In this document: piece by piece, positions 1 through 59,301 of the stretch | Layout of the letters: each line of letters starts with the position of its first letter | Position numbering within the stretch: the first letter of the stretch is position 1 | Assembly: GCA_017503735.1 (NCBI GenBank) | Contig: JAFVSN010000036.1 | Coordinates: 1-59,301 of the forward strand | From: Lachnospiraceae bacterium | GTDB lineage: Bacteria > Bacillota > Clostridia > Lachnospirales > Lachnospiraceae | Length of the DNA: 59,301 nucleotides | Reading direction: 5' to 3' | Position numbers and translations under genes: made by a program | The notes under the pieces: model-generated | The model's input: the letters and a program-made list of their open reading frames with translations, nothing else | Databases searched by the model: none | Told to the model about the DNA's origin: nothing

Positions 1-179
1 ACCAAACTGTTCGTTCCCTCCAGTTCTTCATAGCTCGCATAAAACGAATGATCACTATGTGCCGGTAACTGATTCACCCGGAACACTTCCGGATTATCCA
101 ACCACTTAATCTCTGCGTTCATCTTATCCTCACTTTCCGCATTGCTTCTGAAAATATTCCGTAGGCTATCCTTTCTCAT
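1..179 (-). CDS. Beta-galactosidase, glycoside hydrolase family 2 (5' part only)
   Basis: Only the first 59 codons lie in the window; the gene runs off the left edge. The translation contains LDNPEVFRVNQLPAHSDHSF, which matches the N-terminal sugar-binding region typical of LacZ/EbgA-type GH2 beta-galactosidases. The enzyme would hydrolyse terminal beta-galactosides in the cytoplasm. The start ATG shares its A with the stop codon of the upstream symporter gene (TAATG), so the two are co-transcribed and probably translationally coupled. The family call rests on this short stretch alone; the catalytic residues are outside the window. Confidence 0.8.
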   Translation of the reverse strand, partial: MRKDSLRNIFRSNAESEDKMNAEIKWLDNPEVFRVNQLPAHSDHSFYASYEELEGTNSL

Positions 180-1537
180 TACTTGTTCTCTTTTAACTTC
201 AAATTCGCTTTTTCCACATTTAAGAAGGAAAGAATGATCGTAATGATTAAGTCAAATGCAAACGGCAACCAAAGGTACATCACACACATCATGCTGATAC
301 AACTATCCGGCTGAACCGCTCCGTTGTTAATATATCCGCTCATATCAAGCAGCCATCCGGAAAGTGCGATACCGATGCCGCCACCAAGCTTTGTTCCGAA
401 TGAGGTACAAGAGAACATAGAACCGTCGATTCTTTTTCCGCTCTTAAGATAGGTATGCTCGGAACAGGAAGCAATCACCGCACCTACGTCGCCCTGCCAA
501 GGTCCTTCACCGAGGGATGCCAAAACCGTAAATACAAGCATTAACGGAACACTTCCCATATATCCGCCGGCTACAATTCCCAATCGGCAAACAGTTGCAA
601 AGATATAGCTGTATTTATTTACCTTATACATCCCCTTCATCTTTGCTACTAATATAGGCGTAATTGCCAGTGCAAGGATTAACGGGATATTAATTGCCCA
701 GGAGAACACGCCGAACAATTTCTGGTTCAAAAGTACATAAGTCATAAAGAATGTACCGACACTTAACATCGCGGCACGCAACTGCTGAAGAATGTAGATT
801 CCACAAATCATTATAAAATATCTGTTGGATAAAAGTAGCTTAAATGTCTGACCGAATGTAAGCTTACTATCTTCCGTTTCCACATCTCCGTCTTCTTTCA
901 GTTCTTCGTCCGATAGCTCTTTTACCGAGAATGCAGAAAGTGTATTGGTAATAATACCGATAATACAGTAAATAAGTGCAATCACTCTCCATGCGGAAGC
1001 TCCGCCACCCAGTGCTTCAACAGCTTCAAATGTAATCGCCTGGATTAATAAGTTGGTACCGAATGAGAACATGAACCGGAAGGACCCCATCTCTACACGT
1101 TCTTTGCTGTTCTTTGTCACCAACGAAGTCAATGCAGCGTATGCAATATTGTTTGCCGTATAGAACACTGCATTTAACAAGGTGTACGCTATGAAGAACC
1201 ATGCATATTGCGCTGTCTTTCCGATGTTGGTCGGGATTGCAAATACTCCGAACAAAGTGATCGCGCATCCAAAGAATCCGTAAAACATCCAAGGTCTTGC
1301 TTTGCCCATCTTGCTCTTAGTCTTATCAATCAACGAACCGAAAAACACATCCGACACACCGTCCAACAATTTTGATATTGCAATCAACGTACCTACAATA
1401 CCAGAATTCAATCCTATCGTATCCGTTAAATAAATCATTACGAACGAGGTGAGGAATGCATATACCACATTACCAGCTATATCCCCCGAACCGTAACCGA
1501 CTTTGTTGTACCATTTAAGGTATTTCTTTTCTTCCAT
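179..1537 (-). CDS. GPH-family sugar:cation symporter (MFS)
   Basis: This 452-residue protein has about twelve hydrophobic segments. It carries the signature of the glycoside-pentoside-hexuronide:cation symporter family near the N-terminus: GYGSGDIAGN, then LLDGVSDVFFGSLIDKTKSKMGKARPW at roughly residues 57-83. Family members (LacS, MelB, XylP) import sugars with H+ or Na+. It lies directly upstream of a beta-galactosidase gene with a one-base stop/start overlap, so a beta-galactoside is the likely substrate; this is inferred from context. The start has a good ribosome binding site (AAAGGAG). A divergent AraC gene is the probable regulator. Confidence 0.9.
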   Translation of the reverse strand: MEEKKYLKWYNKVGYGSGDIAGNVVYAFLTSFVMIYLTDTIGLNSGIVGTLIAISKLLDGVSDVFFGSLIDKTKSKMGKARPWMFYGFFGCAITLFGVFAIPTNIGKTAQYAWFFIAYTLLNAVFYTANNIAYAALTSLVTKNSKERVEMGSFRFMFSFGTNLLIQAITFEAVEALGGGASAWRVIALIYCIIGIITNTLSAFSVKELSDEELKEDGDVETEDSKLTFGQTFKLLLSNRYFIMICGIYILQQLRAAMLSVGTFFMTYVLLNQKLFGVFSWAINIPLILALAITPILVAKMKGMYKVNKYSYIFATVCRLGIVAGGYMGSVPLMLVFTVLASLGEGPWQGDVGAVIASCSEHTYLKSGKRIDGSMFSCTSFGTKLGGGIGIALSGWLLDMSGYINNGAVQPDSCISMMCVMYLWLPFAFDLIITIILSFLNVEKANLKLKENK

Positions 1538-1760
1538 AAGTTTCTCCTTTCTGCTGCATCCTTCTGTAAAGTTTTTGTTGCTTCTCCTATTGCCTTTCTG
1601 CTATACTTATTATAGTAAAAGATATTACAAAAATACATGACTTATATGAGATGAAATATACAAAAAATGATACACTTATATTCACGCTCATTCCAAACGT
1701 GTTGATTACATGTACTTTTTTATTTTAGATATGCACTTTTTTCGCATGGAGGGTATTATA
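1538..1760. promoter_or_regulatory. Divergent control region between symporter and araC-type gene
   Basis: This 223-bp AT-rich region separates two divergent genes. A minus-strand TATAAT sits at 1609-1614 with no good -35 box 17 bp upstream, as expected of an activator-dependent promoter for the symporter-galactosidase operon. On the plus strand TTGATT (1702-1707) and TTAGAT (1725-1730) with 17-bp spacing could drive the araC-type gene. I infer that the AraC protein acts here; no operator could be defined. Confidence 0.45.
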
Positions 1761-2615
1761 ATGTATACAAACAACGCCTATCTCAACAACTCGACTCTTG
1801 ATATTAAAGACAAATCTAAACCGTTAATTGTAACCAGTTGCGGAACCTACCACTTGTATACCCGTCCAAAACTTCCTACTTGGAGGCCTCGCGGCAGACT
1901 GGATTTTCAATTACTGTATATCGCTTCCGGAAAAGCTCATTTTCATTTTGACGGAAAAGAACAGATTGTCACCGCCGGCCATATGGTTCTTTATCGGCCG
2001 AAGGAACCACAGAAATACGAATACTACGGCGAGGACCAAACAGAGGTATACTGGGTACACTTTACCGGAGGAAATGTCACCAATCTTTTACGATCCTACG
2101 GACTTGCCGATGATAAGAAGGTCTTTTATTGCGGCTCCGGTATGGAATACCAGACGATTTTTCGTTCGATGATTAACGAACTGCAGATGTGCAAGGAAAG
2201 CTATCCTGAGATGTTAGAAATGTATTTAAAGCAAATATTTATTATGTTGCAGCGTTTCTTCCAGACTTCCGCCAAGGTAAGCAATACGCAGGCAGCGGAA
2301 GAGATTGATAAAGCCACCCTATACTTCAACGAACATTACAGCGAGGACATCTATGTAGACGAATATGCCAAAGAACACAATATCAGCATCAGTTGGTTTA
2401 TCCGCAATTTCAAGCATTATACCGGTGTCACCCCGATGCAGTATATTTTAAACAAACGAATTTACAACGCAGAAGCGCTATTACAGAATCCCCAGTATAA
2501 CATTACGGAAATCGCCAATATCGTAGGGTACGATAACCCTCTCTATTTCAGCCGGATTTTTAAAAAGGCAAAGGGCTTATCTCCGTCTGAATACCGCAAG
2601 AATATAAACCTGTAA
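1761..2615 (+). CDS. AraC-family transcriptional regulator
   Basis: This 284-residue regulator has an N-terminal cupin-like sensing domain (RGRLDFQLLYIASGKAHFHF) and a C-terminal double helix-turn-helix DNA-binding domain in its last 100 residues, including ITEIANIVGYDNPLYFSRIF and FKKAKGLSPSEYRK. The longer frame from 1710 is not used here, because GGAGGG at 1748-1753 sits seven bases before the ATG at 1761. It is transcribed divergently from the symporter/beta-galactosidase operon and probably activates it in response to the imported sugar or a breakdown product. Confidence 0.9.
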   Translation: MYTNNAYLNNSTLDIKDKSKPLIVTSCGTYHLYTRPKLPTWRPRGRLDFQLLYIASGKAHFHFDGKEQIVTAGHMVLYRPKEPQKYEYYGEDQTEVYWVHFTGGNVTNLLRSYGLADDKKVFYCGSGMEYQTIFRSMINELQMCKESYPEMLEMYLKQIFIMLQRFFQTSAKVSNTQAAEEIDKATLYFNEHYSEDIYVDEYAKEHNISISWFIRNFKHYTGVTPMQYILNKRIYNAEALLQNPQYNITEIANIVGYDNPLYFSRIFKKAKGLSPSEYRKNINL

Positions 2616-2616
2616 A

Positions 2617-2658
2617 AGAAAAAGAGAAAGGATGGCCGTTCCCATTCTTTCTCTTTTT
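2617..2658 (+). terminator. Rho-independent terminator of araC-type gene
   Basis: A long A-rich/T-rich inverted repeat just after the stop codon (AAAAAGAGAAAG pairing with CTTTCTCTTTTT, extended by GGATGG/CCCATT) ends in a T tract. It could also work on the minus strand. Confidence 0.8.
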
Positions 2659-2751
2659 GCAAGATTTGTCTACTTTTTATTTATATTTGGCAAGTAATTC
2701 TTTCTTTTTTGCGCTATACTCAGCTCAGAAAACACGAAAGGAGATGATACC

Positions 2752-2835
2752 ATGAAAAAGAAACTAAACAGCTACCTTCAAACCCTCATGCTTTTCTATG
2801 CCGACTTTTTTACCCGCCGAATGTACCATAACTAA
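2752..2835 (+). CDS. 27-residue small protein or leader peptide, unknown
   Basis: An ATG at 2752 follows a strong ribosome binding site (AAAGGAGA at 2738-2745) and opens a 27-codon frame ending at TAA 2833. The product starts MKKKLNSYLQTLMLFYADFF and ends TRRMYHN: basic at both ends with an aromatic, hydrophobic middle, so it could be a small amphipathic or membrane-associated peptide. A TATACT box (2715-2720) lies upstream. I do not recognise it. It stands alone between two terminated genes, with the convergent LysR gene 20 bp away. Confidence 0.5.
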   Translation: MKKKLNSYLQTLMLFYADFFTRRMYHN

Positions 2836-2855
2836 CCATTTCTGCCTGCTTCCTT

Positions 2856-3779
2856 CTATTTCACATACTGACGCCTTGCCTTACACAACTCCGTAATAAA
2901 CAAATTGTCCAACTCCGTCAACCGGTAATCCTTCTTATAAATCAATACATCCTTATATATTTTCTGGTTATCCATACATTTTTTCTGCACAAGACCGTAT
3001 CGCTCCAGCAGGGAATTCGGCACAGGAGATACCCACATAAAGGTTTCCGGGTTTTCCGAAAGCAGTTCAAATTGGCTTGCCCTTTCAAACACAAAAATAC
3101 GACGGTTAATATTATCCGGCAACTCTTCTTTCTTTACCTCTGCCAATGCCAAAGACGGCACATAAGGGTCTGCATGAGCTATCTCTATGTAGTCACACAA
3201 ATCAGGATAACGTATTTCTTCCATTCTGCCAAGCATACTTTCTTTATTCATAAGCAATACATAGTGAAACTCCGTAATCAACTCATAATTTAATCCTTTT
3301 TCCTCAAATACCGCTTTAAAATACTTATCATAATTTTCCGCATAACGAATAATCCCCAGGCGGTAATCCGAATGAAGTACATAATCTATCACACGCTTCG
3401 AATTCGTTTCTTTATAAAAAATTTCCGCAGGCTCCTTAGCAATCCCTTTTGAAAAGCGTGCAAACGCCTCTGCAATATAACTTGCTCTCGGAACACAGAT
3501 TGAAAACTGTTGCTTCGCAATCAGTCCCGTTTTATACATTGTCTCCACTTCATCTATCTGTGCAAGAATTTTCTTTGCGTGACCAATAAAACGTTCTCCC
3601 TCTTCCGTTAGAACCATTCCTTTCGCAGAACGATCAAATATGGTAATTCCAAGTTCCCCTTCCAATTCCTTTATTGAACGACTCAAATTCGGCTGAGCTA
3701 TCAATAAAATTTCGGACGCTTTATTAATTGAACCGGCATTTGCCACCTCTACTGCATACTTCATATGTAAAATATTCAT
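2856..3779 (-). CDS. LysR-family transcriptional regulator
   Basis: This 307-residue protein has a typical N-terminal winged helix-turn-helix (AGSINKASEILLIAQPNLSR, residues 17-36, then IKELEGELGITIFDR) and a C-terminal periplasmic-binding-like effector domain. The start is placed at 3779 because AAAGGAGA lies five bases upstream; the longer frame has no such site. A consensus-like promoter lies 74-102 bp upstream. No metabolic gene is adjacent, so its target and ligand cannot be inferred. Confidence 0.88.
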   Translation of the reverse strand: MNILHMKYAVEVANAGSINKASEILLIAQPNLSRSIKELEGELGITIFDRSAKGMVLTEEGERFIGHAKKILAQIDEVETMYKTGLIAKQQFSICVPRASYIAEAFARFSKGIAKEPAEIFYKETNSKRVIDYVLHSDYRLGIIRYAENYDKYFKAVFEEKGLNYELITEFHYVLLMNKESMLGRMEEIRYPDLCDYIEIAHADPYVPSLALAEVKKEELPDNINRRIFVFERASQFELLSENPETFMWVSPVPNSLLERYGLVQKKCMDNQKIYKDVLIYKKDYRLTELDNLFITELCKARRQYVK

Positions 3780-3824
3780 CCCGGTCTCCTTTCCGTGGCA
3801 AAGTTGGTACATCCCTTCAAAAAA

Positions 3825-4115
3825 TCACTTAAACTTATTGTTCTTCCTCCATATTCTACCATAACTCACCCCTATCGTCAATTTGGTTACTTTCCCACTT
3901 TTAATCCCCATCCTTTCCGCCAGTCTCCCTATCCCCCACATAAACAATTGCTCTAAACTCCCCTCTTTCTCCCTTTTTCCATATGTATCGACATTTTCTG
4001 ACAATGTTGTCAGCAGCGGGGCTCCCTCACGGATTCTTAAAGTTCTTCTGATTTCCTTCGGTACTACCACACGGCCCAAGTCATCTATTCTTCTTACGAT
4101 TCCTGTTGCTTTCAT
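3825..4115 (-). CDS. AbrB/SpoVT-like DNA-binding protein, C-terminal part unrecognised
   Basis: The first 34 of 96 residues match the AbrB/SpoVT swapped-hairpin domain closely (MKATGIVRRIDDLGRVVVPK, then EIRRTLRIREGAPL). After that the sequence departs from the family: the usual second half (DPLEIFTD...GEVILKKYSP) is missing and the tail resembles nothing I know. The tail region also holds the promoter of the downstream LysR gene. A good ribosome binding site (AAAGGAG) precedes the start. This is either a divergent small regulator or, more likely, a gene broken after its first third. Confidence 0.55.
   Translation of the reverse strand: MKATGIVRRIDDLGRVVVPKEIRRTLRIREGAPLLTTLSENVDTYGKREKEGSLEQLFMWGIGRLAERMGIKSGKVTKLTIGVSYGRIWRKNNKFK
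3853..3881 (-). promoter_or_regulatory. Sigma-A promoter for the LysR gene
   Basis: On the minus strand TTGACG and TAGAAT are separated by exactly 17 bp. The promoter lies inside the 3' part of the AbrB-like frame. Confidence 0.75.
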
Positions 4116-4204
4116 ACTGACTCCTTTCGGTTATTTCCATAACTTTGTTGTGGAGTTAGTATGCGGAAAATGGAGAGGGTTATGCGTGGGGATGATTTAC
4201 GTTT

Positions 4205-4241
4205 TTAAAAAAACAGCCACCACTTTTGTGGTGACTGTTTT
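4205..4241 (-). terminator. Terminator of lgt
   Basis: A 14-bp perfect-to-near-perfect stem (AAAACAGTCACCAC pairing with GTGGTGGCTGTTTT on the minus strand) with a four-base loop lies just after the lgt stop codon and runs into T residues. Confidence 0.85.
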
Positions 4242-4246
4242 CCTTT

Positions 4247-5014
4247 TTATTTCTTCTTTTTCATTGCAACAACTCTGACAAGTACATTCACTAAAACCAG
4301 TGCCATGCAAATCCATTGGGATGTCGAAATTCCTCCGTACACTCCCCGTTCTGCATCTCCCCGCAAAAATTCCAGTCCGAAGCGCATGATGGCATAGTAC
4401 AAAAGGTAATCCAGCAACAGAAAATATTCTTTGTGTTCTTTCTTTGATTTCCGATACAACACAACAGCAATTACACAGTTTAACAGCGCTTCTAAGGGTT
4501 GCACCGGGAAATATCCTTTTGTGGACCATTCTCCCGTATTTATATTTTTGTAATGGATTGCAAAAAGACCGTCATACACTTTTCCGTAACAACAACCGGC
4601 TAACAAACATCCGATTCTGCCAATGGCATGTCCTACAGGTACAATCGGTATAATTAAATCTTCAAATACAACCAGTTTCTGTTTTGCCACCAAGGAACCA
4701 ACCCAGGCTCCCACAATCGCAAACAGCAGGCCTCCCAAAAATACCAGTCCGCTTCCGCCCATAAAGCTGAAATCACCCTTTTTCATCAGCTCAATAAGCT
4801 CTGCCATTGAGTATGTAACAAAAATGTACATCACCTTTGCACCGATTAGCGCAAACGCTGCACACATTGCAGAAACAATCAGGACATCCTCCGTTAACAC
4901 GTTTCGTTTCTTTGCCTGCTTCATTGCGTATACAACCATTACAACTGCCGCGATTGCAATGCAAAGTCCATAGGTCGGAAGCGTCAATTTATGAATATGA
5001 ATGTACGGACACAT
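4247..5014 (-). CDS. lgt: Prolipoprotein diacylglyceryl transferase
   Basis: This 255-residue polytopic membrane protein has the Lgt signature HAIGRIGCLLAGCCYGK about midway, followed by FPVQPLEALLN and a late RFGLEFLRGD segment. Lgt moves diacylglycerol from phosphatidylglycerol to the lipobox cysteine of lipoprotein precursors at the membrane, the first step in maturing the many lipoproteins of this window. The start at 5014 is chosen because AGAAGGAG lies just upstream; the nine extra codons of the longer frame fall in a terminator hairpin. Divergent Lgt-like paralogues exist, so this need not be the only copy in the genome. Confidence 0.85.
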   Translation of the reverse strand: MCPYIHIHKLTLPTYGLCIAIAAVVMVVYAMKQAKKRNVLTEDVLIVSAMCAAFALIGAKVMYIFVTYSMAELIELMKKGDFSFMGGSGLVFLGGLLFAIVGAWVGSLVAKQKLVVFEDLIIPIVPVGHAIGRIGCLLAGCCYGKVYDGLFAIHYKNINTGEWSTKGYFPVQPLEALLNCVIAVVLYRKSKKEHKEYFLLLDYLLYYAIMRFGLEFLRGDAERGVYGGISTSQWICMALVLVNVLVRVVAMKKKK

Positions 5015-5026
5015 AATTCTCCTTCT

Positions 5027-5062
5027 AAGAAAATCGACCATGAGACTTCTCCCACGGTCGAT
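5027..5062 (-). terminator. Terminator between small membrane-protein gene and lgt
   Basis: On the minus strand ATCGACC (5062-5056) pairs with GGTCGAT (5039-5033), enclosing a second stem TGGGA/TCTCA with a GAAG loop, followed by TTTTCTT. The hairpin ends only a few bases before the lgt ribosome binding site. Confidence 0.8.
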
Positions 5063-5089
5063 CGTTTTGTACTATGTTTTAATGACAAA

Positions 5090-5323
5090 TTAGAAAATGC
5101 TTGCAACACATGCTGCACATGCAATGTAGAAAATCAATCCTAAAACAGTACCAATGATGGATAATACTAAACCGGCAGTAGCGTTCTTCTGACCCTTCTT
5201 CTTACCAAGAGCACCTAAGATAATACCTACAATACCAAGAATCGCTGCCAACCAATCCGGCAATCCCGGAATAACTGCGAATACTACAGAAACGATACCT
5301 AAAACTAATGATGCAACGCCCAT
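5090..5323 (-). CDS. Small DUF4190-like membrane protein
   Basis: This 77-residue protein consists of three hydrophobic stretches with a short polar loop (GALGKKKGQKNATAGL) between the second and third. The pattern 'ASLVLGIVSVV...LGIVGIILGALGKKKG...AGLVLSIIG' is typical of DUF4190-type small membrane proteins of Firmicutes, whose function is not established. The ribosome binding site AAAGGAGA is good and a consensus promoter lies upstream. It is terminated before lgt, so it is probably its own transcription unit. Confidence 0.7.
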   Translation of the reverse strand: MGVASLVLGIVSVVFAVIPGLPDWLAAILGIVGIILGALGKKKGQKNATAGLVLSIIGTVLGLIFYIACAACVASIF

Positions 5324-5370
5324 TTTTTGTCTCCTTTATCTTATGATGTTATGTGTTACCACACAACCAC

Positions 5371-5399
5371 ATTTTAATATTTTTTTAAGAAATTGTCAA
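5371..5399 (-). promoter_or_regulatory. Sigma-A promoter for the DUF4190-like gene
   Basis: On the minus strand TTGACA and TAAAAT are separated by 17 bp, about 50 bp before the start codon. Confidence 0.8.
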
Positions 5400-5458
5400 C
5401 AATTTCTTTATTTTTTCTTCATTATATTGGTTGTTTCTTTGTGAAAATCAGATATTTA

Positions 5459-5487
5459 TTGTAGATTCTCGTCCTTTGTGTTATTAT
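5459..5487 (+). promoter_or_regulatory. Promoter for the YhhN-family gene
   Basis: TTGTAG and TATTAT are separated by 17 bp, and the ATG lies 29 bp after the -10 box. Confidence 0.6.
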
Positions 5488-5515
5488 TAAAGTAATAACC
5501 CACGGAGGTATTCCC

Positions 5516-6214
5516 ATGAAAAAACATAAAGCAATGCTCCTGACAAACAGTATTTTTCTTCTTGCCGTTGCGGTACTGAATTACTTTTTTCAAATCAACC
5601 AGTTTAGCTATACACTAAAATGCATCTGCAGCTGTTGTTTCACCGTCCTTGGAATTTTAAATCTGGTTTATGCACTAAAAAACAAGACTTCTTCTCCGAA
5701 GTTCTATTATGTAATGGCAGCCGGTGTGGTTTTTGCCATGTTGGGAGATGTTTTTATTTTCCATAACCTTTTCCTCGGTGCAGGTGCTTTTGCCCTGGGA
5801 CATATTTGCTATGTTGTCGCTTATTTCTACTTAGAGAAGTTTACCTTAACCGACTTACTTGCAAGCGGCGTTTTATTTCTCATCGCATTATTTTATTTAT
5901 TGTTTTGTCCGGTTCTTTCCTTTGAAGACCCGGTGTTACTGCCGATTTGTATCATTTACGCCGTTATCATTTCCGCTATGACCGGAAAATCCTTCGGTCT
6001 TTTTATTGCAAAGAAAACGCTGTTTCGCGGAATCGTCTTTTTGGGAAGCTTCCTTTTCTTTGTATCGGATTTGATGCTTGTGCTTGATTTATTTGCCGGA
6101 CTTTGGGCTTGGCCATACCATGCCTGCATGTCATTGTACTATCCGTCCGTTTGCCTGTTAGCACTTTCTATGTTGTTAAAGACCATACAGGATGACACTG
6201 CAAAGGAACAATAA
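5516..6214 (+). CDS. YhhN/TMEM86-family membrane protein
   Basis: This 232-residue protein has about eight hydrophobic segments and the family marks GDVFIFHNLFLGAGAFALGH, FVSDLMLVLDLFAG and a late YYPSVCLLALS. Some TMEM86 relatives are lysoplasmalogenases, which cleave the vinyl-ether bond of lysoplasmalogens; plasmalogens occur in many anaerobic Clostridia, so this role is possible but not shown. The start has GGAGG six to nine bases upstream. It has its own promoter and converges on a HAD phosphatase gene. Confidence 0.75.
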   Translation: MKKHKAMLLTNSIFLLAVAVLNYFFQINQFSYTLKCICSCCFTVLGILNLVYALKNKTSSPKFYYVMAAGVVFAMLGDVFIFHNLFLGAGAFALGHICYVVAYFYLEKFTLTDLLASGVLFLIALFYLLFCPVLSFEDPVLLPICIIYAVIISAMTGKSFGLFIAKKTLFRGIVFLGSFLFFVSDLMLVLDLFAGLWAWPYHACMSLYYPSVCLLALSMLLKTIQDDTAKEQ

Positions 6215-6234
6215 CCCGACATTCTTCGAAGCTC

Positions 6235-6882
6235 TTAAATCTTTTCCGAAAACACTTGCTTTACTACCGCCGGCAATTCTTTAAAACAGGAAATTGCCGG
6301 CGTTTTCTGTGCAATCTTCCCGAAACCGTACGCCGCGTGGACAAAGGAGAATCCCGCCTCTATAGTGGCATCGTAGTCCCCCTGAATATCCCCTACATAA
6401 ATCGCATCCGTTAATCCGTTTCGATCAGCCAGTCTGCGGATGTTTTCTCCTTTTTGCAAACCGTTATTTCCGAAGCACTCGATATCCTCGAAGTAATGCC
6501 CGAATCCGTAGTACTCCAAAAAAGCTTCAATATATCCGCTCTGACAGTTGCTGACAATATAGAGCGGATACTCTTTTTTTAGCTCCTTCAAGGTTTCTTC
6601 CAACTCCGGATACAGCACCCCTCCGTGTACACGGAGGTACTCGTTCTCATCATTACAACACTTCTCCAAAAGTTCTAACCGCGGTGCCTCCGGAAGCTCC
6701 GGAAAAAGTACTTCCGCAATTTTATCCATGGTCTTTCCCATAACACCGTGAATATCTTCCACCGTAATCACACGGTTCTTATCGTGTTCTCCGTTCACAA
6801 TCCGTGTCCAGGATTTTGCCACGCCCTCCGCAGAATCCCATAATGTACCGTCCATATCGAAAATAATTCCTTTTTTGTCCAT
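6235..6882 (-). CDS. HAD-superfamily hydrolase, phosphoglycolate phosphatase-like
   Basis: This 215-residue protein has the HAD motifs in order: I, IFDMDGTLWD near residue 7; II, YIVSNCQSG; III/IV, the late GDIQGDYDATIEAG. A helical cap between motifs I and II marks subfamily IA. Members remove phosphate from small phosphorylated metabolites using an aspartyl-phosphate intermediate. The substrate cannot be told from the sequence. It appears to be monocistronic. Confidence 0.85.
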   Translation of the reverse strand: MDKKGIIFDMDGTLWDSAEGVAKSWTRIVNGEHDKNRVITVEDIHGVMGKTMDKIAEVLFPELPEAPRLELLEKCCNDENEYLRVHGGVLYPELEETLKELKKEYPLYIVSNCQSGYIEAFLEYYGFGHYFEDIECFGNNGLQKGENIRRLADRNGLTDAIYVGDIQGDYDATIEAGFSFVHAAYGFGKIAQKTPAISCFKELPAVVKQVFSEKI

Positions 6883-6947
6883 GTTCCTATCCTTCCATAT
6901 ATTAATATCTCAATTATTCGATTTGTAATTTGGCTCAAACCTGTCTC

Positions 6948-7817
6948 TTATTTCTTTTCTTCGATGTTTGCCACAGTTTCTATCATCTCAAGCACTACCG
7001 CATTCAACTCCGACGCATTCTTTGAAGTAAGTACAGATTGTCCCAACTCCTCCTCCAGTTCTTTTCTGGCATTTCCTGCAATGCTGCCACCACGTTTCGC
7101 AACCTTTTTATTTTCTTCAAAGGTTCCCGGTTGCATCTGTTTAGAGATTTCCTTTGTAGCGGTTTCTGCTAACATATTTAAGACAATCTCCGTCGTACTC
7201 ATATTATCCCGAAGATTTTCTTTTTTCAAGCCCTTAAAATTCTTGTAGTCCCTCGTAGACATTCCCGACCAGGCTTTTGTAATCTCATCTGTTAAAATGG
7301 CATATTCTTTTCCCGGCTTCACACCTCTGTCCTGCCATTCGTCCGTAAGCTCCTTCCGCACTTGAATCGCCTGCAAACGCTGATTAATCCATTCTCTCGA
7401 ATAACCCTTTTTCAGGTATGTAGCCAATGCCCTGTCAATAATCAATTCCGGGTCGATTGTCTCCTCCATCCGTTCACGACCAACTTTTGCAAGCCAAAGC
7501 TTAAAGGGCTCAGCTTTTGGGGAAGGAATAGACTGGATAATACGAAGCAATTGCTCGGCATCCGCAACGTCCGTTTTATACATTTTTCCGTCCTTTGGAG
7601 ACTTCATTTTCAGTTGGTTACAAGATGTAACCAACTGACTTCCCTCTTTGAACAAACGATTCTTTAATACCTTCCAATAATTCCGTGCCCCGTCATAATC
7701 TTCCTGCTCCGTCAGCACTCCCACCACATCAACCACCGAAAAATACCATTCTTCTTTCTCCCCATCCCACGCCGCACGAATCGGCTGATTTTCAAATAAC
7801 TGAAAATTTTCTCCCAT
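6948..7817 (-). CDS. BRO-N domain protein (phage antirepressor/DinD-like)
   Basis: The N-terminal third of this 289-residue protein is a BRO-N domain (IRAAWDGEKEEWYFSVVDVV...YWKVLKNRL). The C-terminal part matches a conserved region of chromosomal BRO-N proteins, with LATYLKKGYSREWINQRLQ, WSGMSTRDYKNFKGLKKENL and VAKRGGSIAGNARKELE. BRO-N proteins derive from phage antirepressors and are thought to bind DNA. The start at 7817 follows AAGGGG and lies one base after the stop codon of the upstream HTH gene, so the two form an operon. No other phage genes are nearby. Confidence 0.8.
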   Translation of the reverse strand: MGENFQLFENQPIRAAWDGEKEEWYFSVVDVVGVLTEQEDYDGARNYWKVLKNRLFKEGSQLVTSCNQLKMKSPKDGKMYKTDVADAEQLLRIIQSIPSPKAEPFKLWLAKVGRERMEETIDPELIIDRALATYLKKGYSREWINQRLQAIQVRKELTDEWQDRGVKPGKEYAILTDEITKAWSGMSTRDYKNFKGLKKENLRDNMSTTEIVLNMLAETATKEISKQMQPGTFEENKKVAKRGGSIAGNARKELEEELGQSVLTSKNASELNAVVLEMIETVANIEEKK

Positions 7818-7818
7818 A

Positions 7819-8031
7819 CTATTGCTCCCCTTTCCGTAACTCACATTCCTTTGTCATCTGTTCCATTCCCACTTTGTACGCCATCAATCGTAACAAATAC
7901 TCCGGCATCTGACGATTCCCCAGTTCCCAATCCTGCAAGGTACGATAAGGAATCCCAAAATACTCGGTAAACTCCCTTCGATTCATCCCTGTGCTCTTTC
8001 TAAGTTCAATCAACTGTTCTTTACAGTCCAT
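7819..8031 (-). CDS. Small XRE-type helix-turn-helix protein
   Basis: This 70-residue protein is almost entirely one helix-turn-helix domain (STGMNRREFTEYFGIPYRTL, then QDWELGNRQMPEYLLRLM), similar to Cro/XRE-type DNA-binding domains. The start follows AAAGGTGG. It is the first gene of a two-gene operon with the BRO-N gene. A TACGC-CTT-GCGTA palindrome near the transcription start could be the site where it represses its own operon. The pairing recalls repressor/antirepressor modules of phages, but that is inference. Confidence 0.75.
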   Translation of the reverse strand: MDCKEQLIELRKSTGMNRREFTEYFGIPYRTLQDWELGNRQMPEYLLRLMAYKVGMEQMTKECELRKGEQ

Positions 8032-8069
8032 TCATTCACCACCTTTATAAAACGAAACACACCACAACG

Positions 8070-8118
8070 TACGCCTTGCGTATATATTTATTGTACACAT
8101 CAACAAATTTACTGTCAA
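8070..8118 (-). promoter_or_regulatory. Promoter and possible operator of the HTH/BRO-N operon
   Basis: On the minus strand TTGACA (8118-8113) and TACAAT (8095-8090) are 17 bp apart. Immediately downstream, around the expected transcription start, lies a perfect palindrome with arms TACGC/GCGTA and a three-base centre (8070-8082). Confidence 0.75.
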
Positions 8119-8237
8119 TCGAACAAATCATTAAAATTCTTTTAACCGTTCCTCACTTCTTTTCCCACATCTTTCCCCCTAAGCCAACACTTCTTACACG
8201 TATGTTTCTATTTTTATATCTTCCTTCTTATATTCTA

Positions 8238-8266
8238 TTGACTTTAGCCGGTATTTTCAGTAATAT
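8238..8266 (+). promoter_or_regulatory. Sigma-A promoter of the xylanase gene
   Basis: TTGACT and TAATAT are separated by exactly 17 bp, giving a 5' untranslated region of about 58 nt before the ATG at 8331. The sequence between 8119 and 8237 is AT-rich and shows nothing else I can support. Confidence 0.8.
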
Positions 8267-8330
8267 GTACTTAAAGAAACCATCTAATATTTGTTTATAT
8301 TTTTACAAATACATTACTTTAGGAGGACAT

Positions 8331-9560
8331 ATGACAAATTACGAAAAGGTAGCTCACCGCAGAGCAAAAAAGACATTACGTGTCGTGGACGCTTCCGGCA
8401 CTCCGCTTGCAAACACTACATTGCAGCTCAAACAAACCAATCACAAGTTCTTATTCGGTTGGGGTTCCTTTGATTTTAACGCACACTTTGCAATCAACGA
8501 CCAAAAAGCAAAGGAATTCTTTGCAGAACGCATGAAAATTTGGATGGAACTGTTTAATTACGGTACCCTTCCGTTCTATTTGGGACAATATGAACCGAAA
8601 GAAGGCAAACCGCAGTGGGAAAGCCGTATGGCAGCAGCCTCCTTTATGAAAGAGCACGGTATCAAAGCAAAAGGACATCCGCTTTGCTGGCATACCGCTT
8701 GTGCGGATTGGTTGATGCAGTACGATAATGCTACTATTTTAAAGAAACAATTAGCACGCATCGAACGTGACGTTACCCAGTTTAAGGGTACTGTGGATAT
8801 TTGGGATGTTATCAACGAAGTCGTTATCATGCCGGTATTCGACAAGTACGACAACGCTATCACCCGCATCTGTCAGGAATACGGAAGAACCGAGCTGGTA
8901 AAGATGGTATTCAACGAAGCAAAGCAGGCAAATCCGAATTCCACCTTACTGTTAAACGATTTTAATACTTCCGAAAAATACGCAGAACTTATTGATAATT
9001 GCCTTTCCGCCGGTGCGCCGATTGATGTAATCGGTATCCAGTCCCATCAGCATCAAGGCTACTGGGGCGCGGAAAAAGTACATGAAGTATTGGATCGTTT
9101 CTCCCGTTTCGGTAAGCCGATTCATTTTACGGAGAACACCTTGATTTCCGGCGACATCATGCCGGCTCATATCGTAGACTTAAACGACTGGCAGGTAAGC
9201 GAATGGCCGTCCACTCCGGAAGGGGAAGAGCGTCAGAAGAACGAGTTGGAAGAAATGTATCGCATCCTCTTTGAACATCCGCTTGTGGAAGGCATCACCG
9301 GTTGGGATTTCACCGACGGTATGTGGCTCAACGCTCCGAGCGGTATCCTGCGCAAGGATAACAGTAAGAAGCCTGCCTTCCTCCGCTTACAGGAAATGAT
9401 ACACGGTGAATGGAAAACCGACATTAACGTTACCACCGATGAGAACGGCTTCGTTACCGTAGAAGGCTTCAAAGGTGAATACGACCTGATTCTCGGTGAT
9501 AAGAAAGCGACGCTTTCCCTTGACCTTAACGAATCCGAGCCGAAGACAGTTACCCTGTAA
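8331..9560 (+). CDS. Endo-1,4-beta-xylanase, glycoside hydrolase family 10 (intracellular)
   Basis: This 409-residue enzyme begins with the usual GH10 entry strand (FLFGWGSFDF, residues 40-49) and contains GHPLCWHTACADW (115-127), the acid/base motif DIWDVINE with Glu163, and the nucleophile region PIHFTENT with Glu268. A 50-residue C-terminal tail is probably a small beta domain. There is no signal peptide, so it should act in the cytoplasm on imported xylo-oligosaccharides. Translation starts at 8331, after AGGAGG (8321-8326); the upstream in-frame extension lies over the promoter. It is flanked by its own promoter and terminator. Confidence 0.9.
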   Translation: MTNYEKVAHRRAKKTLRVVDASGTPLANTTLQLKQTNHKFLFGWGSFDFNAHFAINDQKAKEFFAERMKIWMELFNYGTLPFYLGQYEPKEGKPQWESRMAAASFMKEHGIKAKGHPLCWHTACADWLMQYDNATILKKQLARIERDVTQFKGTVDIWDVINEVVIMPVFDKYDNAITRICQEYGRTELVKMVFNEAKQANPNSTLLLNDFNTSEKYAELIDNCLSAGAPIDVIGIQSHQHQGYWGAEKVHEVLDRFSRFGKPIHFTENTLISGDIMPAHIVDLNDWQVSEWPSTPEGEERQKNELEEMYRILFEHPLVEGITGWDFTDGMWLNAPSGILRKDNSKKPAFLRLQEMIHGEWKTDINVTTDENGFVTVEGFKGEYDLILGDKKATLSLDLNESEPKTVTL

Positions 9561-9648
9561 TCCGGACTACCGATTCACATAAGACAACATTCAAAATTCC
9601 CCCTAATATAATTCCTCAAAAATCGAGTCCGCTTTGCGGACCCACACA

Positions 9649-9686
9649 AGAAAAGGTCGCCCGGAATTTCCGGGCGACCTTTTCTT
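9649..9686. terminator. Bidirectional terminator between xylanase and uracil permease genes
   Basis: A perfect 14-bp stem (AAAAGGTCGCCCGG with its complement) and AATT loop lies between two converging genes, with A residues on the left and T residues on the right. It can terminate both. A weaker hairpin, GTCCGC-TTT-GCGGAC, lies just before it. Confidence 0.9.
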
Positions 9687-9726
9687 TATCACGGGTAAAC
9701 TTTCTACCTCGTTCCTAATACCAATC

Positions 9727-11190
9727 TTATTCTTCCGTCTCCTCATCCTTCTCCTTGGAAAGCATTACATTCACGATGATTCCGAGAATCAATGCACAAG
9801 CAATAGCGGTAAGCGTTACCTGACCGAAAGATACGGATAATCCGCCGATACCGGCAATTAAGATTACGGAAGCGGTAAACAGATTCTTATTCTGTCCCAA
9901 ATCCACCTTCCGCAACATCTTCAAACCGCTGACTGCGATAAATCCGTACAGTGCCATACATACACCGCCCATAACACAGGACGGAATGGAATTTACAAAC
10001 GCTACAAACGGGCTTAAGAAGGAAATCAAAATCGCCCCTACCGCAGCACTGATAATCGTTACGATGGAAGCATTTCTTGTAATTGCCACACAACCTACGG
10101 ACTCACCGTAAGTGGTATTCGGACAACCGCCGAAGAATGCACCCACCATAGAACCCACACCGTCACCGAGAAGGGTACGGGAAAGTCCCGGTTCCTTTAA
10201 AAGGTCCCGTTCAATAATGGAAGAAATGTTCTTATGGTCCGCAATATGTTCCGCAAATACTACGAATGCCACCGGAACATATGCCACCGCAATGGTTCCG
10301 ATGTACGCACCGGTAATTTCATCAAATCCGCCGAGAGCAGTCATAAAGGTAAATTCCGGTACCGCAAAGAAGGTCTTAAGCGTCACGCCGAAGCTTCCGT
10401 CCGCGGTCTGAAAAAGAGCCGCCAAGGAATTGAAATTCATTACCTTTAATGCATTCACATCTGCCGCATTACCGATTAAAGTCAGAACAAGTGCCACTGC
10501 ATAGCCTGCCAAAATACCGATAATAAACGGAATCAGCTTTAAGGTCTTCTTACCGTAGGTAGAACAAAGAACCGTTACAAACAAAGTCACTAAGCCGCAA
10601 AGAATCGTTATAAGAGGGGAAGCATATTGTTCAAGGAAGCCCTTTGCCGCATCGCTTCCAAGTAATGCACTACATTCCGCACACGCATCTCCCACAACTT
10701 GATTACAAGACGAGCACCATGACACTTCGCCGGACTGTAAATCACCGATTGCATTTCCCGCAAGAGAAAGTCCGATAATAGCAACCGTCGGACCGATAAC
10801 CACCGGCGGCATTAACTTATTAACCCAGTCAACACCCACTGCCTTTACTACAATCGCAATTACCACATACACAAGTCCCGCAAAAATCGCACCCAGAATC
10901 AATCCGAGATAGCCTACTGCCGCAGAAACACCACCGGCAAAGGCCGCTGCCATGGACCCGAGGAATGCAAAGGAAGAACCAAGGAATACCGGACTCTTCT
11001 TTTTTGTGAACGCAATATACACCAAGGTACCTACGCCCGCACCAAACAGTGCCGCCTCAGACTTCATTCCGTGTCCCACAATCATCGGAACCACAAGAGT
11101 TGCAGCCATAATTGCAAGCAACTGCTGAATTGCAAAGACAACCATTTTGCCGAAGCTCATTCTGTCTTCCACATCGTAAATAAGTTTCAT
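9727..11190 (-). CDS. uraA: Uracil permease, NCS2 family
   Basis: This 487-residue permease has about fourteen membrane segments. It begins MKLIYDVEDRMSFGKM, the conserved start of UraA/PyrP uracil permeases, and has NCS2 signatures such as PPVVIGPTVAIIGLSLAG and GCPNTTYGESVG. A periplasmic-side loop near residues 158-175 carries four Cys residues (CSSCNQVVGDACAEC) that are not part of the usual family sequence and could bind metal or form disulphides. It is expressed from its own promoter after a 185-nt structured leader. Xanthine is a less likely substrate given the N-terminus. Confidence 0.88.
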   Translation of the reverse strand: MKLIYDVEDRMSFGKMVVFAIQQLLAIMAATLVVPMIVGHGMKSEAALFGAGVGTLVYIAFTKKKSPVFLGSSFAFLGSMAAAFAGGVSAAVGYLGLILGAIFAGLVYVVIAIVVKAVGVDWVNKLMPPVVIGPTVAIIGLSLAGNAIGDLQSGEVSWCSSCNQVVGDACAECSALLGSDAAKGFLEQYASPLITILCGLVTLFVTVLCSTYGKKTLKLIPFIIGILAGYAVALVLTLIGNAADVNALKVMNFNSLAALFQTADGSFGVTLKTFFAVPEFTFMTALGGFDEITGAYIGTIAVAYVPVAFVVFAEHIADHKNISSIIERDLLKEPGLSRTLLGDGVGSMVGAFFGGCPNTTYGESVGCVAITRNASIVTIISAAVGAILISFLSPFVAFVNSIPSCVMGGVCMALYGFIAVSGLKMLRKVDLGQNKNLFTASVILIAGIGGLSVSFGQVTLTAIACALILGIIVNVMLSKEKDEETEE

Positions 11191-11373
11191 TTGCTCGTCC
11201 TCCTAAAGTATTTTGTTATTTATATAAACGCCGTTTCCGACCGTTTATATCAAAAAAACGGCAGAATCCCACCTATGGAATTTCCGAATGCGCAAAAAAA
11301 AATCAAGTCGGACACGACATGATTTCTAACTCCCTTGCGAACTCCCCTTCACACGGCAATACTTTTTCACTCA
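11191..11373 (-). promoter_or_regulatory. Structured leader of uracil permease gene, possible attenuator
   Basis: The transcript from the promoter at 11381-11409 has a leader of about 185 nt. It contains a hairpin AATCATGTCG-TGTC-CGACTTGATT followed by nine T residues (plus-strand 11292-11324), the form of an intrinsic terminator well before the gene. CGCAA just upstream can pair with TTGCG just after the T run. A second perfect 9-bp stem (ATATAAACG/CGTTTATAT) lies nearer the start codon. I see no PyrR-binding consensus and no purine riboswitch consensus, so the ligand or regulator is unknown. Confidence 0.55.
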
Positions 11374-11380
11374 CAAGTTA

Positions 11381-11409
11381 ATTATACCAAAACAAAAAGG
11401 GGCATACAA
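11381..11409 (-). promoter_or_regulatory. Sigma-A promoter of the uracil permease gene
   Basis: On the minus strand TTGTAT and TATAAT are separated by 17 bp. The -35 box is the loop of the rubrerythrin terminator hairpin. Confidence 0.8.
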
Positions 11410-11418
11410 CCCCTTTTT
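11394..11418 (-). terminator. Terminator of rubrerythrin gene
   Basis: A 9-bp perfect stem AAAAAGGGG/CCCCTTTTT with a seven-base loop lies 21 bp after the rubrerythrin stop codon and ends in T residues. Confidence 0.85.
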
Positions 11419-11438
11419 AAAAACTTTACCTAAAAATT

Positions 11439-12068
11439 TTATTTGTTTTCCGAAACACCTTCTACACAACAATTTCCGGTGTACGGTGCAAGCTCCAGAC
11501 GAACGAAATATCCGCGATCATGAGCGCATACCGGACACTGCGGCGGAACTTCGGTTCCCTCAAATACGTGGCCGCAATTCAGACAAAACCACCCGGTCTT
11601 TACATCGGAAATAAAGAGTTGATTCTTTTCCAAAAGCTCCGCCAATGCCCCGAACCGGTTGCCATGAATCTTCTCGATTTTCGCAATCATATCAAAAGAA
11701 GCCGCCACCTTTAAAAACCCTTCTTCTTTTGCTTTCTCGGCAAATGCACGGTAAACATCATCGTGCTCTTCATACTCGTTATGCTGTGCCATGCGAAGAA
11801 GTTCTGTAATGCTGTTTGTTATGTCCACCGGATAACCGCCGTCCACATGAATGGTTTCTCCCGCAAGTTCCGACAAATGATTGTAGAAAATTTCCGCATG
11901 TTCCTTTTCCTGATTTGCGGTAAAGGTAAACACCGCCTCCACCACATGAAGCTTCTGCTGCTTTGCCTGATTTGCCGCAAAGGTATAACGGTTTCTTGCC
12001 TGACTTTCTCCCGCAAACGCGCGCATCAAATTATCTTTGGTTTCACTGGTTTTAAAATCGACTGCCAT
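11439..12068 (-). CDS. Rubrerythrin
   Basis: This 209-residue protein has an N-terminal four-helix diiron domain with the ligand motifs AFAGESQARNRY and EKEHAEIF, and a second pair around HNEYEEHDD and EKIHGNRF. A C-terminal rubredoxin-like iron site follows (CLNC and CPVC). Rubrerythrins reduce hydrogen peroxide in anaerobes using electrons passed through the rubredoxin iron. The start at 12068 follows GGAGGG; the longer frame has no ribosome binding site. It is monocistronic, with a terminator that overlaps the next promoter. Confidence 0.92.
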   Translation of the reverse strand: MAVDFKTSETKDNLMRAFAGESQARNRYTFAANQAKQQKLHVVEAVFTFTANQEKEHAEIFYNHLSELAGETIHVDGGYPVDITNSITELLRMAQHNEYEEHDDVYRAFAEKAKEEGFLKVAASFDMIAKIEKIHGNRFGALAELLEKNQLFISDVKTGWFCLNCGHVFEGTEVPPQCPVCAHDRGYFVRLELAPYTGNCCVEGVSENK

Positions 12069-12142
12069 ATTAAATCCCTCCGTTTTCTTTATATAGGAAG
12101 TATGTGCAAACCAAAGAAAAATCATACAGATTCACCACGTAC

Positions 12143-12171
12143 TTGCGAAATCTGTTTCTCTTTGCTATACT
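12143..12171 (+). promoter_or_regulatory. Promoter of DNA polymerase IV gene
   Basis: TTGCGA and TATACT are separated by exactly 17 bp, giving a 5' untranslated region of about 78 nt before the ATG at 12256. Confidence 0.7.
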
Positions 12172-12255
12172 AAAAACAAATGTTCGTCACGCCTGATACA
12201 TAGTTCCGATACCGGTGAACCGCAACCGGACACAAACAGGGAAAGGAGAGTTCTT

Positions 12256-13470
12256 ATGGCAAAACCGGTTATTTTTCATATCGATGTCAATTCCGCTTTT
12301 CTAAGTTGGGAAGCCCATCACCGTTTGCATGATTTGGGTGAATCCTTAGACATTCGTGAGATTCCTGCCATTATCGGCGGAGACAAAGAGGCCCGTCACG
12401 GTATCGTTTTGGCAAAATCCACCCTGGCAAAACAATGTGGCATTCTTACAGGCGAACCCATTGTAAAAGCATTGCAAAAATGCCCAAATCTCTATATTGC
12501 AAAACCGAATCACTCTCTGTATCTGGAGCGTTCCCGTGCTTTTATGGAACTCTTGCGGCGATATTCCCCGGTAGTGGAACAGTTCAGTATCGACGAAGCC
12601 TTCTGCGACATGACCGGCACGGAAGGGTTATACGGGGATTTGATAACGTTTGCCCACAAAATAAAGGATGAGATAAAAGAAGAACTGGGCTTTACCGTCA
12701 ATATCGGTATTTCCGTCAACCGTCTGTTAGCAAAAACCGCCTCCGATTTCAAGAAACCGGATTTGGTACATACCCTGTTTCCCGAAGAGCTTTCGACAAA
12801 GTTTTGGCCGCTTCCGGTAGGAGAGTTACTGTATGTAGGGCATTCCACCGCAGAACGTCTGCGGGCACTGGGCATCCGTACCATCGGTGATCTGGCCCAT
12901 ACCGATAAAGATATCCTTGTCTCTCATTTTAAAAAGCAAGGCATTTTCCTACATGAAGCCGCTAACGGCATCGACACCGCCCCGGTATCGGACGAGCCTT
13001 CCGCATCCAAAAGCTACGGCAACTCCACCACCCTTCCGGCAGATGTGGTAAACGGTGCGGAAGCCGAGCGGATTCTCCTTGCCCTCTGTGAAAAAGTAGG
13101 AGCCCGGATTCGCAAAGACCGTGCCTACATTTCCATGGTTTCCGTCACCATCAAAGATACCGAATTAAAAAGCCGGAGCAGACAGGGACAACTGACCGCT
13201 CCGGACAATACTACCGAACAACTATATATTGCCGCCCGCAAGCTCTTTTACGAACTTTGGGACGGTTCCCCGATACGCCTTCTCGGGGTTTCCACCGGCC
13301 ATGTCACCAACGACGATAACTTCCAGTACGACCTCTTTGACACCGGCAAGCGTGAGAAGCTCTCCAAACTCAATGCCGCCGTAGACGAAATCCGCGGAAA
13401 GTTTGGAAGCTCCGCCCTGAAGAGGGCCTGCTTCTTAGAGAATGAACCGGACTTAGGGAGAAAAGAATAA
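12256..13470 (+). CDS. dinB: DNA polymerase IV, Y-family translesion polymerase
   Basis: This 404-residue polymerase has the Y-family catalytic residues Asp10 (FHIDVNSAF) and Asp113-Glu114 (QFSIDEAF), a helix-hairpin-helix region (VGHSTAERLRALGIRTIGDL) and a little-finger domain. Near the C-terminus is a beta-clamp binding motif, QYDLFD. It copies past damaged bases in DNA. The 'DVNSAFLSWEA' form of motif I is usual for Clostridial homologues. The ribosome binding site is AAAGGAGAG. It is monocistronic with its own promoter and terminator. Confidence 0.92.
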   Translation: MAKPVIFHIDVNSAFLSWEAHHRLHDLGESLDIREIPAIIGGDKEARHGIVLAKSTLAKQCGILTGEPIVKALQKCPNLYIAKPNHSLYLERSRAFMELLRRYSPVVEQFSIDEAFCDMTGTEGLYGDLITFAHKIKDEIKEELGFTVNIGISVNRLLAKTASDFKKPDLVHTLFPEELSTKFWPLPVGELLYVGHSTAERLRALGIRTIGDLAHTDKDILVSHFKKQGIFLHEAANGIDTAPVSDEPSASKSYGNSTTLPADVVNGAEAERILLALCEKVGARIRKDRAYISMVSVTIKDTELKSRSRQGQLTAPDNTTEQLYIAARKLFYELWDGSPIRLLGVSTGHVTNDDNFQYDLFDTGKREKLSKLNAAVDEIRGKFGSSALKRACFLENEPDLGRKE

Positions 13471-13510
13471 GGCTATCACCAACCATGCCGTTGTGATAGC
13501 CTTGTTTTTC
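13469..13510. terminator. Bidirectional terminator after dinB
   Basis: An 11-bp perfect stem AAGGCTATCAC/GTGATAGCCTT is followed on the plus strand by GTTTTT and on the minus strand by ATTCTTTT, so it can serve both dinB and the convergent lipoprotein gene. Confidence 0.85.
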
Positions 13511-13522
13511 TACTTTTTAGTT

Positions 13523-13987
13523 CTAGTCCTCGGTCTCTACAAGTTCCCATGTAACAATTCCGTTCTGTCTCTGCAAATACCAGACGCGTTTTCCGTTTAA
13601 CTCCATGTCATCCGGAGGTGAAATCCGCACATTGGACAGTTCCAGTTGCACTTCCCCGTCTGCTACCCACCGAAAGGTAAACACATGGTACGCCGGGGAA
13701 TCCCCGCTTTGGAACAAGCTTCCCTTTCCGGTCACGGTTTCCTCCGAAACCGATTCTGCCGCCTCCCCTTGTATCTTACTTTTCCAACGGTACGGAAGCG
13801 CCTGGTTTTCCTGCAAAACAACCGTTATGGTATCTTCCGTAACGGTCAGTTCCTCCTCCTTCTCTAATTCTCCATAGGCGCTTTCCTGCTTCTCCGGTTT
13901 CTCCTTTTCACCGGCAACATCAGAATAGGTGCAGGCCGTAACCCCGCAGAGAATCAGCATACAAAAGAATATAATTCTACGTTTCAT
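13523..13987 (-). CDS. Lipoprotein, possible chagasin-like (I42) inhibitor fold
   Basis: This 154-residue protein has a lipoprotein signal peptide with lipobox VTAC at residues 16-19, then a charged linker. The rest (ITVVLQENQALPYRWK, then YHVFTFRWVADGEVQLELSN) recalls the chagasin/I42 cysteine-protease inhibitor pattern, where ENPTTGY...W is followed by a G..F.F....G...L strand pair. The key loop is altered (ENQALPY), so the resemblance is weak and the inhibitor role is only a suggestion. It lies 48 bp after the large LRR protein gene and is probably co-transcribed with it. Confidence 0.6.
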   Translation of the reverse strand: MKRRIIFFCMLILCGVTACTYSDVAGEKEKPEKQESAYGELEKEEELTVTEDTITVVLQENQALPYRWKSKIQGEAAESVSEETVTGKGSLFQSGDSPAYHVFTFRWVADGEVQLELSNVRISPPDDMELNGKRVWYLQRQNGIVTWELVETED

Positions 13988-14035
13988 ACACGCACCTCCG
14001 ACCGTTTTCCGGTAACTCTTGGGGGTTATTTTTTC

Positions 14036-17000
14036 TTAATTAAAGCAATAGACACAATCTTTTTTCACTTTTCCCCTGTCACAATTCGGACAATCAACTT
14101 CACCCTTGCCCCAACATTTACTACATTGGACTTTTCCGTTGGTACAGGAATAACATTTCACCGGACCGGACCCATAGGAACCGGTGCGCTCTCCGTCACC
14201 CCCGCAGGAGGTACAGTCTTTTTTCCCATTGTAGCAGCTGGAACAGTCAATCGTGCCGGAGAAGCAGCGTGTACAGTAGCTTTCGTTGTACCCCTTTCCG
14301 CCACAATGAACACATTCCGGGTCTCCCACAAAAGAGGAACCGGATGAGCTGCCTGTACTTGCAGTGTTTTCCACGGCATCCGTAAGTTCTGCCGCGAACA
14401 GACCTTCAATACGGAACAAATCTCCTTCTTCCCCGTAAATCTCCACATCAAAGGAAATCACAGCGAGAGACTCACTCTTTTCAATTACCTTGACGGTAAT
14501 CGACTTGAAGTATTCGATATATGCCGTTGTAGGTGCTTTTATTCCGTTCACTTCTTCTCCGCTGATAACAAAGGAACAAAGAGCTCCGCTGTTTACATTG
14601 GCTTGCGCTTCAAAGTCATCCAGTGTATAAACGGAGCCGGTTTTGTAAAGCTCCGGTCGGAGGGTGATTATAACGGAGGCCGTAGAATCCTTTGTCCATC
14701 CGCTGACCTTAAAACTATCTGCGCCGGTTGAACCCTTCGAATAGGAAACCATGGTGGTGTTGGTATAGGTTGTAACATCTTCCACGGTAGCGGTGGAGCC
14801 ATCCATACGTTCTCCGGTATCCAAAAATCCGATTTCAGCAGGCAACATAAACTGGAAATAGTACCCTTCGTCTGATGCAGTGGTTTGAACATCGCAATCG
14901 CCGATGAAAGAGGAATCGTTCACCGAATCATGTGGAATGTCCCAGGCTCCGTTGTACACCAATTCCTGCCAACAATAATTTTTGAACGTAAATTGCATTG
15001 TGTGAGATACCGTTTTCCCTAAGCTAAATCCGTACTTTTCCAAAAGCTTGTAATATTGCTGTATGGTATCGTGTGGAATAGAAATTCCGGAGAAGTTATA
15101 GCTTATGGTACGTACTCCGTCTTCAACCAGATCATAGCTTTTGGTAAATACACCGTTGGACCAAGCTTCCAAATCCGGCAAGTAATACTTTGCTGTTTCC
15201 TTAGCTTTGGTATAAAGGTATCTTCGCTTCACGGTTTGTGCAAATTTCGGTTTTACATCAAACTGAATTTCTTTCTGGGAATCCCATGCAGTGTAGCCTT
15301 CCTTTGCCGGAGTCGGCTTCGGTGTCGCCGTTGGCTTCGGCGTTGCTGTCGGCTTCGGTGTTGCAGTAGCCTTTGGTTTCGGGGTAGCTGTAGGCTTCGG
15401 CGTAGTAGTCGGAGCCACAACACCGAAACGTTCCCCTGTGTCGTCAAACACCGCAGCAGGCGGGAACTCTAATATAGCATAGAGGCTTGACCCCGCTGTG
15501 TAGAACCACAGGTAGCTACTGTATGGTAGGAATGTACCAAGCTCATCCAATTCTACCAGCTCTGTCTTGGTACCCTTATAGGTGAGATAAATACTCAACA
15601 TGTCAACAGAGCCGTTCGTAGCATAGCTTTCATTTTCATAACATATTTCATATCCGTACGCGGAAAGGGTTTCAACATAAGCCTCTGCAAGATAAACGAT
15701 TCCCACAGAAGACGGACCGGAATAGCGCATTTCTAATACGTTATCCTTAATCTCCTTTCCGGTGTTCTTAAAGCTGCCACCGGACCAGACTGAGAATTCC
15801 GGAAGAACAGAAGCGTCTTTATAAACAACCGGCTTCGGCGTTGCCGTCGGTTTTGGCGTCGCCGTCGGCTTCGGTGTTGCAGTAGCCTTTGGTTTCGGGG
15901 TTGCCGTCGGCTTCGGTGTTGCAGTAGCCTTCGGTTTCGGGGTGGCAGTAGGCTTCGGCGTCGCCGTCACCACGGAATCCTCTTCTGGCTTCGGTTTATT
16001 TCCCGTAAGCGTGGTTCCGTATATGGTAAAGGTTCCGTACATTCTTTCCTTTATTTTAACCAGCTCCGAATCGCTCAAATTATTGCCCGTGATTGCAATC
16101 TGGCCGTTTACTGTCAGGCCTTCAAAAGACTTCGGATTCTCGGATAACCGATTGTTATCCAGCCAAACATCTTCCATACTTTCCGCACTGCGGAGCGGAG
16201 ACACATCCGAAATTTCGTTTTCTCCGAAATATACATGAGTCAGCTTTGTACAACCCTCTAACGGACTGATGTCCGTCAAACCGCAATTATGAAAGCATAC
16301 CATTTCCAATTCTGTTTTTTCGTAAAGTGCTTCTATATCCGATAGCTTTGCCTCGTTAAATCCTACTTTCGTGAGACCGTCACTTTCCACCAATGCAAAA
16401 ATATCCGTTATCTGATTATTGCCAAAGAAAACTTCCTTCAGTTTCGTTTTCCCTGCAAGGGGAGAAATATCCGAAATCTGATTATACTCTCCGCATATTA
16501 TCTCCAAATTGTCCATACCCTGTACAAAACCGATGTCCGAAACAGAATTATTATTAAAGCTTATGCTTTCCAGCTTTGTATTTCCGGAAAGCACCGATAA
16601 GTCCGTAATCCGGTTATCATTTAAATTAATACTGCGAAGCTCCGTAAGCTGTGCCAACGGCGCAATCTCCTGATCGGTAAGTGAAAGCCCGCTTAAATCC
16701 AAAATCTCCGTGTCTGTGGCAAGTTTTCTTCCACGAATACTGATTATGGATGCCTTCTCTTCCGTCTCCTTCTTCTCCTGTTCCGGTTTTTTCTTATCCT
16801 CTGCTTCCTTTTCGTCTATGTTCTCTTTCTCCTCCGGACGGTTTTCTGTTTCCTCCTGTTGCTTATTCTCTTTTCCGTCAGACCCGGAACTCCTCCCCTT
16901 ACTCCATAAAACAACTCCGATAACAGCTAAAATCAGCACTGCGGCAACCGCAATTCCGATTATGGTTTTTTTACTCTTCTTCGGCACAACCACATCGGCT

Positions 17001-17161
17001 TCCTGCTTTGCAGGCAATTCCGGTTTCCCATCCTGCATTACAGGCACTTCCGTAATTTCTTCCTGCTTTACTTCCTGCACCTCATTCTCCTGTTTTCGCC
17101 CGCACTTATTACAAAACACGCTATCCTCCGGCAACTCCTGTCCGCAATATCTGCAATACAT
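14036..17161 (-). CDS. Zinc-ribbon, membrane-anchored LRR protein with DnaJ-like cysteine tail
   Basis: This 1041-residue protein is modular. Residues 1-22 form a zinc ribbon (CRYCG...CNKCG), about 66-86 a single membrane helix, and 95-135 a Glu/Lys-rich linker. About eight leucine-rich repeats of the internalin/SDS22 type follow (INLNDNRITDLSVL and similar) up to near residue 370. Two Pro-Lys-Thr-Ala-rich spacers (repeats of KPTATP and KPKATATP) flank a folded region of unknown type. The last 90 residues contain many CxxC/CxxCxGxG motifs like the DnaJ zinc domain. With no signal peptide and one helix, the LRRs are probably outside. The function is not known. Confidence 0.7.
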   Translation of the reverse strand: MYCRYCGQELPEDSVFCNKCGRKQENEVQEVKQEEITEVPVMQDGKPELPAKQEADVVVPKKSKKTIIGIAVAAVLILAVIGVVLWSKGRSSGSDGKENKQQEETENRPEEKENIDEKEAEDKKKPEQEKKETEEKASIISIRGRKLATDTEILDLSGLSLTDQEIAPLAQLTELRSINLNDNRITDLSVLSGNTKLESISFNNNSVSDIGFVQGMDNLEIICGEYNQISDISPLAGKTKLKEVFFGNNQITDIFALVESDGLTKVGFNEAKLSDIEALYEKTELEMVCFHNCGLTDISPLEGCTKLTHVYFGENEISDVSPLRSAESMEDVWLDNNRLSENPKSFEGLTVNGQIAITGNNLSDSELVKIKERMYGTFTIYGTTLTGNKPKPEEDSVVTATPKPTATPKPKATATPKPTATPKPKATATPKPTATPKPTATPKPVVYKDASVLPEFSVWSGGSFKNTGKEIKDNVLEMRYSGPSSVGIVYLAEAYVETLSAYGYEICYENESYATNGSVDMLSIYLTYKGTKTELVELDELGTFLPYSSYLWFYTAGSSLYAILEFPPAAVFDDTGERFGVVAPTTTPKPTATPKPKATATPKPTATPKPTATPKPTPAKEGYTAWDSQKEIQFDVKPKFAQTVKRRYLYTKAKETAKYYLPDLEAWSNGVFTKSYDLVEDGVRTISYNFSGISIPHDTIQQYYKLLEKYGFSLGKTVSHTMQFTFKNYCWQELVYNGAWDIPHDSVNDSSFIGDCDVQTTASDEGYYFQFMLPAEIGFLDTGERMDGSTATVEDVTTYTNTTMVSYSKGSTGADSFKVSGWTKDSTASVIITLRPELYKTGSVYTLDDFEAQANVNSGALCSFVISGEEVNGIKAPTTAYIEYFKSITVKVIEKSESLAVISFDVEIYGEEGDLFRIEGLFAAELTDAVENTASTGSSSGSSFVGDPECVHCGGKGYNESYCTRCFSGTIDCSSCYNGKKDCTSCGGDGERTGSYGSGPVKCYSCTNGKVQCSKCWGKGEVDCPNCDRGKVKKDCVYCFN
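15306..15408 (-). repeat. Proline-rich coding repeat, second spacer
   Basis: Tandem 12- and 18-base units encode KPTATP and KPKATATP in the LRR protein. They are near-identical to the units at 15832-15972. Confidence 0.8.
15832..15972 (-). repeat. Proline-rich coding repeat, first spacer
   Basis: Tandem units encoding KPTATP and KPKATATP form a stiff spacer just after the leucine-rich repeats. Such tracts can change length by slippage or recombination with the second tract 400 bp away. Confidence 0.8.
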
Positions 17162-17249
17162 AAAATTCCCTCCTTCGTTATCCTACTGTCTCTGTTCTCC
17201 TTCCGAAATCTTTATATTCAATTATCACTTTCTTTTGTGTTTGACATAT

Positions 17250-17278
17250 ATTATATCACACCAAGCAGAATTATTCAA
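17250..17278 (-). promoter_or_regulatory. Sigma-A promoter of the LRR protein gene
   Basis: On the minus strand TTGAAT and TATAAT are separated by 17 bp, about 80 bp before the start codon, which has GGAGGG in front. Confidence 0.8.
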
Positions 17279-17375
17279 CTTCTTTGTGGTTGTATGCACT
17301 GTTGTGCGACTATCTCAGCAAAAATCTTACATTTTGTCAACAAACAGGGCTGCCGCCGGAAATTGCTGCAAGTAA

Positions 17376-17634
17376 AAGGGCGCAGAACTTTTCGATATTA
17401 GTGCACGCAAATATAATAGCCGGAATTGATTTGTTCGTTTTTTGAATTTGCCCGAAGGGCCGCGTCCTTAGCTGAGTCGAAATCACCCCTTAGAAAAGAC
17501 TAGGCGCGAGGTCGCTCCCGAGCGTCCTAGTCGTTCTTAGAGGAAGTTTGACGAAGCGTTGCGATGTGAAAAAAACGACAAATCAATTCCGGCTATTTAA
17601 AATTCAACACTCAATCGAAAAGTTCTGCGCCCGA
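17376..17634 (+). ncRNA. Element A: long-hairpin structured RNA candidate
   Basis: This 259-nt element fills the 505-bp gap between two minus-strand genes. It has nested inverted repeats: a perfect 19-bp outer pair (17378-17396 with 17614-17632) and a second perfect 19-bp pair (17416-17434 with 17578-17596), which T/A tracts extend with one bulge. The interior holds blocks shared with element B: AGTCGAAATCACC at 17475-17487, a hairpin closed by GACTAGG/CCTAGTC with GAGG facing CCCGA in its tip, and a 27-base block at 17537-17563. I chose the plus strand by analogy with B. A clear promoter was not found. It might belong to the raiA RNA class, but I could not test this. Confidence 0.6.
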
Positions 17635-17666
17635 GACCTTCGTCCCCGGTGACAGCCCGTGCCCGG

Positions 17667-18353
17667 CTACTTCTCCGGCTCCATAAGGGCGGTGAGTCCC
17701 GCGATATCTTCTACCGGCAGGGAGAATACCACTGCCTTTGCCTCGGTCTGCGGACCTGCCTTTTCCATAATGGCACGCATAATGTCCGCACGTTCGGACT
17801 TTCTCGTGGCAATATAAATCATTTCCTTCTCCGGACTGATGGACACTCCGAAAAACTTGGCATCTTCTTCTCTTCCGGTTCCCTTAGCATGGACTACCGT
17901 ACCGCCTCTGGCACCGACTTCTCTTGCCGCATCCATCACCATATCCGAACAACCCTTTTCCGCAATTACCGTAATCAAAGAATATTTTGCTTCTTTCATT
18001 TTCACATCCTCCGTCGCCAAAACTTCCTGACCTTCCGTCAGATACTTCATGCTCCAGGTCCCTCCGATGCTTTCCATCGGAATCGACATTGCCACACCGG
18101 TTCCCGGCAAATTGATTCCCATCCGGCTTACCAAGCCTCCGAACAAGGAATCCACCTTGCCTGCCGCAACTACTGTCTGAATTATAATCTTCTCGTTATT
18201 TTCAATCCCGAGGTAATCCAAAATACTCTTACTTGCGGTTCCGTGTCCCAACATTTCCGTCATATGTGCAATACCGTTTTGTTTTAAAAAATCTACATAA
18301 TCTTTTTCATAGCTGCGATTCAGAATCATTAGAACCATGTTATATCTACTCAT
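17667..18353 (-). CDS. PII-like nitrogen-regulatory family protein
   Basis: This 228-residue protein appears to be two GlnB/PII-like halves in tandem; the second half has YSLITVIAEKGCSDMVMDAAREVGARGGTVVHAKGTG, which matches the PII fold with its T-loop region. PII proteins bind nucleotides and signal to partner transporters or enzymes. The start at 18353 lies inside the end of the DUF1538 gene (8-bp overlap) with GGAGG upstream, so the two proteins are translationally coupled. The likely role is to sense a ligand and control the membrane partner. The usual uridylylation Tyr is not evident. Confidence 0.75.
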   Translation of the reverse strand: MSRYNMVLMILNRSYEKDYVDFLKQNGIAHMTEMLGHGTASKSILDYLGIENNEKIIIQTVVAAGKVDSLFGGLVSRMGINLPGTGVAMSIPMESIGGTWSMKYLTEGQEVLATEDVKMKEAKYSLITVIAEKGCSDMVMDAAREVGARGGTVVHAKGTGREEDAKFFGVSISPEKEMIYIATRKSERADIMRAIMEKAGPQTEAKAVVFSLPVEDIAGLTALMEPEK

Positions 18354-19911
18354 CGTCATCCTCCAATTCAAAGATTTCGTTATCAAAGATATCCACAACA
18401 GTTTCCGTTACCTCTACCGGAACCTCAACCTCTACTGCCTGCTCTGCCTTGCGAAGCTTAAGCTTATACACCAGACCGAGAATCTGAATCGCAATGAGCG
18501 GTGTCATAGCTACCATGGCAACCACGCCGAAGGCTCCCGTTACTACATCTCCGCCCACACCGGTACATACACCGATGGACATCGGAAGCAAAAACGTTGC
18601 CGTCATCGGGCCGGAAGCAACACCACCGGAGTCAAATGCAATTGCCGTAAAAATCGGCGGTACAAAAAAAGACAATACAATCGCAATCAGATATCCCGGT
18701 ACCAGAAAATACATAATCGGAAGATCCGCCACAATACGAAGCATGGAAAGTCCCACGGACACGGCCACACCGATGGAAAGACTGGTACTTAACGCCTTTG
18801 CCGGAATAGCACCTGATGTCATTTCATATACCTGCTTATTCAGGACATGTACCGCAGGCTCTGCCGTAACGATAAAGTAACCGATAAGAGCTCCCAACGG
18901 TACTATAATCCAACGGTAGGAAAGACCTCCCAGCTCTCGTCCGATATAATTTCCTACCGTCATAAAGCCTACGTTTGCTCCGCAAAGGAACAATACCAAC
19001 CCGATAAACGTATAAATAAAACCGACACTGATACGGTAAATATTTTCTTTCTTCAATTTTAACCGAAAAATCTGGAACAATGCAAAGAACGCCATAATCG
19101 GAAGCAACGCCTTCACCACTTCCAATATGTATTCCGGGATTTCGTGAGAAAACAGATTCCACAAATCCTTCGAAGTCTCCACCGTCGGAATCTCCACCGG
19201 CGTGTAGTTACCGCCCTCTACCCGGAAGAACAGACCGAGAAGCATTACCGCCAGAATCGGTCCTATGGAACAAAGGGCAACAAGGCCAAAACTGTCATTT
19301 TGTGCCTCGCTGTCACTTCGAATGGATGCAACACCTATACCAAGCGCCATAATAAACGGCACCGTCATCGGTCCCGTGGTTACGCCACCGGAATCAAAAG
19401 CCACCGCCAAAAAGGACTTCGGTACAAACATTGCCAATGCAAACACTGCCACATAAAAGAAAATCAATAAATAATTCAGCTTCCATTTAAACAAAATACG
19501 AAGCATCGCTACCACCAAAAACAATCCAACACCGCCGGCCACCGAAAAAACGATAACCTGGTTCGGAATATTCGGCACCTGCTCTGCAAGGACCTGTAAA
19601 TCCGGCTCGGATATGGTCACAATGGCACCTACCAAAAAGCTGATCAGCACAATAAACCAAAGTTTTCTGGACTTGGTCACTGCCGAACCGATATGCTCGC
19701 CTACCGGTGTCATGGAAAGATCCGCACCCAGGGTAAACATCCCCATACCGAGAATCACCATTACCACGCCAAACACAAACGTCATTAACAAATCCGTCGG
19801 CACAGGAACAATAGTAAAACAAAGGACAAAAACAATAGCCGCAATCGGCATTACCGACGCAAGGGATTCTTTTACCTTTGAAAATAGAATTGTTCTGCTG
19901 TTTCGGAACAA
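18346..19911 (-). CDS. DUF1538 integral membrane protein, probable transporter
   Basis: This 521-residue protein is an internal duplication. Each half has a segment AFDSGGV(T/A)(T/S)GPMT, and the first half has the family mark MFTLGADLSMTPVGEH followed by SEPDLQVLAEQVP. These define DUF1538, a membrane family often paired with a PII-like protein; transport is presumed from the fold but no substrate is established. The start codon is TTG, supported by GGAGG seven bases upstream and a consensus promoter behind it. It overlaps the PII-like gene by 8 bp. Confidence 0.88.
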   Translation of the reverse strand: MFRNSRTILFSKVKESLASVMPIAAIVFVLCFTIVPVPTDLLMTFVFGVVMVILGMGMFTLGADLSMTPVGEHIGSAVTKSRKLWFIVLISFLVGAIVTISEPDLQVLAEQVPNIPNQVIVFSVAGGVGLFLVVAMLRILFKWKLNYLLIFFYVAVFALAMFVPKSFLAVAFDSGGVTTGPMTVPFIMALGIGVASIRSDSEAQNDSFGLVALCSIGPILAVMLLGLFFRVEGGNYTPVEIPTVETSKDLWNLFSHEIPEYILEVVKALLPIMAFFALFQIFRLKLKKENIYRISVGFIYTFIGLVLFLCGANVGFMTVGNYIGRELGGLSYRWIIVPLGALIGYFIVTAEPAVHVLNKQVYEMTSGAIPAKALSTSLSIGVAVSVGLSMLRIVADLPIMYFLVPGYLIAIVLSFFVPPIFTAIAFDSGGVASGPMTATFLLPMSIGVCTGVGGDVVTGAFGVVAMVAMTPLIAIQILGLVYKLKLRKAEQAVEVEVPVEVTETVVDIFDNEIFELEDDDE

Positions 19912-19943
19912 ACTAACACCTCCGTTCTACTTTTCCAAGATAT

Positions 19944-19973
19944 ATTGTACCATATCACGCCCATAAATGCCAA
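19944..19973 (-). promoter_or_regulatory. Promoter of DUF1538-PII operon
   Basis: On the minus strand TTGGCA and TACAAT are separated by 18 bp, about 30 bp before the TTG start codon. Confidence 0.65.
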
Positions 19974-20039
19974 CCCGGCTATTCTTGTTTCTATAACTTT
20001 ACGGATTCTTAACATTACACAATTAATGTCACGGTTCCC

Positions 20040-20465
20040 TTACCATTTCTCCGGATAATACGGCTCAATTAATTCTTTCTTTTCATACTCCACGCCAAAA
20101 GGACACATGGCAATCAATGCCATTTGAAAATACTGTTTGCCGATAGGTGCTCCGATGATTGAAAGACAAAAAGCACCGGCAACAATCAAATGCATTTGAA
20201 ACAGAAGCACCCCCCAAGGAAACCACCATATGAAATTTGCAAGAGGCGCACTCCACAAAAAGGCTGTAGCGGTCGTATCATGAGGCCAAACGGCATACCC
20301 TGCTATCCGGAAACATTGTTTTCCCAAACGACGGCCGAAGTAGGTAAGGTATAAAACACCGCCTATCATAAGCCAAAGCACGGAGCAAATCCATCCGCCA
20401 CAAATTAACCATGCAATATTTAATATCTGACGTCTTTCCTTCTCTTTTTTCTCCATTTCCTCCAT
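20040..20465 (-). CDS. YccF-domain membrane protein
   Basis: This 141-residue protein contains two YccF repeats, each a hydrophobic segment followed by GxxxGKQxFxxAxxAxxPxG (here RLGKQCFRIAGYAVWPHD and PIGKQYFQMALIAMCPFG). The family is membrane-bound and its function is not established. The start at 20465 is chosen because GGAGG lies eight bases upstream; the first eight codons of the longer frame contain that site. It is monocistronic, with a strong promoter and a palindromic operator. Confidence 0.8.
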   Translation of the reverse strand: MEEMEKKEKERRQILNIAWLICGGWICSVLWLMIGGVLYLTYFGRRLGKQCFRIAGYAVWPHDTTATAFLWSAPLANFIWWFPWGVLLFQMHLIVAGAFCLSIIGAPIGKQYFQMALIAMCPFGVEYEKKELIEPYYPEKW

Positions 20466-20499
20466 TGTATTGTTCCTCCTTGCCGGCATAAATCTTCGA

Positions 20500-20520
20500 T
20501 AAGTAAATTCTATTTACTTA
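20500..20520. promoter_or_regulatory. Perfect palindromic operator at YccF gene
   Basis: TAAGTAAAT and ATTTACTTA flank a three-base centre, making a 21-bp perfect palindrome. It overlaps the expected transcription start of the YccF promoter, so a dimeric repressor probably binds here. The regulator is not identified. Confidence 0.65.
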
Positions 20521-20521
20521 C

Positions 20522-20550
20522 ATGCTATCACAAATCATACCGCGTGTCAA
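20522..20550 (-). promoter_or_regulatory. Sigma-A promoter of YccF gene
   Basis: On the minus strand TTGACA and TAGCAT are separated by 17 bp, directly before the palindrome at 20500-20520. Confidence 0.75.
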
Positions 20551-20587
20551 TATTATTTACATCTCGCCTTTTATCAGAGGACTACAT

Positions 20588-20626
20588 AAAACAAGACCTG
20601 CATATCACTCACGATTTGCAGGTCTT
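20588..20626 (-). terminator. Terminator of EamA transporter gene
   Basis: A 10-bp perfect stem AAGACCTGCA/TGCAGGTCTT follows the stop codon and is succeeded by GTTTTAT on the minus strand. Confidence 0.8.
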
Positions 20627-20633
20627 ACATTCT

Positions 20634-21518
20634 CTATTTCTTTTTTCCTGTCCACTCACTAAACAACGTAGAACCTAAAATTAACACCGCCCCGATCATA
20701 CCAAGCGCACCGGTTTCCTCCCGCAAAACCAACACGGAAAGCACCACCGCAAAAGCCGGGTCAATATAACTGTACACCGCAACCGTCTGACCGCTTAACT
20801 TATCCATACTACCGAAATACAGCCAATAAGCAATGCCGGTATGTACAATTCCAACCGCCAACAGTAACAATATCTGCGGTACAGTAAGAGCAGTAAACTC
20901 CTGTACTCCGCTTGTGAACACCGAATACGGCAAAACCACAAGTGCCGCTCCGCCCAATTGCATAATCGTCTTATCATAGGCAGAGATGTCCTTAATAAAT
21001 TGATTCATCAACATAACCGATGCATAAAACATAGCCGCCCCGAGGCCAAACAAAATCCCTGTTCCGCTACCGCCTACAACTGCTCCGCCGTCGAATATGC
21101 CGGATACCAGCAACATGCCGGCAATTGCCACTGCCGCACAAACCGACTTCTTTGCGGTCATTTTTTCCTTTAACAAAACCGGTGCCAGCAAAATCACAAT
21201 GACCGGTGCCATGTAATAGCATAAGGTTGCGATTGCCACCGTCGTATAGCGATACGCCTCAAACAAAAGAATCCAGTTTACACCGATTGCCGCGCCGGAA
21301 ATCAGAAGCAATACTAAATTTTTTCGAATTGCTTTTTTGTCTATGCGTTTCTTCGAAGCCGCCACCACACAAACCAAAAATACCGTACCGATGACGCCTC
21401 TGACACATGCCATCCAAGCAGAAGACAACGGAATATACCGGCGAAAAACGCCGATGGAACCGAAAATCAACATTGCCAGAGATAATTTTATGATTGCGCT
21501 TTTTCTGTCCTGACCCAT
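20634..21518 (-). CDS. EamA/DMT-family transporter
   Basis: This 294-residue protein has ten hydrophobic segments arranged as two EamA repeats, with typical features such as SSAWMACVRGVIGTVFL in the first half and GIAYWLYFGSMDKLSGQTVA followed by YIDPAFAVVLSVLVLRE in the second. DMT-family proteins mostly export amino acids or other small metabolites; the substrate cannot be told. It stands between two terminators and is likely monocistronic, although the amino acid ABC importer genes next door hint at amino acid handling. Confidence 0.85.
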   Translation of the reverse strand: MGQDRKSAIIKLSLAMLIFGSIGVFRRYIPLSSAWMACVRGVIGTVFLVCVVAASKKRIDKKAIRKNLVLLLISGAAIGVNWILLFEAYRYTTVAIATLCYYMAPVIVILLAPVLLKEKMTAKKSVCAAVAIAGMLLVSGIFDGGAVVGGSGTGILFGLGAAMFYASVMLMNQFIKDISAYDKTIMQLGGAALVVLPYSVFTSGVQEFTALTVPQILLLLAVGIVHTGIAYWLYFGSMDKLSGQTVAVYSYIDPAFAVVLSVLVLREETGALGMIGAVLILGSTLFSEWTGKKK

Positions 21519-21549
21519 ACCTTTTCCCTCACTTTACTCCTATGTTACA

Positions 21550-21592
21550 AACACAGACAGCCTGCGGGATTCATTCCAATCCCACAGGCTGT
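21550..21592 (-). terminator. Terminator of amino acid ABC operon
   Basis: A 15-bp stem (ACAGCCTGTGGGATT with AATCCCGCAGGCTGT, one wobble) follows the ATPase stop codon on the minus strand; the tail is only weakly T-rich. Confidence 0.75.
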
Positions 21593-21598
21593 AATTCC

Positions 21599-22399
21599 TT
21601 ATAGTCCTTCTGCTGCATTTGCCAAAAACGCCTGCAATTTTTCACTCTTCGGATTCGTAAATACCTGCTCCGGGTCACCCAGTTCCTCGATGATACCGTC
21701 TGCCATAAACATCACCTTATCCGCTACACGACGAGCAAACTCCATTTCATGGGTTACCACAATCATGGTACGTTCCGAGGATTTCAATCCCCGGATAACA
21801 CGAAGCACCTCCCCGGTAAGCGCCGGGTCCAGTGCACTGGTCGGTTCGTCAAAGCAAAGAATATCCGGATTTAACGCCAACGCTCTCGCAATGGCCACAC
21901 GTTGCTGCTGTCCGCCGGAAAGCTCACACGGATACGCATTCTTCTTTTCCAAAAGGCCCACTTGCGTAAGCAATCCTTCCGCATGCGCCGTTACCTGTGC
22001 CAAAGCTTCCTTCATTTCTTCCTTGGTAATCTTCTTTGCCTTACAAGCATCCTTAATCTGCAACTCTTCCGCTAAGGTTACATTGTGCAATACATTATAC
22101 TGCGGAAACAGGTTAAAGGACTGAAACACCAAACCGAAGTGAAGGCGTTTCTCACGAATCTCTTTTTCACTTAATTTATGTATGTCTTCTGCATCAAAAA
22201 TGCATTCGTCATTTACAAAAAGTTGTCCCTTGTCCGGGGTCACCAGAAAATTCAGGCAACGGAGAAGCGTCGTTTTACCGCTTCCGGAAGAACCGATAAT
22301 CGCCAGCACTTCACCCTTTTCCATAGAGAACTCAATGCCCTTTAACACTTCTTCCCCGTCAAAGCTTTTTCGTATGTTTTTTACTTCCAATACCGCCAT
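21599..22399 (-). CDS. Polar amino acid ABC transporter, ATP-binding protein
   Basis: This 266-residue ATPase has Walker A GSSGSGKTT, Q-loop VFQSFNLFP, signature LSGGQQQRVAIARAL, Walker B DILCFDEPTSALDP and the switch His in VVTHE. It is closest in pattern to GlnQ/HisP-type subunits. It energises uptake with the permease three bases upstream and the lipoprotein binding protein further up. Its ribosome binding site (AAGGGA) overlaps the end of the permease gene, indicating coupling. Confidence 0.93.
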   Translation of the reverse strand: MAVLEVKNIRKSFDGEEVLKGIEFSMEKGEVLAIIGSSGSGKTTLLRCLNFLVTPDKGQLFVNDECIFDAEDIHKLSEKEIREKRLHFGLVFQSFNLFPQYNVLHNVTLAEELQIKDACKAKKITKEEMKEALAQVTAHAEGLLTQVGLLEKKNAYPCELSGGQQQRVAIARALALNPDILCFDEPTSALDPALTGEVLRVIRGLKSSERTMIVVTHEMEFARRVADKVMFMADGIIEELGDPEQVFTNPKSEKLQAFLANAAEGL

Positions 22400-22402
22400 A
22401 TG

Positions 22403-23050
22403 CTATCCCTTATAATAATCCATCTTCTTTTCAATCCAGTTAAACAGTAACGTAAGTGCTCCGGATACTAACAGATAAAACGCACCGATATAGAAAATCG
22501 GCCAGATGATTCCTTTCAGTCCTACAATGTCCTGCGCCGCCTTTACCAGCTCTACTACAGAAATTACGCGGGCAAGAGACGTATCCTTTACGAGGGTAAT
22601 GACTTCGTTTCCCATAGACGGCATGATCCGCTTGATGACCTGGAACAATACCACCTTAAAGAAAATCTGACGTTTTGTCATACCAAGCACCTGGCCCGCC
22701 TCATATTGTCCCGCCGGAATACTCTCGATTCCGCCCCGGTAAATTTCCGAAAAATAGGCCGCATAATTGATAATAAAGGCAATGAGCACCGCCGTCATTC
22801 GCGGCAGTGCCTTTGCCCCAAAAATCAATCCCGGACCGTAAAACACAAGAATAATCTGCAACATCAGCGGCGTTCCCCGGATAATCCAGACAAAAGTCCG
22901 GGTCAGCCAGCGAAGCGGCTTTATCTTGGACATGGAACCGAAGGTAATCACAAGACCAAGCGGCAGGGCTCCCAGCAATACCACAAAGAATATGAGCATG
23001 GTTACCTTAAATCCGTCCAAAAGCTGCATGGTAACGTCAATAAATGACAT
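22403..23050 (-). CDS. Polar amino acid ABC transporter, permease
   Basis: This 215-residue permease has five predicted membrane segments and the EAA coupling loop AGQVLGMTKRQIFFKVVLFQ near residues 137-156, typical of HisM/GlnP-type subunits. FRGGI-type motifs are represented by EIYRGGIESIPAGQYEAGQ. One gene serves both halves, so the channel is presumably a homodimer. It is the middle gene of a three-gene operon and has a good ribosome binding site (AAAAGGAG). Confidence 0.92.
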   Translation of the reverse strand: MSFIDVTMQLLDGFKVTMLIFFVVLLGALPLGLVITFGSMSKIKPLRWLTRTFVWIIRGTPLMLQIILVFYGPGLIFGAKALPRMTAVLIAFIINYAAYFSEIYRGGIESIPAGQYEAGQVLGMTKRQIFFKVVLFQVIKRIMPSMGNEVITLVKDTSLARVISVVELVKAAQDIVGLKGIIWPIFYIGAFYLLVSGALTLLFNWIEKKMDYYKG

Positions 23051-23077
23051 AACGTCCTTCTCCTTTTGGTATGTATC

Positions 23078-23878
23078 TTACTTAAATGCCAAAGATTCGC
23101 TCATATCGTACTTTTCGGCAAGCTTTGCCATAAAGCCTTCTGCCACAAGCTCATCGATTGCCTTATTTACTGCTGCAAGAAGTTCCTTATCCTCCAAACG
23201 GAAACCGATTGCATATTCTTCCGGAGCAAGGTTAATGCTCTCCACAATCATCAAATCACTGAAATCGGAATCCTCGTTTACTACAGCCTTTGCCATGATA
23301 TAGTCAAGAACCGCAACATCGGAAGTTCCTGCCTTTACTTCAAGAAGGGCATCCTTCTGAGCTGCAGCTGCTACAAATTTATTCTTGGACAGAGTTGCGT
23401 CGCTCTCAATTGCAGTCTGTCCTGCGGAACCGTTCTCCGCAATCATGTTTGCACCTGCCATGCTTGCCACATCCGTATACTTCGCGGCATCTGCCTTACG
23501 GATAATTGCTACCTGACGATTGCTTACATAAGCGGTGGAAAATGCCATATTCTCCTTACGCTCCTCGGTAACGGTAAGACCGTTCCAAATACAGTCAATT
23601 GCCTTAGACTTTAACTCGTTTTCCTTCTGCTCCCAGTCAATTACCTGGAACTTTGCCTTCACACCGAGCTTTTCGCAAACAGCGGTAGAAAACTCCGTCT
23701 CAAAACCGATTAACACACCGTCTTCATCATAATAGTTCATCGGCTCAAACAGGGTAATACCCATAACCATCTCGCCGTTATCCTTGATATACGCAAGGTC
23801 TTCTTTCTTGCTTCCACAACCTGCAAATAAAGACAGGCAAAGCACAGCCGTTAATAATACTGCTAATCTCTTCTTCAT
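23078..23878 (-). CDS. Polar amino acid ABC transporter, substrate-binding lipoprotein
   Basis: This 266-residue protein has a lipoprotein signal peptide with lipobox FAGC, and a family 3 solute-binding domain (MGITLFEPMNYYDEDGVLIGFETEF, DCIWNGLTVTEERKENMAFS, and the late AIGFRLEDKELLAAVNKAID). It captures a polar amino acid outside the membrane and delivers it to the permease. The ligand cannot be assigned safely; cystine and glutamine/glutamate are both possible. A consensus promoter lies upstream, with a leader of about 85 nt that holds a short GC-rich hairpin. Confidence 0.92.
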   Translation of the reverse strand: MKKRLAVLLTAVLCLSLFAGCGSKKEDLAYIKDNGEMVMGITLFEPMNYYDEDGVLIGFETEFSTAVCEKLGVKAKFQVIDWEQKENELKSKAIDCIWNGLTVTEERKENMAFSTAYVSNRQVAIIRKADAAKYTDVASMAGANMIAENGSAGQTAIESDATLSKNKFVAAAAQKDALLEVKAGTSDVAVLDYIMAKAVVNEDSDFSDLMIVESINLAPEEYAIGFRLEDKELLAAVNKAIDELVAEGFMAKLAEKYDMSESLAFK

Positions 23879-23970
23879 AATAACTCTCCTTTTCTTCGGG
23901 CAACGCCCGGTAAAATCGTTATCTCCCTAAGGACCGTTTATCATACATTTTTGTCTTCTAATGCTTTATC

Positions 23971-23999
23971 ATAGTAGCATGAAAGGGGGAGTTTGTCAA
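23971..23999 (-). promoter_or_regulatory. Sigma-A promoter of amino acid ABC operon
   Basis: On the minus strand TTGACA and TACTAT are separated by 17 bp. The gap 23879-24203 also contains the divergent promoter of the secreted-protein gene and nothing else I can support. Confidence 0.8.
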
Positions 24000-24099
24000 G
24001 AATTGCACCGCATTGTCCTTCTTCATCTCGGTAAAAACTTATTTCCCTAAGACTTTCTTAATTTCCCCTTATCATTTCCTTAATGTTTCGTTTCCCCGA

Positions 24100-24128
24100 T
24101 TGACTTGTATGAAAAATTATGTTAATTT
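24100..24128 (+). promoter_or_regulatory. Promoter of the Cys-rich secreted-protein gene
   Basis: TTGACT and TAATTT are separated by 17 bp, about 75 bp before the ATG at 24204. Confidence 0.6.
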
Positions 24129-24203
24129 TACGTTGCGTACGTATTTTCTTGAAAATTTTCAAAGTCAAAAAAACATAAACAAAATCAAAAAGGAGATTAT
24201 ATC

Positions 24204-24545
24204 ATGTTCAAATTAAAGAAATTTGCAGCAGCCATTTTAGCCGTTGCTCTCTGTGTATCCTCTATTGCCGTTCCTGCTCCGAAGGAAGCTGAGGCTGCCA
24301 CCTATTGCTGTCATACTATTTATTTTAAAGGCTCTAAAGTAAAAGTTCGTAGCACTCCTTGTTGCACGTTCCCATATTCTTACAGTTGGAATGGTGTAGG
24401 GGCCATCTATAGTGTAGATGCAAGATGTTTTCTTGAAACTGACATACATGTTAAAGAATACGGTTGTTACAAATGCAGCTACACCTACAGCACCTCTACC
24501 ACCGGCGCAACGCATCATTCTCATCCGGAGTGTCCGAATCGCTAA
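24204..24545 (+). CDS. Small Cys/His-rich secreted protein, unknown
   Basis: This 113-residue protein has a standard Sec signal peptide (KLKK, hydrophobic core, cleavage near KEAEAA at about residues 27-32). The mature part has eight Cys residues, including a CC pair, another CC pair and YGCYKC, plus a His-rich tail (THHSHPEC). Disulphides or metal binding are likely. The pattern resembles a loose group of small secreted Lachnospiraceae proteins, and a decayed gene of the same kind may lie at 58.0-58.3 kb. The ribosome binding site is AAAAGGAG. It has its own promoter and terminator; no function can be given. Confidence 0.75.
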   Translation: MFKLKKFAAAILAVALCVSSIAVPAPKEAEAATYCCHTIYFKGSKVKVRSTPCCTFPYSYSWNGVGAIYSVDARCFLETDIHVKEYGCYKCSYTYSTSTTGATHHSHPECPNR

Positions 24546-24559
24546 ATAACAACTAAACC

Positions 24560-24606
24560 AAATGCCCTTGTTTCGGCGCAAAACAGTCCGAAACAAGGGC
24601 ATTTTT
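24560..24606. terminator. Bidirectional terminator between secreted-protein gene and proS
   Basis: A 17-bp perfect stem, AAATGCCCTTGTTTCGG and its complement, lies between two converging genes and is flanked by A and T residues. Confidence 0.9.
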
Positions 24607-24639
24607 CAAATATTCAACACGTCAGCCCCGCTGTCATTC

Positions 24640-26073
24640 TTAATATGCCTTACCCCAGTATACCAGACTCTTTGCCGGCTTACCGCAGCAAACACAAGTC
24701 TTTGCGATTTCTTCCTGTGCAAACGGCATACAACGGGAAGTAACACCCGCCTTTTCCTTTAACGCTTCTTCACAGGCCAGTTCGCCGCACCACATCGCCT
24801 TGATGAAACCGGACTTATTCTCAGCCACATCCAGCATTTCCTCCATGGTGGTTGCGCTGTAGGTGTGCTCGTCGCGATGTACTCTTGCACGCTCCAACAT
24901 TTCCTTCTGCATGGTGGCAAGAAGCTCGCCTACCTTTGCTTCCAGTTCATCTAAAGATACGGTAATCTTCTCATTGGTATCACGTCTTGCGATAACCGCC
25001 TGATTTGCCTCGATATCCTTCGGACCGATTTCGATACGAAGCGGCACACCGCGCATCTCATGCTCCGCAAACTTCCATCCCGGAGACTTGTCGGAATCGT
25101 CTACCTTTACGCGGAAGCCCTTTAAGATATTGCCAAGCTCGTACGCTTTATCCAGAACGCCTTCCTTATCCTGACGTACCGGAATCACCACTGCCTGTAC
25201 CGGAGCAATTGCCGGCGGCAACACAAGACCGCTGTTGTCACCGTGTACCATGATAACCGCACCGATGAGACGTGTGGTCATACCCCAGGAGGTCTGGTGC
25301 ACATACTGTAACTTATTTTCCTTATCCGTATACTGGATATCAAACGCTTTTGCAAAGCCGTCACCAAAGTTATGGCTGGTACCGGATTGTAATGCCTTAC
25401 CGTCGTGCATCAATGCTTCGATGGTATAGGTTGCTTCCGCACCTGCAAACTTCTCCTTATCGGTTTTACGACCGCGCACCATCGGAATTGCAAGAATCTC
25501 TTCACAAAAATCCGCATAGAGATTTAACATCTGGATGGTTCTTTCCTCCGCTTCCTCTGCGGTTGCATGAGCGGTATGACCCTCCTGCCACAAAAACTCC
25601 ATGGAACGAAGGAACGGACGGGTGGTCTTTTCCCAACGAACCACAGAACACCACTGGTTATATACCTTCGGCAGATCACGGTAAGAACCGATAATCTTGG
25701 AATAGAAATCACAGAACAAGGTCTCGGAAGTCGGACGTACACACATACGCTCCTGCAACTTCTCACCACCGCCGTGGGTTACCCATGCAACCTCCGGTGC
25801 AAAGCCTTCTACGTGATCCTTCTCTTTGTTTAACAAACTCTCCGGAATGAACATCGGCATATACACATTCTCTACGCCGGTCTCCTTAAAGCGACGATCC
25901 AATTCCTTCTGAATGAGCTCCCAAATCGCATATCCTGCCGGGCGAATAATCATACAACCCTTAATACCGGAATACTCAACCAATTCTGCCTTCTTCACGA
26001 TGTCCGTGTACCATTGTGCGAAATCCTCTTCCATAGAGGTAATCGCCTCTACCATTTTCTTGTCCTTTGCCAT
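24640..26073 (-). CDS. proS: Prolyl-tRNA synthetase, archaeal/eukaryotic type
   Basis: This 477-residue class II synthetase charges tRNA-Pro with proline. It has motif 2 around [21 protein letters not shown], motif 3 near [19 protein letters not shown], an anticodon-binding domain, and the short C-terminal zinc-type domain ending CVCCGKPA...YWGKAY, all features of the archaeal/eukaryotic-like ProRS found in some bacteria. It lacks the large editing insertion of the E. coli type. The start at 26073 follows AAAGGAGG; the longer frame runs into a hairpin element. A proline T-box lies about 640 bp upstream. Confidence 0.95.
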
Positions 26074-26097
26074 TTTCTTTCCTCCTTTTCTAAGACT

Positions 26098-26325
26098 GGA
26101 ACTTTTCATATGTATGCTATCTTTTCTCTCCTCCCGGATGTAACACTTTCTAATTATTCCGATCGAATATTTCCTCAAACGACACAACCGGTTCCAACGC
26201 GACATCCATGCCGCGTGTCACCTCGCTTAAACGTCCTGTTTAAGCGTTGCTGTCAACCTTCGGAATAATAAGAAAGTCTAACATCCTCACGAAAGTTCAA
26301 AGATAGCATACATATGAAAAGTTCC
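26098..26325. repeat. Element C: 228-bp long-hairpin element upstream of proS
   Basis: A perfect 27-bp inverted repeat (26098-26124 with 26299-26325) encloses further paired blocks (GGATGT with ACATCC, CTTTCT with AGAAAG, ATTATTCCG with CGGAATAAT) and an interior with a perfect CGCTTAAAC/GTTTAAGCG hairpin. The interior pair CGCG-GCAT/ATGT-CGCG contains a G-U pair only on the minus strand, which weakly favours the proS transcript as the functional strand. I see no shared core with elements A and B and no clear target-site duplication. Confidence 0.6.
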
Positions 26326-26417
26326 TCGTTTACTAAAATGTCGAAGATAACTGCGCAAAAGAATCCTCTTCCATTCCTCACAATTATCTTCTTATGTCCG
26401 TCTGAGGGCCCCTTTCC

Positions 26418-26712
26418 TTTCCGCGCGCCGGCTCGGGCGTGGCGGATTCTTACGTTCGCAAAGTGAATCTTGCCTGTAACCTTAGCCCACGCGGGCATTA
26501 TTCTTTTTTTGCTTTTCCCGAAGGGGCGCGCCTTTAGCGCAGTCGAAATCACCTCTTAGCGGTTCTAAGTCTCGAGGCCACACCCGAGAGACGTTTAGAA
26601 CCGGTTAGAGGAAGTTCGACGGAGCGTTGCGCTTTGCAAAAAAAGAAAAGATGGCCGCAGGGTTAAGGTTGTCTGACATATCACCGCGAACGTAAGAATG
26701 GGCGGCGCGCAC
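26418..26712 (+). ncRNA. Element B: long-hairpin structured RNA candidate, homologous to A
   Basis: Outer arms ATTCTTACGTTCGC (26446-26459) and its complement (26686-26699), and inner arms TTCTTTTTTTGC (26501-26512) and its complement (26636-26647), are joined by a longer imperfect stem. The core repeats the blocks of element A: AGTCGAAATCACC at 26541-26553, a hairpin GGTTCTAA-GTCTC with GAGG facing CCCGA in its tip, and a 27-base block at 26605-26631. The imperfect stem has three G-U pairs on the plus strand that would be A-C mismatches on the minus strand, so the plus strand is the likely RNA. That is opposite to proS, whose leader surrounds it. Confidence 0.62.
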
Positions 26713-26714
26713 AT

Positions 26715-26998
26715 AAAAAGGTCCCTCCTACGGGAAACCCGTAGAAGGGACCGAAATTCGTCGGCGGTACCACCCTTCTTAGCCGGTCTGTCCGGCTCTC
26801 TCACACAGCCTGCACTGTGTTCCCCCGATATCGCAGGGTCTGCGCCGCGCTTCTCACGCGGGACTCCGAGGCCGGTTCCATCTGCAATATCCCGGAGGCT
26901 CTCAGCTTACGGAAAATCCGTATCCTCCTTCTCTGTACAGACTGCTCTGATGTACTATTCCTCTTCTTCGTCACGTTGTTTCGAAAACCCGAAATCTA
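26715..26998 (-). promoter_or_regulatory. Proline T-box leader of proS
   Basis: On the minus strand the leader shows GACGAAGAAGAG at the base of stem I, a specifier region GGAA-CCG-GCC, AGAGAGCCGGACAGACCGGC in stem III, and the T-box sequence AAGGGTGGTACCGC. A terminator follows (26715-26752): a 15-bp stem from GGTCCCTTCTACGGG, then TTTTT. The CCG specifier encodes proline, which fits proS as the controlled gene. Uncharged tRNA-Pro would stabilise the antiterminator. About 640 nt lie between the terminator and the proS start, far more than usual. Confidence 0.9.
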
Positions 26999-27004
26999 TT
27001 GTGT

Positions 27005-27033
27005 ATCTTACCCGAATTTTAAAGATTTGTCAA
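27005..27033 (-). promoter_or_regulatory. Sigma-A promoter of proS T-box transcript
   Basis: On the minus strand TTGACA and TAAGAT are separated by 17 bp, and the T-box begins a few bases downstream. Confidence 0.85.
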
Positions 27034-27040
27034 CCACAAA

Positions 27041-29155
27041 TTATTCACTGTAGTTCTGACTGATGTATTTTTCGATTTCCTTGTTATCTGACGGCATGCG
27101 GCAACCTACCACATATTCTCCGTCGTTATTGGAACAACGAATCACATTACCGATTAAATATTCTCCGTTCAGAACATCAAAATCATCAACCTCAAGAGAA
27201 ACCTCCGCTCCCTTTAACTCCGCAAATGCAGGCTCCTTCACCGTAAATGCAAAACCGTTCGCACTGATATTTACCATCGTACCGCAACACAGAAGGTCTG
27301 TTTCTTTTACACGAATGGTACACATACTGGTAAGCGGCATTCTCGGGTACTTTCTCCGGTTGAACACCCGCGGATTGGTTTCTACCTGAAGTATATAATC
27401 GCCGGCTTCACCATTCTTTGCAATACGGATTGCAACCGACTCCCAATTGTACAATACATTGTCCACCACAATACGAAGCTGACATTGTATCTCTTTTGCC
27501 CTTCTGTCATCCAGCTCTGTAACACGATTCTGCGTCGAAATGCTGATTGCATTTCCGGACTGCGCCACCACTTCACCGATGTATTCGTTCTTTTTCCCTT
27601 CTTCATCGGTTTTCACGGAAACCGCAACCTTCATGCCGGCACTTACGTCCTGTACACCCATAAATCCGCCGACACCAAGCTCCTCCATCAACTTTCCTAC
27701 AATCGTCTCAATGTTTAATGCACTGTTTGCACTTTCCTCGTATTTACTGAGCATGGTTCTGGTGGTCAATTCCGCCTCACTGATATTGCCGGTCATAACA
27801 TCCATGACCTCGCATACTTGCTTCATGTTTGCCACCAGCGTCCGATTGGAAGCCTCCACTTCCTTAACCGCATCGTCTACTACCTTGATATTTTCTCCGA
27901 GACCGGTAGCATCCTTCGTAATTTCTTCCACACTGGTGGTTACATTGGATACCTTATCAATATTGACCTGAATGAGTTCTACGGTCTCCTCAATCGCCTC
28001 CATCATCTTCTGGGAAGTATCTTCCAGATGAGCAAGGGCTTCCATAATTCTGCTGGAAGAGGTCTGGGTTCCGCTACTCAAATCACGAATCTCGTCTGCA
28101 ACAACCGCAAAGCCCTTTCCGGCTTCTCCCGCTCTTGCCGCCTCAATGGAAGCATTTAATGCCAGCAAATTGGTTTTATTACTGATCCCTTCGATGGTAC
28201 CGGTTTCCTTCTTTACGTTATGGAATTCCTTTTTGAATTCCTCCAAAATCCGCTCAATTCCCGCGGACAGCTCTGCCATTTTATTTGTGGTTTCTACCAC
28301 TTCTCCCAGTTCTGCGGAACTGGTATTGGCATGTTCTATGGATGCACCGATGGTCTCCACCACCTGTTCCATAAGCTCTGCCACATTTTTTACCTGAGTA
28401 TCGATGACCGTCGTCATTTCCATGGAAGACATGGTCCTGTCGTTTAATATCCCGTTATTATCCGACAGCTCACCCATTCCCTTTACAACGTTGTTCGCAC
28501 CTTCTTTGTTTTCATCCGCAAGCTCTCTCACAACGGTAACGCCATCCACTACCGCGTTACTTGCCACCTTAACCTGCTCTACGGTCTGAACCACTCTGGC
28601 AAGGTTCGCTTCAATAGACTTTGTCAAGGCTCCGTCCGAGTGAATCAAATGCTTTACCGCCATAAGGGTACATGCATAACAAGCCGCAATCATACCGAAG
28701 GCTAAAACCAGGGTGTCATCCGACTTACCGGCTCCCATAGCTACCACCTTATAAATATTACTGCCGATTACAAGGATCAACGTCAGCCACATCATCCGCC
28801 CGATAAACTTACGGTCTTTAAACAATACAAAGGTCGCAATAATCGGCAAAATGAAAACATAGGAATCATTCCCCATCTGAGTCCAAAGAATATACGCAAA
28901 GAACAACTGATATCCGACTCCCATGAAATATCTGTACTTTTCATAATCATTTCCTTTGATTTTAAGGGTAATTGATACCGCCAAATAAATCGACCACCCG
29001 ATTACGACCATCTTAACAAACCAGTCCCGGTCAATCTCCCCCTTATTCATTTTAAAGAAATAGAAAATCGATGTTAACAACACCACAACCAAAAAGGTGG
29101 TACCGGCACGCATATTTGCTTTTGCTCTGAAATATTTCTCATCGTATTGCTCCAT
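27041..29155 (-). CDS. Membrane chemoreceptor-like protein fused to a PilZ domain
   Basis: This 704-residue protein has about six membrane helices in its first 180 residues, with no sizeable extracellular domain. A long coiled-coil methyl-accepting signalling domain follows, with the hairpin tip around [20 protein letters not shown] and [18 protein letters not shown]-terminal PilZ domain has the c-di-GMP motifs RRKYPR and NISANGF. It could pass a c-di-GMP or membrane-sensed signal to a CheA-type kinase, but no che gene is in the window. The promoter is near-consensus. The start has GGAAGGA. Confidence 0.88.
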
Positions 29156-29202
29156 ACTTCATCCTTCCTTCCCTGACAATTTATAAAGAATGGTTTTGGA
29201 TT

Positions 29203-29231
29203 ATTATACCACAAAATGTCCAATTTTTCAA
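29203..29231 (-). promoter_or_regulatory. Sigma-A promoter of chemoreceptor-PilZ gene
   Basis: On the minus strand TTGAAA and TATAAT are separated by 17 bp, about 48 bp before the start codon. Confidence 0.8.
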
Positions 29232-29321
29232 CAAAAACTTTGCTATTTTTTGTCATTTTCGCGCATACGCTTTAATATACTACAAAACTATTGCATTTTC
29301 CATCAAAACCGCACTACAAAA

Positions 29322-30497
29322 TTAAATCATCTCCGTATAACTGTGGTCTACCGTAATCACACAATAATAGTTCGGATAGGTCTGTTGTACCAATCGACCG
29401 ATGTTCTCCTTGATTTCCTCATCACTTTGGGATAATCCCCTCGGAATCACACAATCGAATATCACGTTGGTATGGGTTGTTCCCGGTACCAGACGTAAAT
29501 CATGAACCGTCAGTTCCGGGTGCACTTTCTTTACTTCCTGCGCCAACCAGTGACGCATATTTGTAACCGACTCGTCTTTCGTCACAATCGGGTCCATATG
29601 TACAATCAGATGGAGATTTAATTGCTCCAGAAAATCCCGCTCGATATTATCAATGATATCATGACTCTCTAACACATCCTCTTCCGCTGCCACCTCCACA
29701 TGCACACTGCCGAACTGCCGTCCCGGGCCATAGTCGTGTATCATCAAATCATGGGTACCGAGAACTCCCGGGTAACCCATAATTCTCCGTTCGATTTCTT
29801 TTACCAGCTCCTCATCCGCCGCCTTGCCGAGAATCGGGTCCAGCGTTTCTTTTACCAGGTTTATCCCGCTGTAAAGAATAAACAATGCCACACCAAGACC
29901 CATATAGCCGTCCAGCTCCAGCTTCGTTACATGGGACAGCACCGTTGCTACAATCACCGTTCCCGTTGCGATTACATCATTTCTGCTATCCGCTGCCGTA
30001 GCCAGTAATGTCTGGGAGGCAATCTTCTTTCCTATGGAACGGTTAAAAAAGGCAAGCCAAAGCTTCATTCCAATCGCCAAAAGCAATACCACCAGAGTCA
30101 CCGGAGAAAACACCACCGGTGTCGGGTTCAGAATCTTTCCGAAACTTTCTTTTAACAATTCCACGCCGATCACCAAAATCAGCACACAAACCGTCAAACC
30201 GGCCAAATACTCATATCTGGCATGGCCGTAAGGATGCTCCTTATCCGCAGGACGACTGGCCATCTTAAATCCGAAAAAACTTACAATGCCGGAGGAGGCA
30301 TCTCCCAAATTGTTAAAGGCATCTGCCGTAATCGCCACGGAAGCGGTAATCGTTCCGAGAAAAAACTTCGCCGCAAACAGCAGCACATTGCAAAAAATCC
30401 CTACCAAGCCCGAAAGCTTTCCGTAAGCGGCACGCACCTCCGGCAACTGTGTCGCTTCGTAATTTTTCACAAAAAGTTTCACTAAAAGTTTTGTCAT
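29322..30497 (-). CDS. Cation diffusion facilitator family transporter
   Basis: This 391-residue protein has six membrane segments with the CDF metal-site motifs TADAFNNLGDASSG in helix 2 and AADSRNDVIATG in helix 5, plus a cytoplasmic C-terminal domain (GTHDLMIHDYGPGRQFGSVHVEV). CDF proteins export divalent metals such as Zn2+, Mn2+ or Fe2+. The DAFNN form in helix 2 differs from the His-containing Zn2+ transporters and fits Mn2+ or Fe2+ better, which is tentative. Translation starts at 30497 after AAAGGGG; the long upstream frame is read from the neighbouring gene. Confidence 0.88.
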   Translation of the reverse strand: MTKLLVKLFVKNYEATQLPEVRAAYGKLSGLVGIFCNVLLFAAKFFLGTITASVAITADAFNNLGDASSGIVSFFGFKMASRPADKEHPYGHARYEYLAGLTVCVLILVIGVELLKESFGKILNPTPVVFSPVTLVVLLLAIGMKLWLAFFNRSIGKKIASQTLLATAADSRNDVIATGTVIVATVLSHVTKLELDGYMGLGVALFILYSGINLVKETLDPILGKAADEELVKEIERRIMGYPGVLGTHDLMIHDYGPGRQFGSVHVEVAAEEDVLESHDIIDNIERDFLEQLNLHLIVHMDPIVTKDESVTNMRHWLAQEVKKVHPELTVHDLRLVPGTTHTNVIFDCVIPRGLSQSDEEIKENIGRLVQQTYPNYYCVITVDHSYTEMI

Positions 30498-30535
30498 GCT
30501 TTTCCCCTTTCCGCACTCTTTATAACCTATCCTCT

Positions 30536-31591
30536 TTATGCGCTCTGTTTTTCCTGATCCGCATCCAACACCGCACGGATAATTACCAGCCCGAACGGTC
30601 CCAATATAACACCGAATACACCGAACAACTCTACGCCTACATAAACTGCCATTAACGTATACAGTGGCGGTATCCCGATGCGATTTCCCAAAAGCTTCGG
30701 TTCCAAGCCTTCCCGAACCAGAAGGCACAGTAGATACATTACCGCAAGAACCACCGTCTGTATATAATTTCCCTTTAAGAGGCATACCACTGCCCACGGC
30801 ACCAGAACAAGCCCTGAGCCTAACACAGGAAACGCATCCAGAATCGCAACCCCGATTCCTAACAACAACGCATACTCTCTTTTTATAAACAAAAATCCCA
30901 CCGTACAAATCAATCCGATTAACAAAATCAAAATGCACTGGGTTTTTAAATAGGCCACTCCCGCCGCCGAAAGCCGCCCCATAATCTGTTTTACTTCCGC
31001 ATAAAAAGGACTTCTCCGGTACCCTTTTGCATATTTTTCCCGATTACTTAGCAATAACACCGCCGCAACAAAGGCAATGATTGCTCCTGCAACTGCGTAG
31101 GCAAAGGTTCCCAATGCTTCTATGGAATGCTTGGACATCGCCGGCAGTACTTCCTTATCTACCGTTTCCCCGATGCGGGCAAGGCCCGTTTGCATCAGTT
31201 CTTCCGCCGTTCCGGCACTTAAGGAAAACCACCCGTCCACACGACTGCAAAACCGTGTTGCCGCCCCCATTGCCGCATCCCGGTAACCTCCGTAGTTTTG
31301 GACAAACCGTACCACCTGTTCCACCAGGAGTTTCCCGAGAAAAAAGATGCCGCTTCCCAGTGCACCCACCAATCCTAACAGTGTCCCCGTAGCCCCAACT
31401 CCTGTGGGAACATGACATTTTCTCTTTAAAAAAAGGACCACGGGACGAACCGCACCTGCCAACAAATACGCTGCCACAAAAGGTGCAAATAAAGAAAGCG
31501 CATAACGGAATACAAGATACACTCCCACCGTTACTGCGATTCCTTTATAAAGCTTCACGTATTTTGGTTGTAAAAATACCGGTTTCTCCAT
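30536..31591 (-). CDS. AI-2E family membrane protein (YtvI/PerM type)
   Basis: This 351-residue protein has seven to eight hydrophobic segments, with family features such as LFAPFVAAYLLAGAVRPVV near the N-terminus and LLGIGVAILDAFPVLGSG and LLGNRIGIPPLYTLMAVYVG towards the end. Most bacterial members have no proven substrate; the B. subtilis relative YtvI is tied to sporulation. The start at 31591 is set by AAAGGAG nine bases upstream. It lies 38 bp before the CDF gene and is probably co-transcribed with it. Confidence 0.82.
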   Translation of the reverse strand: MEKPVFLQPKYVKLYKGIAVTVGVYLVFRYALSLFAPFVAAYLLAGAVRPVVLFLKRKCHVPTGVGATGTLLGLVGALGSGIFFLGKLLVEQVVRFVQNYGGYRDAAMGAATRFCSRVDGWFSLSAGTAEELMQTGLARIGETVDKEVLPAMSKHSIEALGTFAYAVAGAIIAFVAAVLLLSNREKYAKGYRRSPFYAEVKQIMGRLSAAGVAYLKTQCILILLIGLICTVGFLFIKREYALLLGIGVAILDAFPVLGSGLVLVPWAVVCLLKGNYIQTVVLAVMYLLCLLVREGLEPKLLGNRIGIPPLYTLMAVYVGVELFGVFGVILGPFGLVIIRAVLDADQEKQSA

Positions 31592-31726
31592 ATCGTCACG
31601 CTCCTTTCGACATTCTGCTACCTTCAGTATGTCCATCTTGGCGATTCGCTATGGTGTTGTATTGCTGTCAATACTACCGGTTTCTTCCTTTTTCAATTTG
31701 TTTCAAACGAATCCGGCACCCTGCCT

Positions 31727-32419
31727 CTATAACTCGATTACAGTAAACTCCACTCCGCAAACGGTCTGTGTGCTTACGGTTCCCTTTGCACGCTCCTTAG
31801 CAAAATCCTCTGCCGGGCGGTTCTTGTCCAAAATAAGTTTTGTTCCCAGCGGTTCGCCCTTTGCCGCTTTTTCTTCCGCCGCAACAGCTTCCTCTACCAG
31901 AATTTGTGCCAAAATCTCCGGTGCGCAATCACTGGAATCCAGCACCAGATTATAATTGGAATAATTAAAATATTCAATTCCGTAAATCTCTTTGTATCGG
32001 CGGTCTTCTGTTGCCGCACGTTCCTTTAACCGTTCCTTACACTCTTCTACCGAGGCATATGTCTCAACTGCGCCACGGCTTACATCCGCCATTACACGGG
32101 ATGCCGCCACGGAAAGATTTACCGATAAAAACACTTTAAAGGATTCTTCCACAAAATTCCACGCCAGACGGGAATCAAATAAAAGCTTCTTATCCTTCTG
32201 TTCTTTGGAAATCCGCGCCGTAGTATCGTCAATCATATGGTCATATTTATGGTCTTTCTCCATGAGCTTATTCATTTCCAATACACTGACACCCTGTTCT
32301 TCGGCGATTTGACGAATCACTTTTCCCGTGGAAAAAATCTCGTATCCGTACTTTGCCTCCAAAATCTTGCTTAAAGTAGATTTTCCGCTTCCCAAATTTC
32401 CGGTTAATGTAATGTGCAT
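31727..32419 (-). CDS. Cytidylate kinase-like nucleoside/nucleotide kinase
   Basis: This 230-residue protein has a P-loop (TGNLGSGKST, residues 5-14) and the general plan of the cytidylate kinase-like family (YGYEIFSTGKVIRQIAEEQG, LFDSRLAWNFV, ATEDRRYKEIYGIEYFNYSNYNLVLDSSD). It probably phosphorylates a nucleotide or related small molecule, but the C-terminal 45 residues are not part of the core fold and the substrate is uncertain. It is distinct from the standard Cmk. The ribosome binding site is AAAGGCGG. Confidence 0.75.
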   Translation of the reverse strand: MHITLTGNLGSGKSTLSKILEAKYGYEIFSTGKVIRQIAEEQGVSVLEMNKLMEKDHKYDHMIDDTTARISKEQKDKKLLFDSRLAWNFVEESFKVFLSVNLSVAASRVMADVSRGAVETYASVEECKERLKERAATEDRRYKEIYGIEYFNYSNYNLVLDSSDCAPEILAQILVEEAVAAEEKAAKGEPLGTKLILDKNRPAEDFAKERAKGTVSTQTVCGVEFTVIEL

Positions 32420-32491
32420 TTTTCTTCCGCCTTTCTCTTACTGTTACTTTTATTCTTTCCTGTATTTCTTTCTATTTTACTTCTTTTTCGA

Positions 32492-32541
32492 AAAAATCGC
32501 AAGAGGCAGACGGTCCCTTGATAAAAAGACCTCTGCCTCTT
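32492..32541 (-). terminator. Terminator of hflKC-type operon
   Basis: On the minus strand AAGAGGCAGA pairs with TCTGCCTCTT, with an inner GGTC/GACC pair, and GCGATTTTTT follows. Confidence 0.85.
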
Positions 32542-32558
32542 AACTATTCTTTCATTCC

Positions 32559-33461
32559 TTACTGTATCTTGTTAAAAATATCCGCCATCGGAGAATCTTC
32601 CGACAAAATTACCGTCTTATTCTTTCCTACCAAAGATGCCTTTGCCGCATCCAAGGAACGCACGAAAGTATAGAACTCACTCCGGGACTCGTCTCCGTAT
32701 ACCTCGGACAAAATCTTCATATACTCCGCTTCACCCTCTGCAATAATTCGTTCCGCATCAGCCTTTGCCTCGGAAAGCATAACCGTTACCTCATTATCGG
32801 TCTCGGTATGAATTTTAATTGCTTCAGCTTCTCCCTCTGCGGTATGTTTTGCTGCAATATTATTCCGCTCGGAAATCATACGCTCATATACAGCCGCTTT
32901 ATTATCGCTCGGCAAATCCAAGTGCTTCGTCTCCACAGAAATCAAATCAATCCCGTACTGTTCCATGGAAGTACCGATATTTTCACGAATCTTTGCAGAA
33001 AGTTCACCGCTTCTTCCACTAATAACTTCCGTCCGCCCCATGCTGGAAATTACGGTTTTCATGGCATTATATACCGTAGTATTGATACGATTTTCCGCAT
33101 CAAGCTTGGAGTTTAAGGTCTGGATAAACTTCTGCGGATCAGAAATCTGCCAAAGCACATAACTGTCACATACCATCGTCTGCTTGTCTACATCAATAAC
33201 ATCCGACGGCTGTAAATCGTATACAAGAATCTGCTTCGGAAGGGTATCTACCGTCTGGATAAACGGAACCTTAAAGCTAAGTCCCGGCTCTGACACTATT
33301 TTCTCTACCTTACCGAACTGCTTAATCAGCTTATACTCATTTTGATAGGTTACTACCAAACAGGTCTGGGACAGAAGAAATAATACAACTACTACAATCC
33401 CAAGCACAATCCATTTTCCTGCACCCGACTTCTGCGGGTATCTCTCTAAATTTTCTTCCAT
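32559..33461 (-). CDS. SPFH-domain protein, HflC-like
   Basis: This 300-residue protein has one N-terminal membrane helix (residues 17-37) followed by an SPFH domain (YKLIKQFGKVEKIVSEPGLSFKVPFIQTV) and a coiled-coil Ala/Glu-rich region (EGEAEAIKIHTETDNEVTVMLSEAKADAERI), as in HflC. HflK and HflC form a cage that surrounds the membrane protease FtsH and limits its access to substrates. It follows the HflK-like gene by 16 bp with a strong ribosome binding site (GGAGGAGG), so the two are one operon. Confidence 0.87.
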   Translation of the reverse strand: MEENLERYPQKSGAGKWIVLGIVVVVLFLLSQTCLVVTYQNEYKLIKQFGKVEKIVSEPGLSFKVPFIQTVDTLPKQILVYDLQPSDVIDVDKQTMVCDSYVLWQISDPQKFIQTLNSKLDAENRINTTVYNAMKTVISSMGRTEVISGRSGELSAKIRENIGTSMEQYGIDLISVETKHLDLPSDNKAAVYERMISERNNIAAKHTAEGEAEAIKIHTETDNEVTVMLSEAKADAERIIAEGEAEYMKILSEVYGDESRSEFYTFVRSLDAAKASLVGKNKTVILSEDSPMADIFNKIQ

Positions 33462-33476
33462 TGTTATCCTCCTCCC

Positions 33477-34403
33477 TTACTTCGTTCCTGCTTCGGACAA
33501 GCCTTCTAACGGCAGCCATTTCTCAATGGAACCGTCGCTGCTGTCGATAATCAGCTTCAACTCCGGAAGAAGCTCTTCCATCGCTTCATAGTACATCCGC
33601 TGCTTTGTAATCAGCGGGAACTTAATATATTCCTCATACAATGCATTGAATCGTGCCGCCTGACCCTTTGCCTCATTGATACGGGCTTCCTTGGCAGCTT
33701 CCGCTTCCTTCACGATTTTATCCGCCTCGGCCTCGGCAGCCGGAAGCTTTTCATTCTTATATTTTTTTGCATTATTTTCCGCAGTTTCCTGTCCCTGCTT
33801 TGCGGTTTCTACCGCCTTAAAAGCCTCCATAACCTCTACGGTCGGCGGCTCCGCGTCCTGAATGGTAATATTTATCAACTGAATACCGATTTCATTGTCA
33901 CTTAGCTCTGTAACAATACGTTCTTTAATCGCCAACTGAATCTCGCTTTTTCCGTTTGTAATAACACTGTCTACCTCATACTGTCCGACAACGGAGCGAA
34001 TACAGGACTGGGCAATGTTCTTTAAAATCTTCACCGGTTCTTCAGAGGCATATAATGCCTTTACCGGGTCAGATACCTGGTACTCTACATAGAAATCCAC
34101 ATTTACAAAGTTATAGTCGGATGTAATCATAAGAGATTCATCCTCTTTCGCCATGTTGGTTGTCTCGTCGTAGCCGATGGCAAAGCCCTTAATGGTCGTA
34201 CCTACCTTTTTCACCTTTTGCACAAACGGAATCTTCATATGAAGTCCCGGTTCACTCACCGTATCCGGCACACCGAAGGTGGTGACCACTGCCTGTTCCT
34301 GTTCTTTAATCGTGTAAAACGAATTAAAGAGAATTACCAGTACTGCGATAACGGCGATTGTAATTCCGACTCCTTTCAGTACCGCTTTTGTTGTTCTGTC
34401 CAT
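33477..34403 (-). CDS. SPFH-domain protein, HflK-like
   Basis: This 308-residue protein has an N-terminal membrane helix (VLKGVGITIAVIAVLVILFN), an SPFH domain (YTIKEQEQAVVTTFGVPDTVSEPGLHMKIPF) and a coiled-coil tail rich in Ala, Glu and Lys. The HflK name follows from gene order and the NIGIQLINITIQDAEPP motif. It should pair with the downstream HflC-like protein around FtsH. The start at 34403 follows AAGGAGGAAATT; the longer frame lacks a ribosome binding site. The Gly/Gln-rich N-terminal stretch of E. coli HflK is missing, as usual in Firmicutes. Confidence 0.85.
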   Translation of the reverse strand: MDRTTKAVLKGVGITIAVIAVLVILFNSFYTIKEQEQAVVTTFGVPDTVSEPGLHMKIPFVQKVKKVGTTIKGFAIGYDETTNMAKEDESLMITSDYNFVNVDFYVEYQVSDPVKALYASEEPVKILKNIAQSCIRSVVGQYEVDSVITNGKSEIQLAIKERIVTELSDNEIGIQLINITIQDAEPPTVEVMEAFKAVETAKQGQETAENNAKKYKNEKLPAAEAEADKIVKEAEAAKEARINEAKGQAARFNALYEEYIKFPLITKQRMYYEAMEELLPELKLIIDSSDGSIEKWLPLEGLSEAGTK

Positions 34404-34518
34404 AATTTCCTCCTTCTGTCTGTGGCTATACGCCACATAGTCTGCCCTAAAATATCCCACACCCCTTATTCTTCCTCCCACCGCTTGTCCTATCCGCCAT
34501 CTGTCCGGTCCCCTAACC

Positions 34519-35172
34519 TCAGTCCATCAGATAGTCGGCCAACTCCTGCGGTGATTCCACAAGCCGGATTGCGCCTGCGGACCTTAACTCCTCTGCATCC
34601 CCAAACCCGTATAATACGCCGATGGTTTTAATCCCCACCGCGGCAGCGCCTTCTACATCATACTTCCGGTCGCCCACCATAATTACTTCCCCTATATCGG
34701 TGATTCCGTTCTGCTCTAAGGCGTAACGGACTACCTGCTCTTTTGTGCTGCGGTCCTTGGCATAATCGTCTGCTCCGCAAAGCATGGTAAAATACTTCGA
34801 AAGCCCGAAATGCTCCATAATGCGCACCGCAAACCGCTCCGGCTTTGAGGTGGCAAGGATAAGCTTTGCCCCTTGTTCCCAAAGAGTCTTTAATGTCTCT
34901 TCCATCCCCGGATATACTTCGTTTTCCGCCCAGCCCATGTCCTGATACCGTTCTCTGTACTTGGCGGTTGCTTCCAATGCCTGTTCCTTTGTGAAATGAT
35001 AAAACTCATCAAAGGATTGAAGTAACGGCGGCCCGATGACCTTACGAAGCTCTGTCCGATCCTCCACATGGATTCCCATATATTCCAAAGCATAGGCAAA
35101 GCTTTTTGTAATTCCCTCCTCCGGGTTTGTCACCGTTCCGTCCAAATCAAATAATATATAACGATACTTCAT
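34519..35172 (-). CDS. HAD-superfamily hydrolase, Gph-like
   Basis: This 217-residue protein has HAD motifs ILFDLDGTVTN (residues 6-16), ILATSKPE, a conserved Lys in the STKEQVVRYAL region and GDRKYDVEGAAAVGIKTIGVLYGFG, the last being typical of phosphoglycolate phosphatase-like members with a helical cap. The substrate is not known. It is separate in sequence from the HAD gene at 6.2-6.9 kb. It lies between the PEGA gene and the hflKC operon on the same strand with 60-115 bp gaps. Confidence 0.86.
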   Translation of the reverse strand: MKYRYILFDLDGTVTNPEEGITKSFAYALEYMGIHVEDRTELRKVIGPPLLQSFDEFYHFTKEQALEATAKYRERYQDMGWAENEVYPGMEETLKTLWEQGAKLILATSKPERFAVRIMEHFGLSKYFTMLCGADDYAKDRSTKEQVVRYALEQNGITDIGEVIMVGDRKYDVEGAAAVGIKTIGVLYGFGDAEELRSAGAIRLVESPQELADYLMD

Positions 35173-35232
35173 GTTCGTTCCTTTCTAACATACCATGTTC
35201 TTCCAATTTCCACAATCCAGACTTCCGACCTA

Positions 35233-36636
35233 TCAGTCCATGGAAAACTTCCAATACACATCCCCTTCAAAGCTTTCCTCGTCAACCGTTACGGTATATT
35301 CTTTCTCTTTTCCGTTTTTCTTTATCGATATGGTATAGGTACCCAGTATTTTTTCAAACTCCACCGGTGCCGTACCGAGACTGATTCCGTCAATGAAAAC
35401 CACTGCTCCCGACGGTTCCAGTAAAAAGGTACGATATTCCTTCTCAAACTCATACCCGCCGGCCTCTCCGATGGGTACAAAACGACGTTCGTCCTCATTT
35501 CCGGAGGATTCTCCATCTTCGCCGCTTCCCGTATCGTCTCCGTCATCGGTTCCTTCTATCGGATCTTCCTCCGGGTCGTCTCCGGTTTCTCCCGTCCCCG
35601 GCTCGTCTGTCACCGTCCGTTCCTGCAAATCTATCCGGAAAGTCTGATAGGGTTTTGCGATGGTAAGATAGGCTTTATAAGGAACGTATCCTCCCAGCTC
35701 CGCTTCGATTTTATGCTCCCCGTATTCCAATACCAAATCCTGTTCGTAATAATCCACCCGTTCGCCATCAATCTTAAGTACCGTGGAAAACGGTGTAATC
35801 TTAAACCTTACTTCCGCCCTCTGTACCGGCGCACCGCCGTATTCGTATAAATCGACTACAATCTGTTCGTTCCGGCCTACTGCAATTTCCGCCACCGCTG
35901 CGTTTTTCTCTCCCACAACGGATACGGTATACTTTCCTTCCCGTACCAGATAAGACGGTTCTCCGGAAAGGGTATGACTCTCATCTCCGAAGGAAACCTT
36001 GGCTCCTTGGAACTCACTGCAATTCACCAGCTTAATGGAACCGTGTCCCTTTACTACCCGGATAGTTAAAATCTCGGAATCTTTTCCGCAAAGTTCCACC
36101 CGGTCCACATCTTTTACTTCCCCCGTTGCAATGACTTCTCCTTCACAATAAGCTACGGTCTCGTCCGTAATCTTGTAATTTGTCCCGTTTACCGTAAGCA
36201 TGGAATCCGCAACAGAAAACTCTTCTACCCCGTGAAGCTCCCAGTGCTCCCCGGACAACTGCATCCGCACCAGACTGTTTTCCCCAGTGTACTCTGTCCG
36301 GACCACATCTCCGAACGCAAGCGACGCCGCATAGGTCAGATTTCCGTACTTACTGCGGATATCCGCTGCCAACCCGTAGGAAAGGGTAACTTCTCCGCCC
36401 TCTTCCAAATCAAACAGCGTAATGGTAGCCGCTTCGGTATCCACCGTCTTTACCATCATTAATTTATTATGCTCTGCCGTTATTTCCTCCACCGGTGCCG
36501 TCCCTGTGGGCTTTATCCCCGGTTTTTTCGTCCCGGCAGGCTCTTCTTTTCCCGAAAAAAGTGTCAGCACCGTCACAACAAGAATCACCAATGCCGACGC
36601 TGCCAACAAAAAAAGAACGCGTTTTTCACTTTTCAT
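35233..36636 (-). CDS. Membrane-anchored PEGA-domain surface protein
   Basis: This 467-residue protein has an N-terminal membrane anchor (VLFLLAASALVILVVTVLTLF) without a lipobox Cys, a middle beta-rich part, then a PEGA-like domain (KIDGERVDYYEQDLVLEYGEHKIEAELGGYVPYKAYL). A Glu/Asp/Gly-rich linker (DDPEEDPIEGTDDGDDTGSGED) leads to a second PEGA-like domain (VVFIDGISLGTAPVEFEKILGTY). PEGA domains are found on cell surface proteins of Firmicutes and archaea; function is not known. The start at 36636 follows GGGAGGAG; a longer frame begins within the leader hairpins. Confidence 0.8.
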   Translation of the reverse strand: MKSEKRVLFLLAASALVILVVTVLTLFSGKEEPAGTKKPGIKPTGTAPVEEITAEHNKLMMVKTVDTEAATITLFDLEEGGEVTLSYGLAADIRSKYGNLTYAASLAFGDVVRTEYTGENSLVRMQLSGEHWELHGVEEFSVADSMLTVNGTNYKITDETVAYCEGEVIATGEVKDVDRVELCGKDSEILTIRVVKGHGSIKLVNCSEFQGAKVSFGDESHTLSGEPSYLVREGKYTVSVVGEKNAAVAEIAVGRNEQIVVDLYEYGGAPVQRAEVRFKITPFSTVLKIDGERVDYYEQDLVLEYGEHKIEAELGGYVPYKAYLTIAKPYQTFRIDLQERTVTDEPGTGETGDDPEEDPIEGTDDGDDTGSGEDGESSGNEDERRFVPIGEAGGYEFEKEYRTFLLEPSGAVVFIDGISLGTAPVEFEKILGTYTISIKKNGKEKEYTVTVDEESFEGDVYWKFSMD

Positions 36637-36778
36637 GTAAACTCCTCCCGGCATTATGCCAATATAGAAACGCTGTCAAGCGTTTCTCGCCGAATTTGCG
36701 CTGCAAAGCAGCAGTTTCCCATGCAAATTCGCGCGATCCGCCGGAGGCGTTCCGGGAAAGCACTGCTTTCCTAGAAAC
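36637..36778 (-). promoter_or_regulatory. Hairpin-rich 5' untranslated region of PEGA gene
   Basis: The leader of about 135 nt contains, in transcript order, GGAAAGC-AGT-GCTTTCC, CCTCCGGCGG, a stem GCGAATTTGC/GCGCAAATTCG enclosing GCTGC-TTT-GCAGC, AGAAACGCT-TGAC-AGCGTTTCT, and GGCAT-AATGCC next to the ribosome binding site. The density of perfect small stems suggests a folded control region or a mobile palindromic repeat. I cannot assign it to a riboswitch class. Confidence 0.5.
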
Positions 36779-36807
36779 ATTATAACGAAAAACGCGCCAT
36801 ATTTCAA
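36779..36807 (-). promoter_or_regulatory. Sigma-A promoter of PEGA gene
   Basis: On the minus strand TTGAAA and TATAAT are separated by 17 bp. An alternative TTGACA/TAATGC pair at 36651-36679 would start inside the ribosome binding site and is less likely. Confidence 0.75.
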
Positions 36808-36819
36808 TTCAATTTTTCT

Positions 36820-36849
36820 AAAACGAATGTCTCCTTGATTTTACATTCG
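36820..36849 (-). terminator. Weak terminator after the CotS-like gene
   Basis: On the minus strand CGAATGT pairs with ACATTCG across a twelve-base loop and is followed by TTTTAG. Confidence 0.45.
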
Positions 36850-36850
36850 A

Positions 36851-37855
36851 TCACTTCACAGTCAAGGAACCCATCAGCTCCGTCAATAATTTCTCCTTTT
36901 CTTTCTCCTGCTCCTTTACCGCCAGAAGCTTTTCCGTGGTTTTCTGAGGTATCCAGGACTTTTTCCCGTTATGATAGCTGTTGGAAATTTTCCAGAATTT
37001 TTCCGGATAAGCCAAAAGAAGATAAAAAACCTGCCATTCCGCAGGGTCTACCTTACGTATGGATTCGTAGGCTGTCAGCAGTTCTTCCGCCAGTCCCCTG
37101 TTCCATCCGGTTTTCTCCATCAGTTTCCGGAAAAACAAATAAAAATCCGCAATCTGTATTCCCAAACATGCCTTATCAAAATTAACCGTTGCAAAATTCC
37201 CGTCCTGTAGTACCAGCAAATTATGGTGAGTATAGGCACCGTGGCAAATCTTTCCCTGCTTAATTGCCTCCGAAAGCGTTTCCCTGCACCCTTTGTTTGT
37301 TGCCTCCGAAAGTGCCGCTTCCGCTTTTTCATAAAATTCCGAAAAGGTGTTGATATAAACCGTTTCAAAATAAGCCTTTTTCTTCTTTTCCCGGATGAAG
37401 GAACGCACCCGGCGCAGTTCCCGGTTTCGTTTCTCAAACAACTCCGGCAGGCTTTTTTGTACCGCTCCCGGCAACTCCTCTGCGGACAACTTTATTCCCG
37501 TCATGGCATTATGTAATCCGGCCAGATGCTTTACTGCCGCCACCGCCTGTTCCGGTTTCCTTATATTGCATTCCTCTCCGAAGTACCAGTCCTTCAGCAA
37601 AAAACCGTCCCCACATTCATCCTTGGTTACATACGCCCCTTCTTTATTTGCCACATAACCGTCTGCCGCAAATCCCTGCTCCTTTAATCGCAAAAGTACT
37701 TCCTGCTCAAACACCGCTCTGGCTTCACTTCCGCTATATGGCATAAGCAGTTTCGGTCCCTGCTCGGTATCAATGCGGAATGCTCCCCGCGTCCTTGCCG
37801 TTCCCGTTACCGCAAGTTCATAGTTTTCAAAAAATTCAAGACTCTTTTCCTCCAC
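36851..37855 (-). CDS. CotS-like spore coat / aminoglycoside-phosphotransferase-fold protein
   Basis: This 334-residue protein matches the CotS family: an N-terminal lobe with YVTKDECGDGFLLKDWYFGEEC, then ICHGAYTHHNLL (catalytic-loop position) and TVNFDKACLGIQIADFYLFFRKLMEK. CotS-type proteins have the aminoglycoside phosphotransferase fold and are tied to the spore coat. In this fold the loop is HGD; here codon 207 is GCC, giving HGA, so the catalytic base is absent while the later Asp of NFDKA is kept. The start is GTG, seven bases after GGAGGAG. Confidence 0.8.
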   Translation of the reverse strand: MEEKSLEFFENYELAVTGTARTRGAFRIDTEQGPKLLMPYSGSEARAVFEQEVLLRLKEQGFAADGYVANKEGAYVTKDECGDGFLLKDWYFGEECNIRKPEQAVAAVKHLAGLHNAMTGIKLSAEELPGAVQKSLPELFEKRNRELRRVRSFIREKKKKAYFETVYINTFSEFYEKAEAALSEATNKGCRETLSEAIKQGKICHGAYTHHNLLVLQDGNFATVNFDKACLGIQIADFYLFFRKLMEKTGWNRGLAEELLTAYESIRKVDPAEWQVFYLLLAYPEKFWKISNSYHNGKKSWIPQKTTEKLLAVKEQEKEKEKLLTELMGSLTVK

Positions 37856-37976
37856 AATATCTCCTCCGATTCCTCATGCCGAACTGTGGGGTTCACAGCT
37901 CAGACAGGTATATTCATTACATACTATGAGGACGGATGACGAATCATGAATCGGAAATTACATTATTTCCAATAAG

Positions 37977-38010
37977 AAAAAAGCCACCTTCGTTTTTAGT
38001 GAAGATAGCT
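37977..38010 (-). terminator. Terminator of cca operon
   Basis: On the minus strand AGCTATCTTC pairs with GAAGGTGGCT through G-U wobbles and is followed by TTTTTT. Confidence 0.8.
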
Positions 38011-38031
38011 CATTCTCATGATATTTTCTTT

Positions 38032-39420
38032 TTAATTCGTTTTATTTGAGGGACTCTTTTGAGTCGCTTCCTTAAGAAGGATCTCTTTTACATTCTTTTC
38101 CGGTTCTTCTATCACAAGCAAAAGCAACCGGTTCAGTTCCTCGCCCAGTTCCTTTCCCGGGGCAAATCCGGCTGCAATCAAATCGCTTCCGTTGATTGCC
38201 AGTTCCTTTAAGGAAGTACATTCCCCTCGGGCCTTAATTTCCGTAAATACCCGCCACACTTCTCTGAGATTTTTCGGTCCTTCCGTGCGATACGGCTCGG
38301 CATGGGCCACCAAATCAGCCCGCCGGAGTTCAAACAGTAACGGAAATAAGTCTCCGCCGATTTTATTCATGGCACGCCGCAACGGACGTTCCTCCGGCAC
38401 AAAGGGATAATCATGCCAGCGCACCAAACGGGATACGGTATCTATAGTGGCGTTATCCGCCTTTAAGCGGCGCAATATTTTTTTCACTGCTTCGGCTCCC
38501 GCCTCCCCGTGACCGTGAAAATGATCCGTTCCGGTTTCATCCGTACCATGACACTCCGGTTTTGCCACATCGTGAAACAAGGCACCGAGCCTCAGATAAC
38601 GAAACTCGTCTGCCAAAAAGCCGTTCTCTCCTCCGAACTCCGACATCCGTTTTGCCAACCGCACCGTATCCAAAGCGTGCAAGCCCACATTGGTATAGTG
38701 GGCGGGATGACGCTGCGGTGTTTCGCACATCCGGTCAAATTCCGGCAATATCACCTCTGTAATATCACATTCATATGCCGTAAGCAGCCGTCCCGGATGC
38801 TCGGACAACAACAGCTTCGTAAGTTCCGCATAAATCCGCTCCGCACTGATTTTCTTTAAAGTGCCTGCCAGCTCCGTTGCCGCAGAAAGGGTTTCCTCCT
38901 CAATGGAAAAATCCAGTTGCGCCGAAAAGCGGAATGCCCGCAAAATGCGCAACGCATCCTCGGAAAAACGCTCCTTTGCCACTCCCACGCACCGGATGAT
39001 TCCCTTCTCCAAATCCTCCGCTCCGGAAAACAAATCCACCAAACCTTCCGTCTCGTTATATGCCATGGCGTTGATCGTAAAATCCCGCCGCCGTAAATCC
39101 TCTGTCAAACTGGCGGTAAAGGAAACCTCCGTAGGATGTCTTCCGTCTTCGTAGGCTCCGTCCACCCGGTATGTCGTTACTTCAAAACCTTCCTTATCCA
39201 GTAACACCGTTACCGTTCCGTGCTGGATTCCGGTATCCACCGTGCGTCGAAACAGGGATTTTACCTGTTTCGGCAGAGCCGATGTGGTAATATCCCAGTC
39301 CTGAGGCTGTTTCCCCAGCATGGCATCCCGCACACAGCCCCCTACCGCATAGGCTTCATATCCGTGCTCCTGCAACGTATTTATAATTTGTTTTACCTGT
39401 TTCGGCAATTCGATTTTCAT
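38032..39420 (-). CDS. cca: CCA tRNA nucleotidyltransferase
   Basis: This 462-residue class II nucleotidyltransferase adds or repairs the CCA end of tRNAs. It has the active-site block GGCVRDAMLGKQPQDWDITT (residues near 27-46), RRRDFTINAMAYN, EDALRILRAFRFSAQLDF and an HD domain (LFHDVAKP). The HD domain and long tail make it resemble the Cca/PcnB type of Clostridia. I start it at ATG 39420, where GAGG lies eight bases upstream; GTG 39429 is in frame but has no ribosome binding site. It begins 10 bp after the ABC fusion gene and is in the same operon. Confidence 0.92.
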   Translation of the reverse strand: MKIELPKQVKQIINTLQEHGYEAYAVGGCVRDAMLGKQPQDWDITTSALPKQVKSLFRRTVDTGIQHGTVTVLLDKEGFEVTTYRVDGAYEDGRHPTEVSFTASLTEDLRRRDFTINAMAYNETEGLVDLFSGAEDLEKGIIRCVGVAKERFSEDALRILRAFRFSAQLDFSIEEETLSAATELAGTLKKISAERIYAELTKLLLSEHPGRLLTAYECDITEVILPEFDRMCETPQRHPAHYTNVGLHALDTVRLAKRMSEFGGENGFLADEFRYLRLGALFHDVAKPECHGTDETGTDHFHGHGEAGAEAVKKILRRLKADNATIDTVSRLVRWHDYPFVPEERPLRRAMNKIGGDLFPLLFELRRADLVAHAEPYRTEGPKNLREVWRVFTEIKARGECTSLKELAINGSDLIAAGFAPGKELGEELNRLLLLVIEEPEKNVKEILLKEATQKSPSNKTN

Positions 39421-39430
39421 GCCCGTCACC

Positions 39431-40975
39431 TCATTTTTTCACATACACTACACGCTCCGCCAACGCCTCGGCTTCCTCCGCATTATGTGTAATCAGTAAT
39501 GCACTCCGTCCCCGCAGATTCTTTTTTACATATGCCGCTACCGCTTGTCTGTTTTTTTCGTCCAGCCCCGTAAACGGCTCATCAAGAACCAATAGCTCTC
39601 CCTTCGACAACATTGCGCGTACAATGGCCACCCGGCGCTTCATTCCGCCCGAAAGAGCCGCTACCGGAATTCCTTCCACATTCGGAAGACCCACTTCTTC
39701 CAAAGCCTTTGCCGCTTCTTTCCGGTTTCCTGTCACCATGGCTATATTGGTTATTCCGTCAAACTCTTTGCACAACCGGTCTTCCTGAAATACCGCTCCC
39801 ACATACTTCGGTCGTTTTACCGTTCCTTCCTCTGCCGGCAAAATCCCCAGAAGAAGCTTCCCCGCCGTACTTTTTCCGCAACCGGATGCCCCCATCAGTG
39901 CCACCGTTTCTCCCGGCGCAAGCCTTAAGGAAAACCGTTCCAATACCGTCTTTTCCTCAAACCGTTTGGTGACTTCGTAAAGCCCGTAGTCTTCCGATAC
40001 GGCAGTTCCTGTCACCGCTTCCTCCTGCTCGTCCGTTCCCTGCTTCTTATCATATAAGCTTTCTGCGCTTTCCTTTTTCTCTGTTGTTTCTTCCCGGAAC
40101 CTCTTCTCTTCCTCTGCCGCCTCCGGAATCTCTGTTGTATTGCTTTCGGAACCGGACAACGCTTCATACTCCGACACTTTTTCTTTTCCCGTCAACATCC
40201 GCTCCATGGCTTTTACCAACAGCATCACCGCTTTTTCAAACACGACACTTACCAGTACAATCACCGCAGTCCATGCAAATAACTCTTCCGTCAACAGATA
40301 CAGCTTTGCCTCATACAGCCGTTCCCCGATGGAATTTGCCGGGAGTCCGATAATCTCTGCCGCAATTCCGGATTTAAAACAAAATCCCAACCCCACGGAG
40401 CACGCGGATACAAAATACGGCAATACCGCCGGAAGATAAATAAACCGAATCCGTTTTCCGAAGGGAATACGAAACACGGTTGCCATCTCCAACAACTCCT
40501 TCTCCGTAGACTCAATTCCCTGCAATACATTGGTATATATCACAGGCAAAACCATAAGAAAGGAAATCAAAACGGATAAATTCCGGGAGGATGACAACCA
40601 AAACAGTGCCAATATGATAAAGGATGCCACCGGCACCGCTTTAATCAAACGTAACACCGGCGTCAGCAATGCGCGAATTACCCCGGAACCGGATGCAATC
40701 ACCGCACAAATGACCCCCGCCAGTACCGCCAGAAAAAAACCGCCGGCAATTTTCCCAAAGGAATGTCCCACTGCCTTCCAAAAATCTGCGGTTTGAATCA
40801 GCGAAAATAAGGTTTTTACCGTCTCAAAGGGAGATGCCACCAATAGGCGCCCTCCCATAAGGCCTCCGCTTTTCCGGTCCAGCACAATCACCAGCAACTG
40901 CCACATCAAAATCCAAAAGCAAATTGCCACACAACCTTTTAGCCTTGTAACCCTGTTTTTCTTGTGTTGTTCCAC
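39431..40975 (-). CDS. ABC transporter, permease and ATPase fused in one chain (SsuCB/TauCB-like)
   Basis: The first 235 residues form a permease of the nitrate/sulfonate/taurine type with about six helices and the coupling loop ELLEMATVFRIPFGKRIRFIYLP. A charged linker (about 245-325) follows, and residues 330-514 are a complete ATPase: Walker A GASGCGKST (362-370), signature LSGGMKRR (441), Walker B LLVLDEP and the switch His497. These are normally two genes. I start it at GTG 40975, because AAAGGAGG lies eight bases before it; the ATG at 40996 has none. The binding protein at 43.3-44.3 kb is the likely partner. Confidence 0.85.
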   Translation of the reverse strand: MEQHKKNRVTRLKGCVAICFWILMWQLLVIVLDRKSGGLMGGRLLVASPFETVKTLFSLIQTADFWKAVGHSFGKIAGGFFLAVLAGVICAVIASGSGVIRALLTPVLRLIKAVPVASFIILALFWLSSSRNLSVLISFLMVLPVIYTNVLQGIESTEKELLEMATVFRIPFGKRIRFIYLPAVLPYFVSACSVGLGFCFKSGIAAEIIGLPANSIGERLYEAKLYLLTEELFAWTAVIVLVSVVFEKAVMLLVKAMERMLTGKEKVSEYEALSGSESNTTEIPEAAEEEKRFREETTEKKESAESLYDKKQGTDEQEEAVTGTAVSEDYGLYEVTKRFEEKTVLERFSLRLAPGETVALMGASGCGKSTAGKLLLGILPAEEGTVKRPKYVGAVFQEDRLCKEFDGITNIAMVTGNRKEAAKALEEVGLPNVEGIPVAALSGGMKRRVAIVRAMLSKGELLVLDEPFTGLDEKNRQAVAAYVKKNLRGRSALLITHNAEEAEALAERVVYVKK

Positions 40976-41013
40976 TGCCGAAGCCTCCTTTCTCATTCGA
41001 TTTTCCCTTTTCT

Positions 41014-41994
41014 CTATTTTTCCTTTTCAAAATGCTGATAATCCTGAATTTTGTTCCAATTCCCACCCCAGGTAAATCCATAGTCCGTAAACAAACGGTA
41101 GCACAAGTCTCCGTTTGTAATCATATGTGTTTCGCCCAGGGAACGATCCGTAAACGCTTCCGCATTCTCCGGATAGTAGTAGATCTCTTCCCCGGAATGA
41201 CCCACATAAGGATTCTGCAACGGATTAATATCGATGGCTCGTCCTAAGGCATGATTTGATAAAGACTTACTATCCGTGACAGTCCGATAACAAAATGCAG
41301 AGGTATTGTTGGCCTGCATGGACGCTTCATCGGTGGTTGCCCCGTCTCCGGTCCAAAAGTCATCCACTAAAAACATACTGTATATTTCATATTCATTCCG
41401 AAACAGCATATGAAAAATATCCCGGAACACTTCCGCCAGTTCCGCGTGTACAATAAGCTCTCCCACCTGAATCTCTTTGTCAAAATTATAGTGAAGCACT
41501 TTTATATAACGCAACTCCTCCAGTTTAATGTGCTTATTCTTTACATAAGATTTTCCGTTAATTCTCCGGTAAACTTCATCCCCTTCCGCTATTTCATAGC
41601 AACGGAAATATTGTTCCGTATTTCCACGGTCCACTTCCTGTTCGGAAAGAATGGTTCCCGCCGGAAGTTCTTCGATATCCGTTCTGTATACCGGTAACGG
41701 AGTCGGGGTCACCGGCACCTCCTCCGTCTTATTTCCTGTCTGGTTTCCTGTCTTACTGTTTTCGTAAGAAATACTTTCTATGGCATCCAATTTCCCTTGC
41801 AGGGCCTCTCCTCCCTGCTTCAGTAACTGTAGCTCTTCCTGTAATTTTTCTGCGGTTGCGTACTCTTCGGAAAGTACAAAAAAAAGTCGCAGGCACCCTG
41901 CCGTTAAAAAAAACAGCAATAAAAGAAGCGCCGGCACTTCCCATTTATGACCGCTTCGCTTTTTGTTTTGTGTTTTTCCCGCATTCTTCGTCAT
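41014..41994 (-). CDS. M15-family D-Ala-D-Ala carboxypeptidase / endolysin-like peptidase
   Basis: This 326-residue protein has an N-terminal membrane anchor (VPALLLLLFFLTAGCLRLFFV), a coiled-coil stretch, a Thr/Pro linker, and a C-terminal M15 peptidase domain with SLSNHALGRAIDINP (zinc ligands His and Asp) and YGFTWGGNWNKIQDYQHFE (final zinc His). M15 enzymes cut D-Ala-D-Ala or L-Ala-D-Glu bonds in peptidoglycan stems. It is presumably outside the membrane. The start at 41994 follows GAGG. It heads an operon with the ABC fusion and cca. Confidence 0.85.
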   Translation of the reverse strand: MTKNAGKTQNKKRSGHKWEVPALLLLLFFLTAGCLRLFFVLSEEYATAEKLQEELQLLKQGGEALQGKLDAIESISYENSKTGNQTGNKTEEVPVTPTPLPVYRTDIEELPAGTILSEQEVDRGNTEQYFRCYEIAEGDEVYRRINGKSYVKNKHIKLEELRYIKVLHYNFDKEIQVGELIVHAELAEVFRDIFHMLFRNEYEIYSMFLVDDFWTGDGATTDEASMQANNTSAFCYRTVTDSKSLSNHALGRAIDINPLQNPYVGHSGEEIYYYPENAEAFTDRSLGETHMITNGDLCYRLFTDYGFTWGGNWNKIQDYQHFEKEK

Positions 41995-42046
41995 ACCCAA
42001 CCTCTTTTCCTTTCTCCCAAACAGCCGTTTTTGCTGTTCTCTTCAC

Positions 42047-42076
42047 AGTATAGCACACTCTCTTCCCCAAAAGCAA
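42047..42076 (-). promoter_or_regulatory. Promoter of the M15 peptidase-ABC-cca operon
   Basis: On the minus strand TTGCTT and TATACT are separated by 18 bp; the -35 box touches the foot of the preceding terminator. A small hairpin AACAGC/GCTGTT lies in the leader. Confidence 0.6.
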
Positions 42077-42104
42077 GAAGGAAGGTCTTGCGACCTTCCT
42101 TCTT
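42075..42104 (-). terminator. Terminator of lipoprotein gene
   Basis: A 13-bp perfect stem AAGAAGGAAGGTC/GACCTTCCTTCTT with a four-base loop is followed by GCTTTTGG on the minus strand. Confidence 0.85.
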
Positions 42105-42142
42105 CCCTCTCTTTGATTCTACAACCTTCCCTATTTCTTCTC

Positions 42143-43120
42143 TTACGGTGTAATGGCAAGCCCCCAGCTTTCGTCCCATTGTTCCACATTCTCTGCCAAG
42201 GTGCAAAAATAAATATCCAACGGCAGAAACCCTATCATCTCTTCTTCATAGGACGATACTGCCTGCATTACAAACCAATCGATTTCTCCATCCTTTATTT
42301 TCTGGATTTCCATCGCCTCTGCTATTAACCCGATCAGACAATCCATCGGCGACCGATTACAAAAACTTTCCAGTTTTTTCAGCAGTCCCTCCACATCATC
42401 TTCCTGATAACTTTGCTTCCAAAAATCGCTCAGATTATAATAAAACGACTCTTCTATGTGTGCCAAACACGCAAAGGAATCTTCCGCCACTGCCTGATTT
42501 GCCAACTTCTCCGCCGTCTCCCAGTCTGCCTCCCCGTTACAATCAAGAATTGAAATTGCTTCATTTAATCGAAAGGGTCTGAATCCGCGTTGTTCCGCCT
42601 CCGCATATGTATTTTCTCCCCGCACTCCCTCTGTGGTTTCGTAACCTTTGTTAATGCGGAACACCTTGGACACGATACTTTTCTCGGCATTTCGCGCTCT
42701 GGTGTAATAAGATGCGAAATAAGCCGTCACAAAATCGCTGGTATCCTTCGGAAAATCCTCCATCCCTATTTCTATTTCTTCCAACTCCTTAGAAGTCTTT
42801 AACTCCGAGCCTCCGATGTCATAGTACTTCACATGGATTCCGTCATAGACATATACCTTATCTTCGATATTCTGAAAATCGGAAATCCCGGACTTCGCAC
42901 TGTATTCATAAAATGTTCCGTTGACTGTAATCCCCGGCTTTTTCGGTCCTTCCGGTTTCTCCGGTTCCTCGGTCGCTTTGTTCCCGGTTTCGTCATATTC
43001 CGTTACTTCACCCGGGGTTCCGCCTCCTTCCCCACAGAATGAACCGTCTTTTTCATTGGCACAACCTCCCACTGCCAGCATCACAAGCACTGCCCCTATC
43101 AGCCATAAGTTTTTCTTCAT
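42143..43120 (-). CDS. Lipoprotein of unknown function
   Basis: This 325-residue protein has a lipoprotein signal peptide with lipobox AVGGC (Cys20), then a Gly/Glu/Pro-rich linker (TEEPEKPEGPKKPG) and a globular domain of about 260 residues that I do not recognise. A predicted start at 43120 follows AAAGGAG. It sits between the binding-protein gene and the M15/ABC/cca operon, each separated by a terminator, so it is probably expressed alone. Confidence 0.75.
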   Translation of the reverse strand: MKKNLWLIGAVLVMLAVGGCANEKDGSFCGEGGGTPGEVTEYDETGNKATEEPEKPEGPKKPGITVNGTFYEYSAKSGISDFQNIEDKVYVYDGIHVKYYDIGGSELKTSKELEEIEIGMEDFPKDTSDFVTAYFASYYTRARNAEKSIVSKVFRINKGYETTEGVRGENTYAEAEQRGFRPFRLNEAISILDCNGEADWETAEKLANQAVAEDSFACLAHIEESFYYNLSDFWKQSYQEDDVEGLLKKLESFCNRSPMDCLIGLIAEAMEIQKIKDGEIDWFVMQAVSSYEEEMIGFLPLDIYFCTLAENVEQWDESWGLAITP

Positions 43121-43217
43121 TTTTCCACTCCTTTCCTGTCTCATTGTTGCATATCACCTATAATACACTTCACCATCGGAAAAAGTTTCATTTTTTTAAA
43201 AGTTCTTTCTCAGAACC

Positions 43218-43253
43218 GAATAAAAAGAAACCATACATTTCTGCATGGTTTCT
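43218..43253 (-). terminator. Terminator of binding-protein gene
   Basis: On the minus strand AGAAACCATGCA pairs with TGTATGGTTTCT (one wobble) across a GAAA loop, followed by TTTTATT. Confidence 0.85.
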
Positions 43254-43266
43254 CCCGTACTTTGTA

Positions 43267-44340
43267 TTATCTTTTATAATAAAAGGATTCTTCCGGCAAT
43301 GCACCGCCCACAGAAGACGGATTCTGCTCAAACAGCACCTGCAGATAAGCTGCTGCTTTTTCCTGCATCTCATTTCCTTCCATTAACACAATATTACAAT
43401 ACGGAATTGCCTTCTTTGCGATTGCCGCCTTGAAAATATCAAACTTTTCGGCTAACGCTGCGGCCTCCTCCACCTGTTCTACCGTGTATGCCGCAGATAC
43501 AACATACTCATCCATAAAGGCATTTACCACATCCGGATTTTCGGTTAAGTACTTGGTGTTTGCCACAACCACGCCGGTCACAACCGTAGTTCCCGGATTT
43601 AACGTTTCCCATTCTTTTGCAACATCCAATGCAATCCGCGCCTTTTCATTGCTGTTTAATACCGTGGTTACATACGGCTGCGGAAGCATTGCCACCGCAT
43701 TTTCCGCCTGAGACAAAATCGTTGCCACTTCCGTTGCTTCCGACTTATACTCCACCGTTACATCCTTACCCGGCTCCATGCCTGCAGACTTTAACAGTTG
43801 ATTTAAGGTATATTCCGGTGTCGTTCCTTTTCCGGTAGAATAAATGGTCTTTCCTCTCAGGTCTTCTACCGTCTGCACCGTTTCTCCGGTTTCTACGATA
43901 TACAATACCCCTAAGGTATTAATTCCCAACATGGTAACCCCGCCCTTAGACTTATTGTAAAGTACGGATGCCAGGTTACACGGTACCGCCGCAATCGGAA
44001 TATCGCCTTTGATAATGCTTGCGGTAATCTCGTCAGCTGCACCGGCAATCGTAAACTTATAGTTATTTGCCGCCGTGCCTGCCTCCGCATCTTCCATCAT
44101 CTTTAACATACCTAATGCCGTCGGCCCTTTCAACGCTCCGATTGCCACATCTACTTTTTCCTTCAACGTCTCCGACTCCCCGGCAGGCTCCTGTGTCTGA
44201 CTGTCATTGTTGCCGGACACTTCTTGTGTCACTTCCGGTGCCTTTGTGGTCTCTGTTTGACTGTTATCTTTCTTTCCGCAACCCGCGAAAAGACACAACA
44301 CAAATACCGCTGTCAATACTAATGCTAATTTCTTTTTCAT
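43267..44340 (-). CDS. ABC substrate-binding lipoprotein, SsuA/NMT1 type
   Basis: This 357-residue protein has a lipobox FAGC at residue 21, a Thr/Gln-rich linker, and a family domain of the nitrate/sulfonate/thiamine-precursor type (VDVAIGALKGPTALGMLKMMEDAE, GDIPIAAVPCNLASVLYNKS, LRGKTIYSTGKGTTPEYTLN, AVAMLPQPYVTTVL). It probably feeds the ABC permease-ATPase fusion encoded 2.3 kb downstream. The substrate is not clear; a sulfonate or related anion is only one option. A near-perfect palindrome lies 68 bp upstream of the start codon. Confidence 0.87.
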   Translation of the reverse strand: MKKKLALVLTAVFVLCLFAGCGKKDNSQTETTKAPEVTQEVSGNNDSQTQEPAGESETLKEKVDVAIGALKGPTALGMLKMMEDAEAGTAANNYKFTIAGAADEITASIIKGDIPIAAVPCNLASVLYNKSKGGVTMLGINTLGVLYIVETGETVQTVEDLRGKTIYSTGKGTTPEYTLNQLLKSAGMEPGKDVTVEYKSEATEVATILSQAENAVAMLPQPYVTTVLNSNEKARIALDVAKEWETLNPGTTVVTGVVVANTKYLTENPDVVNAFMDEYVVSAAYTVEQVEEAAALAEKFDIFKAAIAKKAIPYCNIVLMEGNEMQEKAAAYLQVLFEQNPSSVGGALPEESFYYKR

Positions 44341-44407
44341 ACCATAACCTCTCTTTCTTATGACCGGGAACTGCCCGCATCCTCAGAATAAACTATTTTC
44401 TCACCGT

Positions 44408-44427
44408 TTCCTCGGAATTCCTTGGAA
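44408..44427. promoter_or_regulatory. 20-bp palindrome upstream of ABC binding-protein gene
   Basis: TTCC-NN-GGAATTCC-NN-GGAA is perfectly symmetrical apart from two base pairs on each side. It lies between the LiaF-like gene and the binding-protein gene and may be an operator. No regulator is assigned. Confidence 0.45.
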
Positions 44428-44453
44428 TAGGTGCGAAAGGATCTCTCCTTTCT

Positions 44454-44951
44454 TTAGCGTTCGCCTATCTTAATTTTCACACATGAGCCAATACTCTCCG
44501 CATCTACAAAAACCACCGGAAAACTTTCATCCTCATAGGATGGAACCATGTCGGAAAATCCGCACAGAACTCCTTTTCCTTCCAATTTTACACGTACCAT
44601 CGGCGGCACCTTGATTACGATTTTGCCTCCTAATGCACGCACCTTTACAAAGGTTTCATCGGAAAGGATAGCCTCACTTAAATCCAGTTCCGTAGAGGAT
44701 GCTGCCGTAATGACCTCTACCCCGGAAACCTCTTCTCCCTCTAAGCAAATCTCCCGTAAGCCGAGGCAGGAAAGAAAACGCTTCGATTCGTTTTCCTCGT
44801 TGTCCTCCTCCAAGCGGGTCGCCAGACGGGTCAACACCTTTTTTGCCGCCATTACCGCACCGTACACCGCCACAGCAAACGTCGCCAAACGAAACAAGCT
44901 TCCGATCAGTGAACATTTTTTCTCTTTTACTACTACAACCTCATCTTTCAT
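44454..44951 (-). CDS. LiaF-like C-terminal domain protein
   Basis: This 165-residue protein has one short hydrophobic segment near residues 17-35 and a C-terminal part with the LiaF/cell-wall-stress pattern STELDLSEAILSDETFVKVRALGGKIVIKVPPMVRVKLEGKGVLCG. LiaF proteins restrain LiaS-type kinases. This one lacks the usual run of four N-terminal helices, so it is a short variant. It is the last gene of a kinase/regulator operon and may modulate it. The start at 44951 follows GGAAAGGAG. Confidence 0.7.
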   Translation of the reverse strand: MKDEVVVVKEKKCSLIGSLFRLATFAVAVYGAVMAAKKVLTRLATRLEEDNEENESKRFLSCLGLREICLEGEEVSGVEVITAASSTELDLSEAILSDETFVKVRALGGKIVIKVPPMVRVKLEGKGVLCGFSDMVPSYEDESFPVVFVDAESIGSCVKIKIGER

Positions 44952-45012
44952 CTTTGTACTCCTTTCCTTTCCCACCCATGTGCATCCCACGGGGTGAAAT
45001 CATATGGGCCAA

Positions 45013-45702
45013 TCATGCTTTAAACCGGTATCCCACGCCCCATATGGTTTCGATGTATTGTGGGTTTGCCGTATCGGTTTCTATCTTTTCCCGCACCTTT
45101 TTAATATGCACCGTAACCGTAGCAATATCTCCTACGGAGTCCATATCCCAAATGGCACGGAACAGTTCATCCTTGGAAAATACACGATTCGGATTCTCCG
45201 CCAGATATGTCAATAAATCAAACTCCTTTGTGGTAAACGCCTTTTCTTCCCCGTTCACAAAAACGCGACGGGCCGTTTTATCGATTCGAAGCCCTCGTGT
45301 TTCCACCACTTTGTTTTCACGAATCCCGCTGCCAACCAAACGCTCATACCGCTGAAGATGGGCTTTCACTCTTGCAACCAATTCGCTTGGGCTGAAGGGT
45401 TTTGTCATATAATCATCCGCACCGAGACCAAGGCCACGGATTTTATCCACCTCATCCTTTTTCGCAGAAACCATCAAAATCGGAATGTCTTTCGCCTCAC
45501 GGATTGTCTTACAGATTTCAAAACCGTCGCTTCCCGGCAACATTAAATCCAAAACAACCAGGTTAAAATCTTCCTCTAACGCTGCCTTCTTTCCTTTTAT
45601 GCCATCCTCTGCAATGGTCACCTCATAACCGGAAAGCTCCAGATAGTCCCGCTCCAGTTCCGCAATTGCAGTTTCATCCTCAATAATCAAAATCCTTGCC
45701 AT
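45013..45702 (-). CDS. OmpR-family response regulator
   Basis: This 229-residue protein has a receiver domain with phosphorylation site Asp52 (LVVLDLMLPG) and the conserved Lys in TKPFSP, and a C-terminal winged helix DNA-binding domain (TTKEFDLLTYLAENPNRVFSK...VTVHIKKVREKI). It is the partner of the histidine kinase 24 bp upstream. Target genes are not known; the adjacent LiaF-like gene suggests an envelope-stress role. Confidence 0.93.
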   Translation of the reverse strand: MARILIIEDETAIAELERDYLELSGYEVTIAEDGIKGKKAALEEDFNLVVLDLMLPGSDGFEICKTIREAKDIPILMVSAKKDEVDKIRGLGLGADDYMTKPFSPSELVARVKAHLQRYERLVGSGIRENKVVETRGLRIDKTARRVFVNGEEKAFTTKEFDLLTYLAENPNRVFSKDELFRAIWDMDSVGDIATVTVHIKKVREKIETDTANPQYIETIWGVGYRFKA

Positions 45703-45726
45703 ACTTCCTCCTTTCCACAGAACACG

Positions 45727-47262
45727 CTATGCTTTGATTCCGTCTAAACCGCGGTATGCCTGTGGTTTTCTTTGTTCCTTACCGTCCTTCCGCACTTTTA
45801 TCAAAGTAAACGAAATGGTAGTACCTTCCCCTTCTTCGCTTTTTGCATCAATGGTACCGCCATGGTCCTCCACAATCTGTTTTACGATTGCCAGTCCCAG
45901 ACCGGAACCTCCCTTCCCCGTATTTCTGGAAGTATCCCCTCTATAAAACCGCTCAAAAACATGCGGCAAATCTTTTTTCGGAATCCCTGCTCCGGTATCC
46001 CGGATTTCCGTCCGGATATACTCTTTCTCATCCGAAAGCGAGACGGTAATCTCTCCGCTTTCTTTGGATAAGTATTTTACCGCATTTCCGATAATATTCA
46101 TTGTAATACGTTTTAGCTGTTCACGGTCGGCATATACCTCATCCTCTTCCGTCAAACAGTCTGTTAACGTAATCCGGATATTCTTTTGCTCCAGTTCCGG
46201 CTCATCTTCCGCAATACAATCGGAAAAAAAGTCTTTTAAACGAACTTTCTCAAAATAATACGGATAAGATTTACAGTCAATCTTCGTATAAAGCGCCAGT
46301 TCCTCCACCATACGTGTCATGTCTTCCGCTTTACTCCGTATGGTACGTAAATACTTCTCCTGTTTTTCCGGTGTGTCCGCCACACCGTCCATCATTCCTT
46401 CCGCATACCCTTTAATGGTAGTAAGCGGTGTCTTTAAGTCGTGAGAAATATTTCCGATCAGATTTCGTAAATCCTCTTCGTATTGCACCCGGGTATCGAT
46501 TTCTGTTTTCAAATGTGCACGCATTTCTTCAAAATCCGCACTAAGTTCTCCGATTTCATCCTCTCCGGTTTTTTCCAGGCGAAAATCCAAATCCCCTTCT
46601 CTCACCCGGCGCGTTGCCTGTTTTAATTTATTAATCGGCTTTATTATTCCCGCATAAAGCCAGAGAATCAAAAACAAACCGGTAATTAAGAATACAATAA
46701 TCATTGAACCGATTGCCTGCATCAAAGAAGTCCTCGTCTGCGGCATCAGCGTATTTACGTCCGAAATAATATATACACTGCCGTTTTCATCGTCGGAAAA
46801 CAAAAAATCCTGCTGTTTTACCAAATAGGGAATCCTTCCGCTGATATATAGCCCTCCGTCCACGTTGGCTTGATAGGAGCCGTATTCCGGCAAGGAATCC
46901 TCTACCATTTCATACAAGTCTTCATTTCCGCAGTATACCAGTGTCGTTCCCTTTTGCACTACCAAAAAGGCTTGTCTTTTTTCCAGACGCTCATTCAATT
47001 TCTGCAAATATGCTTCATCCAGCAATTTGTCCGGCTTACTTCGCGTCATCGTTTTCAATTCGTTATAAGTCCCCCGTGTCAGTCGGTTTAATACCTCTAC
47101 CGGGTTTTGCAATGCCTGCAACGTGCTTACTTCTGTTTCATACGCCTGTTGCATGACATTTGCCTGATATTTAATGATTATGAATCCGAAGCTTATGAGA
47201 AGAAGAATCGGAAACACCGTCATAAGCATAAACATCACAATAAGACGTTTTCGAAAATCCAT
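45727..47262 (-). CDS. Sensor histidine kinase
   Basis: This 511-residue kinase has two membrane helices (about 8-30 and 183-204) around a roughly 150-residue extracellular domain, a HAMP linker, a HisKA domain with His274 (NISHDLKTPLTT), and an ATPase domain with N, G1 and G2 boxes (NIIGNAVKY, DTGAGIPK, GGSGLGLAIV). It phosphorylates the adjacent OmpR-type regulator. The extracellular domain gives no clue to the ligand. The ribosome binding site is AAGGAGG. Confidence 0.93.
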   Translation of the reverse strand: MDFRKRLIVMFMLMTVFPILLLISFGFIIIKYQANVMQQAYETEVSTLQALQNPVEVLNRLTRGTYNELKTMTRSKPDKLLDEAYLQKLNERLEKRQAFLVVQKGTTLVYCGNEDLYEMVEDSLPEYGSYQANVDGGLYISGRIPYLVKQQDFLFSDDENGSVYIISDVNTLMPQTRTSLMQAIGSMIIVFLITGLFLILWLYAGIIKPINKLKQATRRVREGDLDFRLEKTGEDEIGELSADFEEMRAHLKTEIDTRVQYEEDLRNLIGNISHDLKTPLTTIKGYAEGMMDGVADTPEKQEKYLRTIRSKAEDMTRMVEELALYTKIDCKSYPYYFEKVRLKDFFSDCIAEDEPELEQKNIRITLTDCLTEEDEVYADREQLKRITMNIIGNAVKYLSKESGEITVSLSDEKEYIRTEIRDTGAGIPKKDLPHVFERFYRGDTSRNTGKGGSGLGLAIVKQIVEDHGGTIDAKSEEGEGTTISFTLIKVRKDGKEQRKPQAYRGLDGIKA

Positions 47263-47290
47263 GACAGCCTCCTTCCAAACCTATGCTTCC

Positions 47291-48103
47291 TTAGAAGTTC
47301 TGTGCCCGGAACTCGTTCGGTGTGATTCCCTCCAACCGTTTAAAATTGTAACAGTAATAGCTGACATCACGAATGCCTACCATTTGACCCACTGCCGCAA
47401 TTTTCATGCTGCGATCGGCCAGATATCTTTTGGAAATCTGAATTCTGCGTCTTGTAATATACTCAAACGGACGCATGGAAAACGCTTCCTTAAAGGTACG
47501 GCACAAGTGCTGCGGTGTAATGTTCAGAACATTTGCCAAATCCTGCAATGTCATCTGCTCCGTAATGTGTTCGTCGATATAATCCAACAGCGGAAGCAAT
47601 CTCTGCTTTCCCTTCGTCTGCGGCTGTGCCAGCTCATGCTGCAACATATAAAACTCCATCAGCAAATCATAAATGTGCACCGAACTACGCTCCATACCGT
47701 TCAAACGGTCGTTCTTCAATTCTGTCAAAATCTGACGCATAATACGTTCAAAACGGGAAGTGTCCATTCCGTTTAACACGGTAGCATCCTTGATTCCCAT
47801 GCATTCCAAAGCCTGTGGCATTCCTTCTCCGGCCAGATGAATCCAGCTGGTAACCCATTTCCCTTTTCCGTAATAGCGATGCTCCCGTCCTTCCGGAAGA
47901 TAAAACACACAGCCTTGCTCTAACTGGAATATCTTTCCTTCCGTTTCCAATACACCTTCGCCTTCCACACAAAAGATAAACTGTGGCAGACAATATCCGG
48001 TTTCTCTCACAATCGGACACTGCTCCTTATTCAATCCGATTGCAGGGGTCTGAAACAACAACTTTGACTTTCCGATGTTCGGAAATACTGCTTCCGGCTT
48101 CAT
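47291..48103 (-). CDS. AraC-family transcriptional regulator
   Basis: This 270-residue protein has an N-terminal cupin domain (FCVEGEGVLETEGKIFQLEQGCVFYLPEGREHRYYG) and a C-terminal AraC DNA-binding domain with two helix-turn-helices (LQDLANVLNITPQHLCRTF and VGQMVGIRDVSYYCYNFKRL). Such regulators usually control sugar genes. The start at 48103 is favoured because GGAGG sits six bases upstream; an ATG two codons earlier abuts that site. It lies 19 bp after asnS and 28 bp before the kinase gene, so read-through transcription is possible. Confidence 0.88.
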   Translation of the reverse strand: MKPEAVFPNIGKSKLLFQTPAIGLNKEQCPIVRETGYCLPQFIFCVEGEGVLETEGKIFQLEQGCVFYLPEGREHRYYGKGKWVTSWIHLAGEGMPQALECMGIKDATVLNGMDTSRFERIMRQILTELKNDRLNGMERSSVHIYDLLMEFYMLQHELAQPQTKGKQRLLPLLDYIDEHITEQMTLQDLANVLNITPQHLCRTFKEAFSMRPFEYITRRRIQISKRYLADRSMKIAAVGQMVGIRDVSYYCYNFKRLEGITPNEFRAQNF

Positions 48104-48122
48104 ACGCATCCTCCTCTTTTGT

Positions 48123-49514
48123 TTATAAATCGCAGGTTCCTACGGTTCTCGGGAACGGCACTACATCACGAATGTTGCCGATACCGGTCAAATACATCAC
48201 GCAACGTTCAAATCCGAGACCGAATCCGGCATGTCTTGCGGAACCGTATTTACGCAAATCCAGATAAAAATCATAGTCCTCCGGATTTAACTTAAGTTCT
48301 TCCATTCTCTTATAAAGCTTATCGTAGTCATCCTCTCTCTGGCTGCCTCCGATGATTTCACCGATGCCCGGCACCAAAAGATCCATTGCCGCAACGGTCT
48401 TGTTATCCTCATTCATCTTCATATAAAATGCCTTGATATCCTTCGGGTAATCCGTTACGAATACCGGCTTTTTAAATACCTGCTCGGTCAGATAACGCTC
48501 ATGCTCCGTCTGTAAATCACAGCCCCAGCTTACCTTATAATCGAAGTTATCATTGTTCTTCTCTAAAATCTCAATGGCCTCGGTATAGGTAACATGACCG
48601 AACTCAGCGTTTGCCACATGGTTCAAACGCTCAATAAGACCCTTATCCACAAAGCTGTTAAAGAAATTCATCTCTTCCGGTGCATTCTCAAGCACATACT
48701 TAATGATATACTTAATCATACTCTCCGCAAGCATCATATCATCCTTTAAATCCGCAAAAGCGATTTCCGGCTCAATCATCCAGAACTCCGCCGCATGACG
48801 GGTGGTGTTGGAATTCTCCGCACGGAAGGTCGGTCCGAAGGTATAAATGTTACGGAATGCCATGGCATAGGTCTCACCGTTTAACTGACCGCTTACGGTA
48901 AGGTTCGTGGACTTTCCGAAGAAATCCTTTGTATAATCTACGGAACCGTCCGGATTCTTCGGCACGTTTTCCATATCCATGGTGGTAACACGGAACATCT
49001 CACCCGCGCCCTCACAGTCACTGCCGGTAATAAGCGGCGTGTGTACATAAACAAAGTCTCTCTCCTGGAAAAACTTATGAATCGCATAAGCAATCAAAGA
49101 ACGTACACGAAATACTGCCTGGAATGTATTGGTACGCGGACGAAGATGGGTCATGGTACGCAAAAACTCTAAGGTGTGACGCTTCTTCTGGAGCGGATAA
49201 TCCGGCGTGGAAGTTCCCTCTACAACTACCTCTTCTGCCTGAATCTCGAACGGCTGCTTTGCATCCGGAGTAGCAACCAGCTCACCGGTTACGATAATTG
49301 CGGAACCTACGTTAAGCTTGGAAACCTCCGCGAAATTGTCCATGGTATCATGATATACAATCTGCAATGTCTCAAAAAAAGTACCGTCATTCATTACGAT
49401 AAAGCCGAATGCCTTGGAATCTCTGACACTTCTTACCCAGCCTCCGACCGTCACTTTTTTTCCTAAATACTGCTCTCTGTTGCGATACAACTCTCTTACT
49501 GTTACCAAATCCAT
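48123..49514 (-). CDS. asnS: Asparaginyl-tRNA synthetase
   Basis: This 463-residue class IIb synthetase has an N-terminal OB fold ([34 protein letters not shown]), motif 1 around [27 protein letters not shown], motif 2 [25 protein letters not shown] and motif 3 [15 protein letters not shown]. It attaches asparagine to tRNA-Asn; a tRNA-Asn gene lies at 58.8 kb. The start at 49514 follows GGAAGGAG; a GGCGGAG/CTCCGCC stem sits just before that site. It is probably co-transcribed with the aminotransferase gene upstream. Confidence 0.95.
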
Positions 49515-49611
49515 TTTATTCTCCTTCCGGCGGAGCTTCTCCGCCATTTCATTCTTCATTTTCCATTGTCATCCAATCTGTTCCGAATGACATATCCGGC
49601 ACGGAATCCGT

Positions 49612-50802
49612 TTACTTTCCGTACTCTTTCGCAAGCTTCTCAAATAACGGCAACGCTCTCTCTACCTGCTCGGTCTTTACACAGTAGGAAATGCGGAGGA
49701 ATCCCGGACAACCGAAATCCGTTCCCGGAACTAAAAGCAAATCGTACTTTTTCGCACGCTCACAGAAGGCTCTCTCGTCAGCTTCCAACGCCTGCGGGAA
49801 CAAATAGAATGCACCCTGCGGCTTTACCACATTGTAACCGAAGGAAGTCATTCCTTCGTATAACAAATCACGGTTTTTCTGATAAATGGAAATATCGGAA
49901 GTCTCTTCCGCACATTTTGCCGCCACACGCTGGAACATACTCGGTGCATTTACATAACCGAGAATTCTGCCCGCACCGCAAACCGCAGCATACGCATCCT
50001 GCCAGTCTTCCATCTCACACGGTACCACAATATATCCGATACGTTCTCCCGGCAGGGAAAGAGACTTACTGTAGGAATAGCATACAAAGGTATTCTTATA
50101 ATATTTGGTCACATACGGAATCTCCACGCCGTCATAAGCGATTTCACGATACGGCTCATCGGAAATCAGGTAAATGGCATGTCCGTACTCTTTTTCTTTT
50201 TCCGCAAGAAGTGCGGTCAGACGTTGAATCGTTTCTTCGGAGTACACCGCACCGGACGGATTGTTCGGGGAATTGATCACAACGCCCTTCGTCTTTTCAT
50301 TGATACGCTTTTCAAACTCTTCGAAATTAATCTGGAAACTCTCCGTATCCGCCGGCACAATCACACACTTTGCACCTGCGCCCTTTTCAATAAAGCAGGC
50401 ATACTCCGGAAAGAACGGAGCAAATACGATGAACTCGTCTCCCGGTACGGTAAGTGCCTTAAACACGATACTGATGGCTGCTGCCGCTCCTACCGTCATG
50501 TACAAGTTGTCCTTTGTGAAATTTGTACCGAATCTGCGGTTAATGGATGCGGAAATGGCATCACGTACAAAGTCCGCTCCCTGGGCACTGGTATACCCGT
50601 GAAGAACCGCCGGATTCTCGGACTGAATAATATCAAGTAATGTCTTTGTTACCGTCTCCGGAGCCGGCACATTCGGATTGCCGATACTGAAGTCAAAAAT
50701 ATTCTCTCTTCCTACAATTTTGGCACGCTGGTTGCCGTATTCAAAAATTTCTCTGATTGTGGAACGCTTTTTCCCAAGCTCCACCATTGCTTCTGCTAAC
50801 AT
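49612..50802 (-). CDS. PLP-dependent aminotransferase, class I/II
   Basis: This 396-residue enzyme has the class I fold: DFSIGNPNVPAP near the N-terminus, HGYTSAQG, VVINSPNNPSGAVYS, YLISDEPYREIAYDG and the PLP Lys in CYSYSKSLSLPGERIGY. It moves amino groups between amino acids and keto acids, with specificity in the Asp/aromatic range not resolvable here. The start at 50802 follows AAAGGAAG. It is upstream of asnS on the same strand with a consensus promoter and could supply aspartate-family amino acids, which is inference. Confidence 0.9.
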   Translation of the reverse strand: MLAEAMVELGKKRSTIREIFEYGNQRAKIVGRENIFDFSIGNPNVPAPETVTKTLLDIIQSENPAVLHGYTSAQGADFVRDAISASINRRFGTNFTKDNLYMTVGAAAAISIVFKALTVPGDEFIVFAPFFPEYACFIEKGAGAKCVIVPADTESFQINFEEFEKRINEKTKGVVINSPNNPSGAVYSEETIQRLTALLAEKEKEYGHAIYLISDEPYREIAYDGVEIPYVTKYYKNTFVCYSYSKSLSLPGERIGYIVVPCEMEDWQDAYAAVCGAGRILGYVNAPSMFQRVAAKCAEETSDISIYQKNRDLLYEGMTSFGYNVVKPQGAFYLFPQALEADERAFCERAKKYDLLLVPGTDFGCPGFLRISYCVKTEQVERALPLFEKLAKEYGK

Positions 50803-50835
50803 ACTTACGCTTCCTTTCAATAAATATCCAATGAT

Positions 50836-50864
50836 ATAATACCACGAAACAAAGGACGATGCAA
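50836..50864 (-). promoter_or_regulatory. Promoter of aminotransferase gene
   Basis: On the minus strand TTGCAT and TATTAT are separated by 17 bp, about 34 bp before the start codon. Confidence 0.75.
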
Positions 50865-50928
50865 CAAAAATATTAATTTTCTTATGTAAGACCTTTTCTG
50901 CCCGCTTCCATGGAACCTTTCAAGATAT

Positions 50929-50957
50929 TTGCTATTTTCCTCGAAATATGATATACT
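50929..50957 (+). promoter_or_regulatory. Promoter of esterase gene
   Basis: TTGCTA and TATACT are separated by 17 bp, about 66 bp before the ATG at 51024. It is divergent from the aminotransferase promoter. Confidence 0.7.
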
Positions 50958-51023
50958 ATTTTGCAATAGATATGCCTTACATAAGGATATAAATCACTTG
51001 CTGAATTAAAGGAGGAGTTTCCT

Positions 51024-51854
51024 ATGATAATGAACGGAATTACCGTCGAATTCGAATGTCCGCTTTCTTCCTATGAAAAGAGAGACGATGTGACTTATCC
51101 GGAAGTCATACATGAAACTTATTTTTCTACCACCACAGGCTTAGACCGAGGTGCCAACGTAGTACTTCCGCCAAACTATGATACCTCCAAAAAATACCCG
51201 GTGCTTTACTTGTTACACGGCATTTTCGGTGATGAATATGTTCACCTTCGGGACGGCGATCGCAAACTATTGGAATTATTGGGAAACCTTACCGCAGACG
51301 GTCTTTGTGAAAAAATGGTTGTGGTACTTCCTCACATGTACGCCACCTCCGATCCGAATCAGCAACCGGCCTTCAATCCGGAAGCCGTAAAACCGTATGA
51401 CAATTTTATCAACGATTTAGTTACAGACTTAATGCCGTTTATCGAAAGCAAGTATTCTGTTTTCACCGACCGGGAACACCGGGCAATTGCCGGATTCTCC
51501 ATGGGCGGACGGGAGACTTTGTTTATCGGATTTACCCGTCCGGATTTATTTGACTACGTGGGGGCCATCGCACCGGCTCCGGGTGCTACTCCGGCTCAGG
51601 ACTGGGCTATGACTCATCCGGGACAGATGCAGGAACACGAAATGACCTTTGCCGGCAAAGAATACGCCGCCAAATTAGTTATGGTATGTTGCGGCAGCAA
51701 CGACGGCACGGTCGGTCAGTTCCCGCTTGGTTACCACAAGATTCTGGAAACCAACCATGTTCCTCATACCTGGTTTGAGATTCCGGGAGCAGAACATAAT
51801 GCAACCGCAATCCGTCCGGGCTTGTACAATTACTTACGCGCAATTTTTAAATAA
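51024..51854 (+). CDS. CE1/feruloyl-esterase-like alpha/beta hydrolase
   Basis: This 276-residue protein has an alpha/beta hydrolase fold with YPVLYLLHGIFGDEY, the nucleophile elbow AGFSMGGRE (Ser159), a probable Asp227 in CCGSNDGT and His258 in IPGAEHNA. It resembles the esterase D / CE1 group that removes acyl or feruloyl groups from xylan side chains. No signal peptide is present, so it acts in the cytoplasm, which would suit deacylation of imported xylo-oligosaccharides. A strong AAAGGAGG precedes the start. The next gene begins 17 bp later. Confidence 0.87.
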   Translation: MIMNGITVEFECPLSSYEKRDDVTYPEVIHETYFSTTTGLDRGANVVLPPNYDTSKKYPVLYLLHGIFGDEYVHLRDGDRKLLELLGNLTADGLCEKMVVVLPHMYATSDPNQQPAFNPEAVKPYDNFINDLVTDLMPFIESKYSVFTDREHRAIAGFSMGGRETLFIGFTRPDLFDYVGAIAPAPGATPAQDWAMTHPGQMQEHEMTFAGKEYAAKLVMVCCGSNDGTVGQFPLGYHKILETNHVPHTWFEIPGAEHNATAIRPGLYNYLRAIFK

Positions 51855-51871
51855 GCGCAAGGAGTGTTCCC

Positions 51872-54463
51872 ATGAAACATGTCGTTATCGGTATGCTGGC
51901 ACACGTGGATGCCGGAAAAACAACTTTATCGGAAGCAATGCTTTTTTCCACCGGTGCCATCCGTACGCTGGGCCGCGTCGATAACAAAAATGCGTTTTTA
52001 GATACCAATTCCATGGAACGGGCAAGGGGCATTACCATTTTTTCAAAACAGGCAAGACTGTCCTTGAAAAACTTTACGGTTACGCTCCTTGATACCCCGG
52101 GACACGTGGATTTTTCCGCAGAAATGGAGCGGACTCTTCAAGTGTTGGATTATGCGGTTCTTGTCATCAGCGGTGCCGACGGTGTTCAAGGTCATACCAA
52201 GACCCTGTGGCAGTTGCTTAAACATTACCGCATTCCAACCTTTCTTTTTGTCAACAAAATGGACCAGCAAGGCACAAACAAACCGCTTCTTTTAGAACAG
52301 CTTCGCAATTTGCTTTCCGACTCTATTGTTGATTTTTCGGTGCCGTCCGCCATCGACACGGAAGCGGTTGCATTGACCGATGAAGCTCTTTTGGACAAAC
52401 ATCTGTCCGGTGAAGAAATTACCGATGCCGATATTGCAGCTGTCATCGCCGAACGGAAATTGTTCCCGTGCTATTTCGGTTCCGCCCTTCGGGTAACCGG
52501 TGTCGAAGCACTCCTTACAGGGTTGGATACCTACATGAAACCGAAAGAATATCCGGAATCCTTCGGTGCAAAAGTATATAAAATCACACGGGATTCCCAG
52601 GGCAACCGCCTGACCCATTTAAAAATTACCGGTGGCACCTTAAGTTCCAAAATGTCCATTACCGATACAGAAAAAATCAATCAAATCCGGCTTTATTCCG
52701 GCGACAAATTTTCCTCTGCAAACGAAGTAAATGCCGGAGAAATTTGCGCCGTTACAGGACTCGAATCCACCTTTGCGGGGCAGTCTCTCGGCGATGATAT
52801 TCCGTCAAATATTCCTTTATTGGAACCGGTCATGACTTACAAACTTCTTATTTTAGACGGAACAGACCCTTTGCTTGCGATTCCGAAGCTTCGTTTGTTG
52901 GAAGAAGAAGACCCGAAGCTCCACGTGGTATGGAACGAATTTTTAAAAGAAATTCATCTTCAAGTTATGGGTGCCGTTCAGATAGAAATTCTGAGAACCG
53001 TGATTGCGGAGCGTTTCGGAATCACGGTAGATTTCGGTGCCGGCAATATTGTTTACAAAGAAACCATTACCGACACGGTAGAAGGTGTCGGCCATTTTGA
53101 ACCCTTGCGTCATTATGCGGAGGTACATTTGATTCTTGAACCGGGAGAACCGGGAAGCGGAATCACCTGTAAACTCGATTGCGAAGGAAGCGGACTGGAC
53201 CGCAACTGGCAACGTCTGATTCTGACCCACCTGAAGGAACGCACTCATCGCGGTGTTCTTACCGGTTCACCTCTGACCGATGTGGTTATCTCTTTGGTAG
53301 GCGGTCGTGCGCACCAAAAACATACGGAGGGCGGAGATTTCCGACAAGCCACCTATCGCGCCATTCGTCAGGGTTTGATGCAGGCTACGTCTGTCCTTTT
53401 AGAGCCTTATTACAGCTTTACGTTAGAATTACCTCAGGCCTCCGTAGGACGTGCCATGACGGATTTGGAACGGATGCAGGCAGAGTTTGAATTAAAGGAA
53501 GCCGATGCTTCCGCTGATTCCGCTGTAATTACCGGATTCGCTCCGGTTTCTGCTTTTACCGACTATCAAAACGAATTTATTGCTTATACCAAGGGCCTCG
53601 GAAAACTCTATCTCGGTCAAGGCGGTTACAAGCCTTGCCATAATGCAGCGGAAATAATCGAATCCATGGGCTACGATCCCGAAAGAGATACAAGAAACCC
53701 GTCTTCCTCCGTTTTTTGCTCCCACGGAAGCGGCGATATTGTGCCGTGGAACGAAGTATTTGCGCATATGCACATTGAAAGCATTCTGGACGCACGAAGG
53801 AAAGGCATTGCCGGTGAACCTTCCCGCTCCGGCCAGTCGGTTCCCAACACTGTTTCTGCCTTGGATGCTGCCCTCGGCACGGAAGAAATCGATGCAATTC
53901 TTCATCGCAGCGGCTTTGCTAACAGCAATACCAAGGAAGCAAAACATTATCGTCCCTTTGCAAAAACAAGAAGTTATGACCCTGTAGCCTCCGGCTATAA
54001 GGGCAAAGAAACCGTCCAAAACAGCGGTACTTCCTATCTTCTGGTGGACGGCTATAACATTATTTTTTCCTGGAACGAGTTAAAGGAACTGGCAAAGACC
54101 AATTTAGATGCTGCCAGAAGCAAGCTTCTTGATACCATGTGCAATTATCAGGGAATGAAAAAATGTGAATTGATTGTAGTATTTGACGCTTACCGTGTGC
54201 AAAACCATGCCACGGAATCCTTAGATTACCACAATATCCATGTGGTTTATACAAAAGAAGCGGAAACCGCCGACACTTATATCGAACGTTTCGCCCACGA
54301 ACACGGACGAAAACACTATGTAAGGGTCGCCACCTCGGACCGTCTGGAACAGGTTATTATCACCGGACAAGGCTGTCATATGGTATCTGCCGGAGAATTC
54401 GAACAAGAGGTGAAAGCAATGGAAGATATGATTCGGGAGGAATATTTAGAAAAAAATTTGTAA
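51872..54463 (+). CDS. TetM/EF-G-like translational GTPase fused to a Rae1/YacP NYN nuclease domain
   Basis: Residues 1-700 form a ribosomal GTPase of the TetM/EF-G type: P-loop AHVDAGKT (10-17), RGITI (52-56), DTPGH (74-78), NKMD (128-131) and later EF-G-like domains. Residues 721-863 match the Rae1/YacP NYN domain (LLVDGYNIIFSW, VVFDAYRV, VYTKEAETAD, VATSDRLEQ), keeping likely metal Asp residues 726, 772, 801 and 823. B. subtilis Rae1 is an endoribonuclease that cuts mRNA in the ribosomal A site, the site TetM enters. This fusion may therefore deliver an RNase to stalled ribosomes. The ribosome binding site is AAGGAG; the gene follows the esterase gene. Confidence 0.87.
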   Translation: MKHVVIGMLAHVDAGKTTLSEAMLFSTGAIRTLGRVDNKNAFLDTNSMERARGITIFSKQARLSLKNFTVTLLDTPGHVDFSAEMERTLQVLDYAVLVISGADGVQGHTKTLWQLLKHYRIPTFLFVNKMDQQGTNKPLLLEQLRNLLSDSIVDFSVPSAIDTEAVALTDEALLDKHLSGEEITDADIAAVIAERKLFPCYFGSALRVTGVEALLTGLDTYMKPKEYPESFGAKVYKITRDSQGNRLTHLKITGGTLSSKMSITDTEKINQIRLYSGDKFSSANEVNAGEICAVTGLESTFAGQSLGDDIPSNIPLLEPVMTYKLLILDGTDPLLAIPKLRLLEEEDPKLHVVWNEFLKEIHLQVMGAVQIEILRTVIAERFGITVDFGAGNIVYKETITDTVEGVGHFEPLRHYAEVHLILEPGEPGSGITCKLDCEGSGLDRNWQRLILTHLKERTHRGVLTGSPLTDVVISLVGGRAHQKHTEGGDFRQATYRAIRQGLMQATSVLLEPYYSFTLELPQASVGRAMTDLERMQAEFELKEADASADSAVITGFAPVSAFTDYQNEFIAYTKGLGKLYLGQGGYKPCHNAAEIIESMGYDPERDTRNPSSSVFCSHGSGDIVPWNEVFAHMHIESILDARRKGIAGEPSRSGQSVPNTVSALDAALGTEEIDAILHRSGFANSNTKEAKHYRPFAKTRSYDPVASGYKGKETVQNSGTSYLLVDGYNIIFSWNELKELAKTNLDAARSKLLDTMCNYQGMKKCELIVVFDAYRVQNHATESLDYHNIHVVYTKEAETADTYIERFAHEHGRKHYVRVATSDRLEQVIITGQGCHMVSAGEFEQEVKAMEDMIREEYLEKNL

Positions 54464-54503
54464 CGTCTGCATCCTCCCTTTACTTCCACAACCACATAGA
54501 ACA

Positions 54504-54545
54504 ACAGCCACCGAAGCACTATACTCCGGTGGCTGTATTTTTAAT
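54504..54545 (+). terminator. Terminator of esterase-GTPase operon
   Basis: ACAGCCACCG pairs with CGGTGGCTGT and is followed by ATTTTT. Confidence 0.88.
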
Positions 54546-54610
54546 TATCCTTTTCTTCCCGCCTTTAAAACACATCCCGAACCTAACTATCCCATACTCC
54601 ATTTCCCACA

Positions 54611-56710
54611 TTACTCATGGAAGTACATATCCAGTTTACGGTCTGCCTCCTTGATGAACGCTTCCAAATCCATCTTTCCTTCCATCACTTCATCAAACCC
54701 GTCCGTCAGATTCGCATCCGGATAAAACGTAATTTCACCGTTTTTGTAAAGCTCATATAAGGAGCCTTCATAACTGTCCCCGGATTCATCCGGAGTCTGA
54801 AAATAAAGCGGTCGTTGTTTCAGATTCATCTGATAGTCAATCAGGTCTTCCAGATACGAAAGTGTCGCTTTCAAATTATTTGATTCCGGATTCACAACAA
54901 GAAAGACACAAGTTCCCATATTCTTATCTTCCTTCGTTATTTTCGGATAACCGTACGCACGTGCCGCCTCTCCGTAAGACTCACTGTTTATGCTTCCCCG
55001 CAAGAACACCGAAAGGCTCATGCAGTCATATATATAGTTTCCTTTTTCATACTCGTACCTTAATTCTCCACGATAGTTCGGGAACAGCTTTTGATTGTCG
55101 ATAAACAATCGCATAACCCTTCGGAATTCCTCCGTGTCTAATGAGGTATTATAATGCAAATATCGGTGCAGAAAGTCCTTTTCAAAGTTCCCGAAAAAGG
55201 CCACTTCCCTTTGCTCCTCCGTAAGCGCTTCCTGTGCCTTAAAAAAATCCTCATATGTCATATCCGGGGTAAATGGAACCGGTATCGAATCGTCCATGGC
55301 CGTATCATAAACAAATGCGGGAATGTCCACTTGAATCGGAAGCATCCAAATGCTTCCGTCCTCCTTTGTTGCTGCTTCCCTCACATACGGGAAGCAGGCA
55401 TCCAGATATTCCTGTACCCCCGGTACATCATTTAACGGATAAAAGGAGCCGTTTTTCTTAAGGGAATCCGCAGATTCATACGCACTGCTTGCCAGACACA
55501 AGTCAAAATCATCGTCTAATGCCAGCAGCTTTAAGGTAAGCTTGTCCTGCGTATATTCTTTTTTCTCCATCCGGTACCCGCAACCAAAGGGTTCTATCCA
55601 TTCGGTTCCGGTATATATATACCGGATGGTCTTATTCTCTTTTTTGATTTCCCCTAACGGAAACTGTGCCAGAGTTCCGTCATTTGCGGCGAGACACACT
55701 ACTCTTCCGTTATAGCAAACCAACCGGTCTTCCCAAAAGCCCCAGGGATATACCCCGCACACATCGTTTAAGTCAGAAAGTGACGCACAGACCAGTCCCA
55801 CCTCCGAAGACGGTATATACAGTACACTGTCCTCCTCCGGGCTGTAGGCAAAATATAACATCCCGGTACCATCCGTGTTATTCAGGACTTTTACCGCCTC
55901 CCTCTCTGCATTGTATAACAGCAGACAGAAACCATCCTCCGTGTTTGCATGAATCAGCAGATCTCCCTCCCCGTTCAGCGCAATGTCGATTGGCTCGGCA
56001 ATTCCCAGCGTAACCTCTTCCTTAGTAGACGGTGTATACCGGACAATCTTCTCCCCTCCGGAAACATAATCCTCTGTTGACAGTCTTCCGATTCCCGGAT
56101 CGGTATTATCCCTGCCCAGCAAATAAATATGCTCCTCTCCGATTAAAATGCGGAGTACCTGCTTGAAACAGATAAATTCCCTCAGCTTTGTGACGGTATC
56201 GCTGACCGGATCATAGGAAAAAAGGACAGAACAGCGAATGGCACCTTCCCCTTCCATCCGATTTCCTTCAAGATACTCTCTCATCTCTTCCGTTACTTCA
56301 ACCCCACCCGTTTCCGGATCCTGCGACATCCGATCCACACTTTGATAAAAGGTCTCATCTACCCAACGATACGGGGCAATATACAAAATGCCATCCTTTA
56401 CCGCCATGGCACCGAAATTGGCGCAGGTGTAACCAAACAGCGTATCACATGGTTTTGAAAAGAGCCGGTTGCCCCCCTTATCGTATTTTCTCAGATAATA
56501 CCCTGCATCCTCACCGTCTCCCATCACAAGCTCCACTGTATACAGATTCCCATCCTCATCAATGGTATGAGCCTGCCTATTTTCCATTTCATACTGTGTC
56601 ATCACTTCATAAATCGACTTTCTTTCTTCCGGTTCCTTCTTCTTGCAGGATACCAAACCAAGTGCCAGACAAACAAGTACTATGAAAAAATACCTATATT
56701 TTTTTCCCAT
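54611..56710 (-). CDS. Lipoprotein with propeller-like N-terminus and solute-binding-like C-terminus
   Basis: This 699-residue protein has a lipobox LVSC (Cys22) and about 360 residues of repetitive beta structure (NLYTVELVMGDGEDAGYYLRKYD, ILYIAPYRW, EHIYLLGRD), probably a beta-propeller. The last 300 residues recall family 1 solute-binding proteins (FDLCLASSAYESADSLKKNGSFYPLNDVPGV, YDTAMDDSIPVPFTPDMTYEDFFKAQEAL). Such two-part lipoproteins are common in Lachnospiraceae; substrate and partner permease are not known. It lies 18 bp after another propeller-like lipoprotein gene and is in the same operon. Confidence 0.7.
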   Translation of the reverse strand: MGKKYRYFFIVLVCLALGLVSCKKKEPEERKSIYEVMTQYEMENRQAHTIDEDGNLYTVELVMGDGEDAGYYLRKYDKGGNRLFSKPCDTLFGYTCANFGAMAVKDGILYIAPYRWVDETFYQSVDRMSQDPETGGVEVTEEMREYLEGNRMEGEGAIRCSVLFSYDPVSDTVTKLREFICFKQVLRILIGEEHIYLLGRDNTDPGIGRLSTEDYVSGGEKIVRYTPSTKEEVTLGIAEPIDIALNGEGDLLIHANTEDGFCLLLYNAEREAVKVLNNTDGTGMLYFAYSPEEDSVLYIPSSEVGLVCASLSDLNDVCGVYPWGFWEDRLVCYNGRVVCLAANDGTLAQFPLGEIKKENKTIRYIYTGTEWIEPFGCGYRMEKKEYTQDKLTLKLLALDDDFDLCLASSAYESADSLKKNGSFYPLNDVPGVQEYLDACFPYVREAATKEDGSIWMLPIQVDIPAFVYDTAMDDSIPVPFTPDMTYEDFFKAQEALTEEQREVAFFGNFEKDFLHRYLHYNTSLDTEEFRRVMRLFIDNQKLFPNYRGELRYEYEKGNYIYDCMSLSVFLRGSINSESYGEAARAYGYPKITKEDKNMGTCVFLVVNPESNNLKATLSYLEDLIDYQMNLKQRPLYFQTPDESGDSYEGSLYELYKNGEITFYPDANLTDGFDEVMEGKMDLEAFIKEADRKLDMYFHE

Positions 56711-56728
56711 CCAAAAAACTCTCCTTTC

Positions 56729-58036
56729 TTACGGTTCCACAAGAGAATAGATATATTCTCCGTATACCACCGGAACCTCTTCCACTTCCACCATACTCAC
56801 ATCTTCCTCAGCCGCCTTTTCTAACTCTATTTTCCAAAGACGTCCGTCATAAACACCAAAGAGCTCTTCTCCGTCGGTATATAACGTGTTTACCGTAGAA
56901 AAAAAATCTTCCCCTTTGCACGCAAGCATCGTCAGTCTGCCATCTTCCAGAGAATAACGGTACTCATTCCCGAAATATACCACACCCTCCAAAATAATAA
57001 AATCCGACGCATTAAACTGATCTCCGTGAGGTTCAAACTTTACCACCTGTCTATTTTCCCCGGTCTCACAATTAAATTCCATCAGGGCTGCTTTCTGTTC
57101 CTCTATCATAGCTTTTACATAATACATACTGTTTCCCTGTATGCGGTAATACCACGTACGGGAACCGGCATTCGTCAGCTCCGCCAGATGCTTTCCTTCG
57201 GAATCTACCACTGCCCATCCGTCAGGCAGCATCCATTCATCTTCCGCCCCCTCATAGCCAAAGCTCTGCTTCTCACTTTCCGTTAGAAATCTGGACAACT
57301 GCTCTATCCCTTTGTCCTTCCAACGGTCAATCCCTCCCAAAAGCGGATTACTCTCTCCCGTCTCAAAGGAGTAATAGTAGAGTTGAGAAGTAACCATATC
57401 CGCAGGCAACCTCACTAGGTTGTTATTTTCATCTAATATCTCCAGTATACGTTCCTCATAATTAATACCGTCCGGGAAAACTCTCATGTTCAATACATAC
57501 TTATTTATCACCGGCTCCACAGTTCCGTCTACCGGATTATACTTTAAGATATTTCCCTGTTCCATTCCGTCTAAGATGTAGGTGTCATAGTTTTCTACGA
57601 TGAAATACAGCTCCCCCTCCCGACAGAACAGATCCTTTGCCGGAATCTCAACCGCCACTTCGGACGCTCCGGAACGACTGGCATAAATAAAATAATCCCG
57701 CCCGTAATTCACAAAATATGTAATGTCATACACAGGGTCCTTACAGACCAAATGGGACTCTGCGTACCTCTTTCCATTGGAAAGATTTGCCTCCACGTTA
57801 CAATAATACGGGTCATCTGTTCCCACTCCGGTCAGGTTCGCCAATGCCTTCCCCGAAGCTATGGATGCTCTCAATTCTTTATTTTCTGCATGCTCAATTT
57901 TTTCCCAGTTTTCTTCCTGTTGATTTAAGGTTACGGCAGGCTTCTCCTGTTCCTGCTCCGTTTCCTTGTTACATGCCATAAAACAAAGGCACAACGCCAT
58001 CCCTGCACAACACAAGTGAAAAAGATTTCTTCTCAT
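56729..58036 (-). CDS. Propeller-like lipoprotein, unknown
   Basis: This 435-residue protein has a lipoprotein signal peptide ending in CFMAC, then repeated short beta units with aromatic ends (YFVNYGRDYFIYASRSG, GELYFIVENYDTYILDG, NSMYYVKAMIEEQKAAL, GVVYFGNEYRYSLEDG) suggesting a beta-propeller like DUF5050-type proteins. No catalytic motif is visible. The start at 58036 follows AGGAGGG, not the longer frame. It is the first intact gene of a two-lipoprotein operon; a decayed secreted-protein gene ends 8 bp upstream of its start codon. Confidence 0.7.
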   Translation of the reverse strand: MRRNLFHLCCAGMALCLCFMACNKETEQEQEKPAVTLNQQEENWEKIEHAENKELRASIASGKALANLTGVGTDDPYYCNVEANLSNGKRYAESHLVCKDPVYDITYFVNYGRDYFIYASRSGASEVAVEIPAKDLFCREGELYFIVENYDTYILDGMEQGNILKYNPVDGTVEPVINKYVLNMRVFPDGINYEERILEILDENNNLVRLPADMVTSQLYYYSFETGESNPLLGGIDRWKDKGIEQLSRFLTESEKQSFGYEGAEDEWMLPDGWAVVDSEGKHLAELTNAGSRTWYYRIQGNSMYYVKAMIEEQKAALMEFNCETGENRQVVKFEPHGDQFNASDFIILEGVVYFGNEYRYSLEDGRLTMLACKGEDFFSTVNTLYTDGEELFGVYDGRLWKIELEKAAEEDVSMVEVEEVPVVYGEYIYSLVEP

Positions 58037-58044
58037 AGTCCCTC

Positions 58045-58311
58045 CTATTTCTTCATGTGAATATACCACAAATCCTCTTTCCATCTATCTAATATTGCAC
58101 CGCAACTGTTACACATTTCAGCAACCTCACTATGATTCCCCAATAATCATATTTAACCTGATGCGATGTGGTCTCACTGTATAGAAAACTTCCTACCTTT
58201 TTTGTACTACTATGCGGTGGGCAATTAGCTGCTTTGACAACCTTCGTTCCTCCAAACGCTATGCACATACATGCAATAGCACCAATTAAGACTTGCAAAG
58301 ACACTTTTCAA
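58045..58311 (-). pseudogene. Frameshifted small secreted-protein gene
   Basis: A secreted protein can be read only by changing frame twice. It opens LKSVFASL (from a TTG at 58311), continues after one base change near 58284-58289 as IGAIACMCIAFGGTKVVKAA, a signal peptide, then NCPPHSSTKKVGSFLYSETT, and after a one-base loss in GGGG at 58138-58141 ends NHSEVAEMCNSCGAILDRWK...HMKK. Restoring one G would rejoin the last two parts. The CPPH start and CxxC late motif fit a family of small secreted Lachnospiraceae proteins. A sequencing error cannot be ruled out for the GGGG. Confidence 0.55.
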
Positions 58312-58667
58312 CGCTCTGCCACAGTGTCAATTCAGTACAGTGCAGTACCTCTTTAATAGAAAAATCCCTTTTAAAAGCATAGGAACTTTTCTACCTGTGC
58401 TTACATGCACAGCTTCATATTAACACATTACAACCAAAATGTCGATATGATTAAACCACAAGGACACCCTTTGTATATATGTTTCTTATTCCTTTAGAAG
58501 AAACTATAAAGGATATCCCAAGTGACATAACGACTTGCAAAATACCCTCCCTTTCTATTCGGTCGTTCTTCTATTCGAGAACAAATGTATATCCGTCATT
58601 CAACGAAAGAATCCCTTCTCCTTTCCGCTTCTCAAACATCCCCTCTGGAACTTATTATCATTATAGC
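58312..58667. other. Intergenic region without recognised gene
   Basis: I see no supported gene here. On the minus strand there is a small hairpin, CTGTGC-ATGTAA-GCACAG, about 90 bp upstream of the decayed secreted-protein gene. No convincing promoter for that gene was found. Confidence 0.5.
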
Positions 58668-58697
58668 AAAAGAAAAAGCTCTCCGCAAGGAGAGCTT
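58668..58697 (-). terminator. Terminator of tRNA-Asn/tRNA-Cys transcript
   Basis: On the minus strand AAGCTCTCC-TTGC-GGAGAGCTT is followed by TTTCTTTT. Confidence 0.9.
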
Positions 58698-58700
58698 AGA

Positions 58701-58771
58701 GGCGACAATCGGATTTGAACCGATGAATCAGGGTGTTGCAGACCCACGCCTTACCACTTGGCTATGTCGCC
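58701..58771 (-). tRNA. tRNA-Cys (GCA)
   Basis: The 71-nt sequence folds as a cloverleaf with acceptor GGCGACA/TGTCGCC, anticodon loop CTGCAAC giving anticodon GCA, and T arm GGTTCAAATCC. CCA is not encoded. It lies 49 bp after tRNA-Asn in one transcript. Confidence 0.95.
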
Positions 58772-58820
58772 TTATACTATAATATATGCCAGAACCACAA
58801 AAAACGTTCCAACAATTTAG

Positions 58821-58892
58821 CTCCCCGAGTTGGGCTCGAACCAACAACCCCACGGTTAACAGCCGTGTGCTCTACCATTGAGCTATCGAGGA
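58821..58892 (-). tRNA. tRNA-Asn (GTT)
   Basis: The 72-nt cloverleaf has acceptor TCCTCGA/TCGGGGA with one G-U pair, anticodon loop CTGTTAA giving anticodon GTT, and T arm GGTTCGAGCCC. CCA is not encoded. Confidence 0.95.
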
Positions 58893-59046
58893 ATATCAGG
58901 CTTCCTTTGCGTCTCTTAGTATACCCGCAAATTCTTCCTTTAAACAAGTTTAGAAGAACTTTCTTGTTCTTCTTCCCTTTTTCCCTTTTTTAAACTGTAT
59001 ATTGACCCGGTTTTACCCGGTCCATCCATTCTATAAACACCGTTAT
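58893..59046 (-). other. Spacer between 23S rRNA and tRNA-Asn, no 5S rRNA
   Basis: The 154-nt spacer holds a poly-A/G tract, a weak GACCGG/CCGGGTC stem just after the 23S end, and a tRNA promoter. No stretch resembles a 117-nt 5S rRNA (no CCGAAC loop sequence), so 5S is not in the usual place. Confidence 0.7.
58918..58947 (-). promoter_or_regulatory. Promoter of the tRNA pair
   Basis: On the minus strand TTGTTT and TATACT are separated by 18 bp, about 26 bp before tRNA-Asn. Confidence 0.65.

Positions 59047-59301
<255 letters not shown>

What the first reader, a model, noticed from the sequence alone, without database searches (positions are those of the whole stretch)
17376..17634. Two homologous long-hairpin elements (A here, B at 26418-26712) with a conserved core and covarying stems
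Both elements share AGTCGAAATCACC, a 27-base block (17537-17563 and 26605-26631, differing at only two positions) and an internal hairpin whose tip has GAGG facing CCCGA. The internal stems differ completely in sequence between A (GACTAGG/CCTAGTC) and B (GGTTCTAA/TTAGAACC) but pair in each. The outer arms also differ yet pair perfectly in each copy. Conserved unpaired-looking blocks plus compensatory stems point to a structured non-coding RNA rather than a DNA repeat. Length and Clostridial setting could fit the raiA RNA class, but the consensus could not be checked here.
Basis: partly seen in the sequence, partly recalled or inferred. Interest (0 to 1): 0.78.

Follow-up and report, generated by a model that had tools for sequence, protein, structure and literature searches.

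The report
Mobile long-hairpin repeat in gut Lachnospiraceae
The two long hairpins are copies of an uncatalogued DNA repeat, about twenty in this genome, that mostly sits behind gene ends in gut bacteria and keeps a conserved folded core inside arms whose sequence differs from site to site.

Summary
A and B share a 139-position core; the same genome holds 21 model matches. G001-G007 hold 12-37 each, G035 of another genus 16; 23 of 397 sampled family genomes match. No Rfam 15 family fits, raiA included. In 25 matches from 14 distant genomes all 31 core pairs show two-sided changes, 94.3% of cells pair, and 0 of 500 shuffles match.

'RNA rather than DNA repeat' is not supported. It is dispersed: one 334-bp copy with its arms is 95% identical at two unrelated sites, and site B is empty in G009 and G002. 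Isolated G.U and A.C mismatches in the arms are equally common (54 vs 52); the same count in RNase P RNA gives 32 vs 0. A gene points into the right end of 87 of 109 copies. Arms stay with the site, while core and apical-hairpin type are randomised among sites.

Best reading: a new family of non-autonomous mobile hairpins at terminators, with arms kept paired by DNA template switching. Mover and benefit are unknown.

The parts
17345..17660 (+). Copy A with its outermost, terminator-like stem (GGGCTGCCGC 17347-17356 facing GGGCTGTCAC on the minus strand, 17649-17658)
   Evidence: the copy found at two sites carries the same kind of outer stem inside the shared stretch
17378..17396 (+). A: outer left arm, pairs perfectly with 17614-17632
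17415..17443 (+). A: inner left arm, pairs with 17570-17597
17439..17577 (+). A: conserved core (model R1, 141.8 bits)
17498..17532 (+). A: apical hairpin, type 1
   Evidence: the G006 copy at the same site carries type 2
26418..26712 (+). Copy B, between the T-box terminator and the TwoAYGGAY element / ProRS gene
26434..26453 (+). B: conserved outer motif CGGGCGTGGCGGATTCTTAC; outer arms 26446-26459 / 26686-26699
26505..26645 (+). B: conserved core (model R1, 147.3 bits)
26560..26603 (+). B: apical hairpin, type 2
   Evidence: G003 and G005 copies at the same site carry type 1
26129..26293 (-). TwoAYGGAY RNA (RF01731, 101.6 bits): a second dispersed long-arm hairpin, neighbour of B, not the same family
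26743..26977 (-). T-box leader (70.9 bits, below gathering 93); its terminator hairpin read by eye at 26720-26752
24640..26073 (-). Prolyl-tRNA synthetase gene, downstream of T-box, B and TwoAYGGAY in its transcription direction
   Evidence: Pfam; start codon read by eye
17667..18398 (-). Gene with P-II domain whose 3' end points into copy A

Best explanation
A and B are copies of a non-autonomous mobile hairpin element of roughly 260-335 bp. SHOWN: a conserved folded core sits at the tip of long inverted arms; copies are dispersed, about 20 in this genome; one copy including its arms lies at two unrelated sites in two related genomes; copies lie mostly just behind the 3' end of a gene pointing into them, often beside or inside terminator-like stems. 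SHOWN: arms stay with the site, while core polymorphisms and the apical hairpin type are shuffled among sites. INFERRED: a trans-acting enzyme not identified here copies the hairpin into terminator regions; arms are kept paired by DNA template switching between them rather than by selection on RNA; cores are exchanged by gene conversion between the conserved blocks flanking the apical hairpin; the harm of insertion is small because the target is a transcript end and the element brings a terminator-like stem.
For: Copy number and distribution. Covariation of the core. Movement: L255 (G009) vs L263 (G001), 95.2% over 334 bp with unrelated flanks, while G001 also keeps a copy (L270) at the site of L255. 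Four more pairs share arms at 79-85% at sites with unlike flanks. Empty site B in G009 and G002. Gene context: right-hand gene points in for 87 of 109 copies with a called right gene, its stop a median of 98 nt from the GTTGCG block; flanking genes (-,-) 30 vs (+,+) 13. Terminator-like stem on the minus strand of the right flank in 49 of 118, shuffled mean 7.0. DNA-like arms: isolated mismatches GU 54 vs AC 52 in 110 copies, RNase P by the same criterion 32 vs 0 (Fisher p 3e-8); single changes GU 121 vs AC 136 and 239 paired double changes over 72 pairs of copies with alignable arms; adjacent double changes 10 vs 3.8 expected, p 0.004, one pair for each of 20 sites. Core shuffling: apical type agrees in 38 of 88 same-site pairs vs 35.0 +- 4.7 permuted; identity excess of same-site pairs 0.00-0.06 in the core vs up to 0.25 in the arms. 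Template switching as maker and maintainer of hairpins: PMC8794818, abstract and opening text read.
Against: No transposase or reverse transcriptase of the two families tested tracks the copies: Y1_Tnp in 2 of 9 copy-rich genomes, RVT_1 in 3 of 9, one of them below the cut-off. No transposase recognised by eye between inverted pairs. No target-site duplication seen in the one case examined. No match of A in plasmids or of B in phages; the one viral-contig hit is chance. Many sites are shared by several species (29 groups holding 86 of 118 copies), which fits a useful element as well. Some core positions favour the + strand: consensus G.U in 66 of 67 at one pair and 44 of 67 at another; total core GU 180 vs AC 25. 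In one search single changes to other mismatches (352) outnumber the paired doubles (239), and 84 double changes are unpaired, so pairing is far from fully repaired; the 72 pairs are not independent.
Confidence: 0.6

Rival explanations
1. A multi-copy structured RNA that works in trans, for example by binding a protein through the conserved core; the copies are gene copies and the long arms are processed by RNase III.
For: Strong cross-genus covariation of the core; conserved G.U positions on one strand; strongly conserved unpaired blocks such as TTAG and GAAATC.
Against: In 30 of 99 copies with both genes called, the flanking genes transcribe only the other strand, so the copy would need its own promoter; promoters were not tested, but left flanks differ between copies. 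WC-dominated core pairs of A2 lack the G.U excess of an RNA helix (10 vs 17; RNase P 83 vs 8; TwoAYGGAY 10 vs 1; but A3 24 vs 9). Core sequence follows neither genome nor site.
Confidence: 0.17
2. A cis-acting 3'-end module: a domesticated bidirectional terminator or mRNA-end hairpin, kept because it ends or protects transcripts of adjoining genes.
For: Position behind gene ends, inverted pairs in intergenic DNA, terminator-like stems at the ends, 29 site groups shared between species. Equal GU and AC could come from selection on transcripts of both strands.
Against: The core is far more elaborate than a terminator needs; the site is empty in some sister species; deletion derivatives persist; transversion-type mismatches (86) are tolerated nearly as often as transition-type (106).
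Confidence: 0.2
3. raiA or another family already in Rfam.
Against: No match at gathering threshold; none at E up to 5 for A; only chance-level ones besides the T-box for B; none at gathering for five copies with the extra domain; for 15 loci of distant copies only TwoAYGGAY and T-box neighbours and a plant miRNA model (35 bits, cut-off 101) outside the core of L186.
Confidence: 0.01

Closest known systems
TwoAYGGAY RNA (RF01731)
   Same: In these genomes it is also a multi-copy dispersed hairpin (18 copies in G000, 33 in G004) with a conserved core in long, changing arms and nested terminator-like stems in copies looked at; its flanking arms too lack a G.U excess (GU 12, AC 22, 25 copies). 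One copy lies beside B.
   Different: Its model does not match A or B. Distribution differs: 0 copies in G002 and G035, which are rich in our element, and 11 in G009, which has 1 of ours. Its core pairs do show GU 10 vs AC 1.
REP / BIME palindromes with RAYT (Y1) transposases (properties recalled)
   Same: Dispersed palindromes in 3' intergenic regions, sometimes as inverted pairs.
   Different: Several times longer, with a conserved multi-helix core; Y1_Tnp found in only 2 of 9 copy-rich genomes.
MITEs (RUP, Correia, BOX, ERIC and the like; recalled)
   Same: Short, non-coding, dispersed, hairpin-forming, presumably moved in trans.
   Different: A MITE keeps its terminal repeats and varies inside; here the arms vary by site and the tip is conserved. 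No TSD and no partner element found.
Group IIC introns (recalled)
   Same: Folded element, oriented insertion at transcription terminators.
   Different: No Rfam intron match; RVT_1 not found in 6 of 9 copy-rich genomes.
raiA RNA (RF03072)
   Same: Length and phylum only.
   Different: No match.

Membership tests
raiA RNA (RF03072) | Match to the Rfam covariance model | tested here: not met
   no match, both strands
Structured non-coding RNA (general) | Covariation of stems across homologues | tested here: met
   31 of 31 pairs with two-sided change, 0 of 500 shuffles; the alignment was fitted to the model
Structured non-coding RNA (general) | G.U pairs much commoner than A.C mismatches in helices | tested here: inconclusive
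   arms 54 vs 52 against RNase P 32 vs 0 by the same criterion; WC-dominated core pairs A2 10 vs 17, A3 24 vs 9, A3 without two G.U-consensus pairs 14 vs 10. Core total favours GU (180 vs 25)
Structured non-coding RNA (general) | A discrete transcript | not testable with these tools
   no RNA-seq at hand
Mobile element | Same copy at unrelated sites | tested here: met
   L255 and L263, 95.2% over 334 bp, flanks unrelated; 1 clear and 4 weaker pairs among 118 copies
Mobile element | Empty sites in relatives | tested here: met
   site B empty in G009 and G002; no element at site A in G001, G002, G004, G007, G009
MITE of a DDE transposon | Conserved terminal inverted repeats and target-site duplication | tested here: inconclusive
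   arms are not conserved in sequence between sites; ends resemble terminators; no TSD recognised in one case
REP/RAYT | Y1 transposase in the genome | tested here: not met
   no match in G000, G001, G002, G004-G007; the assemblies are incomplete
Retroelement (group II intron, retron, DGR) | Reverse transcriptase in the genome | tested here: not met
   no match in G002, G004-G007 and G035; the assemblies are 72-97% complete
TwoAYGGAY (RF01731) | Match to the Rfam model | tested here: not met
   one search matches only the neighbouring element, not A or B

The most novel reading that the evidence does not exclude
A new class of mobile element whose recognised part is a folded core at the tip of a hairpin: it enters terminator regions, and its long arms are not carried ends but are made and re-made at each site by fold-back (template-switch) synthesis, so that core and arms have separate histories. 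Several unrelated cores (this one, TwoAYGGAY, the L166 core) may share that life style.
Probability: 0.22. Interest if true: 0.85.

Novelty: new variant of a known kind. Interest (0 to 1): 0.6.

Why it matters
A folded element found in 21 of 334 sampled genera of this gut family is missing from Rfam 15. It also offers a test case for an old problem: compensatory changes are commonly read as proof of RNA function, yet here they occur in the arms with no G.U preference, as expected if DNA template switching repairs hairpins. The separate histories of arms and core, and the like architecture of TwoAYGGAY (typed cis-regulatory in Rfam), suggest that some 'candidate structured RNAs' may be mobile DNA hairpins.

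Tried and rejected
raiA and other Rfam families: no match.

Reverse transcriptase or Y1 transposase as mover: presence does not follow copy number. Other transposase families were not searched.

Autonomous element with the core at both ends: inverted pairs in G330, G263 and G090 enclose only ordinary genes or apparently non-coding DNA by reading the ORFs. The close pairs shown in G398, G262 and G035 are two hairpins a few hundred bases apart.

Spread by virus or plasmid: A has no match in plasmids, B none in phages; A was not run against phages nor B against plasmids. The one viral-contig match to a 17-base pattern (L171) has no model match.

Apical type as a genome-wide allele (concerted evolution): no association of type with genome, permutation p 0.63. 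Same-genome copies are no more alike than cross-genome copies.

Arms taken from the target at insertion: the empty sites in G009 and G002 hold only about 13 and 25 bp between the flanks and no arm sequence, so this is not supported at site B. G001's core-less hairpin at site B was read as a tip deletion, not an ancestor, because other deletion derivatives occur.

Papers: searches listed no description of this element by title or abstract start (one search was for template switching). Of PMC2864571 and PMC8040213 I saw passages, of PMC8794818 the outline with abstract and opening text, of the others search listings only. Supplementary files could not be searched, so the candidate lists of PMC8040213 remain unchecked.

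Limits: assemblies are incomplete; gene calls are longest-ORF heuristics; the sets and overlap (same organisms from two collections); 100 of the 111 matches in G001, G003-G007 and G009 were fetched (some at contig ends or not listed were left out), and none of the 37 of G002; site groups are single-linkage by flank similarity, and three of the 29 (with copies bearing the extra domain or L020) were left out; 2 of the 27 groups were same-arm, not same-flank, pairs; the RNase P control rests on matches below the gathering score; shuffles are mononucleotide.

Full report
OBSERVATION. They fold far better than shuffles. A 27-base core block has 21 matches in the same 3.08-Mb assembly at up to 3 mismatches, with 0 for the backward control. 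A covariance model of the core (R1, 139 positions, 31 pairs) was built from 67 copies. These remain from the 78 anchor matches after dropping six named loci (five with an extra left domain, and the divergent L020), copies without the upstream anchor, truncated copies and duplicates. R1 finds 21 matches in the own genome at E up to 0.001.

WHERE IT OCCURS. Of 61 genomes (own plus 60 relatives), 10 have matches: own, 12-37 copies in seven congeners (G001-G007), 1 in G009, 0 in G008, and 16 in G035 of another genus. Of 397 sampled genomes of the family, 23 match, in 21 of 334 genera; only 8 candidates per genome were scored, so counts there are minima. In a class-wide sample of 391 only the own genome matched. 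A 17-base pattern in named genomes gave 71 loci, 55 of them titled Lachnospiraceae; 54 of the 71, all of them Lachnospiraceae, also hold the longer anchor, while the 16 loci with other titles do not. That the window is Lachnospiraceae is inferred from these titles. Rfam 15 has no family for the element.

ANATOMY. From outside in: often a terminator-like stem (GGGCTGTCGC-type motif; left 27 of 116 with 1.8 expected, right 38 of 116 with 3.8 expected, both in 21); in many copies an outer motif CGGGCGTGGCGRRYTCTTRC facing GYAAGARNGGG; arms with a median of 56.5 Watson-Crick pairs (110 copies, range 10-83); then the core. Own arms pair far better than arms taken from different copies (70 copies, mean score 89.8, lowest 31.5; 250 cross pairs, mean 40.0, highest 92.5). 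The core carries an apical hairpin of three sequence types in this genus and, across genera, a conserved C-GA-NNN...NNN-YGA-G tip and CTTAG blocks (read by eye). Some copies carry an extra left domain of about 85 nt (7 of 118; L036, L039, L040, L041, L057, an overlapping set). Core covariation across 25 matches from 14 distant genomes: 94.3% of cells paired, 31 of 31 pairs with two-sided changes, 0 of 500 shuffles, slid controls 37-44%; that alignment was fitted to the model.

DNA OR RNA. In RNA helices G.U should far outnumber A.C. In the arms the isolated mismatches are 54 GU, 52 AC and 86 others. RNase P RNAs from 24 family members, counted by the same criterion, give 32, 0 and 4 (Fisher p 3e-8 for GU vs AC; matches below the gathering score). 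Single changes between arms of like copies are 121 GU, 136 AC and 352 others, with 239 paired and 84 unpaired double changes over 72 pairs that are not independent. In WC-dominated core pairs the counts are 10 vs 17 in A2 and 24 vs 9 in A3, against 83 vs 8 in RNase P; A3 without two G.U-consensus pairs gives 14 vs 10. A few core positions are consensus G.U on the + strand, so the A2 core total is 180 vs 25. I read this as a core recognised in single-stranded form (RNA or DNA) on the + strand, inside arms kept paired at the DNA level. Clustered double changes in orthologous arms (10 adjacent vs 3.8 expected, p 0.004, 20 sites) fit template switching, a mechanism described in PMC8794818, but are modest evidence.

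MOBILITY AND INHERITANCE. Of 121 places (21 own, 100 fetched) 118 passed the anchors; they come from eight genomes. 86 of the 118 fall into 29 groups with similar flanks in different species. L255 (G009) and L263 (G001) share 334 bp at 95.2% including the terminator-like outer stem, with unrelated flanks beyond, and G001 also has a copy at L255's site. Four other pairs share arms at 79-85% where flanks do not match. Site B is empty in G009 and G002; G001 has the outer hairpin without the core; G006 has the matching hairpin with the core; G000, G003 and G005 share one set of inner arms and G004 has another; in G007 the contig ends inside the site, and G008 shows no element there. At site A, G006 has A's arms with the other apical type; deletion remnants exist in G003 and in a second G006 contig, at most a remnant in G005; G001, G002, G004, G007 and G009 show no element in the stretch read.

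SHUFFLING OF THE CORE. In 26 of the 29 groups, 88 same-site pairs agree in apical type 38 times, against 35.0 +- 4.7 when types are permuted within genomes; type is also independent of genome (p 0.63). Along the element, same-site pairs exceed random pairs by 0.10-0.25 identity in the arms but by 0.00-0.06 from the CCCGAAG block to the GTTGCG block. So arms mark the site and cores do not.

POSITION. With heuristic gene calls, the right-hand gene points into the element in 87 of 109 copies and the left-hand gene in 70 of 106; (-,-) 30 vs (+,+) 13 shows polarity. The right gene's stop lies a median of 98 nt from the GTTGCG block, about where the right arm ends. A terminator-like stem on the strand of that gene is found in 49 of 118 right flanks (shuffled mean 7.0); the other three flank/strand combinations give 20-26 of 115-118 (means 5.4-8.4). 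Inverted pairs (- then +) occur in several genera. B follows a T-box terminator, before the prolyl-tRNA synthetase gene.

NO MOVER FOUND. Y1_Tnp is found in 2 and RVT_1 in 3 (one below cut-off) of the nine genomes with 12 or more copies; no other family was searched. Inverted pairs up to 3 kb apart enclose no gene recognisable to me as a transposase (ORFs read by eye).

VERDICT. Real, undescribed as far as these searches go, and better explained as a mobile DNA hairpin family with a folded core than as a conventional non-coding RNA. The mover, the exact ends and any use to the host remain open.

Noticed in passing
window 26129-26293 (-); other copies such as L312-L341: TwoAYGGAY (typed cis-regulatory in Rfam) is a dispersed long-arm hairpin in this genus (18 copies in G000, 33 in G004, 30 in G006), and its arms at site B differ strongly between species while staying paired.
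   Followed up: partly
window 26090-26720: Between the T-box terminator and the prolyl-tRNA synthetase gene two unrelated dispersed hairpins (B and TwoAYGGAY) have accumulated; in G009 and G002 the same gap is about 13 and 25 bp.
   Followed up: yes
L166 (own genome C53:47106): The outer motif of the element encloses a different interior of about 170 nt; L168 looks like a deletion form of it. Possibly a second core family in the same outer frame.
   Followed up: no
L036, L039, L040, L041, L057; L281-L287 (overlapping sets): Copies with an extra conserved left domain (CGCGCCTCGCGAC...GTTCGCATGACTG...CTCACTTTGC) of about 85 nt; L321, with a TwoAYGGAY copy, contains a similar stretch by eye.
   Followed up: no
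window 51872-54463 (+): An EF-G/ribosomal-protection-type GTPase carries a C-terminal YacP-like NYN nuclease domain (Pfam).
   Followed up: no
L072 (1598-1855): Two near-identical copies of the element in tandem, 241 bp apart, inner arms included.
   Followed up: no
L179 (G367 C6:18000-36000): Three copies of a divergent subfamily within about 15 kb, with further copies on the same contig.
   Followed up: no
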